A stretch of DNA of 64,000 nt, from contig JAHRHY010000016.1 in NCBI GenBank assembly GCA_019671135.1, positions 802,501-866,500 on the forward strand, written 5' to 3'. This DNA is from Linnemannia hyalina (lineage: Eukaryota > Mortierellomycota > Mortierellomycetes > Mortierellales > Mortierellaceae). The notes beneath the pieces were generated by a model. The model made no database searches. It saw nothing but the letters and a program-made list of their open reading frames with translations, and had not been told where the DNA came from. Shown here piece by piece: positions 1-64,000 of the stretch. A program made the position numbers and the translations under genes. How positions within the stretch are numbered: position 1 is the stretch's first letter; every line of letters starts with the position of its first letter.

Positions 1-2182
1 GAGGGGGGTTGGGGAGAGGATGGTTGTTGGTGAGAAAAAAAAAAAAAAAAAGAAGAAAAAAGAAAGGAAGGGAAGAGGAAGTGAGAGGAATAAAAATGAC
101 AGAAAATAAGAAAGTCCCATCTAAAACTCGCCCCTTATCTCTCCGCGCGTCTGTACTCTGCACTGTAATGCGTATTGTAAATCATCACCAAATCGCGCCA
201 CACCCCAGTCCCAGCAAGAGTAAAGTGATCCAAGCCTCTTTTTATTTCTATTTTACATATGAGATCAAAGACCGAATCAGCTGAATGAATAAATGAATAA
301 TCGTTTTCTATATCGTATCATATTATACCATCAGTCCATCACCAACACTCACCCTACTCGCCCCGTTCGCTCGTTGTTCGAGACAAAAGACCAAGACGCT
401 CCAAACGTTTACCCCACGAATTTGTGATCTATCTGATCTGACTGTACCCTTCCTTATTCCTTAAGGGTGCCGCTTCTTTACACAAGCCAGATAGAATAAA
501 AAACAACTCCGCCCTGCTATTACTCTTTATCTGTCCTTCCCGACCGATCACATCACCACCCACCACCAAACCAACAGACAATCTTCTAAGCTGCACCTCC
601 TCCGCCTGTGCAAGCCATGGCCTCCCCCACCCAGGCCTCTCACCCCCTTCTCCTCTCTTACCCTTTCTTCTCTTTCCTTCTCTCTTCTTTTCTCTTCTCT
701 TCTCTTCTCTCTTCTCTTCCCTGCTCTATATACTCACTCGCCTTGACACACAGGAACACAAAGCTCAAGCCTCATCCCTTGACTCAGCCATTCGCCTCTC
801 CTCTCCTCGCCTCTCCTCTCCTCTGCCTAGTCTAATCCGTTGCAATCTGCAGCAAACCCAAAAAATAATAATAAAAAGAGCCGTTAGTCACTCGTGCGCC
901 TTGTCCATCGCATCATGCTATCAGGCCATGCCATTGACGTACATACCGCCACCATTGATATTAGGAATACATAGAAAACTACGCGTACAATGGCTAGACT
1001 AAAGTAAATCATAGGCGCGTTTCAACTAGCCCAGAAAAATAAGGCTTATCGAATCATAATGATGCCATTCTTCATTCTTTTCGTTTCTTCCTTTCCTTTC
1101 CTTCTTCTTTCCTTCTTCTCTTCTTCTCTTCTTCCCTTCTTCTCTTCTTCCTTTCTTCCTTTCTTCCCTTCTTTTCCTCTTTCAACACTCAAGCCCTAAC
1201 CTCCACCTTCTCCCAGTCCTTCTACCATACTGACTCTCTTCCTTCCTTTCTGCTTTCTCATTGTTCCTCCCTTACGTTTCGACATTCAAACTATTACCAC
1301 AACTTTTACTCCCCCCCACCCTCCGGTGTACAGGACCATGAACAGCGACATGAACAACAGCGACACCGCTGCAAGCAAACAACAGGAAACACAACAACAG
1401 CAACAGCAGGTGCCACTGGACCCAAATCAGGCTGCAGGAGCATACCGACCTGAGCAGCCAGCAGGGTCGTGTTCGTTTACGACGACAGATGCGTCTGGGT
1501 ATCCGGATCGACAGGACGGGCTCTCGGCATACAGCCCCCCGGGACAGGACCCGAATGAACATCACAAGCACCATCAGGTTCCTTGTCCTTCTTCCAACGA
1601 GAATAGTAGTAATAATAAGGACTAGCTTGTGAACCGGCCTGCGACGGAGGTGGCGGATCATCTTGGCATTGGCGAGATGTATCTCCCCGACCAGACTGCC
1701 GTCGCGCACTTCCTGCGGTGAACCAATAGTACATTCAGAGATATCTGCGCTGACACTTGCTTAGCCGGTTCCTTCGTTCTACTTCTTTACTTTATTTATT
1801 TTTTCCTTTCCTTTCCTTTCCTTCTCCCTTGTGCTCGTTGTGGCATAATGAGAATAGCAGTTGTTCAAATAAATAACCCCTTTCCTCGATGCTGCAGCGA
1901 GCAAGAGACAACAATGAATCATTTTGTTCATACTACTAATTTGGTGGCCTGCATTCTGATTCGCTGCTCTTCTCTGCCCTGCCCTGCCCTTGTAACACTT
2001 GCCATTCTCACTCCCTCTCCTTTCCACTCCCTCTCTCTCATCTCGCCCTTCAACGGTCGTTTACTTTCGTTCTCTATTATTTAACACCCCCTTGTTCCTT
2101 CCTTCTTTTCCATCCCTCTCTTAATCATCCCATCCCTCTCCACTCTCCACTCTACAATCAACACCGCACATTCACAAAAAAA
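1..2182. other. gene-poor, pyrimidine-rich region
   Basis: No recognisable gene is seen apart from one doubtful small ORF at 1338-1625. The stretch holds an A-run near 34-50, long CT-rich tracts (about 650-720, 1075-1175, 1795-1825, 2085-2150) and short TA-rich pieces. The last 150 bases are pyrimidine-rich and lead into the start codon of the mitochondrial carrier gene, so they probably contain its promoter and leader. Long pyrimidine tracts upstream of start codons recur throughout the window and look like a general promoter habit of this genome. Confidence 0.6.
1338..1625 (+). CDS. doubtful small Gln/Ser/Pro-rich ORF, 95 aa
   Basis: An ATG-initiated ORF encodes 95 residues rich in Gln, Ser, Asn and Pro, with a short Gln run near residue 20. 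No domain is recognised. The ATG lies just after a pyrimidine tract ending in a TACAG, which could equally be a 3' splice site, so this may be the last exon of an unrecognised gene rather than a complete one. The opposite strand is also open over much of the same stretch, which lowers confidence that either is coding. AATAAA-like sequence follows near 1868. Confidence 0.25.
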   Translation: MNSDMNNSDTAASKQQETQQQQQQVPLDPNQAAGAYRPEQPAGSCSFTTTDASGYPDRQDGLSAYSPPGQDPNEHHKHHQVPCPSSNENSSNNKD

Positions 2183-3518
2183 ATGGCATCATCATCCCCT
2201 CCTCCTGCATTCCTCCCCTCCCCAACAACGGCAGCATCTTCCTTGGTCAACAGCCCCATCGTCTCAACAATGGTCTCCCCCCCTACTAAAAAGCCCTCTG
2301 CCGCCCTCGGCTTCCTCGCTGGAGGAATCGCCGCTTGTGGAGCTGTCACCATCACCAACCCCGCTGAGGTATGTGAGATCACTCTTTTTTTTTTTTTTTT
2401 TTTTTTTTTCTTTTCTTTTTTTTTTGCGCAGATACACGAGTCATAAGGAAGGAGTACACATCCACAATGGCCATGTCATGACTAATTAATATCTAATCCC
2501 TTCCCCCCTTCATTCACGTATTACAAACACAGGTCATCAAGACAAGACTGCAGCTGCAAGGAGAATTGATGCGCCAGGTCCCAGGCTCCAAGCGGATCTA
2601 CACAAACTCGGGCCAAGCATTCCTCCACATTGCCAAATACGAAGGCATTCGCGGACTCCAGCGTGGACTAGGATGCGCCTACATGTACCAAATCATGATG
2701 AACGGCACCCGACTTGGCCTCTACGACCCCATCAAACACACCATCCACGCCGCTCTTAAAACTGACCCCACCAAAAACAATAACGTTGTCAATATTGCTG
2801 CTGGAGGCATCGGAGGCATTCTCTCCGCCGCCTTGGCCTCACCACTGTTCCTCGTCAAGACCCGGTTACAATCTTATTCTTCTAACGAAGCCTCCAGGGT
2901 CGGACAGCAGCACTATTACAAACACACTGTTGACGCCTTGAGACATATTTACAAGACAGAGGGGCTTCGGGGTATCTACCGAGGTGTCGATGCCTCCATG
3001 ATGAGAACAGGAGCAGGATCGGCCGTTCAATTACCCCTCTACGATGTTGTCAAACAAAAGATGATCACTATTGGCGGACTCGAGAATGGTGCCCTTTGCC
3101 ACGGACTCAGCAGCTTGATCTCGGGATTCTTCCTCTGCATCGTCATGAACCCCTTTGACATTATTTCCACGAGAATGTTCAACCAGGGTGGCTCGCTTTA
3201 CAAGAGTCCTGCAGACTGTCTGGTCAAGACCATCAAGGCCGAGGGCCCCTCGGCCCTTTATAAGGGATTCACCGCACATTATCTTCGCATCGGGTAAGTT
3301 TTCTTTTTTCTTTTTCTCTTTTTTAAATCGTTATGCGCTTCGGAAACTTGAGGATCTCTGCGGATAAAAGGTTTAACGATTACCCTTTGACTAATATTCC
3401 CACCATTCCATCGACCCCCCCCCCCCCCCCCCCCCCCCGCTCTTTTGTGTCTAGGCCTCACACCATCTTCACATTTGTCTTTATGGAGCAGGTCAAGAAG
3501 GTCTTTGAACAATTTTGA
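2183..3518 (+). CDS. OAC1: mitochondrial carrier, OAC1/SLC25A34-35 type
   Basis: This encodes an inner-membrane transporter of the mitochondrial carrier family, 336 residues from three exons (2183-2368, 2533-3293, 3455-3518). The three carrier repeats are visible: NPAEVIKTR across the first splice junction (about residue 60), SPLFLVKTR (about 167) and NPFDIISTR (about 267). The third repeat ends with a GPHTIFTF motif encoded by the last exon. Overall resemblance is to yeast Oac1, which imports oxaloacetate and also carries sulfate and malonate; the substrate here is inferred from family resemblance only. A 45-residue Ser/Pro/Thr-rich leader precedes the first helix. Intron 1 carries a 25-base T run and intron 2 a 24-base C run. 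The stop codon TGA overlaps an AATAAA signal. Confidence 0.9.
2385..2409 (+). repeat. poly-T run, 25 bases, in carrier intron 1
   Basis: An uninterrupted T run sits 16 bases after the 5' splice site of the first intron, followed by further T-rich sequence. It is prone to length change. Confidence 0.9.
3415..3438 (+). repeat. poly-C run, 24 bases, in carrier intron 2
   Basis: An uninterrupted C run lies 16 bases before the 3' splice site of the second intron, in the position normally taken by a T-rich polypyrimidine tract. Confidence 0.9.
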
Positions 3519-3523
3519 ATAAA
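3518..3523 (+). terminator. AATAAA polyadenylation signal of the carrier gene
   Basis: AATAAA begins on the last base of the stop codon (TGAATAAA), predicting a very short 3' UTR. The convergent AP-2 mu gene has its own AATAAA on the other strand at 3588-3583, about 60 bases away. Confidence 0.6.
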
Positions 3524-3582
3524 TCGACCAATGATACCTTTTTCCTCATTAATGCAGCGTACAGTAGTCAATCGAAAAGCGT

Positions 3583-3588
3583 TTTATT
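3583..3588 (-). terminator. AATAAA polyadenylation signal of AP-2 mu
   Basis: TTTATT on the plus strand reads AATAAA on the minus strand, 21 bases past the proposed AP-2 mu stop codon. This supports placing the end of the gene at 3609. Confidence 0.55.
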
Positions 3589-3608
3589 TTCTACATCAAA
3601 CTCACATC

Positions 3609-3631
3609 TTAGAACTTTTTAAAGTGGAGAC

Positions 3632-3676
<45 letters not shown>

Positions 3677-5882
3677 TTAGCGACATGTACTTGGGCAACA
3701 ACAACAACGATCAATAAGTGCAAAAAAGAAATCCAAAAGAACCAATTGACCACATTGACAGGACTACGTGGCAAAAAAAAAAAAAAAACTTACCCTGACT
3801 TGATAGTTGCCGGCTTTGGTCATATATCGTACCCACTTGACAGACTGATAGTTGTTCTTCTCAAAGACCTTCAAAAACCGAACCAGCAGTCCTGAAGATG
3901 TGAACATGAGTACTTGAAAGTCCATCGAGATCGGGGGTCGCGACCACGCCTTCTTGTGCGTCATTGCCGTCAAGTTGGCCTCGGCCGTCAGCGTAAACTC
4001 AGACTGTCCCTGGAAGCGTGGAATCCTAGGATCGATTCAAAAGAAATGGATTAACAATGGTAAATAGTCATTGTGCGATCACCAGCTGTACGTACGAAAT
4101 AAATAGCAATCAAACGAGCAAGATGAAGACTGACTACGACAGTAAGACATGATGTAGCGCCAAAATACTTACTTCCAGATAATAGAATTCTCTGCTGGTA
4201 CGTATTTGGCCTTGCCTGACGTGGCCGTGCATGTAACTCCTGCAGTGTTGAGTGGTGTTGGGATATTGAGCACCACGTTGTTGGCGTACAGTTTGGGCGA
4301 AAAGTTGGCCTTCACCAAGATCCTGTATTCGATCTTGGACTTTCCAATCTCAGTGACAACGGGATGGACCTTGAATGGGAGGTTGATATTGTCCGATGTC
4401 CGGTACCTGTTTTTTTTCCACACAAAGGGTGTCAGTTTTCCTTGAGACATCCTCCAAGGGTCACGAAAACGCGTGCTCCAAGAGTTATCGTGCATATTCC
4501 ATAAATGAGAACGAGAGTGAAACAACAGTATTGTACGCCACTAGAAGTACCTCATGAGCTCAAACTCGCCATCGGGAGGGATAAAGCTGATAGTGCGATC
4601 GCTGTCGAATTTTCCGAGTTTGACGCATTGGTGGAACTGGCAATCGTCAATCTCGACAGTGTTGGATGTTTTCCTATCGATGTAAGCGAGACAGTGGGGG
4701 TGCATAATAACATATGTGGTTGTTTAGCAATGCGTGAAATGTCCCTTTGGAAATAGTCGCTTTTAGTTAACTGAGGAAACAATGCAAGAGATGGCCGCTG
4801 CCAATCATCCGGTAATCGTTGCATGTACCTGCGGTTGGAAGGATCCTTCTCCAGGAGCACCTTGTCGTTCAGTCCAAACTTGCATTCGGGTGTTCCTGAG
4901 AGATAGGCTCGCATCATGATCTGTCCTGCGACGTCTGCCCTGAGAACATTTCCTTGAGCACTGAGGAGCAAATTAACAGACTCGATGACATCGATAAAGG
5001 CCTCGTTCTTCCTGTACTTGACGTCGCTCCTTCTCCAGGATGTTGCTCCTGTTGCCTGGATGGTGATCTTGGCCGAATCCTCCATGACCGCCCGTTCGGA
5101 CTTTACGGACTCGGTGGTGATGTACATCTTGAGCGTGTCTGCCTCGCTGTTTTGCGGGTATCCAAAGTCCAACACCTCTACAAAAGCGAGAGAGAGAGAG
5201 AGCGAGTTGAAGGGTCCGATCTTAATACAGCGGCTTTTTTTTTTTTTTTTTTTTTTTTTTTTGGCCAGTTGCTTTGGAGAAGGTTGTGACACAAAATTAA
5301 GAGCATCCAGACAAATTCAAAAAGACGAATAATGTGTAAAAATAACAAAGTGGAGGAGCAAGAGAGAGGTAAGCCAGAAAAACGGGAGAAAAAAGAAAAA
5401 GGGCAAAGTTGTTTGACATACCATCGAGCAGCTCGTAGATGAGGACAAAGTTGGCCTTGACAGCCTCCTCGTCAAACTTGCCAAAGTACGAGCGACCGAC
5501 GTTGATGACCCGATAGCAGAATTCAAAGATCAGGGCGGCATTGGCGTTCCACTTTGTGAGGGCGACGATATAGAGATTCTCGTGGCGGACGTGGAAGAAT
5601 GAGGTCGAACCCAAGGTGATGATGGGTGAGCGCACGTCCGTGTTGGATATGACCTGGATACGGAAGATGTCTGCAATCGAGCGCCTAATAGTAGACAGGG
5701 GTGTGCCAGCCAACAAGGTGTGTTAGGGAAAACGAGAGAAGGATTGCCAACAAAAAAGAAGCTGGTAGCCAAGCACGGACAGAGGCAGGTTGACTGGGAT
5801 GTGCTTACTTGAGATCCTGGCGGTAGAGGCGTGAGATGAGGACCTCACCCTTCTGGTTATAGATGAAGAAGGCGCTAATCAT
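3609..5882 (-). CDS. APM4: AP-2 complex subunit mu (clathrin adaptor medium chain)
   Basis: The medium chain of the AP-2 adaptor binds tyrosine-based cargo signals at the plasma membrane during clathrin-mediated endocytosis. Exons are 5882-5809, 5684-5422, 5177-4829, 4673-4551, 4406-4173, 4025-3794 and 3614-3609; the frame closes at 426 residues, the usual family length. The N-terminus ([21 protein letters not shown]) is the AP-2 rather than AP-1 form. A longin-like domain occupies about residues 1-140 and the mu-homology domain about 165-426, with conserved stretches such as [12 protein letters not shown] and [14 protein letters not shown]. The seventh exon is inferred: without splicing the frame runs from YQVR into a poly-T tract coding for phenylalanines. 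A CTAAC branch site, an 18-unit CT repeat and the next AG lead to Phe-stop. An AATAAA signal follows 21 bases later. Confidence 0.92.
3637..3672 (+). repeat. (GA)18 microsatellite
   Basis: Eighteen perfect GA units. On the minus strand this is a (CT) tract lying between a CTAAC branch-point candidate and the proposed last 3' splice site of AP-2 mu. Confidence 0.95.
5235..5262 (+). repeat. 28-base homopolymer (T on plus strand) in AP-2 mu intron 2
   Basis: A 28-base T run lies inside the intron between exons 2 and 3 of the minus-strand AP-2 mu gene (poly-A in the transcript). Confidence 0.9.
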
Positions 5883-6789
5883 CCTTTGTTGAGGAAGGAG
5901 AGGGAAGGATGTGCAATTGATGAAGTAGGGATGGGACCTATTGGGAGATGGCGTGCCAGTTTTGCTTGTACGAGCAAAGAGGAGAGGGAGACGGTGCTGA
6001 GGATTGAGAGAGATGCGATGCGATGAGTCGATTGGAGAAGGAAGAGTGGGAGAGAAAGAGAGAGAGAGGGAGAGGGAAAGAGGGAAAGAGGAAAGAGGGA
6101 CAGTGGGAGTGCGAAGAAAAGATGAGAGGATGATGAGAGGACAAGAAAGGGGGTGGATGTAGAGAGAGAGAGAGAGAGAGAGGGAGTGATAAAACACATT
6201 TTTATTTCAACTCTTTAGGCCAGGGACGGTTAACGACCGAGTGTCGCAGTAGAGACGTGCATTAAGTTCTGACCTATTGCTCGACCACCCATTGTACCAA
6301 TGTGTGGGAGTTGTACGTGAACAATTCGATAATTTCTTGTCCATCTTCTTTTCCATGTAACTCTCCTTGCCATCTCCATCCTCCACTTTTCATGTTAATG
6401 ACCGGGAATGGCAAACACAGAAACAGCCGCTAGGAGAGGTGTTTGACTGCAGTCTGAGAGAAATGAGCTCGCTGAATAACACCCCGGTGGCAAAAAAACC
6501 AGATGACTAATTCACGCAAATCATATTCCCATGCCAATGACGAGGAGGTGCAACTGAGCAAAAAGAACACGCTGGTTGAATAGAGGAAGTTATGCTGAAT
6601 AAAACCTCAAGAAAAAGAGGGCCAAATTGCAGGGTGATATCGATGTAAATGGCCGTATCTCGACGAAGAAAAGAGGGATCGAGAAGCGGATCGCAAGAGC
6701 TACACGGGAATGATAACGTTTTCAATCAAGTTTTTCAGGTACAAATATTCTAACTATGGGTGGTCGGGCAATAGAAACGACATGGCACA
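5883..6789. other. intergenic: AP-2 mu promoter and derlin 3' region
   Basis: No gene is seen. The AP-2 mu side holds a purine-rich tract (pyrimidine-rich in the sense of the gene) with an (AG)12 microsatellite near 6158-6182, resembling the pyrimidine-rich leaders of other genes here. The rest is unique sequence with only short open frames. Confidence 0.6.
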
Positions 6790-7364
6790 TCAGCCAAGGC
6801 GGTTGCCAGAGCCCCAGCGGTGGCCTGCCGTGTTCTCCGTTGCCGTGCCGCCCTGCTGTCCTGTCCGGAACACGTTCGCCGTGTTTCCTTCCCCTGTGAA
6901 TCCTGCCCCGGCAACCTCCTGCGCAGGCAGCACTCTGTACAGCAGCCTTGGCGTAGGGATTAGCCTCGGCCCGCCCATGGCTGGATACACAGAGTCAAGA
7001 AAGTAGTACACATGGGCCGATGCTATCCCAATCAGCATCTCCCAGGGGATCGCCGCACCCTGCATCACCGCATTGTACGCCACCAGCACCCATGGGAAAT
7101 ACACCGCCTACATCATATAAATCGTATAAATTTACAAAAACAGTTTGTTAGCAATCTCTTCTGTCTTTTCTTCCTGCTTCTTCTTTTATCGTCTTCTTCT
7201 CCTTCTTCCACTCCTTCTCGCATCGATTTACCTTGAACTGGATACCAAACATGAAAGAGACTATCCTGTCAGAGTTTGCCTGCGACCAGAGATAGATCAC
7301 TGAGAGCAGCAGCGACTGGAACAAGAACGCAATCCTCATGTAGTGCGCAACGATCTATTAGTCG

Positions 7365-7397
<33 letters not shown>

Positions 7398-7988
7398 TCC
7401 AAGTATCCAAGGACCAAAATAGTATTGTCAAAAGGCGCAAGGCGCTTGATTAATATAACATTCCTTGCTTCAAGCAGATATAAAACACTTAATGGATTTC
7501 GAATAAGAGAGATACTTACGGATGAAACGAGGGAGGTGAAGATGATGAACCAGGCAAAGTCCGCAGACCGGCCTGCAAAGGTCGAGTTCTCGAGCTGGGA
7601 TCCGTATGTGAACAGAAAGTAGAGATCAAAGAGCATTGTAAAGTTGACACCGGTGATAAAGAACGGTGTGAATAGCCTATGGATCTAATAATGGCATCGG
7701 TGTAAAGTGTGGTGTTGTAGAGTGAGTGCGTGAATATTCTCTTACTTATGCATTACCTTAACAGAAAACAAATCAGGCAAAGAGGAAGAAGAACGACGAG
7801 GGAGAAGAAGAGAGAGGAAGAAGACGTACGTGGAAGCGGTAGAGGATTGAGGACCAGTCGAGGTAGATGAGGCTGTAGGGGATGATGTGGACGGTGACCC
7901 CGAGGGAGATGAGGATGGTGGCGGTGAGCATTGACCTAGTGACGATGGGCACGCTCTTGTAAGCGGCGATAAGTTCGTTGTCCGGCAT
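6790..7988 (-). CDS. DFM1: derlin (ERAD rhomboid pseudoprotease, Der1/Dfm1 family)
   Basis: Derlins are ER-membrane proteins that help retrotranslocate misfolded proteins for degradation. The model has four exons (7988-7830, 7684-7520, 7354-7232, 7107-6790) and closes at 254 residues, typical for the family. The N-terminal part has the derlin pattern (ELIAAYKSVPIVTR, then DWSSILYRFHIHRLFTPFF across the first splice junction), followed by several hydrophobic segments. The extreme C-terminus contains HRWGSGNRLG, which fits the SHP box that recruits Cdc48/p97. Its presence favours Dfm1 or derlin-1 type over yeast Der1, which lacks such boxes. Branch-site candidates (CTAATAG) directly precede exons 2 and 3. 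A Gly/Thr-rich linker separates the last helix from the SHP box. Confidence 0.92.
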
Positions 7989-8313
7989 GGTTGTTACTAC
8001 TGAAGGTAGCCAAGCGTATATAGTTGGTTGGTTGGTTGGTCCCGTTGGTCGTTGATGTTGTTGATGTTGTTGATTTTGTTGATGTTGTTGATGAAGAGAG
8101 AAGAAGAAGGAAGAAGGAAGAAGGAAGAAGGAAGAAAAAAAGAAGTAAGAAGGATAAAGGAAAGAGGGATGGAGAAAAGGAGAAAAAACGAGGGGTGCGA
8201 AATAAGCCAAGGGAGACGCGAGACGTGGCAGTGGTACTGCACGCACACAAAGTGTCACACACACAAACACACACAAATATTAATATATATATTAAGTGTT
8301 ATTCGTTCATTAA
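7989..8313. other. short gap between BEM3 stop and derlin start
   Basis: This 325-base stretch serves as the derlin upstream region and the BEM3 3' region, both genes being on the minus strand. It contains a GGTTGGTTGGTT repeat, several GATGTTGTT units, a purine-rich run (8092-8190), a short (CA) tract near 8253-8276 and TA-rich sequence. No ORF of interest is seen. Confidence 0.6.
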
Positions 8314-11300
8314 TTAAGAAAAGGGTTCTGATGGAAGAACAGCGTCAGGCACAGACGCGCCGGATTCGTCGTACTGCTGCTGCTGCTGCTGCTGCTGTTG
8401 TTGTTGTTGTTGATCGCTGTTCTCGAGGGGCATGATCCGTCCATCGTGGGTGTGGAAGATCTGGTCAAAGTCCGACATTAGCAGCGCAAACACCCCAGCC
8501 GGGATCCCCAGGGTAGGCGAAAACACAATACCCACATTCCGTGCCGTCATCTTGTTGATATCCGCATTATCAACAATCTCAATCAAATGCGCCGTCAGTG
8601 CCCGGAGTAGCGTGTAGTTGGCCTCAGGCAAACTTGCCACCAGTCGCGTTAACTCATCCACACGATCCGTTCTGTTTGCTAATTCTAAATTCACGAGTAT
8701 AGATGAATAGTGACAAAAACAAGAACCTAGTCAGGCTCCGTAAACATAAACAAGGATACGCAAAAAATGTCTCAACAGCCAGCAACAGCCAGCTAACAAG
8801 GGAAGGAAGCACAGAAGGGCCATATACGTATATAACGAAGCTAATTAAGCATAGAGAAGCAACGCAACGGTTAACAAGCCAAGAAAAAAGACACGTACCG
8901 ATAACTTGAAGGAAATCTTTGTGGAGCTCTCGCGTGAGAACAGACGAAGGGAGTTCCCGCAAAAACAGCTTCAAGAGTCCCGACACAGCATGGATGTCAT
9001 AGTAATCCTCCTCTGCCAGCAAAGGAAAGTCGCCATCATGGTTGAACCGCTCCTTCAGGCTCTTGATCACAGCCGTCGAGCCACTTAGTCGATAGATTCC
9101 CTCCTCCTCCTTGGCCTTGTGTGCATTCAAATACTCGATGCACCGGTAAACAACTGCCGGAAGCATGTAGCCTGGTTGCACAATGCCCTGCTCTAATGCT
9201 TGCTCAAGAGTAACACCAAAAACCTGCCGAATAGGTGCGAGAGATGGGTAGGATCCAGAGCTAATGGTCAGCCCTGGAGGGGCGCTGCTGATACCACCAT
9301 TCAGACTGCCATTGCTCGTGTTGCCGCTGCTCTTGCCCAAAAAGTTGCGAATCCTGGAGGAATCCTGTGTTCCTGATGTGGCCGGCGTGCCATTACCGTG
9401 TTGTCCACTTGAAGCGCCTCCTGTCGATGGGACTGGAGTCGGCGTCTCCTCGCGAGTACTCTTCTTTGGCCAGAATGTCATCCGAGACTTTTGTTTTTTC
9501 TCCGCAGGATCGCTTGTCGACAAAAACGGAGAGGTCGACTGGTTTTCAGGCGACTTATTGGCGCTCTGATAATAACGGAATGAAGTACATCGACATCTTA
9601 GTTAGTGCGTTGTAGCAAAAGTCGTACAATTCGATTTATCAAAAATGGCAATCTGCTGCAGTTGTATACATACTTCGTCTTGAGGTAACGACTGTGTAGA
9701 AGGGTTCTTTGGAAATCCAGGCTGTCCTTGCTGCGAACCTTTCGAACTGGGTGGCTGTTGGGCGTCTGTCAGAGACAGTTCACCCGAAGGTCTCTCGTCT
9801 GGATTGTTGCCCTGCATTGTAGGCGATTGAGGAAGCGATGCCCCTCGTCCTTGAATGCCTGCTGGGAGAGATCGTTGCTGGCGTTCATAGGCCTCCTGGG
9901 TCATCAGCAGTTTCTCGGTGCCCTTTCCTGACGGAAGCTCCTTAATGGGCGTGGCGCTCACTTTTTGAATGTCCGGTAACTTCCTTCCACCACGGTCGTT
10001 GCTGGTCTCTGTGTTCTCAGTGTTCTCCTTGCCGACATGGACGAGTAGCGCCTCGACCCAGCCGTCCCTCTCAAGGTCGGTCTCTGCGCAGAGCACATGG
10101 CGAATGACATTGTTTGGGTTCTTCTTGGCGTCTACCACTGTTTGGCCCTTTTTCGGTTCGAGAATGAGGAAGGCATGTCTGTATGAATTGGGGTCGTAAG
10201 AGTTGTCCTTGCTGCTGTCTGCTGAAGCGTCCTGTGATTTTTCCTGCGATTGCTGTCTGCCGATTTGTGCATGCGTCAAAGAGATAGATCCCAGGTTATG
10301 TCCATCCTTCTACTCGACATCAATAGCAACCAAAAAAAATACCAATCGTTAGTTTGAAATTGCGTACAATCGTCCTTCCTGTTGTATTACATCTCCATTC
10401 AAAGGTGCCTGCTTTTGACCGTGCACTTACGCTGTCATAGTACTCCAGTACAGGCCCTTTGAGAATAAAGTAGCGAGTTTTCCAGCCTCCAAAGTTCTTT
10501 CCGCGCTTTGTGAGATACCCTTCCTTCCAGCCAGCGTCAGCGCCCTCTCGCAGTCTCTCGCGTTCCACCACATTGGTGCTCAGGAACTCGCATAGATCCC
10601 GGGTGTCCTTGATACGGAGAGAGGTCACCTGCTGCAGGTACTGTTCAAGAGCACGCTTTCGGGCATCGACCTTGGATGGCGCATGAGTGCTGAAAAGGCC
10701 CTTGTCGGGAAGCTTTGGAAGCGAGTTGACAATGTTTCGCGATTGTGTAACCCTCAGCTAAAGTTTAAATAAATAATACATAATTAATATATTGTATTGA
10801 TTGCATTAAAAGATCAGCGTTGAATTGCGCGTTTTACCTTTGCATCGAGGTTTACAAAGTCAGAATACTGCTTCTCAACCCTCCACAGTTCCTGCGCCTC
10901 GTCGTGCGGGTAATTGTCGTCGAATTCTCCTTGGACCTCCTGGCCGATTGAAATGAGAAATGTCAGCTGTTCCTTGCCTCGATCGTTAGTGTTGATATTA
11001 CTGCCAACGACAAGGACTGACACAAACTCCAGATTGTCGGCAAACATGCTGAATGCCTGCTGATGAAAAGTCGGCCCTGAGCGAGAGCCACTGAGTGAGG
11101 GTTGGGCGCTCGAGAGCGTGTTCGTTACTGATGAATTGCCGGAAGGGGTTGGCGAGGCTCCACGAGCTGGTCGCCCATTTTCTAATGCCTGCAGTTGATC
11201 TGATTGCTGCTGTTGCTGTTGAGAATCGTACCTCCTTGGAGGGATAGGGATGGCCCCATGACTGCTGCTGGCCGAGTCGTCGTCGTCGCGATGATTCTGA

Positions 11301-13622
11301 GAGGCAGAGCGCGCGCCAATTTTGGGATAGTCGTCGAATAGCTGCAACGACGACTCTCGTCTCTTGCTGCGGGTGTCCGAAGGAAGCGAAAGCTGGCTAG
11401 AGTTTTTCTCAGAAAGATCCGCCAGGGAATGGTGATCCTTGGCCTCACTGGAAGCGCGTCCCATGTTGCTAGAGTCTGCTGTGGGTTGGCCATCGTATTG
11501 GATGTTGATGGGCGCAGAGACATTATATCCAGGTCTTTGGTTCTGCGCTGTGTGTAGACCGCTGCGGCCACCATGTCCTATATATGAAATGCGCGCAATG
11601 GCCTCTCCCTTCAGTCAGTACGTCTTAAGACTGAGAAATACACACAAAAAAAAAAAAAAAAAAAGAGGACAAAACGTGCGAGCTTTACCTTGAACTTGCC
11701 CCATGAGCTGGCTCTGAAGCTCGAGCTGAGTTTGGATGTTATCCATGGCAACTGCTTGGCCAAGCGCTGACGCGTGGTCATTCGTTTCTCCTACAATCTG
11801 AATGGGGGCAGAAATGATTTTGCGGCCAGGGTTGTTGAGCTTGTTCATGTAGATCCTGAATTTCTCTGCATCCTGGTCAATAATGGTCGCAATGGGCGAG
11901 GCGGGTGTTGAGGCGACTTTCGAGGTCACTGCGGGAGAGCTAAGCGAAACAGAAGGCGAGGTGAAAGCGCCTTGCGATTCTGATGTGAATGAAGAATGCG
12001 AGAACGAGGAGGGGATCGTGGGGATTTGGGCAGAGATAGTCTTGCGGGTGACAGGGCTTGTGCCCAAATGAGATGTGTTGGTTGCTTGAGAGAAGTCGTT
12101 CGAAATGGAGTCTTTGTAGTCAGAAGGGCTGGAAGTCGTGACCTGGTCCTGTTCGTGATTTGAGAGCTTGGAAAACGCCAATCCCTTTTTGCGAGAACCC
12201 TGAGGGGCGCTGTCGTCTTCATTGTCTGAGACAGCAGGCGATGCGGGGTTGTCATTTGCGTCCCTGCGCTCTCTTCTGGGTGATCGGGGCGGCAAATGTG
12301 GCATGAGAGGCGAGAGAGGTCCGCTCATCAAGTTGGCAGAGACATTCCTGCTTGCTGTAGGACTATTGCCAGCCGACGAATACGACTGACCTGTGTGAGG
12401 TTGCAGAAGAAAAGAGGAGAGAGGGAGAGAAAGAGGAAGCAATGCGACGAATTAGTTACCTGGGTCAACTCGGACGTCCTTATAAGTTCTGTTGTTGCTG
12501 TTGCGAAATCCAAGTCGGATGGACTGTGCAGTTCTCTCTTCCATACACGAACCGACTCCACTTTCATTCTCCGTTACCACGGGTCGAAAAAGGAAAGAAA
12601 TGTGGTCACTCACCAGTATATGACAAACTCGAATCTGAACGAACAGGAATGGTACGAGCATCTTTGTCGACGAAGATGGCAGGAGAAGCTGTGGTGCCTA
12701 ACTGGTGTTGGATCCGGCTCGCCGTAGTGGCGATCTGGATCTCGGGGTCGTAGTTGGCGTTGAATCCAGTGCTGTCGTCGTTCGACATTGAAGGTCGAGC
12801 AGAATTGTTGCCGGAAATGTGGGAAAAGGTGTTATCACTGGCATCGACTGGGTCTTGTTCGTAGGGAGCCATAGCCTCGACCACTGGGTGACTGACTCCT
12901 TGGCTGTCGGTATCGTTATCGTTGAAGAGTGTAGAATGTGTCAGGGGTGGGTTGTTGAAGCCAAGACTCTGGTCTGATGCTTTGTCGCCCAAGGATGTTG
13001 TTGAGGAACGGTCATCGAGGTCATCATGGAAAGGTGCAGATTGGGACGAAGAGGCCATATCGGTCGTTGTTGTTGGCTGTGAAGGTACAGCGGAGGATGA
13101 CAAAGATGCAGAGTCAACTTCAGCTGCGGCCTGAACCTTTCGCTCAAGAGACCGTTTAGACTGCAGATGGTGACCGTTCACCTGGGCCAAAGATGTACCA
13201 GCGGTGCTCGTGCTGCTGCTACCATTAATGATCGGTTGATCCTTGGGTGGATAGTGCTGGTTGCCATTGAGTTGTGTTTGCTGCTGCTGCTGCTCTAGAT
13301 GGTGCTGATGTTGTTGGGTAAGGTGGTGGCGGAGGAGGTCTCGCTCGGAGGACAGTTTAGCGACGTCCTTTTGGAGGTTTTGGATGATGGAGCGCTGCTT
13401 CTCGATAATCTTCCAGAGCTGGTCGTTTTGGGAGCGAAGGGAGTTTCGCTCGGTGGTTATCTGTTGGAGGGCGGCGGCAGGGTCAGTTGAGGCCGAGTCG
13501 AGAGTGGTCGTCTGCCCATCGGACCGGGAGCTGTGCGAGGGCGACGAAGACATTGTCGAAGTATCAGCAAGGCTAGGCCAGGTTGGGTGAGGGTCAGGGC
13601 TAGTGTCAGTAGAGATGGGCAC
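8314..13622 (-). CDS. BEM3: Rho GTPase-activating protein, PX-PH-RhoGAP (Bem3-like)
   Basis: This is a GAP for Cdc42-type GTPases, acting in cell polarity at membranes. Seven exons (13622-12614, 12390-11689, 11577-10838, 10757-10431, 10309-9674, 9565-8899, 8684-8314) close at 1,483 residues. In order: a short coiled coil (about residues 55-110), a long Ser/Thr/Gln-rich disordered region, a PX domain (about 745-880), a PH domain (about 890-1020, GWKEGYLTKRGKNFGGW), a disordered linker, and a C-terminal RhoGAP domain (about 1250-1440). The arginine finger is present in GIYRLSG (about residue 1299), so GAP activity is expected. A Gln run of about 12 precedes the C-terminus, encoded by mixed CAG/CAA codons. 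The domain order matches yeast Bem3. The start chosen is the first ATG of the open frame after a pyrimidine-rich leader; a second Met lies 24 codons in. Confidence 0.92.
8374..8412 (+). repeat. CTG/TTG trinucleotide tract coding poly-Gln in BEM3
   Basis: A trinucleotide tract (CTG units, then TTG units on the plus strand) encodes the C-terminal glutamine run of BEM3 on the minus strand. Confidence 0.85.
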
Positions 13623-14429
13623 TGTAGCTCAGGCTTAGTTGTGGGTAGGGGATGATGAAAATATATAAGTGTTTGCTTGAGTGCTAGATGAAGGACGGAT
13701 GGTTATGATGATGATGATGATGTTGGTGAGGATGAGGATGAGGATGAGGATGATGAGGATGGAATAGAAGAAGAGACAATTAAGGGATAAGGAAGTAGGG
13801 AAAGGGGAGAAAAAGAAAAAAAAAGAAAGGAGAGGAGATGATGATGAAAAAGAGAAGAAAGGAAAAAGAAAGGAAAAAGAGAGGGAAAAAAAAAAGAAAA
13901 AAAAAAAAAAAAGAGAGGGAAAAGTAAGTTGGACTGAGGGGGGGAGAGAGAGAAGGCAGAGGCAGCGAGTCAAATTGACAAGGCAAAGGCAAAGGCAAAG
14001 CCAAAGCCAAAGCCAAAGGCAAAAAAGGTAAAGTAAAGCAAGGAAATAAAGGGGACCAATATCAATTTCATCTGCGAAATAGAAATAAGGGTCCAGAACT
14101 CCAGATGCAAACCAAAAAGCACCCGTCACAAGCGATATCGCCACGCCTCCAACAAGACACGAGATATATCATTCTTCTTCTCTAGCTCTTCTTCTTCTTC
14201 TTCTTCTTCGTCCTCTTCTTCTTCTTTCTTCCACAACGTTCCTTGTCCTTCCCTACCCCTCTTCCTTTTCCTTCCCTACCCCTCTTCCTTTTCCTTCTCT
14301 TTCTCTCTCCCTCTCCCCTTCCTTTCATAGCATCTCCTCCTTCTCTCTCACTCCCATGCTCTCCCCATTCATCTAATCTCCCCATACAACCAACCTGCAT
14401 TCATTCATTCATTCATTCATTCATCAACA
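13623..14429. promoter_or_regulatory. divergent promoter region, BEM3 / F-box gene
   Basis: This 807-base stretch lies between two divergent start codons. It holds GATGAG/GATGAT repeats (about 13702-13760), a long purine tract (about 13766-13960), a GGCAAA/GCCAAA hexamer array (about 13980-14028), a TTC repeat (about 14186-14222) and an ATTC tetranucleotide array directly before the F-box start codon (about 14399-14424). No TATA box stands out. The call as a promoter rests on position only. Confidence 0.55.
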
Positions 14430-16043
14430 ATGACCACTAACACTGAAAGAATCAACGCATGCATGCTCCCTGATGTCATCCACCTCTCCGGTCTTCATCT
14501 CTCCCGCCCCAACCTCCTTACCTCTCTCCGTGTCTGTTCACTCTGGCACAACGTTCTCGAGCCCCTTCTCTGGCAGACTCTCACTCTCCAGAACCAACCC
14601 TGCAACCACATCCCACGCCAGCCAACGCCTACTCTCTGTCTCCGAAACCGCCATCACATCCGTCACCTTGTCCAGACCGGCACCAACTCGCTCCTAAAGT
14701 TTCTAGCCTTCTCAACAACCCCTCAACCCCTACGCCTGACCTCCATTCGCGTCTCCCTCCTTAGTCCCGAGATCCTCATGATCACCCAACAAAACGCCGA
14801 CACCCTCACCTCCTTCAGCTGTCGATCCAACCGTCTCCGTAGAGGAGAGGCAGACCAGGAAGCCCAGGCACTATGGCACCGCCAACTGTTTATGGTTCTC
14901 GAAATGGTTCCTCACTTGACCGACCTCGCCATTGGACCAGCGGTTTTGATCGACCCTCCAACAACAGTCTTCTCCAAAGTTGCCCACTCACTCAAAAGAC
15001 TCGAACTCGACCGTGTCAAGGTGGCCGATCGATCTTGGTACGATGAATCGACACAGTCCGCCCAGGCATTCTCTACCTTGGACCCATTCCCAAATCTCGA
15101 AACCCTGGTCATGGTTTGGAATGATCTACCCCCCTTATGTCAGTTAGAACTCATCCGCAAAGCTCCAAAGTTAAAGACGCTCACCTGGAAACGTGGCACC
15201 CAACTCTTGGTCCAGGCCTGGCTCTCTTCGGCTCTTCCCCCTCCCACCTCCCTTACAACTCTGGACGTCGCACACTCCCATATCGAGGATGGAGACATGG
15301 CCCATATTCTCACCATGGTTCCGGGTCTTACGTCGCTCAATGTCAAGTCGTCTCCATTCGGACCTCAAAGCTGTGCTCAATTGCTGGAGCATCATGCTCC
15401 GAACATAACCATGCTTGAAGTGTCCGATTGCCACCAGGTGACCAGCACAATGGTCATGACCCTGCTGAGCAGTATGCCCTCGCTGCTGCGATTCAGCGCA
15501 AACAGAATCGATGCGGGCGATATTGCCAGACCCTTCCTCCACACCCTGCTAGGAGAAACCTTATCCTCCCTTGCGGTTCCGAGCCACCGACAACCGTCTC
15601 TATCTTTGGGAGATCGACCCTGGGCCTGTCTCGGTCTGGTGGAGTTGGACATTTCGATCGTTAGGCTTTGTTCCAGCGAGTACCCTTCTCCGGCCCAAAC
15701 CCGATGTCTGATCTATGAACAGCTGTCTAGATTAAAAAGTCTAGAAGTCCTGTCTCTTGGAGAAACCGATGGCTCGACATTGCGTCCCGGCAATGAATGG
15801 CTTGACATGACCCTTGCTCATGACCTGGACAAGCTGTCAAGTTTAAAGAGGCTGAGAATACTAGATATCCGAAACTTGGAGACCAAGATGGGTGATGCTG
15901 AGGTTGATTGGATGGCGCATGAGTGGAGTAGGCTAGAGGTTGTTCGAGGCAATCTGAATCGCGGCCTGAAGTCTTCTGAGGCGAGAGCATTAGTCACACG
16001 ACTGAAGTGCAAGTTACCGGATGTTGTTTATTATTCGGAATAA
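14430..16043 (+). CDS. F-box/leucine-rich-repeat protein
   Basis: A single-exon gene of 537 residues. The N-terminus (about 10-55) has an F-box-like pattern (LPDVI near residue 13, then LTSLRVCSLWHNVLEPLLWQ), which would bind Skp1 in an SCF ubiquitin ligase. The rest shows irregular leucine-rich repeats, for example LTDLAIGPAVL, LKRLELDRVKV, LTSLNVKSSPF and LEVLSLGETDG. Such proteins normally select a substrate for ubiquitination; the target is unknown. Intronless F-box/LRR genes of this build are, from memory, common in Mortierella-type fungi. The start codon sits in a good context (AACAATG) after an ATTC repeat. The stop codon TAA is embedded in AATAAA, and the convergent GPATCH1 stop is only 14 bases away. 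Confidence 0.85.
   Translation: MTTNTERINACMLPDVIHLSGLHLSRPNLLTSLRVCSLWHNVLEPLLWQTLTLQNQPCNHIPRQPTPTLCLRNRHHIRHLVQTGTNSLLKFLAFSTTPQPLRLTSIRVSLLSPEILMITQQNADTLTSFSCRSNRLRRGEADQEAQALWHRQLFMVLEMVPHLTDLAIGPAVLIDPPTTVFSKVAHSLKRLELDRVKVADRSWYDESTQSAQAFSTLDPFPNLETLVMVWNDLPPLCQLELIRKAPKLKTLTWKRGTQLLVQAWLSSALPPPTSLTTLDVAHSHIEDGDMAHILTMVPGLTSLNVKSSPFGPQSCAQLLEHHAPNITMLEVSDCHQVTSTMVMTLLSSMPSLLRFSANRIDAGDIARPFLHTLLGETLSSLAVPSHRQPSLSLGDRPWACLGLVELDISIVRLCSSEYPSPAQTRCLIYEQLSRLKSLEVLSLGETDGSTLRPGNEWLDMTLAHDLDKLSSLKRLRILDIRNLETKMGDAEVDWMAHEWSRLEVVRGNLNRGLKSSEARALVTRLKCKLPDVVYYSE
16027..16032 (-). terminator. candidate AATAAA signal of GPATCH1 inside the F-box CDS
   Basis: TTTATT on the plus strand gives AATAAA on the minus strand, 26-31 bases downstream of the GPATCH1 stop codon. 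It lies within the last codons of the convergent F-box gene. Confidence 0.45.
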
Positions 16044-16044
16044 A
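16039..16044 (+). terminator. candidate AATAAA signal of the F-box gene, overlapping its stop
   Basis: AATAAA spans the TAA stop codon of the F-box gene. Normal cleavage 10-30 bases further would fall inside the GPATCH1 coding sequence on the other strand. Confidence 0.45.
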
Positions 16045-16057
16045 AAAATCCTGACAC

Positions 16058-19000
16058 TCAAAAGAACGCCGCCGCTCTTGGTCGGCTCCTGGAAGAAACG
16101 GCAGCCTGTGTGGAATCAACAGAACCGGGGGCTTCGGACTCCTCGACCAAAGTGCTAGTCACTTCCTTCTCGACCCAAAGGCTGTCTGAATCATCCTCAT
16201 CTTCATGCATCTTGGCATGTCTGTCCTTCGAACGCTCCTGGGTGGGATCGCGATCACGGTCATCGCGTCTTGAGGGTTCTCTCACCGCTCGAGAGTGTTT
16301 GTGACGATGACTGCTGCTGCTCCTGCCGTGACCTAACTCTCTATCCCTATCGCTTGGCCTTGACCGATGTTCCTTATGTCGCCTTGTTGATGATCGATCC
16401 TTCCTTGCTCGGTTACTGTGCGAGTTCGCATCCTCTCGGTCTCCAACACGGTCGTCGGTTGCCCGCGTCTTTTTCCCAGATTTCCTTGCAGACAGTGGTC
16501 CATCTGATCGTGACTCAGTGGGGTGCGCATGGTCATCGCTATCAGATGAGGCGGTGCTGTGATTGCCCACCACCTCCGCACGTCGTCGTGACTTTGAAGA
16601 ATTATGCTCGATAGACAGTGATCTGCGGTGTGAGCTTGACGAGCGCTCAGACCGCGACTTTCTAGACCGGGTACGTTCGCTCTCGTCCTTCCTAGATACC
16701 AAAGACTCGTGTTGCTTGGAACTCCTAGACTCACGACGTGCCTCGTGATCGCGATCATCAGCTTCCTTTCGCCCTTGACCCGAACGACCTGATTCTTCGG
16801 CTGCTGAAAATGTGGGTTCCACTGCACTGGTAGGCGCTACAGGAGGACCAATAAATTCCTCACTTGAATCGCGATTGTTAGATCTTGAAGTGAGAGTAGA
16901 ATGCCCAGGACCGATTTCCTGATATGTGTTCGGGTGATGGCGGGTGTCTGTGCCGCTCGACCTAGGTTTTCTTGACAATGCCCGTCCTGCCGACTCTGTC
17001 GTTGCCCTACGTTCTGAGAGGTCCAGCCTCGGCCCGATCTGGGCATCGTCGCTCTCCACTTCAGACTCCACATCTCGAGCTCGGTCGTCAAAGCGCCTTA
17101 AACCTGTTTTGGCCGCCTGGTTTGGAGAGCCAGCTCGTGGGGATGGTGATCTGGTCGGTCTGCTTGTCCTCTTTGTAAAGACGTGCCGAAGTGGCATAGC
17201 TAAATCCCCCTCCAACTCGTTTCCCATCCTCTGTGTCACCACCGCTACATCAGCTTTATCTTGATCCATGGCGGAAGCCTCGGAGACTGGATTAACTGGC
17301 TGGCCTGGTGCCGTCGTGTTTACTCCCGCGTCGTCTGCATCCATACCTACGTCCGAATCCGAGCTAGAGTCCGAGTCGTCGAAAATGGCCTTAAAGATAT
17401 CCATAGGAGGCCTTTCTTGTGGGACTTGGGTCAGAAGCTCAGCCTGCTCCAGCTCCACTTCCGGCACCGTATTGTCGGCTGTCAATCCCGTCGTTGACGA
17501 AGCCTCCTTGGAGAGGGAAAAGCGAGCCGAGGACCCCTCCGCCAGCATGCTATCCATCGTCGCCTTGTCCAAGAGATCCTTCGCAGTGTCGGGCCCGACA
17601 TCCTTGTGCTCTGGATGTGGGTCCGGTACGTTGAATCTTTTGCACAGGAGTTTGTTGGGGTAAAAATCGGCCATGGATCTAGTCAGCGGTCCAAACATGC
17701 CCATTTCTGCCGCTTTGGCCGCTTGTGATTTCTAAAACACGTAAAAAATAATCAACAGAATACGTTAGTTCATTGCTTTGGCGAAAGTCAGTCCCAAGGC
17801 GTTGTGATTGCGGAGGACTTGCTTACCGGAACTTCCATGCGTTCTATCAATCTGTTCTCTGCACTCGGTTTTCCAGCTAGGCTTGCTTGGATTTCAGCTC
17901 CAGTCCTGAGACCCGGCGAAGGTTGTTGAAATTCGATTATTTTGCTCGCCGTGGCAAAGCGACTTGACATCGAGGTCGACATTGGCTTGAAGATCCTGGC
18001 CGCTTGGACAAATTCGTTCAGCTCCTTGTTCATGTCCTCTCCCGAGAATCCTTCAACCATTTCGATCTTCTCCGCGGATAGGCCAGCTTGGACATTCAAG
18101 TACTGCTTGTACCGCCGTTGCTTCGAGATGTCGTCAGAAAACGGTATAAATCCTTGCAAGGCGGCTTCCGCGGCGCTCTTCTCAATCGTGGGTACCTCCC
18201 AGTGGTCCTTTCGCAAGTGCTTTTCGCCATGAACGTCCAAAACAAATCCCAGAGCACCATCTAGTCGATTCTTGTTTTCAGATGACATATACTCGAAAAC
18301 AGAGCGCCGTGGTGCATCGATCGGAGTCTCTCCCAAGACAAGAGCACGCTAAATAAAAGACAATAGCCAAAGCAAGTTGGTGAGCTCTGGGTGTCGTTGC
18401 ATATTTGGGTAAGAAGTCGATGCAGTTTAAACTCTGGCATTGGCGCTATAGGTGACAGACATACATCGTCAGCTGTGAGTTTAGACTGTCCGTGCTGCTT
18501 GGTGGAGCTGGTTGTCTTCCCATCACTAGTAAAGATGTGCCGCGGAGTAAAGTCGGATGGAACAATGGGGGCTGTATACCACTTTGGATCCAAGGCCTTG
18601 GTCGCGACCAAGATGAATCCCGCAAGAGGCGGGCGTCCGTCACTGCAGTACACCAAAATGGACGCTGACCTTGACTAAGTTCATTGACGGTAGAAATCGT
18701 ATTAATTATTGAAAATTATGCATTTCAGTATCATGGATGACTCCATTATGCTCCCAAGAAACTTACGTTGGAAGTGGGAACGCTGCCATAGGAGCTCTTC
18801 TGTCTCTTGTCAAGGGACACTGCAGTGTCCAAGTCCATTTCCATTTCCACTCGACGCCGAGAGTTGGATCCAGTGCCAAACAAACCACTCTCGTCCTCGT
18901 CGCCCTCGCTGTCACTCAACAGACCAAAGCCTAAGCGAGACCCTGTGACGCCAGAGTCCGCGCCTGACAGGTATCGTGATCCTAAAGCAAATAATACAAG

Positions 19001-20296
19001 AGGTAAATTGAGGCTGTATTCAGATATACTAGCGCAGGTTGCATTGGCATGTCACTCCGCAGGCTGCACATTAAAGTATGCCATACCTGATTGCGCATGT
19101 GCTGAGACATCAAACTCAGGGGCATCTTTGTGTGGGTTAAACCCAAGACCAAAACGGTTGGATTTATTGGCAAACACGATGATGGCCGAGTCTATCGGCG
19201 CAAATGAGACATTGGTTGGGGCATCATCATCCGATAAAGGGTCGGCTTTTGGATTTCGTTGTCGTCTCGACACACGGGGTCCTATTCCCTGTCCTGGTTT
19301 CCAGCCCATTCGCTTCAGTAGCCGCGCGCCGATAGATTCTGAGGTCGGAATGATGAGATCGTCAATCATGGCGTCCGAAAGGGCACCAAGAACACTATGT
19401 CGGCCACACGAAAACAAAAGCAAAGAGGTTAATCAAAATTCTCGGTCAAAAGTCGCAGTGATGGAGATGAGGCGCATCCCTTATCAGCGCTTGTTGATAC
19501 AGATTGCCAAAGCCGCCCCACTTTTTCCGCGGTGGGGATTGTGTACCTTCCTGACGCTTGCATATTCATGGCAGCGGCGCGTTTCCTCGCGAGTTCTCGT
19601 TGAGCAGATCCAGAGGCACCAAAATCATCAGTGGCGGTGATCCGAGTGGCATCGGAGAGCATCTATTTAGCCAGTGGTTTGACGCGTTATGTTAGACACT
19701 GAAAAGATGAATATCTGATGGCAATGTTGAGTGAGAGGGGAGGGGTGTAGAGGCAGAGTAGCCTTACCTGCTTATCCTCCTCGTCCATGAAGTCTTCCGG
19801 CCTAGAGTTCTTTATGTTGGATCGGTTGCTCCTGGAGGACACGAATTCCGACGGCGTCCATCCTATGGTAGCGTTGGTATAGAGATGAAGAGGGACCATG
19901 AGTAAGTTTATCCTATAGTTACTGCCATGACCAAGGTGCAGAAGGAAGATTGTCGTTGGTGTTAAGTTCATTATGGGCGAAAAGACGAACCCTCCGCAGA
20001 TCCGACGGTGTTGTAGTATCCAGCCGAGAATCCCCCTGTGAAGGCACCATGAAACCTTCTCCTGCCCTGCTCGTCTTTCACCTAGTGAATACAGTAGGTA
20101 TACCATAAAGGATGTTAGTCGTATATTTTTTATGTGGAAAAGGCTCAGGGATTGGATGAGACAATGTAAAAGATATGCTTGCCTCGAGGTCTCTTGTCGG
20201 GTGAGGCCGCCTGCTGCTGTCGGTGGCGAGAGAGGGGTTCCTTGACTGATGTGGCAGAGGTGTGCCTATGACGACAAGGTTGTCGTTTGAAGCCAT
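16058..20296 (-). CDS. GPATCH1: G-patch domain protein GPATCH1 (DUF1604)
   Basis: A spliceosome-associated protein, counterpart of human GPATCH1 and plant TOUGH. Nine exons (20296-20183, 20081-19991, 19862-19768, 19662-19547, 19394-19087, 18981-18767, 18674-18465, 18348-17827, 17731-16058) close at 1,114 residues. The N-terminal DUF1604 core ([21 protein letters not shown], then [10 protein letters not shown]) is plain, followed by the G-patch (about residues 155-180, [13 protein letters not shown]), which in this family contacts DEAH helicases. Exon 8 carries the conserved [17 protein letters not shown] block. The C-terminal 300 residues are rich in Arg-Ser/Asp, as in many splicing proteins. 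Intron 1 has a GC donor (GAG|GCAAGC) and intron 2 a weak GTTCGT donor; both are needed to keep frame and conserved residues. The stop lies 14 bases from the convergent F-box stop. Confidence 0.93.
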
Positions 20297-20491
20297 AGTG
20301 CGCGAAGTAGGGAGTGGGGGGAGGGGGTGAAAAGACAGATGGATGCTGAATGTCGCGTAACAAGGAAGAATGAATAAAAAGAGGAAAGGGTAAGGAAGAA
20401 GTGGAGAAGGGAAGGAAAAAGAATTCACTCAACTGCGCGACCGACAATAAGGTTCATTTTTAAAGACGTATGCTAAGCCACATTTTTTATT

Positions 20492-21357
<866 letters not shown>

Positions 21358-21484
21358 TGTTGCTGGTCAGTTAAGGAGAATGATGTAATGGAGCCAATGC
21401 CATGAAAAAAAAAAGTTGTGTGTATGAAAGAAAGGGATAAGCCACAGTCTGGTTGCCACCAATTTTTTTTTATTGTTGGCTTGA

Positions 21485-24400
21485 TTAGCGTGGATCGCGT
21501 GGGCCTTGATTTCGTGCGTTCAAGGTAGGCGGTGGAGCTACAAATGGGTGGGAGTTGGGAGGAGCAGACGGCGGCAAGTGCTGAGCACCAGAAAAGTAGT
21601 GCGCAAAATACTGCTGTGGGTTGGGTGGAACAGGCGGCATTGGGGGACGAGGAGCGGGTGGCGTTGGGTTCATAGAAGGTCCCATAGGCAATCCGTATTG
21701 GGCCATCATGTATGGCGGCAAAGGCACGAAATTGGGAGGAACAGCAGGAGGAGGAGGCAAAGGCATGCCTGGAGGAAACACGGGTGGCGCTGGAGGGATG
21801 GCATACATATTTCCCTGAGAAGGAGAGGCAGAGGCCACGTGCTGTTCCAGCGACTGCTGGTGCTCAGGCTGACGGAGGTGGTTCATGCTCATACTGGCTG
21901 GGAGGCTGGCCATAAGGCTCGACATATTGGCTCCGCTTAGCTGCGCGAAAACAGCAGCAGCAGCAGCTGTAGGTCCCGGTGCCGAGATGGGTCTGGAGTC
22001 AACGCCAGGTGGCCCTGTTGCCAGAGTGGATGCAGACCTTGTGCTGGGGAACAGCTGGTTCACCAATCCTTGCAGCTCCTGTAAGGAGGGAATCTTTATA
22101 GGCCCTCCTGCCGTCGTGCTAGGAATAGGTTGCGGTGTATACACAGGCACTGATGGCTGTGAGGGATCGCCTGGAGACAGTTTTGGGCCTGATTGTGAAG
22201 CAGTGTGTGGGGCAACGCTTGTTATGTTTGGCAATCCAGAGCCAAAGGCTGGAGCCTTCAAGGGTGGGATAGTTTCTCCAGAGAGCTGTGCGTGACCAGG
22301 ATAAGAGTGTCCGAGGGATGCCGCTGGTCGTTTGTCGTGATGGTGTCCGTGGGGGTCTGGGTAGGGACGAGAGGCACCTGGGCTTGCATGGCGACGCCGG
22401 CCGGAAGTCGGTGTTGTGGACTTGGACTGCGACGACAAAGACTGTGGTTGCGCGTGGCGGGTGTGAGGATGATTTGAGTGAGAGTGGGATTGCTCCTTGT
22501 TGAGGACTAAGACTCCAAGCAGACAGTTCGTTGGAACTGTTTCGCGGACCGATGCGTCATCGCCAATCAACTCACGAAGATACCCTGGGAGTGGGTCTTT
22601 GGCTGCCAATGGAACAAGATACATGTCCTTGATGTGGCGACTCCGCTGTGGCACGACTCCGTTACGCCGTTTCGCGTAGAAGTACTCGAACAGCTTGTCA
22701 AACTCGACTCGCTGGCGAACTGACGACAATGACGACGACTCTTGGGTCTCGAACTTGAGGACAACAATCTCCTTGGTGGCCGACTGAGCCTGCTTGCCAA
22801 CATAGGCCTCGACAGCAGCGATTCCGATGCGTCCATCTACTGCAATATCCTTCGTCAAAACATCACTCCATGCTTGCCGCCTCGACGCTCCTCCATCCTG
22901 GCCACCAAAAAGTTCTCGCCCTCCAATCTGGACCGCCTTGGCTGAGAACTTTGCAACTTGATGCATGGACAGGCAACCTTCCCAGACTGCTGATTGTTTG
23001 CGATGAGCATCACGGTCCATGATGATCATTTGGGCGGCCTTTTGGTTATCCTCGAGCAAGAAGGGCGGGGGCGAGTCCGGTGGTGTCGTAGAGTGCACGG
23101 CGGGTGATCCTGGCGGAGAGGGCGAGTATGGCGATGGTTCCCTGGGAAGGTATGATGTCTCGGGATGCTCAGCATCCTCGATTCCGTAGTCATCCGCGCC
23201 CGTCCATCTTTGTCGTTTGTCACTTGCGAAAGTGTTGCCTGTAGTCCCCTCATTGGAACGTTTATTAGTTTGAATTCTGGCCAGCAGCTTGTCCAAAACA
23301 TCCCCAGTGGGCGATCCCGTCGCTGAATTAATGTTGGAGTCATGTGTATCCTTGTCGCGTTGCTTGCCAGCTGAGGATTCCTCATATTCCATCGGCGATT
23401 CAGTCGTAAGACCATCCGTGGTGTTGTTGCTAGTGTTGATGTCGCGGCTATGAGTGGTGTTGTTGGAGGTGTGGATGTCCTCGGTGCGGTTATTGTTGGG
23501 AGAGTGTTCATCATCGCCGCCACTACCACTGCTGACACTACTGCCGTCGTCGCTCCGGGTGTGGTCAAGGTATGGTACAGTAGATGGACCGCCGACCGAC
23601 AACAATCTCGGGACAAAGCTCATCTCACCCTTGTGGGTTTTCTTGATATACGGCTCCTCCTCCACAGTCAAAACAGAATTGTGGATGCTCTTCTTGCGCA
23701 TCTCCTTGTTGATAATCTGCAACTCTGGATTCGCAAGCTCCTCGTGCGAGAGTCGAACAAGGTCATAAGGCTCCAACTCTCCAGACGCCAGCCGCGCGCG
23801 AAGGCTCACGTTGTTTTTATCCTTCAAATTGAAGAACAAAGAGCGGTACTTGGCCTTGTAATCTCTCCCACAAGCAGCGAATCCCGGCGACGCCGTAAAG
23901 CTATAGAGTTCCTTTTCAATGGCTACGGCTAAACGGTTCGCTTGCTCCTCATCCAATGCGGCTCCCGTCACTCCAGCCCCCTTTCCAAGACAGATTCCTG
24001 ACTTGTCGGCCTGCTCGCTGCTTTCTGCCTGTGGCTCACCGCCTTCAGAGTTGAGCTCCAGGCCTATTAAGAGGCATTCTGTGAGGCCCTTCAGTGCGGT
24101 CGAACGGATGGGGTCTTGCTCGACTTTGGGCGATTCGGGCTGGCTTGAGGACGACGCAGTGGATATCGATACTCGCTTCGGGGTGGGGATGTATACCACA
24201 GGAGGGATGTTCTCCTTGTTCATGACAGCCTCGGTCGCTTGAAGTTCGATACCCTTGATGGCACATTCTTCACTACAGTAGTCGCTTGTGGAGCGAGCCT
24301 CGTTCAGACATGTCGGAAGGTCGCAGTCGCGTGAGTCCTAAATGAAGGAATTGGTAACTGATCGGGTTAGAGACGGAGAACGCAATCTAATATCACACCT

Positions 24401-26642
24401 GAATTTTCTCCACATGGTGACTCGTATACTTACCGAGTAAACCGTAAAGGCGTTGCCAATGTCTGCGGAGCCGGTACTCTTCCATGCTGTGAAAAGTAGA
24501 AAAAAAAGGGCATGGTTAATGTAATGTAATGTAACAGATGGGGTAGCTCAGTCGCATATTGAAAATAAGCCAGGGAAATAAAGCGCGAGTCTGCTTGGGC
24601 GTTTTCAGAGTCCATGCGCGGCATAAGGTAGTGCGATAATCATGGTGGTCAAGAAGAACATGAAGGCGAAACTACACGCCGATCACGCCAACGAGTGCAA
24701 GCATACAGAGGCATACACAGTTGCGAGCAACACAGCCGCCACTCGTTGGTCATGCAGAGTTATGATGTTGGTCTGCAAAAACAGGAGGGACAACAGGGCA
24801 ACGACGACACGATGAAAAACGAATCGAGGAGGAGGAGAATACTGTCGTGCAAATATGCGCGTCAGCGGTAGTGCGACGAGGGGGAGGGGGAGAGGGTGGA
24901 GGAAAATGTTTGCACATGTGTGTTATTGATTGTAAGGATTGGAGCGTGGGGTATTGATAGGCCTGAATAAGACGGACATTGGCATGCCGCGGCACAGGCG
25001 AAAAGACAGAAAAGTGTGTATTGGGAACCGGACATCATTCATGCTTTTAATATGTATTTTTTATCAACAAATAAGGACAACTCGAGTTCTTCTGCAACCA
25101 GCTGTCAATGAATGCCAAAAAAAGGAACATCGTGAATTGTAATGGTGGGTCTTACCTTGCACTCTATCGTCACAGGGCTCGCAAAAAAACTTTTCGTTCT
25201 TGAGCTCCATCATCTCCGCTACCTCTTCCGTGATATCGACGCATGCTCCGTGGAACCTATGCAATATAAGTTATCCCGGTAGGTTAGAAATGCTATCGAG
25301 GCAAACGAAGCACACACAAACACACAAAAAAAAAACGACCACAAGACACAACCTGTCAATGAATATTTTACCATTGGCGACAGCTGTCACATTGAATCAT
25401 GACATTGCCATCATCCGGCTTTTGGCAGTGGCAATACACCTTCTTGGACCTTGTCATTCGCTCGACCGGCGCTGCTCCTGATGCTGATGTTAACGCCGAT
25501 GACCCCGCTGCAGATGGGCCTGGGGTGGCAGGCTCATACGGGCCTTGGGAATGCATCAGATATTCGCTGCTCTGTACCGCCAAGGTAGATGGCTGCCTCG
25601 TTCTGTTACTCCTCCGAACGGCAATCGGCACCATGACCTCTTCCGGTGTTAATGGTCTCAAAATCGACGGGTGCACAGGCTTTGTAGGTTTCCCTGAGAT
25701 GTTCGAAGATCCTGTATCTGTTCCAAGCGGCTCACTGTCAGATTGAGCGTCGACGTAAATACCGTTCGGCTGGAAGGTTACATCCGGAGAAACAAAGTCC
25801 GAGGAAGGGACGTTGTCGGATACGGTCGATGCCGTAGTGGTTGTTCCAAGTAACGAGGATGACATAGACACCGGCTGCTGCTGCTGCTGCTGTTGTTGTT
25901 GTTGCTGTGATGGTGGTGATGTGGGAGCTGATAGTGATGTTGATGATGTTGCTAATGATAATGACTGTGTTGTTGTCGATAATGGCGAGGAAGGTTTATA
26001 CAGCTCCATATCCATCAGAGAGCCGTATACTTGCTGGGGCGAAGTGGTTGCCCAGTCGAGTGAAGTAAGGGTGGTCGAGTGAGTTCCAAGTAGGTCTACG
26101 AATGGCCTCTCGATATCGATGTCCTCCAATGAAGGGTCCTGAGAGTCCAGTGTGATTGGGAGCCGAGAATCTGTGTGCGGGTCATGGCTATCGTCGCCGC
26201 CAGTGTCTATTCCGGATACGATTTGATCCTGGGTTGAGTGTGAAAGTGGGTCGTGAACAAAGTCAAGGAAGACATGTTCGTCGTGGTGGTCCTGACTGTT
26301 GAGGCCGTCCGCCAGCAATGTGCATGGTCCCCCTGATGCCAGCACCAATGAAATGTCTCCGTCTGTACTTGAGTCTGCCTTAGCGGTGGTAGGAGTCGTA
26401 GTAGCGGCGGTGGTGGCGGTGATAGTCGTGGTAATAAGAGAGGTGGCAGTAACCGCAGCTGTCGCAGTCAGGGCCTCATCGGACTCTGTCTCCGCCTGTG
26501 TCGCTTGTGTGGGTTGTGTCACGGCCTGGGTGTGTGTCAGTGGCAGGGCGGTCTGCAGCCCGTCTGGTGGGAAGGCGTCTTCGTCTGATGCAGCGAGATC
26601 GAGGACGAGAAAGTCGTCTGGCTGGAGAGATGAGTCTGACAT
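21485..26642 (-). CDS. BYE1: Bye1-like transcription factor: PHD, TFIIS-M and SPOC domains
   Basis: A nuclear factor of the Bye1/PHF3/DIDO group that binds RNA polymerase II and trimethylated H3K4. Four exons (26642-25372, 25256-25156, 24486-24434, 24337-21485) close at 1,425 residues. After a Thr/Ser/Asp-rich N-terminus with a Gln run, a PHD finger (about 400-455, VYCHCQKPDDGNVMIQCDSC, then WFHGACVDI) spans the first intron. A second small Cys-rich piece (CLNEARSTSDYCSEEC) opens exon 4. The TFIIS central domain (about 575-705) has the conserved DLVRLSHEELANPELQ motif. A SPOC domain (about 926-1087) begins at VWEGCLSMHQVAKF. The C-terminal 330 residues are Pro-rich and disordered. Intron 2 (25155-24487) is 669 bases, the longest within any gene here. 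The start is the first true ATG in frame; upstream open frame lacks conserved sequence. Confidence 0.9.
25871..25907 (+). repeat. CTG/TTG tract coding poly-Gln in BYE1
   Basis: A trinucleotide tract encodes a run of about 11 glutamines in the disordered N-terminal part of BYE1, ahead of the PHD finger. Confidence 0.85.
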
Positions 26643-26958
26643 GGCGAGCGAGGGCAACCAAACGATGGTATGCTGTAAGTATGTATGAGTGTATGTATAC
26701 TCCTGCGGTGCGCCCTGGTCTGTTGTTCCTGTCTGTGTGAGCGTATGTATGCGTATGTGTGTGCGTATGTGCAGCAAGTGTTGTATGTTGGATCGAAGGA
26801 GATGCGGGATGGAGAGACCGAAAAGAGAGAGCGAGATAAAAAACAAAAGGTTTGTTGACCACACACCAAGGAAAATAAGAGTTTAACGTGACTGACTCGT
26901 CACGGGATGAGCGCGCAAAATTATTCTTGTGATACAAAGTCGAACCAAAAAAGCCTAA
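26643..26958. other. BYE1 upstream region
   Basis: No gene is seen. A degenerate TATG/TGTG microsatellite (about 26675-26775) lies directly upstream of BYE1. This is followed by AT-rich sequence up to a broken ORF on the minus strand. Confidence 0.5.
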
Positions 26959-27138
26959 TCAACTACGCGAAGGCTTGGCATTCTTTTTAAGATACTGAAA
27001 CCCCATAGCGACAGACTCCAAAAATCGCCTGACATTCTTTCTTTCGGCAACCACTTCCCAAATATCTCCTTCTCCAACTCCACTTGACTTCAACAAGGTG
27101 ACCAGCATTAGTTTGGGAGTATGTGTAGCTAGCCTGAG
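26959..27138 (-). pseudogene. orphan coding remnant, 59-codon terminal exon-like ORF
   Basis: On the minus strand, a GATCAG followed by an open frame gives 59 residues ending in TGA. The text reads like a normal globular protein C-terminus, with segments KLMLVTLLKSSGVGEGD, RRFLESVAMGFQYLKKN and PSRS. No family is recognised. Upstream on the same strand (27139-27620) more protein-like pieces occur, for example SYETILRGAITQIIQ, LTAFCESCASTGWDVV and LLTQKCECVVYIVIGN, but in different frames and broken by stops. I infer a decayed gene, probably 500-700 bases long before loss. The same bases can also be read open in a second frame, so coding potential is uncertain. Confidence 0.3.
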
Positions 27139-27836
27139 CTGATCATCTCAAAAACGACGACATGTCCATGAACCTACCGAGCATAAACGCGTCTAACCTG
27201 ACTGACCTTGAATTATCTGTGTAATAGCTCCTCGGAGAATTGTTTCATACGACGACGACGACTAAGACTTTTTGTCAAATGCTTGAGCCCCACTCGACCG
27301 CACCACATCCCACCCGGTACTCGCGCAACTTTCACAAAATGCCGTCAATATTGCAGACAGGAAACCTATTACCAATGACGATATAAACCACGCACTCGCA
27401 TTTTTGCGTCAGCAGGACCTTGTTGTCGATCTCAACCCCGCACCACCAATTACAATACACATCCTCTCAATGCACAACAATCGGCACACGCCCCTACATT
27501 TATAATCAAAATACGGCTCTCCGACAGCCCCAGTTCTGTCATGGGACCAGTAGGATCGATCTGCTATGACAGCTGAGCTCTATCCTCAACAGCTCGATAG
27601 TGCTCTTTTCCTCTAGAAGGATACCCCCTCTCCTTTATTCAGCCCAACACTCAGCACTGCATTACATTACCATATGCAATTGACTGAATCTGCGGTATTT
27701 CCCACTTTCACGCACTTCGACTCAGTCGAGGAGCGCAGTTGGATACATCACCCACGACCATTATGGGCCACATGAAGAGCAATGGAGTATCAGTCACGTC
27801 CCTTCCCGTCCCCTCCAGCATGGAAATGTGCGTACA

Positions 27837-28041
27837 TGTAATAGCAACAGAAGAAGGATGACAGACAAGAGCAGGAGGCAGAAACGGATGGTGTTTATTG
27901 TACAGGGGAGCCAGGGTTTTATATGTGCTAGGCTATGGGCTCCAGGATGGTGGTGATGTGGTTAGATGGGGATGCAATTAGGTGATAATGTGGTTAGATG
28001 GGACAGTGGTTAGATGACGCTAATGATTTAGGGTCACAACA
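27837..28041 (-). mobile_element. LTR-like sequence, possible solo LTR
   Basis: Read on the minus strand, about 205 bases start TGTTGTGACC and end GCTATTACA. Inside lie ATATAAAA and, about 25 bases further, an AATAAA (27890-27928 on plus), the promoter/polyA spacing typical of an LTR R region. A 13-base unit, GTGGTTAGATGGG on the plus strand, occurs at 27958-27970 and 27990-28002, with a shorter copy at 28006-28016. No partner LTR, primer-binding site or target-site duplication could be matched by eye, so the element type and exact ends are inference. Broken coding pieces on the same strand downstream may or may not belong to it. Confidence 0.35.
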
Positions 28042-28116
28042 GACTATGATACTGTGACAGTATATCCTTTCGACTTGTCCATCACCACAAAAACCCTTGA
28101 CAGTGCCCCTTCAACA

Positions 28117-30178
28117 ATGCCTACAACGGCCACCGTCGTTCCCGCCTCCACATCGTCCTCTTCAATCGACCCACATGACGCAACTCCAACGACCCATTCA
28201 AGACGACAATTGCAGTCACGCATTCAAGCGCTTATGGTATGTAGCGCAATACTTGGATGGTTGAGATGGATGAGATACCTTTATATACTGAGATATACAG
28301 TCGCCTTTGATAAGAGTGGTCAAGAGCACGAAGGACGCCGCCCACAACAAGCGAGTATCAAGCGACCAGACTCACGTAGATATGTTGGAGACAGCCAGGA
28401 TAGAATTGAAAAGGATAGAGACAGACAAGGGCAGCGCACCAAGAATGGGTCTGGAAGCTACCGCTCACATTCTGTGCAAGCAATTCAATATCGACAATTC
28501 AAAGGACCTGAGCAGAGAGTACCTTGTCGGTTTCACACAAGAAGGTACGCCAAATGTACTAGCATTAATATTGTGGAACAGGGTGTCAAGGAGGTTATGG
28601 ATGTGAACTGCGACAACTTCTGGGCGTAGCGAGTTTGTAGGTCCGTGCTCCTAGCAAGGACTTTGAAATATCGCTTAATGGACTATTACAAGAGATTGAG
28701 ATAGAGGATGTGTAGCTTGAAGAGGATTGTGTGGGCTTGCCAGGTGACGAGAGGTGTCGGTGACTGTCCCCACAAGATGGAGTACTCTCGTATCTTTAAA
28801 CGCCCGACTTGATGTGTTGGCGGGTAAATTATCAAATATTGACCATTTATGCACGTTCAATTTTCTGTCGAATCCTTTACAGCTCATGTAATTGCGATAT
28901 TCTTTACCTTGATCATAGATTTGGAAGACAACGAGAAGCCGACCTTTCCGTCGTCATTATTCTCTCCTTCCTCGGACAATATTTCGTCGTCATCCACTTT
29001 TTCGGGCCAGAAGGCTTCATCTTCTGTACCAGACATGGATCTTGCAGCGCTAAAAATTCCAATGGCGAATGTCATCTCTGCAAGACAAGTCGAACTGGTC
29101 AGCGGAATTCGGTGGAAAGCGAGGAAGAGGGAGAGGCGCTTGCGAGCCCCTGAGAAAGCAGATTTCCGACAAGCTCGCATGGATCTCGTCAAGACCAGCC
29201 TTCACCTCTCACAGGGCATCGAAGAGATTGGCCAGGCACAAATGATTCGGCGCCAGGTTCGCGGTCCATTGCGTAAGTTTGAGAACGCACCTCCGGCACA
29301 AAAGGACAACCACTGCGTTGACACACAGACTTCAAGGGCATGGGCCGCCATGGCTGCTGATGAGCATAAACGTATCAAGGACAATACCTCGGGTAAGTTA
29401 AAATCCACTACTTGATATAAACACAAAAAAAAGTTCACGGGTGGTCAGATCCTATCACTTGATATACTCAATCTTCTATAGATCCATGACCATCTTCTGC
29501 AATATCAGGTCTCCTCCAGAGCCCTCTGCCATGCACCCACAGCCGAACACCGGCACTTGTTCGAAAGTCACCGCACCCAGGACAACCACACCATCATCCT
29601 CAGGACCGAGCCAACAAGTCGACACAAGGGAAGGCCCCTGCGAGTCCTGCCACCAGCATCATCTTGCAATCGTCGGACCAGACGGTCTCACGTATCCATC
29701 ATCATGTACGCATCATGCATCACCATATATGATGCTGCTATTTGTTGGCACCGCAGGGATCAGGATCAACTCCAGAATCAAAGGGCATCTGAAGTATAGA
29801 GGAAAGTGTGTGGTCGAACAACACTCTCGAGCGGGCGCGGTCTTGATGGTTGATGAAAACATGACCTCCAAGTTGTGTATGTTCTGCTTTCTGGAGGTAT
29901 GGTTAGCGCTCGCGACTGTCGATGGCAAGTCTGTCAAGGTTTATGGAGCAGTGGAATGTGTGAACCCTTCCTGTGACTCATTCAAGGCTGGATACAGCAA
30001 GCGAGCGCGCGACTCAAACGCCAGTGTCAGCATTGCATTATCGAGATTCTGCCAACTATCGAAAAACCTTGCGACCCCAGGTCGCCAAATCACCACCAAC
30101 CAGCTCGAGTTCTGGTCCCACTCTCGTTCCGATGACTTCCATAGGAAGCTCAAGCGGACCGCAGCTTGCTCCGATTAA
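28117..30178 (+). pseudogene. degraded Fanzor-like (eukaryotic TnpB) nuclease gene
   Basis: The last exon region (about 29750-30060, one frame) carries the C-terminal signature of TnpB/Fanzor proteins. It has a glutamate in VDENMTSKLCMFC (the RuvC-II Glu followed by the first Cys pair of the zinc ribbon), then VECVNPSC (second pair) and RARDSNASVSIAL (RuvC-III Asp, the RDxNAS motif). Upstream pieces fit an N-terminal region: an ATG at 28117 opening a Thr/Ser-rich leader, a plausible intron (28236-28299), then SPLIRVVKSTKDAAHNKRV through LVGFTQE. A 188-codon open stretch follows at 28849-29415 with many Arg/Lys/Glu. Between these blocks the frame shifts and stops occur (about 28629-28850 and 29470-29690). 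The RuvC-I Asp motif was not found in any frame, so the gene is judged inactive. Fanzors are RNA-guided nucleases carried by transposons in fungi and protists. Confidence 0.6.
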
Positions 30179-30227
30179 GATGAATTTTATTTCATGTTCT
30201 GCGTTCTTGAATTAAAAGCGTGCTTTT

Positions 30228-30245
30228 TGAGTTAATATTAACTCA
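30228..30245. repeat. perfect 18-bp palindrome downstream of the Fanzor-like remnant
   Basis: TGAGTTAATATTAACTCA is a perfect inverted repeat with no loop, 50 bases past the stop of the Fanzor-like ORF in an AT-rich stretch. It could be an element end, a dimeric protein site or chance. Confidence 0.7.
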
Positions 30246-30381
30246 TGGACTAATAATTTTGTCTGTCAATTCTGGATGAACTAGAGTAATAATAAAAGAC
30301 AATAATTAAAGTTTCCATTCTTCATCATCTTCCAACTCCCTTCCTTCCTCCCCAGCTTTCCATTCGCACCCTCTTCCCTCC

Positions 30382-33300
30382 ATGGCCCCACAACATGTCA
30401 CAACCATCCTCCTCGCAGAGTTCGACATCGACCAGGGCTCAGTCTTGACCCACCAGTACCCAGCCAACATCACCTCCGACAACCAGTAAAGCCATCCCTC
30501 CATGCTGAAACAAAAAAACACGAACGGCCTTCCTACCACCCTTTGACCATTCGGGGCAAACAAACAACAATTAACGCTATTGCCATTGTGGCCATTATGT
30601 CTTCTACCACAGTGTACTAGCCGAACTCATGTTGCCTGACGGTGCCCATCTCAGGCCCGCTGACTGGACCATCTTTTTCCTCAACCGGGCCAAGCCTGCA
30701 CCTTGGAACGGCAATACCGTCGCTGCAGACAATGGCGAAAACCCTCTTCTCTATGTCCTTAATTTGGTCCGCACCAACCATGATGCATCTATCCGAAGGT
30801 ATCAAACACCCCTCCAACGCATCTAATGATTGGTCTCACACTCAACATTATTTATGAACGAATTCTCAATTTTCTCACAACCACATCTTATAAATTAAAC
30901 AAAAAAAACATGCTAGAGGTGCAGCTGTCAAAGCCATGGCGATCTGTACAACTCACCAATATCTTCATGTCTACAAGGTACGCGCTTCTCGTTCGTTTTC
31001 TTCTTATTTGCCCAGTCTCTTCCTCCCTGACCATTCTTAACTATTGGCACCCATGCCACCTACACTTTCATTAGCCTGTACTTCTCCTCGCCCTCGAGAA
31101 CTACTTCAAAAACCCTTCGATTGAGGTTTTAAAGACCCTCTACGAATCCGTCAACTCAATGCAACTCGATCCCCCAGAACTTTCACCCTACGAGCGCATG
31201 ATCCTCAGATCTTCCGACAATAAGGAGCTTTTTATTGAAAAGTTTGAAGCGGCAGGAGGCAGTGAGGATGTACCGGCCAAGGTCGATGTTGCACATGGAC
31301 TTGGGATTGTTGTTGGACAGACACCATTAAAGGGCAAGGACGGAGGGGCGCCAGCAGCAGCTATGGCTAGGAACAGGGATTGTCAATTCTACGAAACCAA
31401 GGTCGTCTACGATGGAATCAAGATCCCTATCAGAGTGCCTTTGAGCATCAACCCAGAAGAAGTCGGAGAGGTATGACGGATTGCTGTCTTATATGCCATA
31501 CTCTGCGTATAATGATGTGTTTGTCCATACTAACAATAATACTGATACTTTGTGCATTATCTATAATTATAGTTTTCGCTTATCAAACTTATCACGACCT
31601 TCAGCCCATCATCGCCCTCGCCCAATCCTCACCCTTTTCACCCACATCTGGACTCGAACGGCTCCAACACTCACCCCATCATGCTGCTGATGAATGCCCT
31701 CTTGACAGGCAAACGGGTTATTTTTCTCGGGAACGGCCATCCTGCTGGTGACGTTGCCAACTTTGTACTTGCCGCATGCGCACTGGGAAGTGGCTCTGGC
31801 GGCGTCCTGCGTGGCTTCCCAGAGCGTGCATACCCATATACAAACCTGGCCGGTATCGACCATCTCTTGACATGGTACAGTGACGAAGAAACGTTACCGC
31901 GATAGGAATCTTAACCGATGTAACAACTATTATCACTAAGCGATCACTAACCCTTGCATTAACCAACTTTTTCAAAATCATAGCAAAGGGTTCATCGCAG
32001 GAGTGACCAACCAGCTTTTTGAGGACAGAACGGCTTGGTGGGATGTTCTCTGCAATATTGACACAGGAAAGATTACCGTCAGCAAAGACATCTCCCCCAT
32101 CGCATTTTCGTCGTCCCACTCCGGACATTATGATGATACACGAGCAACTCCTATGTTCAGCACCGGAGCAACAACTCAGTCTAGCAGCAAGCACGACAAT
32201 GGCGATAACGATTTTATGGCAGACGTAAAGGGCACCATTACCATCCTTTTTGATGTTATTTCGACCTTTAGAATTTGGTTATTTCAACCAGTCTGATCAT
32301 TTACTCACGCTACTCCACTTTTACGTCGACCCTTGACAATTGTAGATTCTCAGCGCAATTCAAGCACACTATGGAGAAATGGTGATTCGCGCCAGGTTTC
32401 AAGAGTATGTCACCCGCTTTGTTCAACTAGCCTCTCAGTACGAAGATCAGACCTATGGCCAGACAACCATCGGCATCAACCGTATCAACACTCCCGAGTC
32501 CAGCAAGTATATGGGCACTGGTTTGGTCTTTTCCGACGAAAGCTCTAGATTGAAGGAGGTAGCAGCGAACGCTTCAAGAATTGAAGGCTGGCGCGCTACA
32601 ACCAGTTACAAATATCTGCAAGAGGTAAGACATGACATATTCATGGTTGGCTTTCTTGCGACGCAGATGAGCTAAGGGTGCCTCTAAATTGAACCATATT
32701 TTTTTTATATAACAATCTTTCTGTTCTTTTTCATCCATCAAAGGACCACAAAGAATGGCTGACGACAAGGTCAATTAAATGCATGGACGTGAAAAGAGTT
32801 ATCTCATTGTTAAGGCTATCAAGATCCTTAACATCACAAGATGTATCAACCCTTTACAAAGGATTTCTGCAAAGCATTGTAACGGATGAACAAATTATCG
32901 AGGCAAGTCCCCTGGAAAAAGTTTGACGCTGGGACGGAAATGTTGTGAAACTGGGTGGGGACCACCTGTTTTCTTTTTACATCACAAAAAATATTTACTG
33001 CCCCCCCCCCGTCCGTCACCCTTGCCCCCCAATAGTTTCTCTCCAGTCTGCCATTGTCACAAGGCGGCTTGTTCTGCGTGGCCTATGGGCTATTCCACCC
33101 CGTAGCAGGTGTAAGGCAGGATACTGTCGCGTTTTTTAATCGACTGGACCAACATCCCGTGAGTCATCCATCTGGTGTCTAATTAATGCCTTCGTAATTT
33201 CGTCCCTATTTTCTAAACCCAGGAACTCACACGCTAATGCCCCGCCATTTTTTTTTGTCTGTGCTAGACTGGACGCGTTTATATTCGATCGCTCAACCGA

Positions 33301-33426
33301 TTCGAAAGAAACACCTATGAGCGACTCGCAAACGAGACTGCCGCACAAGAGGAAATGTCGATCCGGCAGTTGCATGCAGCACGTCTCTCCGGGTCTACTA
33401 ATTCGCAGAGTTCGTTTTCGCCTTAA
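30382..33426 (+). CDS. AFI1: Afi1-like protein (Afi1 docking domain plus SPA/DENN-type region)
   Basis: Afi1 binds the Arf3/Arf6-type GTPase and stabilises the polarity axis at the cell cortex. Ten exons (30382-30485, 30613-30798, 30917-30977, 31075-31470, 31573-31874, 31984-32224, 32346-32624, 32744-32902, 33036-33158, 33268-33426) close at 669 residues. The N-terminal Afi1 docking domain begins at once ([34 protein letters not shown]). The middle holds the SPA part with [18 protein letters not shown] and [16 protein letters not shown]. The C-terminal exons carry [32 protein letters not shown] and a final polar tail. Intron 8 has a GC donor (GAG|GCAAGT) and includes a run of C residues near 33001-33010. 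The gene converges on the FAD monooxygenase, with 125 bases between stops. Confidence 0.88.
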
Positions 33427-33551
33427 TTTGTATTATTCAGGGCATTTGTCTCGTGAGCGTGCACATATGGGAGAAACAACAATTAAAGAAAAGTCGATTG
33501 TTTATCTCTACAAATCGAAGTACTATGTATGATATGTATGTGGTATGTTGA

Positions 33552-35776
33552 CTAAACGGCAAAGGTCTTGTTTGCGAGAAGCCGGCTAGATATCTTCTGA
33601 CGATTGGCTTTGCTTGTACCGCGGTCCTGGACAAAGGGCAAAAACGAGAGCTGAGGTCGGTTGTTGTTGTATTTGTCGTTCTTCATGTTGAACGACCAGA
33701 AGGCGTTGAACGTAAACCTGCGCATCATCACTGCCATGAGACCCTGGCGATGGAAGACCTTGTCTAGTTGACTGGTCTCTTCGATGGAAGCTTTCGCAAG
33801 ACTGCAGCGTTTGGCTTGATACCTTTTAAAGACCTTAGCGATCTCGCTGGGCGTGTTGAATTCCATGTCATAGAGGAGGTTGACAAGACATACATTATCC
33901 AGCATACTCTGGACAGCACCTTGACCTCCAATCGGCAAAAGCTGCATTAGTCGGTATAGGCAGAACAGTGTGTAGTGAATATGTTAGATTGTGCAATTTT
34001 CAATTTTTTGTCTCCCGTATGTGTCCGTGTTACACATTCATAACGAGCGGCTAAATTGTTAATGACCACTTTTTTGCCCTTTACCTGGTGGCATGCGTCG
34101 CCAACGAGGACGATACGGCCGTGGTACCAAGTCTTGTTGAGTCGCTCTTCAACATCAACAGTGGACATGGTACCCTTGGGGGTGTTCGCGATAAAGTCCC
34201 GGACAGTTCCAACACCAATGGCGCATCGGGCGTTGAGCAAATCTTTAAAGTGCAACTCGAGGTCGACACTACTGGGCACGAACCAGTCGTCGTGAATCTT
34301 TTGTGCCGATGAGGTCCGGGACAGAGGTGGTGGAATGGCGTTGGTGGATTTGTTTGGAATGTAACCGTTGTGAGCGGCAAGTCCGTTGGTGTGGCTGTGA
34401 AATCCGGTACCATTTTGAGCGATAGAGTTGGCAGCATTGCCAGGAAGCGTTGGGATCATGGCGGCATTACTGCTGACACTGCTGCCGATGCTGCTGCTAC
34501 TGCTGACGCTGCCGGTAACGGAACTTTCATGGTTCGCGATATTGCTGTTGCTGTTGGTAGTTGGACTGGGGGTTGTGGTTGTCGAGGCGGTGTTAGCAGC
34601 GGCGACTGTGTGGTGTGGTCGCGAGTAGTTGTGTATTTTGTATTTTGGGCTCTGCGTGTTGTTGATTCCCCATGCGACGCGGCTCCCTCCAATGGGCATG
34701 TACCAGAACTAACATAAAGTGTAACAAGTGGTCAATAAAGTGTAAGTGGATCATGGTTTAAACACTTGCGAGGAAACAAAAAGCTGGTGGCTCTGTTTTG
34801 TTTGTTTTCTTTTTCAGAAACATCAACGAGCTGCAAACAGTTCGAGGTAAGGCAATTGACGTACTGAATAAGGAGCCTCCTTGGTGTAGATGACGTGCAT
34901 TTCGGCGGTGGGTTCATGTGCAGCGGGATAGAAGGTTTTATCGAGGGGGTTGGTGATACCTCCAATGCTAATGTTTTCGTAGCAGGAGGGCTCCATGTCA
35001 GCGTCGGGCAGTTTGCCTTGCTCCTTCAGCTGGGTATACATGCGTTCGCGAGTGAGACTATGACTGCCATCGGCGCCAACGATAATGTCGCCATAGTACG
35101 TTGAGCCGTCGGAGCACTTGCAGGAGGCACCGTTGGGGTTTTGAAGGGTTTCGAGAACGAGCTTGCCGTGCTGGATATGCTCTTTAGGGACATGATCGAG
35201 CAGAATGCGGTGAAGGTCTTGGCGGGAAATGAGGCGCAGGGGGTAGCCATATCGATCCTCATCGATACTCTCGAGACGGCTGATTTTGCGGCACTCTCCG
35301 TCGACGACGTTGAGGCCAGTGAGGGCCTTGGAGGCGGCTTCTACTTGGGGCAAAAGACCCATTTGCTCAATGAGACGGAGGACAGGTGGGCCGAGGATGG
35401 TGGCGCTGCCCATCGAGGCTTCGAGGCTGGTGGAGCGTTCGAGGATGACGTATTCGATGCCCGCCTTGGCCATCATGATGGCGAGGGAAAGTCCTGCAAT
35501 GCCTCCTCCGACGATGATGGCCTTGACAGCGTTGTGGTCTTTTTTATGGGAGATTGTGAGGATGGAGAGGTCGAAGGGGATGGCGAGCGCGGGGTCTATG
35601 CAAGCCATGGGGGCATGTGACTTTGGGAGTGGTCTGAGGTCTGGGTAGTTCTCGTGGTGGTGGTGCTGATGGGTTGAGCCGGACGATATGCTGGCAGAGT
35701 CGATGTCATTAGGGGAAGTGGTTGAGGAGGAGAAGGAGGGGCGGGTCTTGACGTGAGGATGGGTAGGGAAAGGCAT
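33552..35776 (-). CDS. FAD-dependent monooxygenase (PHBH-like fold)
   Basis: A flavoprotein hydroxylase of the group A monooxygenase type. Three exons (35776-34865, 34708-34085, 33941-33552) close at 641 residues. The dinucleotide-binding motif VGGGIAGLSLAIMMAKAG lies near residue 90, followed by YVILERS. The DG-type motif is DIIVGADGSHS (about 235) and the second FAD motif VLVGDACHQ/LLPIGGQGAVQS spans the last intron. Substrate and partner cannot be told. A 55-residue low-complexity Ser/His-rich leader precedes the FAD domain. A roughly 100-residue Ser/Asn/Thr/Ala-rich insertion (about 335-438) interrupts the substrate domain. The start is the first ATG in frame; the open frame upstream is Pro-rich leader without an ATG. 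Confidence 0.88.
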
Positions 35777-36457
35777 TGTAAAAGATATGGAAGAGTTAGA
35801 TATGGGTATGGATATGGATGAGGATGGGTATCGAGAAGAGAGGGAAGGGGACGATGTACGAGACTGTCTCTGAGGGATGCGGGGGATAGTAGGGAGAGGA
35901 GGAGGAGGAAGAGGAGAAGGAGGAGTGGGACAGGGTACAAGGTACAAGGTAACGAAAGAAGGAGGAGAGGAGAGAAGAGAAGAAGAATTAAAAAGAAGAC
36001 GAGGAAGAAGAAAATGAGAGCAAAATGGATGATGATGTCTTGTAGGTTGTACACTACTGCTGGGATAATAATTGTCACTACCTTCTTCTTCTCGGCGCAG
36101 ATATGGCTAGTCTTTATCTAATTTCTTTTTTGCTGCCTGTGGCGACGACACCATTTTCAATGTTCTTTCTCATGCTCACGGACGCATCGAGAGCTGGATG
36201 GCAGTGGCTTCTACGGCGTAGAACGTTTCCATTTTTATGTTGTGGATGTCTGCACCTCCAGGCGGAAGGTATATATGGTCGTGTGCGCTTTGCATGGCCA
36301 TCATCATCATCATTGTTGTTGTTGTTGTTCCTTGTTCCTGAATAAAATAAAAAAGAGATGCAAAAATGAAACGTGCTCAACTCACAGGAACAACCTGATT
36401 TTTTTTCTCCTTCTCCTTGTTTCCTTTACTTACTATTGACTACAGTATGATTCAAAT
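35777..36457. other. intergenic: monooxygenase upstream and UFD2 3' region
   Basis: No gene is seen in these 680 bases. Close to the monooxygenase start the minus strand is pyrimidine-rich (GGAGGA-type repeats on plus, about 35880-36010). A CATCAT/TTG microsatellite lies near 36300-36330. Short open frames on both strands have low-complexity composition and no recognisable similarity. Confidence 0.55.
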
Positions 36458-39400
36458 TACAACTCCTTACTCGTCAATTTCCATTGCCGTGGTCGCTTTC
36501 GACCGTTGAGACGCCTTCCACGCACGGATCTTATCCCTCAGTTCAACATCTATTGTTTTTTTGAACAGAAGGATAATAAAATTAAGTATTCATCCTTCCT
36601 TACACATTACACCCGCTACAAGGACAACGCCAAAAACCAAAAAAAAAAAATGAGTGCTTACTGTCAACGACATCGCTAATCTTGAGTGGCATGCGGTTGA
36701 ATGGATCCGTTGTATCCGACAACAGGTGGGACTTGATCGTGCTCCTATCAATCGACATGTTGGACGTCGGCAACAACACAGGGTCTTCCATCAACGTATA
36801 CAGCAGTGGATCTTCACAAGCGCACGGATTGATAAAAAGTACGACCGAAATTCAACCGAGAGAGACATTCGTTGTCAACAGAGAAAAATAGAACGCAAGC
36901 ACAGGCGAACGAGGGCAACAGAAGAAAAGAATGTTAGTCATCATCGATCCGAATTAATTCTCATAGAGGCAGAAACGCTCGAACGATACAAATCGAACAC
37001 TTAAAAGACCCCTAGGACATATCTTACCAAGGAATTCGTCAGGGATTTCGCCAAGTTCCTCCTCGTCCTCAGCCCCCTTCTGTCGGACTTCCTCAATCTT
37101 GCGAACCAACCTCGCCAACTTGGCAATTTCATCGGCACTCTTCAGGTTGCGCCCTTCAAGAATCCGGCTGGCAGCAAAAAAAATATCCGCGCTGTAGCTG
37201 CGATCATCCCTCGCCAGGGCTGCGATGAACGTCGGGGTGTCCAGATGCAAGTAGATGTTGATGATGTCCGACAACAAAATTCGAGGTTGGAATCGGTACT
37301 CCTCTGGGCTCTTGACCTACGTTTCATTCAGTCATTATAAAACATTACTTTAAGTCAGTCTTGTCCCGACAATGTCTGTGTAGGGCATCATTCATTAGCC
37401 ACAGTGGAACAAACACATCGTATTAACTGCTTGACACCATCTTCTCAACCCAAACAATACCTTGAGATTCGACATCTTCTCGCCGACCAGGATGACAAGA
37501 TTATAGTCGAGCATGGTCGCAAGACGATCCACAATCTCTGCTGACAAAAACGGCTCCTTGATCTCCACGGTCAGGTATGACAACATGTTCACTGTCTCGT
37601 TGCCCAGTGCGATATAGGACGACGCCTGTCTCTGCGCTGTCGATAGCACGCCCTCCCGCTCCTGCCGATGTTGGGGCGTCTGGGCTGCCCATGTAACCTT
37701 GTCGTCCATCTCTACTTCAATGTCGTGAATCTCCGCCAACTTGCTCAGACCTTCGTCCAGTAAATATGTGGTGTCGTTCATCAACAAGTTCGCGAACCTG
37801 ACAAATGACTCTGACTTCCTATATGATTTCATACCCCGCATGAGATAACAGCGAAAGTAATAACAGCAACATAAACATCATCATATAAAGAAATGGAAAG
37901 GACGTTAGCAAAGACACAAGTCATTCATCGTGTCGTCTCCCGCCTCCCCCAATAAAAATGTGGTCACGGAGGGCACAACATCGTCTCCATGCTGACGTTG
38001 ATACGTACTGACTTTCGGCCTTGACCATGTCCCTGTGGATAGGATTTGTCCATACAAACTTGAGGATCTGCGAAATGTTGTACCGGATGTTGAACTTGTC
38101 GTAGAACTGAGAGTGCCGACCAGTGTTCTCCACTTCGACGTAGAAGGTCATGATGGCCGGGATCAGACACTGTAAAGCCATTGGGTTGGTGTTGAGCTTG
38201 ATGCCCAGCGTATCGTCATTTCTCTGACCGCGATAGGGGAGTGTCATGAAAAAGAGAATCTAGTTCGAACGACATAAAAATAACACATACAACGAAAGCA
38301 TCAGTAATGGCAATACACCAGATATAGGGAATTGAAGTTGTGGAAGGATGGCGACATGGTTTTACCTCAACGAGCTTCGCCTTCAGGTGAGGGTTTTTGA
38401 TGTATCCGGGGGAGGTCAAAAAGACCATTGTGAACGTCACCAGTTCATCCAGAGTAGACGATGCGACCGTCTCGGGAGAGTGTCGCAGAACAAAGATGAA
38501 AAATTCGACAATGTCCTCGAAGATGTACTCAGGCAGGATTGCAAAGTCATCCGAAGGGCGCTCGGGGAGGGGAAGCTTGATAGGGCTGCGCGGGTACGCC
38601 TGTGCAGGATCCACCAGCCTTAGCAGCCAGACCATCACCAGGTTATAAAACTGGAAGGAGTGTCCCAGAATGATCGGATCCAAGATCTGCGATTCAAGTG
38701 AGAGGCGGAATGTAATCATCTTGTCAAGCTGGGCTTCATATCGCTTGATCAACAATCCATTCTCTGCAGAGAGCTGACCGGATGTCTCCTGTTCCTTGAG
38801 ACGGTCATACTGGTCCCTCATCTCGTAAAAGTCCTTCATAAATCGCTTGTAATCGACGTACATCCTGGAGACGCCGATATGGTGAAATCCCAGGGTGAGG
38901 AAAAATATGTCCGAGATAAAGTTGATCGATCCTGGCGGTGCCTCACTACCTGCATATCCGTCGATCACCTCCTTGGGCGCGCATATCCTGGTCACCTTGC
39001 TGATGTCAATCTTGGAGTGGCCCTTGAAAAATGTCTGAGAGATCCTGTCGACCTTGGAGTGGCTGTTGTCCATGAACGGATCACAGAAGCGCATCAAAAT
39101 CTCTGTGATGTTGTAGATAAAACCATCTCCAGAGACTGTCGCCCGGTCGACTTGCATCTGCGACCGCCGCTCGTTCTTACGCAGCACAGAGTAAAAGTAC
39201 GCGAGCATCCTCTCTCTTGGCTCCGCTCCTGACCGAACAATCCCGTTCACTCCTTGGAAAAGTGACGTATGAAGGCCACGGACAGCCCCACGAATAGAGG
39301 CAAACGCGCCGCTTGAGTCGGACTTGTTCCTCTTCAACCCTGTGCCAAAAAGTTCTGCGACGGATGGCTATATTGTTCGAGAGAGCAAGGGAAAAAAGGG

Positions 39401-40503
39401 GAGGTGGGAGTGTGCTTAGCGACCGTAATGTTCCTCACTTGGGTGTTTTTTTCTCCGATTCGCGTTGAAAACAGTTGTACTTACATCATCGGCACAAAAG
39501 CCAGATGTCTTCAGGAACGGGCCTAGAGCCGAGACGATCTCCACTTGACGAGCTGTGGCATTTGTGGGGTTCCATGTTGCCACTTGAGGAATAGAAGCTG
39601 CCATCGCTGGGACATCAACGAGTGTTAAAAGTGCTCGAAGTGGGGTCCTCCAGTCCGTCAGAATGGTTGCTGTCCTAGCTCGAGCTGCCAATCCAGCGAC
39701 AAGAGGCTGTATGATTGCCTCAAGCCCATCATCCTTGAATCTGTCCGCGATATCTTTCAGGAATTCAGTTGGAACGCCGCTGGCCGAGTCCGGATCTGCA
39801 AGGAGTCTGTCGATTAGCTGTTGCGCTCCAAGGTTGGTCCCACTAATGCATTTTGTCGTAAGCACGAAAAAGAAAAAAGTTCGTTTAGCACCAGGGAGCG
39901 TGACAGATTTCTCACATGTAAAGCAAGCGAGAGACATTTGTCCGACAAGCTTGCGGTTGCTGCCCTTACTTCTGTATCTGGGGGAACATGTCTGGCATCT
40001 GAATTACAAGTCCGGCGTACGAAACCAACAAGCCCTTTGAGGAGTTCAAGGACTGTACTCGCTCTTCGATAACATTTACAGGAAGCGTCTATGGAGGCAC
40101 CCGTAAAAACGTACACCATATACGATAAGCATCTGGTTTCCAAATGTATATTCAGCGATAAAAACAATAGCAGAGCATGGCCATCAAGTCGTGTGACCTT
40201 AAAACAAAAGTGAACGCTGTATACCTTGACGCGAGATGTCTGAGATTTGACCATTTCAAGGCGTCGCCAACAGTCAAGAAGGTAATCGAAAAGAGTAAGG
40301 CGAAGCTGTCCACGATCCAAAAGGGTTGCATTCGAACTGTCGTTGGGATCCACAGACATGCGATCGACCAGGACCCTGTCCAAAGATGCTTGACTAATTA
40401 ACAGCGGTTCTATTGACAACGAGAGTATTTAGATCAGTCAGTTGTAGCTCTTTTACACGCTATTTTTTGTAGATGCAAGTTCTGACCCCGTCGCCGTCGC
40501 AGC

Positions 40504-40535
<32 letters not shown>

Positions 40536-41303
40536 TCCCGGTTCCTTTACAAAGCATAGAGTAAAATATGACTTGCCATTTTCGTTGTTCAATTCTTCGG
40601 CAAGGCTTGAGAGAAAGAGTAAAGGAGCAGCAGCATTCTTGTTCTAACAATCGTGTTCCCAGTGAACAACAAGAACAACAAGGACTGTTTAGTGATCAAG
40701 GGCAGAAAAGCATACATGAACCGCTAGGTGGGTTGTCAGGCGTGGTTGCACTCACCAAGGACACTTGAAGGATGCGAGAAAGCGCTTCGTTTTGCCACGC
40801 CTCGAAGGTCAATGAAGGCTGCCTTGGAGTAGACGGGACCGATGGACTTGGGGACTATTCAAAGAACAGTAGCTGGCAGTATTAGCGCACACAGTTTGTT
40901 TTGAAACAGTACCATACACGAATAAGATAGCGAGGCCCTCCATATATGATAAAAATATGAAGTGGTGTCACTACCTTTGGTTGGGTGGCCATCGGCTTTG
41001 GAGGTGCTTCTAGTTGCGCCTTTTGGCTGATAGGGCTTTGAGCCGCACTGGAGGAGGGCGACTGCTGCGACCGTATGGGATTCTGCTGTTGTAGTTGTTG
41101 CTGCTGTTGCTGCGGCGGCTGGGTGGTCGTGGAGGCCTGAAGTCTCTCGAGTCGCTTGAGGCGAATCTAGGGTGGAATGGGGGGAGGAGCATGTCAATGA
41201 GTGTTTGAGGTTCATTTTTTTTTCTAGGGAGTGTATATATGCGATTGGTTACCCGTTCTCGTTCCTCCTGGGTGAGGGGAACCTCGTTAGATGCGTCCTG
41301 CAT
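36458..41303 (-). CDS. UFD2: ubiquitin conjugation factor E4, Ufd2/UBE4 family (U-box)
   Basis: The E4 ligase elongates ubiquitin chains on Cdc48-bound substrates. Thirteen exons (41303-41253, 41166-40975, 40854-40756, 40643-40577, 40409-40225, 40088-39970, 39842-39485, 39367-38366, 38259-38009, 37818-37461, 37316-37028, 36811-36662, 36549-36458) close at 1,070 residues. The N-terminus is short and Gln-rich. The Ufd2 core (about 95-930) shows landmarks such as [32 protein letters not shown] and [23 protein letters not shown] sequence in exon 8. The U-box (about 990-1055) has [37 protein letters not shown] and a conserved Pro. Intron 4 uses a GC donor (ATG|GCAAGT) and carries a (TTG) repeat; intron 2 has an unusual GTAGTG donor. 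Without the small fourth exon the family pattern would be broken. Confidence 0.93.
40502..40534 (+). repeat. (TTG)11 microsatellite in UFD2 intron 4
   Basis: Perfect TTG/GTT trinucleotide tract inside the intron between exons 4 and 5 of the minus-strand UFD2 gene. Confidence 0.85.
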
Positions 41304-41845
41304 GGGTGTTGGTTGTGTTGGATGAGAGGGTGGATTCAGTGTGTGTGTGTGTGAGAGAGTTTAAGAGAAGAAGAAGGGATTGCTGCGGGCGAGTCGGCGG
41401 TAGCGGTGGAGGTTGGGATTGTTGGATTGTGGTACGACAAAGGGAAAGAAGAAAAAGAAGAATAGAGCACACGCACGCACATACTAAGTTACACCTACAC
41501 GTGACCTGCCCTGGATGATGATCAATTTGAACAAAGGTGCCCGATATCCACACGCGTCTTTGTGCATAGATCGTTGAGATTCGGCGGGGTTATTTCCAGG
41601 ACAGAAGATAGGAAAGATAGTCATCGCTAAAATAAGGAGCTTACCTTATTACGCACAGCGGGTATTGCTATAAAACGAATAAAAACCGAGTAATACTCTT
41701 CCTCTTCCTCACCTTCTTCGTCTTCTTCCTGTGCTTGTGCTTGTTCTTCTTCATCGCCCCCTTCGTCTCCTTCTCCTTCTCCTTCCGCCCACGTCGCGTA
41801 CATTATATCCTCTACGCAAATTTGAAAAAAAAAAACTACTCCAAC
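41304..41845. promoter_or_regulatory. divergent promoter region, UFD2 / homeobox gene
   Basis: This 542-base region separates two divergent start codons. It contains a (GT) tract (about 41338-41352) on the UFD2 side and, on the homeobox side, a pyrimidine tract of CTT repeats (about 41698-41790) followed by a poly-A leader just before the ATG. Function as a promoter is inferred from position. Confidence 0.5.
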
Positions 41846-43309
41846 ATGTCAAGCATTCACACAACCAAACATATGCCACAACAACACCATTTGCACCAAA
41901 CCACCCCCTCAACGCACATATTGCCCCCACGTCTCGTGCCTTTGAGTCCTTGCGATATCCTTGCAATCGCATCTCAGTCGATGGCGTCCCATTCAGCACC
42001 CGATGAGCATTCACATCCATCTCTCTTGAAAGCCGCCATCGATCCCTCTTGCTACTTTAACCATAGCAGTTCCTGCGCTGTATACCTCCCTACAATGGAG
42101 ATATGCCCTTCTCAATTTCACGAAAACAACGACCTTTCGGGTCAGTATTGGATTGACCATGGTCAGCGGCTCGGTCAATCGCCCACTGGACAGCCCTACC
42201 AATCCGCCCAGCGTCTTGGCTTGGCATCCGAGCCACGCACTCTTATGGCTCAATCACCATCCCAAAATACTCCATCTGCTTCACCAACTATTGCAACGCC
42301 CATATCAAACCACGCCCAGCCATCCTTTTCATCTACACCCATCCACTCCTCACCCCGCCCTCAGGCTACGACAAGCATTCCGACTCAACTGACTGGAAAT
42401 CATCGTCGACGACTTACCCCCGACGAGACAGAGTACCTTCTTCAACAATATTATTCCAACGAAAAGCCAACTACAAAGGAGCGGTCAGTCTTTGCTGCTC
42501 ATTTGAATCTCCACCCTCGAACTATCCAGGTTTGGTTCCAAAATCGACGGGCCAAGCTACGGCGCGAGAGTAGTTTGATGGGACGCCTTTCAAACAGTCA
42601 GGGCACAATGCGATCCACCGGTGACAACGACACACAAAACGACTTGGATGTGCAAGGTGCTCTGGATGGTGACAATCGGGCGTACAGCAATCTCAGCGAT
42701 GAAGCGCAGAGCATGGACACAGAAAAAGTTGATGAGTTTCTACAACACCGACGGACAGGAAAGAAAAACGATGGCAGGCGCTCGCCAGAAAACATTCCAG
42801 CAGCCTTGGGTTACCACAGAGGAACGGAGATCAACGTTGCAGCTCCATTCCTTCAATGGAATCATGAGGTACATCGCGATCATGGGCATTTTTTTCAACC
42901 TTGGCTCCCTAACGAACTTACAACGAGTACCACTTCTCCTAGTCGGCAAAGACCGCTGATGCAAAATGAAGGAGATCAAGTCCTGCCAGTGCCAGCTGAA
43001 ACTTCGACTCGGCCCCGACCCAGCCCCCCATTGAGCCCTTTTCCCGAAAGAAGTTCCATCTTGGTTCCATCGGTATCAGCGGAGCAGGCGACAGTTGACT
43101 CAAACCAGTCCCAGTACCAACATCAATATAAGTATCAATGCCAGCACCAGCGCCGCCGTCAACGACAACAGTCACGCCAACAACTACAACAAAATTGCTG
43201 GATGAAGATAAGCGAAAGGCGATCGATCTTTCACGCCAAGGGCATGCGCATTGAGGTCCCCCGACATCAAAAGGCTCTGACCCTTGTCGCGTCTCACGCA
43301 TTCACCTAG
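41846..43309 (+). CDS. homeodomain transcription factor
   Basis: A single-exon gene for a 487-residue DNA-binding protein. The typical 60-residue homeodomain lies at about 188-245: RRRLTPDETEYLLQQYYS in helix 1, KPTTKERSVFAAHLNLHPR through helix 2, and the recognition helix RTIQVWFQNRRAKLRRES with the invariant Trp, Phe, Asn and Arg. The rest is disordered: Ser/Pro/His-rich before the domain and Gln/Arg/Tyr-rich near the C-terminus. No three-residue TALE insertion is seen in the loop, so it is of the typical rather than TALE class. Target genes are unknown. The chosen ATG is the first in frame, preceded by a poly-A stretch. The open frame continues upstream without an ATG. Confidence 0.9.
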   Translation: MSSIHTTKHMPQQHHLHQTTPSTHILPPRLVPLSPCDILAIASQSMASHSAPDEHSHPSLLKAAIDPSCYFNHSSSCAVYLPTMEICPSQFHENNDLSGQYWIDHGQRLGQSPTGQPYQSAQRLGLASEPRTLMAQSPSQNTPSASPTIATPISNHAQPSFSSTPIHSSPRPQATTSIPTQLTGNHRRRLTPDETEYLLQQYYSNEKPTTKERSVFAAHLNLHPRTIQVWFQNRRAKLRRESSLMGRLSNSQGTMRSTGDNDTQNDLDVQGALDGDNRAYSNLSDEAQSMDTEKVDEFLQHRRTGKKNDGRRSPENIPAALGYHRGTEINVAAPFLQWNHEVHRDHGHFFQPWLPNELTTSTTSPSRQRPLMQNEGDQVLPVPAETSTRPRPSPPLSPFPERSSILVPSVSAEQATVDSNQSQYQHQYKYQCQHQRRRQRQQSRQQLQQNCWMKISERRSIFHAKGMRIEVPRHQKALTLVASHAFT

Positions 43310-43741
43310 CTAATGCGGGCGATGAATCTCAAAAATTTAGTCACAATTGGAGCAAAGATTGGGAAAAAACAAGTCCCCATGGATAAATAACCAATAAAAG
43401 TAGCAGAAAATCAATTTAAGCAGTGTCGACAAAAGCGGTGATATAAAAGCAAGTGACGGTCCCAGTGCCGACTTGCCCCCTTAATGTCACGCTCGCACAG
43501 AGTCACTTTTTGTCTTTTTTATAGCATGACAGTGCTAGTGCAAAGCAAGACACCAACAACAGTGACCTGATCAGTTCCCTCATTGAGGGCCAGGTCCTGG
43601 CGGGGGCACTATATATCATCCTGGCTTACTCCGCGCCCGGGATCGAGTGTCTAAAAAGACCTCTGCGGAAATCATACTACTTTTATCATTCATTCATTCA
43701 AAACAATAAATAAATCATTGTCCATGACTACATAGCTTGCT
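43310..43741. other. intergenic between convergent homeobox and IBTK genes
   Basis: No ORF or RNA gene is recognised in these 432 bases. An AATAAA for the homeobox gene lies near 43392. The stretch 43570-43640 is GC-rich with a TATATAT core and could fold, but no known RNA family fits. An ATTC tetranucleotide run lies near 43687-43700. Confidence 0.5.
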
Positions 43742-45413
43742 CTAATGCCCAATAGTAAACCACTCTCCACACCCCTCGACCGCCCTGGCCTGCATCCGCT
43801 CAAGGCTCTGCAGACGCAGCTGGTTCAGCGTCTGCTCCTCAATCTGGATCTGGTACAGACTCTTCTTCTGATGTCTCGCCCTCAACAGCAAGTTCCGATC
43901 CCGAAGCTGTTGGTTCTGGATAATCGCAAACGTCGAAAGACTCATCGAGGGCGACGGCAGCAGCCCGCTATTTCCTGGCGATCCAGCTCCAGAGAGAGGC
44001 GACGCCTCGCTTGCCAAGGGGGACATCAATGTCGTTCCTTTCGTCGTCTGCATCAACTGACTCTTACTGCTGCCCTGACTTGCGCTGCTCGCCTCCAAGC
44101 TCGGGTACATCTGACTCTGATGGCGTGTCACTGCTCGCAAGGGCTCAGGGATAGCATCAAGTCGCCAAGGAGCCTCCGTAAACGAACGTTCTCCTCCAGT
44201 TCCAGTTACCCTCCTAAGTAAAATCAGTAACATGGTTAAGGCCAGGGCTATCTTCTTGGCTCGTCCTTTTTTCTTTTTTTTTTGCACAATAAACAATAGA
44301 CCTTTCTTACATTGTCTCTTTGACTGGCTTGGACGTCGCTATGGCGACACGAGGGACTTCTTTTGGCTGCGATCTGAAGAGAGCAAGCTCGCTTTGTTGA
44401 CGATCCAGCACGGATAGCCCTGGCAAAGCAGTGCTTGTCTTCGAGGCAGTGATGCTTCCATTTGCCAAGTCGCTACTGTCGGAGCCTGCAGAGCTCAAAT
44501 CGAGAGCAGTCGTACGACTAACCTTTGCCCAGGCTTGGGGGACTGGAGAAGAAACAGGAGCATTGTCCTGATCTAGCATGGATGAGGATGACTGTTGCTG
44601 CAGCTGTTTCCTGCGCTCCTTCTGCGACAACTTGCTGGTCCTTTGGGAGGGAGTTCCTGTAGCTGCAGGTATCGTAGACTTGGAGATGTTGGCCTGTCCA
44701 TGCTTCTGCACCAGTTCTTGTTCCAAAATGTCTCTCAATGTTGGTTTGGAGAAACCAATTGTTGCCGTTGCCCGATTCTGGTCATCCGAAGGCAGGGCTG
44801 TGTCGGGGTTCGCGAGCACTTGACCCCAACTTGCTTTCCGTGCAGACAGAAGCATGTCCCTTGCTCCTTCAGAAGGAGTCTCCAGAGGCAACGGTCTGTC
44901 CTTAAGTCCAAAAGAACCAGGCGAATCCTGATTCAGGATCTCCGTTGACAGGGCCAATGGCTGGCGACCCGTTCCATCACCAAAGTCGAGGCTGGATCGC
45001 ACGTCTGACGGAGTTGTCAACGTCTTTGTCGGAATGACAGGTGACGTTGGAAGTGTCTTTGTAGGAGGCACTGGTATCGGTTGCGAGGCTGATGACCGAA
45101 GGGCAGCTGTGTTCTCTCTCTCCCGCAGGTGGTGATTGCCAAGTCGGTGGGTCTTTGGCAAGTCAGACCGGACGGCCCGCAAAGGTCGAAAATAACGGTA
45201 TCCTTCCTCTTGGATCTTATCCTGCAATTCGCGCACAGCTGCTGGGTCAGGGAGGTAACCACCGGATCGCGTAAAAGGCATGAATGACTCCTGTTTCTTC
45301 TTGAGCGTCTCCTCCACAAGACGGACGGCATGATCATCCACTCCTTCTAGCCACCTGTTCAGTAGTTAAATGAAACATACACATATATAGAGAAAACGAG
45401 AAAAGATGTATAC

Positions 45414-45465
<52 letters not shown>

Positions 45466-48400
45466 GTGACAAGGAGAGAGAGAGGAAAGAGTGTAAGAGT
45501 AAGGATGGTCTGTGCATGCCAGTATTGAAATCAAGCTGAGATAGATTACCCTTGATCCAAGGCCATTTCGATGTTATTGCACAAAAAGTCGACGCAGGTT
45601 GTTGTCAGCGATTCAGCGGTGTGCATGAGCGAAATCTCCAGGAAGCTGACGGCTGTCTTGGCTCGAACTATCGTTGAGTGAGTTGCATTTGCGCAAGGGT
45701 TAGTCATCATGTATCATTCATTGCGGCCATGGTAGGGTCGATGGACGAAGAAATGTAGGCATGAGCATGAAAAAAAAAACAAATTAAATGAGCTACCTTG
45801 ATCTCCCAGGACATTTTCACAAATCTCCTTGAGTCGATCCATGAGGTACTCGTCGGCAATCTTTAGGACATCGACAACAAGGTCTATAAGCTCATCCATA
45901 TCATCCTTCTCTGTGAATCGGGTGAGTCACCGCAAGATAAAAAGAGAGAGTTCTTGGGTTAGTTCTCCTAGCAATCTCGTTCCTTGGAAACCTCTCGCAG
46001 TAGTATTTTAAACAAGAAGCACCTGGATACCCAATCTTACCAGACTGATCAAACATTTCTGGTCCGCAATCGGTATAGACATACCGGAGAACGAGCGCCA
46101 TCGCCTCTGCGTTCATGTGCTGCATACCGACTTCAAGGATCGACTCTCCGCCTTCTCCTACATCCCCCTCCGACACCTGTCGCTTCCCTTGTCCCTGTCT
46201 GGTACGAATCCACTCATCCGTCCTGACAAACATAGCGTTGAAAAATGGCGATCGGTGACCGAGTATCATCTGGTGTGCATTCATGACAGCGCCGTCCTTG
46301 AGCAACAATCGCACGTCAACTAACCCCTCAAAAAGGGTCGGATTCACCAACACTTCACACATATCCTTGGACAGACTGGCGCTACAGGCATGAGTGAATG
46401 TGTACTGAAGGGCTGCCTGCAGCGTCGGCAATGCCAGTTCCAGAGCAAGATGATAGAGTTCCTGTCGTACTTTAAGGCCGTATTCCTTGTTGACTGTCGG
46501 TAAGCCGAGAGAGTCCCAGAATGGATCGAAGCGATCGCTGTAAAGAAACTGCAGAAGCAGCACTGCTGTAGCAAACTCGACCTTGAGTGAGACAACTAGC
46601 CGGCTTCTTGCCGTGGGTTGCAGTCGTAAAAACTCGATGGTAACAAGAGATCCGGCAACCGTCCTGGATGACGGTGAGCTGACAAAGGCCCGCCGGAGAA
46701 CAGGGCTTCTTGCTGCAAGTACGATTCGATGAGCTCCAAGGGTTCGCTTCCCGGCCTGAATCTCGACATCAAACAAATGGCTCCCAGAGACAGAATTCCC
46801 GCCGCTGGATATGACGTTGCCGGTTTGTTTCAATAGTGGGAAAACATCATAGTCCCAACTCTTTTCAATATCTTGCCAGCCCTGCATATCGATCCTCCAT
46901 GGGTCTACCTCGGGTTTGCTGTCGTCTTGCTCGTCGTCATCCTCATAGTCGCCATCGATGTTGTTGCCGTGTGCGATGGTATCCCCGAAGTCTCCATAAA
47001 TCTTTTCATTGTTGCGGTATAGATGAAACTGGGACAACGACTGCTCCAAGTCCGTGCTGAGACGGCTGGAACTAACTACGATCGGCGTGAGGATCGGACC
47101 AGACCTCAGCGCGGCCCATGCTCCACTCGAGTTGCCGAATACCTGAACAACCCGGTCTAGATGCGGAACCCTAACAAGGTTGGAATAAGACGACAAGTGT
47201 GAGATATACTGTACGTATCCGTGCGTGCCAAAATAAATAGCCAATGGTTCACATACCGTTGCCACTTGACGTTTCGACCGACCAGTGTCCCTTTATTGGT
47301 GCCGATGTAAACGTGACCTCCTTTCGTCAAGACAATCGCTGAGCCATTTTGACCCAGAGCAAGGTCCACGATATGGGTTCTGTCCTCAACAGAGGTCCAA
47401 ATACGTCTTGGCCTGTCGTGGGTGAGGACAGAGGAAAATGGGATAGAGTGGTTGGCAGGTAGGGATCCAAGTGTGATGCTCGACTCCGCCTCTGGATACG
47501 CCCAAACGTGAACATCCCCTAGTCCTGTAAGCATACCGAACTTGTTATCCGTGCAGGTGATCTTTTTTGGACGATTCGAGCTCGCAACAGCAGGGGAGTT
47601 CAAAGTAGAGAACGAGTCCGGGAAAGGCGACAGAGAGAAGGAGACCCGGTGGTACGCGTACCTGAAGAGGACAATGACTTCATTGGATGACATGAGGCAC
47701 GCTGTGGCGGAATCCGAAGCGACAACCTGCAATATCGGTCCCGACGGGATCGAAGCAACTTTCCGGGGTCCCATCTGGATATCGCCCTTGCGTTCATAGC
47801 CGAGTTGCCCGTAGTTGAAGCCGAAGGTAAATAGCTCTGTCTCTGTGTGAATGGCGGTGTGCCACTTGGATGCTGCGGCCCCAATGACGCGACCTTTGGA
47901 TATGTTGAGAAAGACTCGCTTAGGGGTACGTTGGATCGGGTCCTGACCGTCCTTTGGGGCCTCTAGTGCATATCCAAGCTGACCGTACTTATTGTTGCCG
48001 ATAGTGAAGACATCCCCTTTGGACGTCAGAAGTACAGTGTGGTCCCTTCCTAAGGCAGTGAACGTAACGTTCCCTGGTACGCCCAGGACTGGTGTTGGAC
48101 AGAGCTGCATTTTCCGGTCCGATCCGAGTCGCCCGTTGGTACCGAATCCCCATAGTTTGGCTGTGAATCCTGGCTCTGAAGTGGCAATGGCAGTGTGGAA
48201 CTTGCCCATGGACAGTTGATAGAGGGTTGACCTTGCTGCTTTTGCTTTTGGGAACGTGATTGTGTTGGACTTGTGAGGAAACTTGACGAGCTCGGGCAGC
48301 TTTCTGTCATCGCCATCGTTGTGCCCAAGCGTGAAGTTTGCATTGGAGCCCCAGGTATAAAGGGAGTCACCGGGGCAAGGTCCTGGTTCCAGTGATATAG

Positions 48401-49077
48401 GCAATGTAGCAAGGCTCACATCCAAAGCAGTGTTTCCGTCCTTGTCCTACGATGGCACGACCGTGAATGTGCTTGCGTTAGTGTTTTGGTGCAGTAGTGA
48501 GCGGCTATTGCTGTAATTGGCATCCTCATGGATTAGAAAGTCTCCTTCCTACCTCAATCGAAATGATCAGACCCTTGTGCTGAAGCAGAAGGAGGGCGAT
48601 TCTCAAATGACCAAGATAAAGCGCCCTATTAGTCGACGATGCAGCCATATAAACGAAAACAGACGGCAAGCAAGTAAGTAACGAAGAGAAGTAAAGCCGG
48701 CAAGGATGAGAAAAAAAATAATAACTGGATAATTACGAAAGGCTTTACCGATGCAAGGCGGTCCACCCTGATTCGAGGTCCTTTTCGTTGATGTTGAGTC
48801 TTGGGTGCTCGAGCAAGCGTCTGACAGCGTCGATCTCGTTGGCCGTGACGGCACGGTGAAGGGCCGTGGTGCCATGTTCGTCCATGCGGTTGATAGGGTC
48901 AGCCTTGTCTGTCCTGTCTGTCCTGTCCGTCCTGTCTGTCTTGTCTTGAGAAGTGACAACAATGTTGGCAATACCAGCAGAGGTTGTGGTGGAAGGGGAA
49001 GCAAGCGACCAATGCCTTGTTCCGTGAGAGGGCTGGGTCAATGCGGAGGGGACATTGCGCTGGCTCGTTGTCGACAT
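43742..49077 (-). CDS. IBTK: IBTK-like protein: ankyrin, RCC1 and double BTB domains
   Basis: Counterpart of human IBTK and fission yeast Btb3, probable substrate adaptor for Cullin-3 ubiquitin ligases. Eight exons (49077-48749, 48625-48553, 48446-47257, 47170-46041, 45910-45797, 45667-45550, 45354-44311, 44213-43742) close at 1,489 residues. Ankyrin repeats occupy about 65-150 (GTTALHRAV, SGWTALHRALYLGH). RCC1 repeats run about 165-520 (LYTWGSNANFTLGHN, LWGFGTNGRLG, VFTIGNNKYGQLG). Two BTB domains follow at about 655-790 (LFDVEIQAGKRTLGAHRIVL) and 805-990 (VDVRLLLKDGAVMNAHQMIL), the second split by introns 4 and 5. The C-terminal third is Ser-rich, ending in a coiled coil and WFTIGH. Order and length fit the family. 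The N-terminus contains an Asp-Arg-Thr repeat from a 9-base tandem repeat. Confidence 0.93.
45417..45462 (+). repeat. (AG)23 microsatellite in IBTK intron 6
   Basis: A perfect AG tract lies within the intron between exons 6 and 7 of IBTK; it reads CT on the sense (minus) strand. Confidence 0.95.
48903..48950 (-). repeat. 9-base coding tandem repeat in IBTK exon 1
   Basis: Units close to GACAGGACA on the minus strand are repeated about four times and encode Thr-Asp-Arg repeats ahead of the first ankyrin repeat. Confidence 0.8.
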
Positions 49078-49427
49078 GAGAGAGTGGGAGGGAATGAGGT
49101 TGCAGTCGGTGTGCTTCGGCAGCAAAAAGAAGCTAAACACGGACGAATAAGTAGAGGAAGCTAGATTTGTCACGTGAACAGCTGCACCAAGTGCTAGTGT
49201 CCGCAGTATGCTGCCTGGCAGGAGCACCCCTTAACCCTGGACTGCGGCTGAACCTTTTCGCTCGACATATTTCTCTCCGTCTCTCTCTCTCCTCACGTTC
49301 TCTCTCCCTCACGTTCTCTCTCCCTCACGCTCACTCTCTTTCACAGAAGCTCTCTCTCAGAAGAACAACAACACCCTCCATCATCCAACAACACGCCCCT
49401 CCTTCCTTCTTCAGTACACAAAGGGAC
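49078..49427. promoter_or_regulatory. divergent promoter region, IBTK / ASCC3
   Basis: Only 350 bases separate the two divergent start codons. The ASCC3 side is strongly pyrimidine-rich with repeated CTCTCTCCCTCACG units (about 49262-49345). No TATA box is evident. The region carries an open frame in phase with ASCC3 but without an ATG, so it is read as leader. Confidence 0.55.
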
Positions 49428-52400
49428 ATGGCCGAACTACAGAGTTTCCACTTGGCCAACATCCTACGGATGACCCAGTCGCCTCTGTCAACAAGGAACA
49501 ATCGCGTCCAGGAAAGCAACCAGAGCCGCGACTCGACTGTCGACAACGACCAAGAACACATCCAAACGGATTCCGATATGAGCGATGCCAGCGAAGAAGA
49601 CGACGACGACGACGAAGGAGGACAGGCTGTCGTTCTCGCATTGACCAAGGTTCAGCAGCAGTGGGAGCGAAACATCCTCGACTTCAAGACTATGCTCGCC
49701 AGCCGTCAACAACGCCAACGAGAAGAGCTTCTCTCCAGCGCCGATTTTCCACCATTGGAGGAGGAAATCGAGTACGGCATGGAGGACGCCGGCTACGACT
49801 ACAAAACCCCTGCCTGGCCCCATTACGAAGACAGCGACGACACCGAGACAGTCTCCGACACCGACTCGCTTCTGGATCACCAGCGGAGTGGCGACAACTT
49901 AATCGACCACGGATCCATGACACCACCAGTCCTCCCCCCACGCCACAGGGATCAAGCACCATCGATGAGACTTGGCGACCATGCTTCGTCCATGTCAAGC
50001 GTAGTCATCTATGACCGTTCCTGGCTACTTAAGCAGTGCAATGCCCATATCGAAGCCTTCGGTGATCCCAGCACCGACATGACCCCTAGACGACTCGCGA
50101 TCGACATCTTTACGATTCTTCGCTCAGATAAGCTAGGTAAGACGAACATTCTGCGTAGTATTCGAGGTGGCAGTCTGATAAAACGCGTCGCCGTCGCCTT
50201 CGCCGCCCCCGATTAACTTATACATCACTCTCCCTAACGAATCTTATATTTCATACCGTAATAGACGATGACATCCAAATCAACCTTGTGGACATGTTGG
50301 GGTTTGATAACTTTGAGTTCATCACGGCGCTTCTTACGAACCGGAAATTGATTGTGGACAACGTCATGGCTCAAGTAATTCATCTTTCGCAACTGCAGGA
50401 GCAACGCAGTCGATTGGGGTTAATCGTAACTAAGCTCAAGCTTACTCTACATCGCTTGGAACTAATAGGCTTCATTATCCCTTTCAATATATAGACATCT
50501 TACAACCCGGACGTGGACCTTAAGAATCACAAACATGAGCGAAACGATAATTTTCGGTCTACAGTTGGCACCAACTTCGTGGTGCAGACAGAGGATGAGA
50601 AGCTTGCTGCGAAGCTCGCCCGCAAGGAGCGCAGGAAGCACGGAGGTCGGGACGAGGAGGACGAATCTGCTATCTCGTCAGCAATGCTGGGATTTGACCA
50701 GGATGACTTGCGCAAGGCCCGCGAGGAGCAGCTGAGAAGCAACGCAGCCATGCCTCTTGCGAGCTCTCAGCAAGTAAGCTTTTTCTTTCGTTCTTGTTCT
50801 TCCAAGGTTTAGTACTTGTTCGAAAAGTGGCAATTTCGGCTCATAGCATCTAAACATATTTGTCTAACATTGTTTTCTCTATCACCTTTCCGGTCAGAAA
50901 ACCAACTTTGGAGGACCTGATTATCCTCATGTGTACCAGTCGACCAAGGGAGGCAATGTCCTGTCGTCAATGGGGAAGAAATTTGCTCTGCCTCCAGGAA
51001 CCACTCGCGTCGATGAAAAGGTACACATATTTTCAAGCGTGGTCTCTGAGACATGTTATATCTTCGTGCAAGGTTGCTTTGCGGCACACATCCGCGTTCT
51101 CACAATTACGTTTTTTTTGCCAATGCTTTACTGTTAGGACTACGATGAGGTCACTATTCCAATCACTAAACAGGCGCCACGACGTCCAGGAGAAAAGGTC
51201 ATCACACTTGACGAGATGGACACTCTTTGCAGCACTACGTTCAAGGCGTACACTTCCCTCAATCGCATCCAGTCCATTGTGTACCCTGTCGCTTACGAAA
51301 CCAACGAGAACATCCTCATGTGTGCACCCACAGGAGCCGTAAGTTCCATTCTTTGTCACTCATATGGGCAACACAAAAACTTGCGTAATAATTGGATTGC
51401 ACTCTTTCAAATATATATTGGTTGCATTGAAAGGCGATGTTAATATCTTTGCCCATTTTTTTTACACTGTTAGGGTAAAACCGATGTCTCATTGCTCACA
51501 ATCCTCAGGACGTTGAATCAACATATCACCCCAACACCCCGTCAGGGTATCGACCCCAAGGAGTACGTGATTGCCAAAAATGACTTCAAGATTGTATTCG
51601 TCGCACCAATGAAGGCGCTCGCTGCGGAAATCGTCCGCAAGTTCAGTTCCCGACTTAAATGGCTGGGTATTGAGGTACGTGAGTTGACTGGAGATATGCA
51701 GTTGACCAAGACCGAGATCGCCAACACTCAAATCATCGTGACCACACCTGAAAAGTGGGATGTCGTGACTCGGAAGAGCACCGGAGATGTGGAGCTCGCT
51801 CAGAAGGTTCGGTTGCTCATTATCGACGAGGTCCATTTACTCCACGACGAGCGAGGTGCGGTCCTTGAGAGTATCGTCGCCCGTACTTTGCGACAAGTCG
51901 AAACATCTCAGTCCATGATCCGCATTGTTGGTCTCTCTGCAACCTTGCCAAACTACGTCGACGTTGCCGCCTTCTTACGAGTCAACCCTTATCAAGGACT
52001 CTTTTATTTTGACGGCGGATTTCGCCCGGTGCCTTTGGAGCAGCACTTCTGTGGTGTTCGCGGCAAGTATGGCTCGTCGACCTACACACGTGGGTTGGAT
52101 CAGACCTGCTATGATAAGGTAAGCACACATAAATGCGATCGTTTACTTGACTCCCCTATCTGCGTAACATGTAATTTATACAGCGATGTGGCACTTACAA
52201 CGCTTTATATCACCATCGCACGCAGGTTGCTGATCTCGTCAAGGAGGGCCATCAAGTCATGGTCTTTGTGCACGCTCGTAAGGATACCGTTAAGACTGCC
52301 CAGATGCTCAAGGAGAAGGCGGGCGGTGAGAACGAACTCGAGTTTTTCGATACCACAATGGATCCTCAGCACGAACTTCGGAAGCGCGAACTTGCAAGGT

Positions 52401-55400
52401 CGAAGAACAGGGAGATGAAAGAACTGTTCCAGTATGGGTTTGGTATTCACCATGCTGGTATGCTCCGCACTGACCGCACTTTGACGGAGAAGTTGTTTGC
52501 CGATGGTCTCATCCGGGTACGTCTCCGCAAGGCAATGAAGTAGCAGCGTGCATCCCTGTCCGTAAGTTGTTTATCTCTTCTAGTATGAAAAGAGTATTAA
52601 GACCATTTTTTTGTTTTTTTGGGATAGGTTCTATGCTGTACTGCAACACTTGCATGGGGAGTCAACTTGCCAGCTTATGCGGTCGTCATCAAGGGCACTC
52701 AGGTCTACAACACCCAGAAGGGTGCGTTCGTGGACCTGTCAATTCTGGATGTAATGCAGATTTTCGGTCGTGCAGGTCGTCCGCAGTACGAGACTCATGG
52801 TGTTGGTTACATTTTGACGTCTCATGACAAGCTCGACCACTACGTCGCCCTTATCACGCAGCAGCTTCCTATCGAATCAAGGTTAGCATTTCGTTACAGA
52901 AAATCTTTGCTGTTGCTGCGGGTTGTGCTATAGAGCTGGTGCTGGTGCTGATACTAACGACATCATCCCTAATACTGTCTGCAGGTTTATTGAGAAGATG
53001 GTGGACAACTTGAACGCCGAACTCTCCTTGGGAACTATTACCAACGTCGACGAGGCCGTTACGTGGCTCAGTTACACCTATCTGTACGTGCGCATGCGCA
53101 AGAACCCCCTCGTCTACGGAATGAACCATACCGAACCTATAGAGGATCCACTTCTTGGCAAGAAGCGGCGTGATATCATTATCGCTGCAGCCAAAAACTT
53201 GCACAAGGCCCAGATGATCATTTACGATGAGAACACTGGCTACCTGACCCCCAAAGACCTTGGCCGCATTGCCTCCAACTACTATGTATCCTACAACAGC
53301 GTCAATACGTACAACAGCCTTATGAAACCGAGGATGACGGAGGCCGATGTTCTGGCGATGGTCAGTCGTAGTACCGAGTTCGAGAACGTCAAGTCCAGAG
53401 ATAACGAGCGCTCAGAACTTGCGAAGCTTTTGGAACAGGCCTGTCCCTGCGATGTCAAGGTAATATCACGGACTACAGCAACAACGGGCAGGATCAATCA
53501 ATCCTTTGCTCTACAAATACTTGATGCCCAGCATTTGCTTAAAATTAACAGTGTGCATCTATCATGGGGCAACCTCTCATCTAACTATACCATATCTCAT
53601 TCGTTCATGACAGGGCGGTTTGGACCTGTCTCCATCCAAGGTCAACATTTTACTGCAGGCCGCGATCACCCAAGCTCCGCTGGAGGATTTTGCTCTTGTC
53701 TCTGACAGCGCCTACGTCGCCCAGAATGCTTCTCGTATCATCCGTGCCATGTTTGAGATCGCGCTGAATCGTAGTTGGGGTCCAGTTGCCAGCGTCCTCC
53801 TCTCCCTCGGTAAATCGATCGACAAGAAGATGTGGTCATTTGAACATCCCTTGGCGCAGTTTGGTCTTCCTCGCGATATCATCACCAAGCTGGAGGCTCG
53901 CACATATCCGCCAAGCATCCAAGACATGCGAGAGATGACCGTCAACGAGCTTGGGGAACTTGTTCGATTCCACCGCATGGGGCAAACCATCTCCAAGTGC
54001 GTGGATCAATTCCCGGTCCTCCAAATGGATGCCCAGGTCGCGCCTATTACACGAAACGTCCTCCGAGTGGCGCTTACGATCACGCCCGATTTTGTCTGGA
54101 ACGATCGCATCCACGGATTCTCTGAGCCGTGGTGGATTTGGGTGGAGGACTCCAACAACACAGAGGTTCTCCATTCAGAGTACTTTTTGTTGTCGCGCAA
54201 AATGCTGGGCCAGCCTCAAGTCATTACGTTCACCATCCCTGTGGTCGAGCCCCTTCCTCCCCAAATCTTTGTGCGAGCCGTGTCAGATAAGTGGATAGGC
54301 GCCGAATCAGTGCATGCTATCTCCTTCAAGCACTTGATTCTGCCTGAACTCTACCCACCCCATACCGACCTGCTGGATCTTCAGCCTCTCCCTGTTTCGG
54401 CTTTGCACAACGACGTTTTGGAGGAGATTTGCCTGAAGCGTTTCTCGCACTTCAACCCAGTTCAGACACAGATTTTTCACACCCTCTACAACACCAGTCA
54501 TAATGCTCTGATTGGCGCGCCTACTGGATCAGGAAAAACTGTTGCTGCCGAATTGGCGATGTGGTGGGCATTCAAGGACCAGCCAGGGAGCAAGGTCGTC
54601 TACATCGCGCCCATGAAGGCTTTGGTTCGAGAGCGTGTCACGGATTGGACAAGTCGTCTAGTCGGTCCGATGAACAAGAAGCTGGTCGAGCTGACAGGAG
54701 ACGTTACTCCGGATATCAAGTCTATTGAGAGAGCCGACATTATCATCACGACCCCGGAGAAGTGGGATGGTATTAGTCGTAATTGGCAAACTCGGCCCTA
54801 TGTCCAGAAGGTGTCGCTGGTTATTATTGACGAGATTCACCTACTTGGCGGCGATCGCGGTCCCATCTTGGAAGTCATTGTGTCGCGTATGAACTATATC
54901 GGTGCCCAGCTGAGCAAGAGGATCCGACTTGTAGGTCTGTCGACTGCACTGGCAAATGCGCACGACTTGGCTGACTGGCTAGGTATTCAAGAGGTCGGCC
55001 TATTCAACTTTAGGCACTCAGTCCGTCCAGTTCCTCTCGAGATCTACATCGATGGCTTCGCTGGCAAGCACTATTGCCCACGTATGGCGACCATGAATAA
55101 GCCCACATATGCTGCCATCAAGACACACTCGCCTAGCCAGCCGGTAATCGTTTTTGTCTCATCCCGTCGCCAAACTCGGCTTACCGCCCAAGACCTCATC
55201 GCGTACTGTGCGATGGAGGATAACCCAAGACGATTCTTGCACATGCCCGAAGACGAGCTCGATATTCTCCTCACCAAAGTTCAAGATTCGAGTTTGCGCC
55301 TGTCGCTCGGCTTCGGAATTGGTCTTCATCATGCCGGTCTTCCAGAGGGTGATCGCAAGCTCGTGGAGGAGTTGTTTGTGAACACCAAGATCCAGATTTT

Positions 55401-57084
55401 GATCGCTACCAGTACCTTGGCTTGGGGTGTCAACTTCCCTGCGCACTTGGTTGTCATCAAGGGTACCGAGTTCTACGATGCCAAAACCCGGTCGTATGTT
55501 GACTTTCCTATCACCGACGTCTTGCAGATGATGGGACGAGCTGGTCGCCCTCAGTTTGATCAGGAAGGAGTCGCCAGGATCTTTGTCCACGACGCCAAGA
55601 AGAACTTTTACAAGAAGTTCTTGCACGAACCTTTCCCCGTCGAATCCAGCCTGCATCTGCATTTGGATGATCATTTAAATGCGGAGATTGTCGGGGGCAC
55701 AATCAAGTCCAAGCAAGATGCCATGGACTATCTCACATGGACCTATTTTTACCGTCGCCTGCAGATGAACCCAAGCTACTACGGCGTCGAGGACCTGACT
55801 CCACTCGGCGTGAACACCTTCCTTTCGGACCTGATCGAGAAATCTATCGCGAATCTGGAGCGATCATGCTGTGTCGAGGTCGTGGACGACTTTGAGATCG
55901 AATCGACGTCGCTGGGCAAGATTTGTTCGTTCTATTACCTTATGCATCCCACCATCCGTCACATGGAGGACCACCTCAAGTCAGATTCGAGCTATGAAGA
56001 TCTTTTGATGATTCTCTGTGGCGCCACCGAGTACTCTGAATTGCCCGTCCGCCACAACGAGGATCTTGTTAACAAGGAACTGGAGCAAGAGTTACCGCTT
56101 CTGATCGAGTCGTCCATGTCGTATGACAGCTCCCATGCCAAGTCGTTCCTATTACTTCAAGCCTACTTTGAGCGGATGAAGTTGCCTGTCGCCGACTACC
56201 TGACTGATACAGTCTCTGTTCTTGACCAAGCCGTCCGTGTTCTACAAGTAAGGCATCGATATGTCGATTCAATATCCAGAAGGTGCCTCAGGGTGGAGGT
56301 GTATATGGGATTGCCCTTTTTTTTATTCACCGCAACCTAACGCTCGTCTTGTCTTTGTGTTTGATTACGATAGGCGATGATCGATATTACTGCCGAAAAG
56401 GGAATGTTGGAGCCATGTCTGTCGACGATGAACATTCTTCAGTCAGTCAAGCAGGCTCGTTGGAGAGACGAGTCGTTGTTGACGCTTCCTCGCATCGAGA
56501 GGCACATGCTCCCGGTCCTCGCCGCGGCCCCTCGTAGTGGTCAGCGTAACAACAACAGGAAATCAGGAAAGAAAGTGGAGAGACTCTTTGATTTGACGTC
56601 AATGTCGGAACAGGAGATTAAGGCTTATTTTGGCAAGGTTTCGTCTTTGACTCCTGCTCATCTTCAGGACATCTGGAAGGTGGTGCAGAAACTCCCATTG
56701 CTGAATGTTCAGTCGAGCATTGACACTGGGATCAAGACCTTCTTGGTGGGCGGCCTGCCATACAAGATCAACCTGGAGCTGACTCGAGTGAAGCGACCCC
56801 AGGTGACGTACGATGGACGGGTCCATTGTCCAAAGTTCCCTAAGCCGCAGTGGGAGTCGTGGTGGGTTGTGCTTGAGGACCCGGAGGCGAAGGAGCTGGT
56901 GGTGCTGAAGCGTGTGAATATGCGGACTGGACCCCAGGGCGGATTCATTAACAGCGTCAGGTCACGTCTGGACTTTGTGGCACCCAAGCGGGAGGGGCGT
57001 CATGTGTGGAAGATCCATCTCTTGTCGGACGGATATCTGGGAATGGATCAGACAGTCGAGATCCAGTTTGATGTTATGGGATAA
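49428..57084 (+). CDS. SLH1: ASCC3/Slh1-type Ski2-like RNA helicase (two cassettes)
   Basis: The helicase of the ASC-1/RQT complex, which splits collided ribosomes and assists alkylation repair. Eleven exons (49428-50136, 50265-50374, 50495-50773, 50898-51020, 51138-51338, 51474-52118, 52226-52516, 52628-52881, 52985-53459, 53614-56247, 56374-57084) close at 2,143 residues. Each cassette has helicase core, winged helix and Sec63 domain. Cassette 1 has APTGA/GKTD across intron 5 (about residue 475), DEVH (about 591), SATLPN and GRAGRPQ. Cassette 2 has APTGSGKT (about 1330), DEIH (about 1433), a TALAN variant of the SAT motif, and GRAGRPQ. The pre-cassette segment with LPPGTTR before the first helicase domain fits ASCC3/Slh1 rather than Brr2. 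An acidic Asp/Glu run lies near residue 50. Both cassettes keep catalytic motifs. Confidence 0.95.
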
Positions 57085-57277
57085 AAGCGCAGTTTGGACT
57101 TTGGAGCCAGCAAGTTGAAGTAAATAAATAGAATGTGTTGTTTATTGTAGATGATACGCAGATGAACGAACGCGCAGTCAGCTAGACTGCGCTCTGATGA
57201 TGCGTTATGCGGCGACAAGTGTGGGAGAGAAGAGAACTAAAGAGGGTAAAGTGTCGTGTGCTTGTGCAGGTGTGTGC

Positions 57278-57889
57278 TTACGAACTGACCTCAACACCTT
57301 TCCAAAAGGCAACCATGCCTGTAATGTTCTTGGCCGCATCCTTGGGCTGGGCATAGTACCTAAGAATTATTGTTGAGTCGAGATAGATGAAATTTTGGTA
57401 AACATGCGATCGATCCCAATGCGTTTCTTTCATGTTCACTCGAAATAAACAGAGTTTTGCTTACCATGCTGCATCCTTGTTGACTTTGCCATCGACCTCG
57501 ATGTTGTAGTAGTTCGCGGTTCCCTTCCAGCCACAGATGGTCTCGTGGGAAGACTCCTTGAAGAACTCTCTGCGGATCGAATCAGCCGGGAACTGTATTT
57601 TTCGTTGCGGCAAACGCCGGTGGGAGGGTAAAGGGTTGGGTTAGACTTGCCCTTCGAGAAGACTGAGGTTTGGCTTTCACATCGGGTATCAACTTTTTGG
57701 AGGCCAACTTACATAAATGTTTCCTTCAACCTTTTCAAATGACTCCGTGTCGGCGATAACTATTTCAAGGAAGAGGGTGCCATATGAACGGTTTGTTATT
57801 ATTCTTTTCGGATGCAGGGATGGGTTCTTTCGCCTCTGAGAACGTCTTTCTCTACCTTTTCCGTTCCAGGTTGCGGTTGCTCGTGTCAT
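57278..57889 (-). CDS. DUF427 domain protein, 96 aa
   Basis: A small protein made entirely of one DUF427 domain, a compact beta fold of unknown function found in bacteria and fungi. Four exons (57889-57856, 57759-57713, 57592-57465, 57359-57278) close at 96 residues. Family landmarks are the N-terminal ATWNGKVIADT across the first splice junction, FPADSIRREFF, CGWKGTANYYNI (the most conserved block), KDAAWYYAQPKDAAKNI and VAFWKGVEV. No signal peptide or membrane segment is seen. It converges on ASCC3, with 193 bases between stops, and is divergent from HDAC3. The role is unknown. Confidence 0.9.
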
Positions 57890-58657
57890 GGTGGATATCA
57901 AAGGTACTGAAATGACTTTGTGTAAAGACTGAGTAAGAAGGCGGGAAAAAAGAGAGAGTGTGTGTATACAGGGTGGTGGTGGTGGGCGAATGTGAGGAAG
58001 AAAGAACAAAAAAAAACCAGCAATCGTCCCCTTTAAATGGGGGGTGGGGAATGCCCTGTTTTGCGCATGGATCCCCTCCCTCCTTTCTTTTGCGCGGTTT
58101 TTCGTTTCTTGTCGCAGTATCGCGTGTAGGACAATAGAGATGGATCATAGCCAATTGTAGAAGTCACCTACCTTTCTCGTTCGTTTGCACTTTCGCGAAA
58201 GATAGAGAGGTGCGACCGGCATCATCCTCCTTGCTGGGAGTTGGTGCTCGTGATTGTTTTGTTGAGTGAGATGAACATGTAGGTAGTTCGGGGCGAGATA
58301 GAAAGAGGAAGAGAGAGAGGCTGTTTCTCTGTACTTTGTACCATGTGTCAGTAAATCCGGGCTTAGCAACGATGTGAACTTGGAAACGTCACTTAAGGGT
58401 ATTTAGTTCAATCCCTTCTGTTTCGCTTCCATTTCATACTCACTTGTTCTCCTCGCTCTCCCTCTCTCCACTACTCTCCTACTCTCCTACTCTCTCCACT
58501 ACTTCTCTCTTACTCTCTCACTCTCTTATTCTCTTACTCTCTCGCCCCCCTCCTCCTGGAACGTACAACTGCCAGCCCATCCCATAACCCCTCCTGGCCC
58601 ATCCAACTGAGCATGCTCGCACACACTCAATCATAATATCTGCCTTCTTCTTTCCTC
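57890..58657. promoter_or_regulatory. divergent promoter region, DUF427 / HDAC3
   Basis: This 768-base gap separates two start codons. It contains a CCCCTTTAAATGGGG inverted motif near 58027 followed by more AGGGG/CCCCT-like pentamers, a (CT) and CTACT-type pyrimidine tract (about 58450-58550) before the HDAC3 start, and a (GT)/(GGT) stretch near 57958-57985. Pentamers like these resemble stress-response elements of yeasts, but function here is inference. Confidence 0.45.
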
Positions 58658-60431
58658 ATGTCCAGACGATCCACTCTACGCCATCAGCCAGACTCCGCGA
58701 CCGCCACCTTCTCGACCCGCTCCAACTCTCTTGCTACCACCAAGAACTCAATTGCCACCAAACGTGTCGGAAACCACTCGAACGACATTGTCGCCTACTT
58801 TCATGATGAGCAGGTCGGCAACTACCATTACGGAGTACGTTTGACGTGCGCAAAGTGTTCTGCTGCACGTTTACTTTTGGACGTTCATTTTGTTATTGTT
58901 GTTATTATTGTTATTCTTAACACTAATGCTAACATTATCGCCCTTATGCTATTCAACTCAACAGGAGCGTCATCCAATGAAGCCTCACCGCCTCACTTTG
59001 ACCAACCACTTGGTAATATCGTACGATCTCCACAAAAAAATGGAGATCTTCCAGCCTCGTCGGGCAACGGACGAAGAAATAATGAGTTTCCACGCTCCCG
59101 ACTATATCGACTTTCTGAAAAAGTAAGCAGCAACGGTAATCGAAACCTCCAACATATTGTTAGGCTTTTCTCTCAGACCCTGTGTTTATTAACGGCATTC
59201 TTGTCCATTATTTAGAGTCACGCCCGAGAACATGAACACCTTTAGCAAAGTCTTTAGTCGATTTAATGTCGGGGACGACTGTCCTGTCTTTGACGGAATG
59301 TTTGATTTCTGCAAGATATATTCAGGCGCTACAATCGATGCAGCCCGCAAGTTGACAAATGGATCTGCTGATATTAGCATTAATTGGTCAGGAGGGCTTC
59401 ACCACGCCAAACGGGTAGAGGCGTCAGGATTCTGCTATGTCAACGACATTGTCCTTGGTATTTTCGAGCTCCTAACGTATGCCCGAGATACCTCCGCTGT
59501 ATTCAAATGTTAGGAGACATTGCGTTTTCCCTTCAAACCATGAAGTTCATATGATATACTGGATACTGATTAGGATCTATTATTGCCCACATTGCTCGCG
59601 CTTAGCCATCACCCGAGAGTCCTCTATGTCGACATTGATATCCACCACGGGGATGGCGTTCAGGAAGCATTTTATACCACGGACAGAGTCATGACGGTCT
59701 CCTTCCACAAGTACAATGGCGATTTTTTCCCAGGAACAGGCGACATTGACGAGGTTGGGTCCGGGATCGGGAAGCATTATTCGCTCAATGTGCCGCTCAA
59801 AGACGGGATTGACGACGAGTCTTATATCTACTTGTTCAAGTCTGTCATGGAGGCCGTTATCAACTCGTTTCGACCATCAGCCATCGTTCTCCAATGCGGT
59901 GCTGACTCTCTTGGATGCGATCGTCTCGGTTGTTTCAACCTCTCTATCAAGGCGCATGGCGAATGCGTGCGGTTCATTAAGGAGTTCAAGCTGCCGCTGT
60001 TGGTGCTAGGCGGAGGAGGGTATACGATTCGTAACGTGGCGCGCTGTTGGACATATGAGACATCAATCCTCGTGGACCATGAGGTGTCGAACGACCTGCC
60101 GTACAATGAGTACATTGATTTTTTCCAACCGGACTACAAGTTGCACCCCCATCTTTCAGGCAAGGTGGAGAATATGAACACGAAGCAGTACATCAGGAAC
60201 CTCCGGATACGGGTGCTGGAGCACCTTCGGTTCTTGAATGGGGCACCGAGTGTCCAGATGCAGGAGATACCGCCTGATATGCAAGGGTTTCTCGAAACGA
60301 ATGACGAGGAGGAAGCTGAGCGGATGGTGGATTCGGCCAAAGGGAAGGAGACCAAGGAGAAGCAGCGGGGTCGAGAGCACGACAATGAGTTCTATGATAA
60401 CGAGCAGGATGTGGACGATATGGAGATTTGA
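58658..60431 (+). CDS. HOS2: class I histone deacetylase, HDAC3/Hos2 type
   Basis: A zinc-dependent lysine deacetylase, catalytic subunit of a Set3/NCoR-type corepressor. Four exons (58658-58834, 58965-59122, 59216-59476, 59606-60431) close at 473 residues. Active-site features are all present: the His pair in [10 protein letters not shown], metal ligands in DIDIHHGDG and [12 protein letters not shown], and the transition-state Tyr in [14 protein letters not shown]. The [12 protein letters not shown] segment across intron 1 and the Arg in YIRNLRIRV correspond to the inositol-phosphate pocket of HDAC3-type enzymes. [11 protein letters not shown] and the acidic [11 protein letters not shown] tail also fit the HDAC3/Hos2 branch rather than Rpd3. 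The N-terminal 45 residues are Ser/Thr-rich and unconserved. The stop TGA overlaps AATAAA. Confidence 0.95.
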
Positions 60432-60436
60432 ATAAA
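60431..60436 (+). terminator. AATAAA signal overlapping the HDAC3 stop codon
   Basis: TGAATAAA: the hexamer starts on the last base of the stop codon, the same arrangement as in the mitochondrial carrier gene. Confidence 0.5.
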
Positions 60437-60579
60437 AAAACCCATTAAGGGTCCTAATAGTTAGGTGTGACTGGGGATCGACCACTTGAAAATTATCAAC
60501 AATGTGGCTTAGCCCACGAACCTACTACCTGAACTACGGTATCCAGGCAACCCAGGGAACTCACTTCACAGTCAGAGAC

Positions 60580-60610
60580 ACACCACACACACACACACAC
60601 ACACACACTC
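60580..60610 (+). repeat. (CA) microsatellite upstream of MRPS7
   Basis: About fourteen CA units lie in the leader of the uS7m gene, within the in-frame upstream extension. Confidence 0.85.
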
Positions 60611-60699
60611 TCTTTGCCTCCACATTCTGTCCTCCTTCTCCGAACCGACCCATCGCCCAACAACTTCGAACCGAACGGCATCACTTCGTCACATCCGCC

Positions 60700-61518
60700 A
60701 TGCTCCGTTCCCTCACCCGCCTGGGCGGAATGTCCGCCTCAAGGATCCATCTCCAGCAGCCCGCCCTCGCCAGGATATCCATTGCTTCGTTCCACATGGG
60801 CTCCCGTCCAAATTCCGTCTCGGCCTCGACAAGCACAGCAACTAGCCCCTCGACCCCCTTGCCTCCTCCGATGGGCGCCGCATCTATTCCCAAGCCCGAT
60901 ATCTCTACACCCTTGCCCTCTACTACAGCCAAAACCACCGCAGCACCAGGAACGGACGCAGGACCAGTAACAGGGGCAGTTTCAGGAAAAGTGGAGGAGG
61001 AGGAGGAGAAGAACCAGGATGACGCGGAAAGCGCCGCTTCTTCCTCGACCTTTGCCGAGTTTACACCAGGCTCGCCTGAAGAGACTCGGTCCTTGACCCA
61101 GAACCCGATCTTGTCGCAGCTGGTCAACACCATCATGAAGGACGGCAAGAAGGCGCGTGCTCAACGGTTCGTTGCCGATGCACTTTTGGAGATCCGGTCA
61201 AGGACTCAGTCGGACCCTTATCTCGTTATTCTGGATGCCCTCGAGTTGACCAGTCCCATTTTGAAGTTGACGGCGATCAAGAAGGGTTCCAAGGTCCTTC
61301 AGGTGCCTACTCCTATGACGGAACGACAGAGGCGTCGTAAGGCCATTGTCTGGATCTTGGAGGCTTCGGACAAGCGCAAGGGCGAAAAGCTGTTCAAGGA
61401 CCGCTTGGCGACTGAATTCTTGGCTGTCGTTAATGGAAACAGTGGTGCCTTGGTCAAGAAGAACCAATTGCACAAGATGGCTTTGGCCAACAGAGCAAAC
61501 GCTTCTTTGAAGTACTAG
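60700..61518 (+). CDS. RSM7: mitochondrial small ribosomal subunit protein uS7m
   Basis: A component of the mitochondrial 37S ribosomal subunit that contacts the 3' domain of the small rRNA. A single exon encodes 272 residues from the chosen ATG. The first 35 residues are Arg/Ser/Ala-rich without acidic residues, a good mitochondrial presequence (MLRSLTRLGG). A Thr/Pro/Ala-rich linker with an acidic run (about 65-130) leads into the S7 domain (about 140-272). Landmarks of that domain are LVNTIMKDGKKARAQ, the RKAIVWILEAS helix and a basic C-terminus ending in NASLKY. An in-frame ATG at 60502 would add 66 residues, including His-Thr repeats from a CA microsatellite. That start is judged unlikely because it would bury the presequence. 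Confidence 0.9.
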   Translation: MLRSLTRLGGMSASRIHLQQPALARISIASFHMGSRPNSVSASTSTATSPSTPLPPPMGAASIPKPDISTPLPSTTAKTTAAPGTDAGPVTGAVSGKVEEEEEKNQDDAESAASSSTFAEFTPGSPEETRSLTQNPILSQLVNTIMKDGKKARAQRFVADALLEIRSRTQSDPYLVILDALELTSPILKLTAIKKGSKVLQVPTPMTERQRRRKAIVWILEASDKRKGEKLFKDRLATEFLAVVNGNSGALVKKNQLHKMALANRANASLKY

Positions 61519-61534
61519 GATATTTGTATATCAC

Positions 61535-61590
61535 GCCGCAATATCACACACACACACATACACACACACACACACCCCACACACACACAT
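61535..61590 (+). repeat. interrupted (CA) microsatellite, 3' of MRPS7
   Basis: A CA-rich tract with short interruptions (TA, CCC) lies between the uS7m stop codon and its AATAAA signal. Confidence 0.8.
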
Positions 61591-61604
61591 CGAACATAAA
61601 TATG

Positions 61605-61610
61605 AATAAA
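61605..61610 (+). terminator. AATAAA signal of MRPS7
   Basis: The hexamer lies 87 bases past the uS7m stop codon. The convergent cyclase gene has AATAAA on the minus strand at 61628-61623, only 12 bases away. Confidence 0.5.
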
Positions 61611-61622
61611 TTAGAGTCGTAT

Positions 61623-61628
61623 TTTATT
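61623..61628 (-). terminator. AATAAA signal of the adenylate cyclase gene
   Basis: TTTATT on the plus strand; 43 bases past the cyclase stop codon on the minus strand. Confidence 0.5.
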
Positions 61629-61670
61629 ACTAGATAGGAGTTTCCGGTGGGAGCACGCCTGTCTCACTTT

Positions 61671-64000
61671 TTACAGGAGTGCCGGGGTATCAAGACCACC
61701 AACAATGTTGACGTACATCTGCAGAGCCTGGAGGATGTAGTTGGGATCGTTGCTCAACGCCTTGCTTAGCGATTCGTAAACCTGAACGAACTGACCAGAC
61801 TTGGCCATGTAGAGTTGCGAGAAGCAATTCTAAAAAAGCAAGAAAATTGAGAATCAAGCATAAAGGACGCATGTTAATTTGAGATTTCAAAACGTGTGGA
61901 GTCTTATTTTTAAAAGTCAATACTGCAAGGAGTTATACAAGTTAGAGACAAGAGACATGTAGCAAAAAAAAAAAAAAAAACGTACCTCAATGCGAGAGAT
62001 GCAGTTATCGGCAATACGAACAAGATCATCCTGATCTGCATTGTCACGGATGGGTACGGACAATAATGCCAACATCTGCTCCGTTGCCCGACCTGCTCCT
62101 GATACCAATCGTTCGAGGCGTAGACAGATTGATTGAAGTAGCCGGATGGACGCGACATCTAGCACCATTGTGGTCTCGACAAGTTCCTGTTGCTTTTTTT
62201 TTTTTTTTTTTTCATTGGTTTGGAAAAATGATGCACAGGCGTTCACAGACGAGAAAGGAACAGAGTTAATATTGTCAGCGATCGGGCGAAGCACAGTTGA
62301 GATCCAACATGTTCAAAGAGTCATGCGCAGTTTCCTTTGTAGACACTTACCACTGCTGAATTAGGTACGGCCGCAACTGCAAGGGAGTCCACCGCAAATC
62401 GCCCTGCCAACATGCGAGTATAAACAAGATGCAAGCTCTCAGGGGTCTCTAGTCCCTTCAGCTTCTTTTCTCCAATGTCGATCACGCCAAAACCCATCTT
62501 TTTCATCTCCCGGATGTGCTCTGCGTAAGGTGAGTCGGAGCTGTCCAGATATGGGTCCACGAGCAGGTGCTGGATCACATTGACCACATCGCTGCTCACA
62601 CAGATCTCTCCTCCGTCTGCAGAGGCACAAATACGAGCGGAGCGGTTGACCATCTGGCCAAAGTAATCCATTCGTCTTGTCACCTCATCTCGGTGGCTCA
62701 CTGGTTGACCCCAGTGGATTCCCATTCGGACAGACAGACCGCGGTAAATAAGCTGGCTGGGGTCGGCGGCACTATGAATGGACTTGCAGTCGACAGAGTC
62801 AAGGATATCTTGAGGCCAGTCTGCTTGAACCAACAACTCCTGAACCTTGATGCACCAAAGGACCGCAGCCGGCACACTAGAAAACGACGCCATCATAGTT
62901 TCGCCTTCAATCTTGACTTCATAGCCTCCAATCGAACGAAGTTGTCGTCGCATGATATTGAAGTGCTCCTTGGTCGCCACCGCCATCGAAACCGGGTTAT
63001 CCTCCCAAAGTTGAGTCGAATTCTTGACGCTCGTGAACACCATGGCGACGTCTCCTTGCGGCGGCTCGATCTCGGGTTTGAGGTATTTTAGCTGCAATGA
63101 CGATAACAAACAGAAAAAAAAAGGCGGTAAATATACACTTGATTCGATTAGATGATCAGATGTCACTGGGCAATTGATAACAGGGTGAACAACTTACAGC
63201 ATCGACAGGGCCTTCCGTCGCCTTTGGCCTCTTCTTGTGTTGAGGATACTCCGAGCCTTCTTGAATCAGCTCCTTCTTCTTGAAGAGATCCCCAACACCG
63301 ATCAACATGACAACCATGTGCTCCTGAGCTCCGTAAGATATGGCAATGTCGCGTAACTTTTGGGAGGCAATCATTGGGTCGCCAAACACTCTCATCCCAG
63401 CCTTGGCGATATCGACTGCAGTTGCGTAGGACATCACATCCCAGAACGACTTGGAGGCCATGATCAAAAAATCATCGTCTTCTGTCAGGGTTGTCGTCTC
63501 GATGTAAGGGTTCGAGTTGACGATAGGCACCAGGTGGTATTGCCCAAACGACCGGGAGATATCAAGTTCGTCATTGAGAAGACCTTTCTCACTCACAAAA
63601 CCTCCCGAGCGCTTGATCCTGGCGGCCTCGGTCGGATTCCATGGAATGTGCTTCTGGGAAATCACCTGGAACGAATCAGACTTCTTGACGAGAACGGCAA
63701 TAGCGTCGCCAACGTTGGCCGAATAAAGCGTGAAGCCCTTGATGTAGGCAATCAAAGCTGAGGCCCCTCCTCTGCCCTCTTCATCCTGGCTCAATGGGTA
63801 GAGTTCCCGATCGAGCCCTAAAAACGTGCGACGCAGGGCACTCACCACCGTGTCCGAGTTCTCCAGTTCCTCCAGCTCGATCTTGAAGCATGCACCAAAC
63901 CGATCCTTGAGATAACTAGTCATTTGGCAACTGGACTTGGATCTGCCCGACCTTCCATCAAACAGCCCAAACAGGACCTCGTCTTCCTTGGTCTGAAACT
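61671..64000 (-). CDS. CYR1: adenylate cyclase, Cyr1 type, C-terminal part (cut by window edge)
   Basis: About 634 C-terminal residues of a fungal adenylate cyclase are visible in four exons (63198 to beyond 64000, 63091-62351, 62186-61986, 61829-61671). A PP2C-like domain comes first (VLFGLFDGR, GGASALIAYIKG, FSANVGDAIAVLV-like sequence, ISRSFGQYHLVP). Its usual late ASDG metal motif reads ASKS, so phosphatase activity is doubtful. The class III cyclase domain follows (GDVAMVFTSVKNSTQLWE, LRSIGGYEVKIEGETMMASF, VRMGIHWGQPV, RRMDYFGQMVNRSARI). The base- and ribose-contacting Asp, Asn and Arg residues in the last motif are kept. Both metal-binding Asp positions are changed: FTD to FTS and EGD to EGE. 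A helical C-terminal region ends at PALL. Any RA and LRR domains would lie beyond the right edge. Confidence 0.88.

Follow-up and report, generated by a model that had tools for sequence, protein, structure and literature searches.

Is the cysteine-rich reading frame in this stretch of the Linnemannia hyalina genome part of a Fanzor gene, and does the gene survive there or elsewhere? The window, that is, the whole 64-kb stretch that was analysed, corresponds to C8:802501-866500 of the genome (51.5 Mb, 50 contigs). The original prediction described a decayed Fanzor-like gene at 28117..30178. Homology to relatives elsewhere in the genome and an internal deletion through RuvC-I support this description; the bounds were too small, as the remnant covers approximately 26.88-30.29 kb. 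The feature is very probably a dead Fanzor element copy with an internal deletion, and has the following parts.

26880..30293, plus strand: entire remnant of the Fanzor element, both ends approximate (right ~30293, left ~26875-26890)
26921..26972, plus strand: conserved left-terminal region of the remnant
28117..28231, plus strand: probable first coding exon, open from ATG to a donor-like GTATGT
28300..28540, plus strand: probable second exon (open frame 28292-28606)
28746..28752, no strand: deletion junction
28754..28823, plus strand: remainder of the exon after RuvC-I, ending at a donor-like GTAAAT
28996..29392, plus strand: exon for the linker between RuvC-I and RuvC-II, open, ending at a donor-like GT
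29519..30178, plus strand: last exon, with RuvC-II Glu, Cys4 zinc ribbon and RuvC-III Asp; acceptor position approximate, open to the stop at 30176-30178
29855..29857, plus strand: RuvC-II Glu, followed by Thr-Ser
29876 and 29885, plus strand: CxxC, first half of the Cys4 ribbon (29876-29974)
29957..29974, plus strand: CVNPSC, second Cys pair
30008..30013, plus strand: Arg-Asp, with the RuvC-III Asp at 30011-30013

The right end of the remnant was placed by alignment to GATGAAATAGACAATAA of a younger, multi-copy element and to a paralogue on contig C49. Near the left end, the conserved region matches bases 48-100 of the young element (blastn, 83%), which in turn match the C49 paralogue at 81%. 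The window and this paralogue have further DNA in common at 28060-28170 (82%) and 28188-28746 (75%), and it is mainly because of this common DNA that 28300..28540 is taken as an exon; the protein match there is weak (28349-28513 against residues 243-297 of the young protein, E 0.69). The later exons were found by tblastn. The remainder at 28754..28823 matches P0004 (51.6% over 31 amino acids, E 0.009) and the young protein (39% over 41 amino acids, E 0.010), the linker exon matches the young protein from 29050 (36% over 115 amino acids, E 2.4e-17) and P0004 (33% over 136 amino acids, E 1.2e-15), and the last exon matches the young protein at 51% over 158 amino acids (E 6e-40). The shifted frames with stops that had been noted upstream are decay only in part; some of the shifts are introns, with exons open to donor-like GT sites. 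The window has a repeat at 27924-28059 in common with the paralogue locus L052 (C49:134000-143999, reverse-strand bases 5609-5776), at differing positions in the two copies, and this is probably another small inserted element. To the right of the remnant lies an Afi1 (Arf3-docking)-like gene (30310-30823; 34.8 and 47.4 bits, both over the cut-off), which starts about 90 bases past the element end, so that the remnant occupies its promoter region.

The frame at 29402-30178 (258 codons) contains, in order, Asp-Glu-Asn-x-Thr-Ser, CxxC, CVNPSC and Arg-Asp, and the Glu-x-x-Thr-Ser, CxxC, VECVNPSC and RD of the original prediction are all located where it had put them. Fanzor1 proteins have been defined by a RuvC-II Glu, [TS][TS], a Cys4 zinc finger and RD in this order (Bao and Jurka, 2013; PMC3627910), and the complete motif is found at 29855-30013. 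Across 11 aligned rows five of these residues never vary (Glu, Ser, the second CxxC Cys, the first CVNPSC Cys and Arg), and three others (Thr, the remaining CxxC Cys and Asp) hardly do. The motif residues exceed chance, because the frame matches at least 26 other places in the genome with E 1.6e-5 or better.

The RuvC-I Asp upstream of RuvC-II is absent from the window copy, whereas relatives have it as Asp-x-Gly, and the young family as Asp-Arg-Gly. At 28754 the window sequence picks up again with the codons that come just after GTDRG in the C49 paralogue and the young copies; the match to the young protein starts at residue 1208, right after GTDRGLVT. Compared with the paralogue, the window lacks approximately 2.9 kb (paralogue bases 4403-7349, the two ends of which are joined at the junction), and with it the middle of the gene and RuvC-I. 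The original prediction had reported no RuvC-I Asp motif; the absence is real, because the deletion ends just past that motif. A gene intact apart from introns is therefore ruled out. VPLDASG, tried as RuvC-I of the young protein, was dropped when the DPG of paralogues aligned with GTDRG. In the young protein RuvC-I is located about 305 residues before TS, outside the spacing of 125-275 published for Fanzor1 (PMC3627910).

Without RuvC-I the window copy is unable to cut. It keeps the right end and a recognisable left end, and at most passive carriage would be possible. For the last exon, comparison of the window with the C49 paralogue gives a dN/dS ratio of 0.16 (dS 0.80), from which we infer that most of the divergence arose while the lineage was functional. 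Together with the open frame, the same ratio could indicate that the host has kept the 258-codon C-terminal frame as a nuclease-dead, domesticated protein; however, it averages over the period of activity of both lineages as elements and says nothing about when the loss occurred, and the C49 paralogue itself has an in-frame stop. We consider domestication highly improbable, and retain the reading of a dead element copy.

Assignment of the family to the Fanzors is an inference of moderate strength, which draws on profile and structure matches and on the RuvC-I Asp-x-Gly of the relatives. In a profile search against the PDB the best match was SpuFz1, with a weak score; in a structure search the top three matches were Fanzors (Fanzor1), followed by Cas12, again with weak scores. 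SpuFz1 (PDB 8gkh) and PpFz1 (PDB 9cf0) have the RuvC-II Glu, the Cys4 ribbon and the RuvC-III Asp in register with the window family, and the second knuckle of SpuFz1 has the same C-x-N-P-x-C form. The catalytic residues of SpuFz1 are D383, E541 and D606 (PMC11423790); three of the four SpuFz structure-match rows span E541 as well as D606, and one spans only D606. Unlike these two proteins, the window copy has no RuvC-I and stays below the Pfam cut-off, and the young family has Asp-Arg-Gly as RuvC-I. The relatives are also larger, with 1,212-1,497 amino acids as annotated and 1,628 as modelled, compared to 1,032 and 1,259 (MBP tag included) for the SpuFz1 and PpFz1 chains. Like Fanzor1 proteins, the family resides in a eukaryotic mobile element, as indicated by eight near-identical relatives with differing flanks and by the homologous ends of the window copy.

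Other searches gave less. PF07282 scored 10.7-13.1 bits on the window, under the cut-off of 26.3; Pfam detected no Fanzor domain in the 1,628-residue protein, P0001 or P0004; single-sequence searches against the PDB gave no support, and the combined profile A4 gave one, unrelated PDB match. With NCBIfam, one of the 11 rows matched guided_TnpB (E 0.0019), and the window row an unrelated model (E 0.017). The family could be another Cys-rich or RuvC-like mobile-element protein, a reading compatible with the fact that no row for which bits are given (in the 11-row search, the window row alone) reaches a Pfam cut-off, and with the matches of two of the 11 rows to other zinc families, about as weak as those to PF07282. 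The original prediction had named another Cys-rich family as the alternative; the Kazal inhibitor match of the window frame (14.6 bits) is below the cut-off, and this identity was rejected. The profile and structure searches lead instead to Fanzor1 and then Cas12, and RuvC-I and the other catalytic residues are conserved in order, which makes a non-Fanzor family very improbable.

The frame at 29402-30178 matches at least 27 places in the genome, itself included: the C49 paralogue (77%), two copies at 51-53%, eight that score identically (53%), and 15 of greater divergence. With the PF07282 model at least 91 matches are obtained, all but one above the cut-off, and by coordinates none of the 91 lies in the window or among the 27 frame matches. 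The canonical Fanzors of L. hyalina (PF07282 group; alignment A2, seven loci) have N-E-x-x-T-S-x-x-C-x-x-C, a second Cys pair and RD, as in the window family, but the two have no loci in common and the A2 zinc ribbon is shorter. Matches to PF07282 often come in sets of equal score; twelve have an identical 36.2-bit match (E 3.1e-7) that contains a single TAG; this may reflect an intron or a dead copy common to the twelve.

The original prediction had supposed that intact relatives may exist elsewhere in this genome. We found a related element in ten copies, and the hand-spliced reading is uninterrupted, at 1,628 amino acids, in two of the four copies examined (three read whole, and ~5.8 kb of a fourth); of the other two, a frameshift disrupts one and a premature stop the other. 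Long aligned pieces of the read copies are 99.3-99.9% identical. Eight places have both the left and the right end of the young element, with 10.11-10.22 kb between them; their left flanks are of seven different kinds, as are their right flanks. Two pairs of copies have 1.2-1.5 kb of flank in common, on one side only, at 98.4 and 100% identity: C7 and C12 on the left (L060, L059), and C16 and C23 on the right (L017, L018); the C7 and C16 copies lie less than 5 kb from a contig start, and therefore subtelomeric exchange between copies is possible.

The older copies on C20 (~6.2 kb) and C49 (~6.8 kb) are shorter. In these, element bases up to 272 run directly into base 4326, an empty site at which the eight young copies contain a 4-kb insert. 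The left part of the insert occurs at 11 further places, and the right part at 10 further places and as a 43-base scrap. On its opposite strand the insert encodes NDC10_II and GCR1_C domains (40.8 and 38.3 bits, over the cut-off), which we assume to mark Cryptons; the insert is accordingly taken as a Crypton, and its product as the Crypton recombinase, from sequence. In the recombinase region (L047 840-3721, minus strand) NDC10_II is divided over two long frames that overlap, so that an intron lies between them. Next to the C20 copy there is an additional Crypton, inserted precisely where the Fanzor element ends on the right. The explanation that we consider very probable as a whole is that the window holds a dead copy of a living element of ~6 kb, which would encode a very large Fanzor with the order RuvC-I, RuvC-II, zinc ribbon, RuvC-III.

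The association of Crypton and Fanzor1 is already published. Crypton recombinases have been listed among the partners of Fanzor1 (2023; PMC10711439), and MCi-2A of Mucor circinelloides is a Fanzor1 element with a partial Crypton, the class of which was called uncertain (Bao and Jurka, 2013; PMC3627910). As described in that paper, MCi-2A resembles the L. hyalina composites: it is a fungal Fanzor1 element present in several copies, nearly identical in the 3' part, with Crypton recombinase sequence in the 5' part. It differs by its target-site duplications of 11-12 bp and truncated recombinase; in L. hyalina no such duplications were seen, both domains are present in the Crypton, and the Crypton also occurs solo. 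Crypton elements elsewhere have NDC10_II and GCR1_C like the L. hyalina insert; unlike them, the L. hyalina Crypton is located inside a Fanzor element and has apparently spread with it via the Fanzor outer ends. In the open literature that we searched, we found no published account of Fanzor or TnpB under the genus name Mortierella, and Crypton with Mortierella gave only unrelated titles.

How might these elements move? At the right end the sequence is TTTTGGATGAAATAGAC-AATAA; the left end, when inverted, is TTTTGCGTGAAATCCAC-TATATTATT. A motif of the TTTTnnnTGAAAnnnnC type is present on both Fanzor termini, and TTTTnnnTGAAAnnnnC adjoins the left end of five of 11 solo Cryptons (seven if TGAAA or AGAAA is allowed), one of the five being a Fanzor end. 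The motif does not occur on either strand of the 64-kb window, downstream (same strand) of 17 frame-matching loci including the window locus, or in eight PF07282 loci, and is therefore not common to other Fanzor groups, nor to the decayed window end in strict form. The idea of Fanzor ends as a general Crypton target gained no support: this Fanzor family is found in one of the 11 solo Crypton flanks, and the A2 type in none. NRATRM describes the hexamer that precedes the left end in the 10 copies whose left end could be read, and also in a remnant on C14; the C33 locus has no readable end. A locus on C14 (L075, C14:800767-800800) contains the first 34 bases of the Fanzor element followed by different sequence, which suggests a truncated remnant or another element with the same left end.

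The arms around the AT core fit a tyrosine recombinase site. Judging from the end sequences that they have in common with Cryptons, there is about an even chance that a Crypton-type tyrosine recombinase moves the Fanzor elements; the composites would supply it in cis, and copies that lack a Crypton would receive it in trans. The ends AATTTTGGATGAAATAGAC and, inverted, AATTTTGCGTGAAATCCAC also form a short inverted repeat, and MuDr-, Mariner- and other TIR-type carriers of Fanzor1 have been described (Bao and Jurka, 2013; PMC3627910). A DDE transposase could thus move the Fanzor carrier in trans via imperfect terminal inverted repeats, with the Crypton as a chance passenger. Yet inspection of eight composites by eye revealed no target-site duplication apart from the AT core, the hexamer next to the left end varies on both sides of the fixed AT as expected of a recombinase crossover, and the same end motif flanks several solo Cryptons; we regard a DDE carrier as rather unlikely. 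Alongside the recombinase, which we favour, the full-length protein would, as in its family, take a guide RNA from the 3' end of the element and cut DNA at the empty site, and repair would copy the element back. The 243 nt at the 3' end of one young copy, where a guide RNA would be expected, fold no better than shuffles (z -0.89). Fanzors have been proposed to aid transposons, and 'ghost' loci with RNA and without protein have been described (Saito, 2023; PMC10432273); the window remnant could be a candidate 'ghost' locus.

We tentatively propose, at somewhat less than even confidence, that the Linnemannia Fanzors of ~1,200-1,600 amino acids form a distinct clade outside PF07282, with tyrosine-recombinase attachment sites common to Crypton targets, and that insertion of a Crypton made a self-contained composite that recently spread as a unit. 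Fanzor counts from PF07282 alone can miss such large divergent groups. By itself the window copy is an ordinary relic, and its young composite relatives are more important: with recent near-identical copies, exact ends, a record of the empty site and at least two open reading frames in an isolate of a soil fungus, they make it testable how Fanzors help a tyrosine-recombinase transposon to spread.
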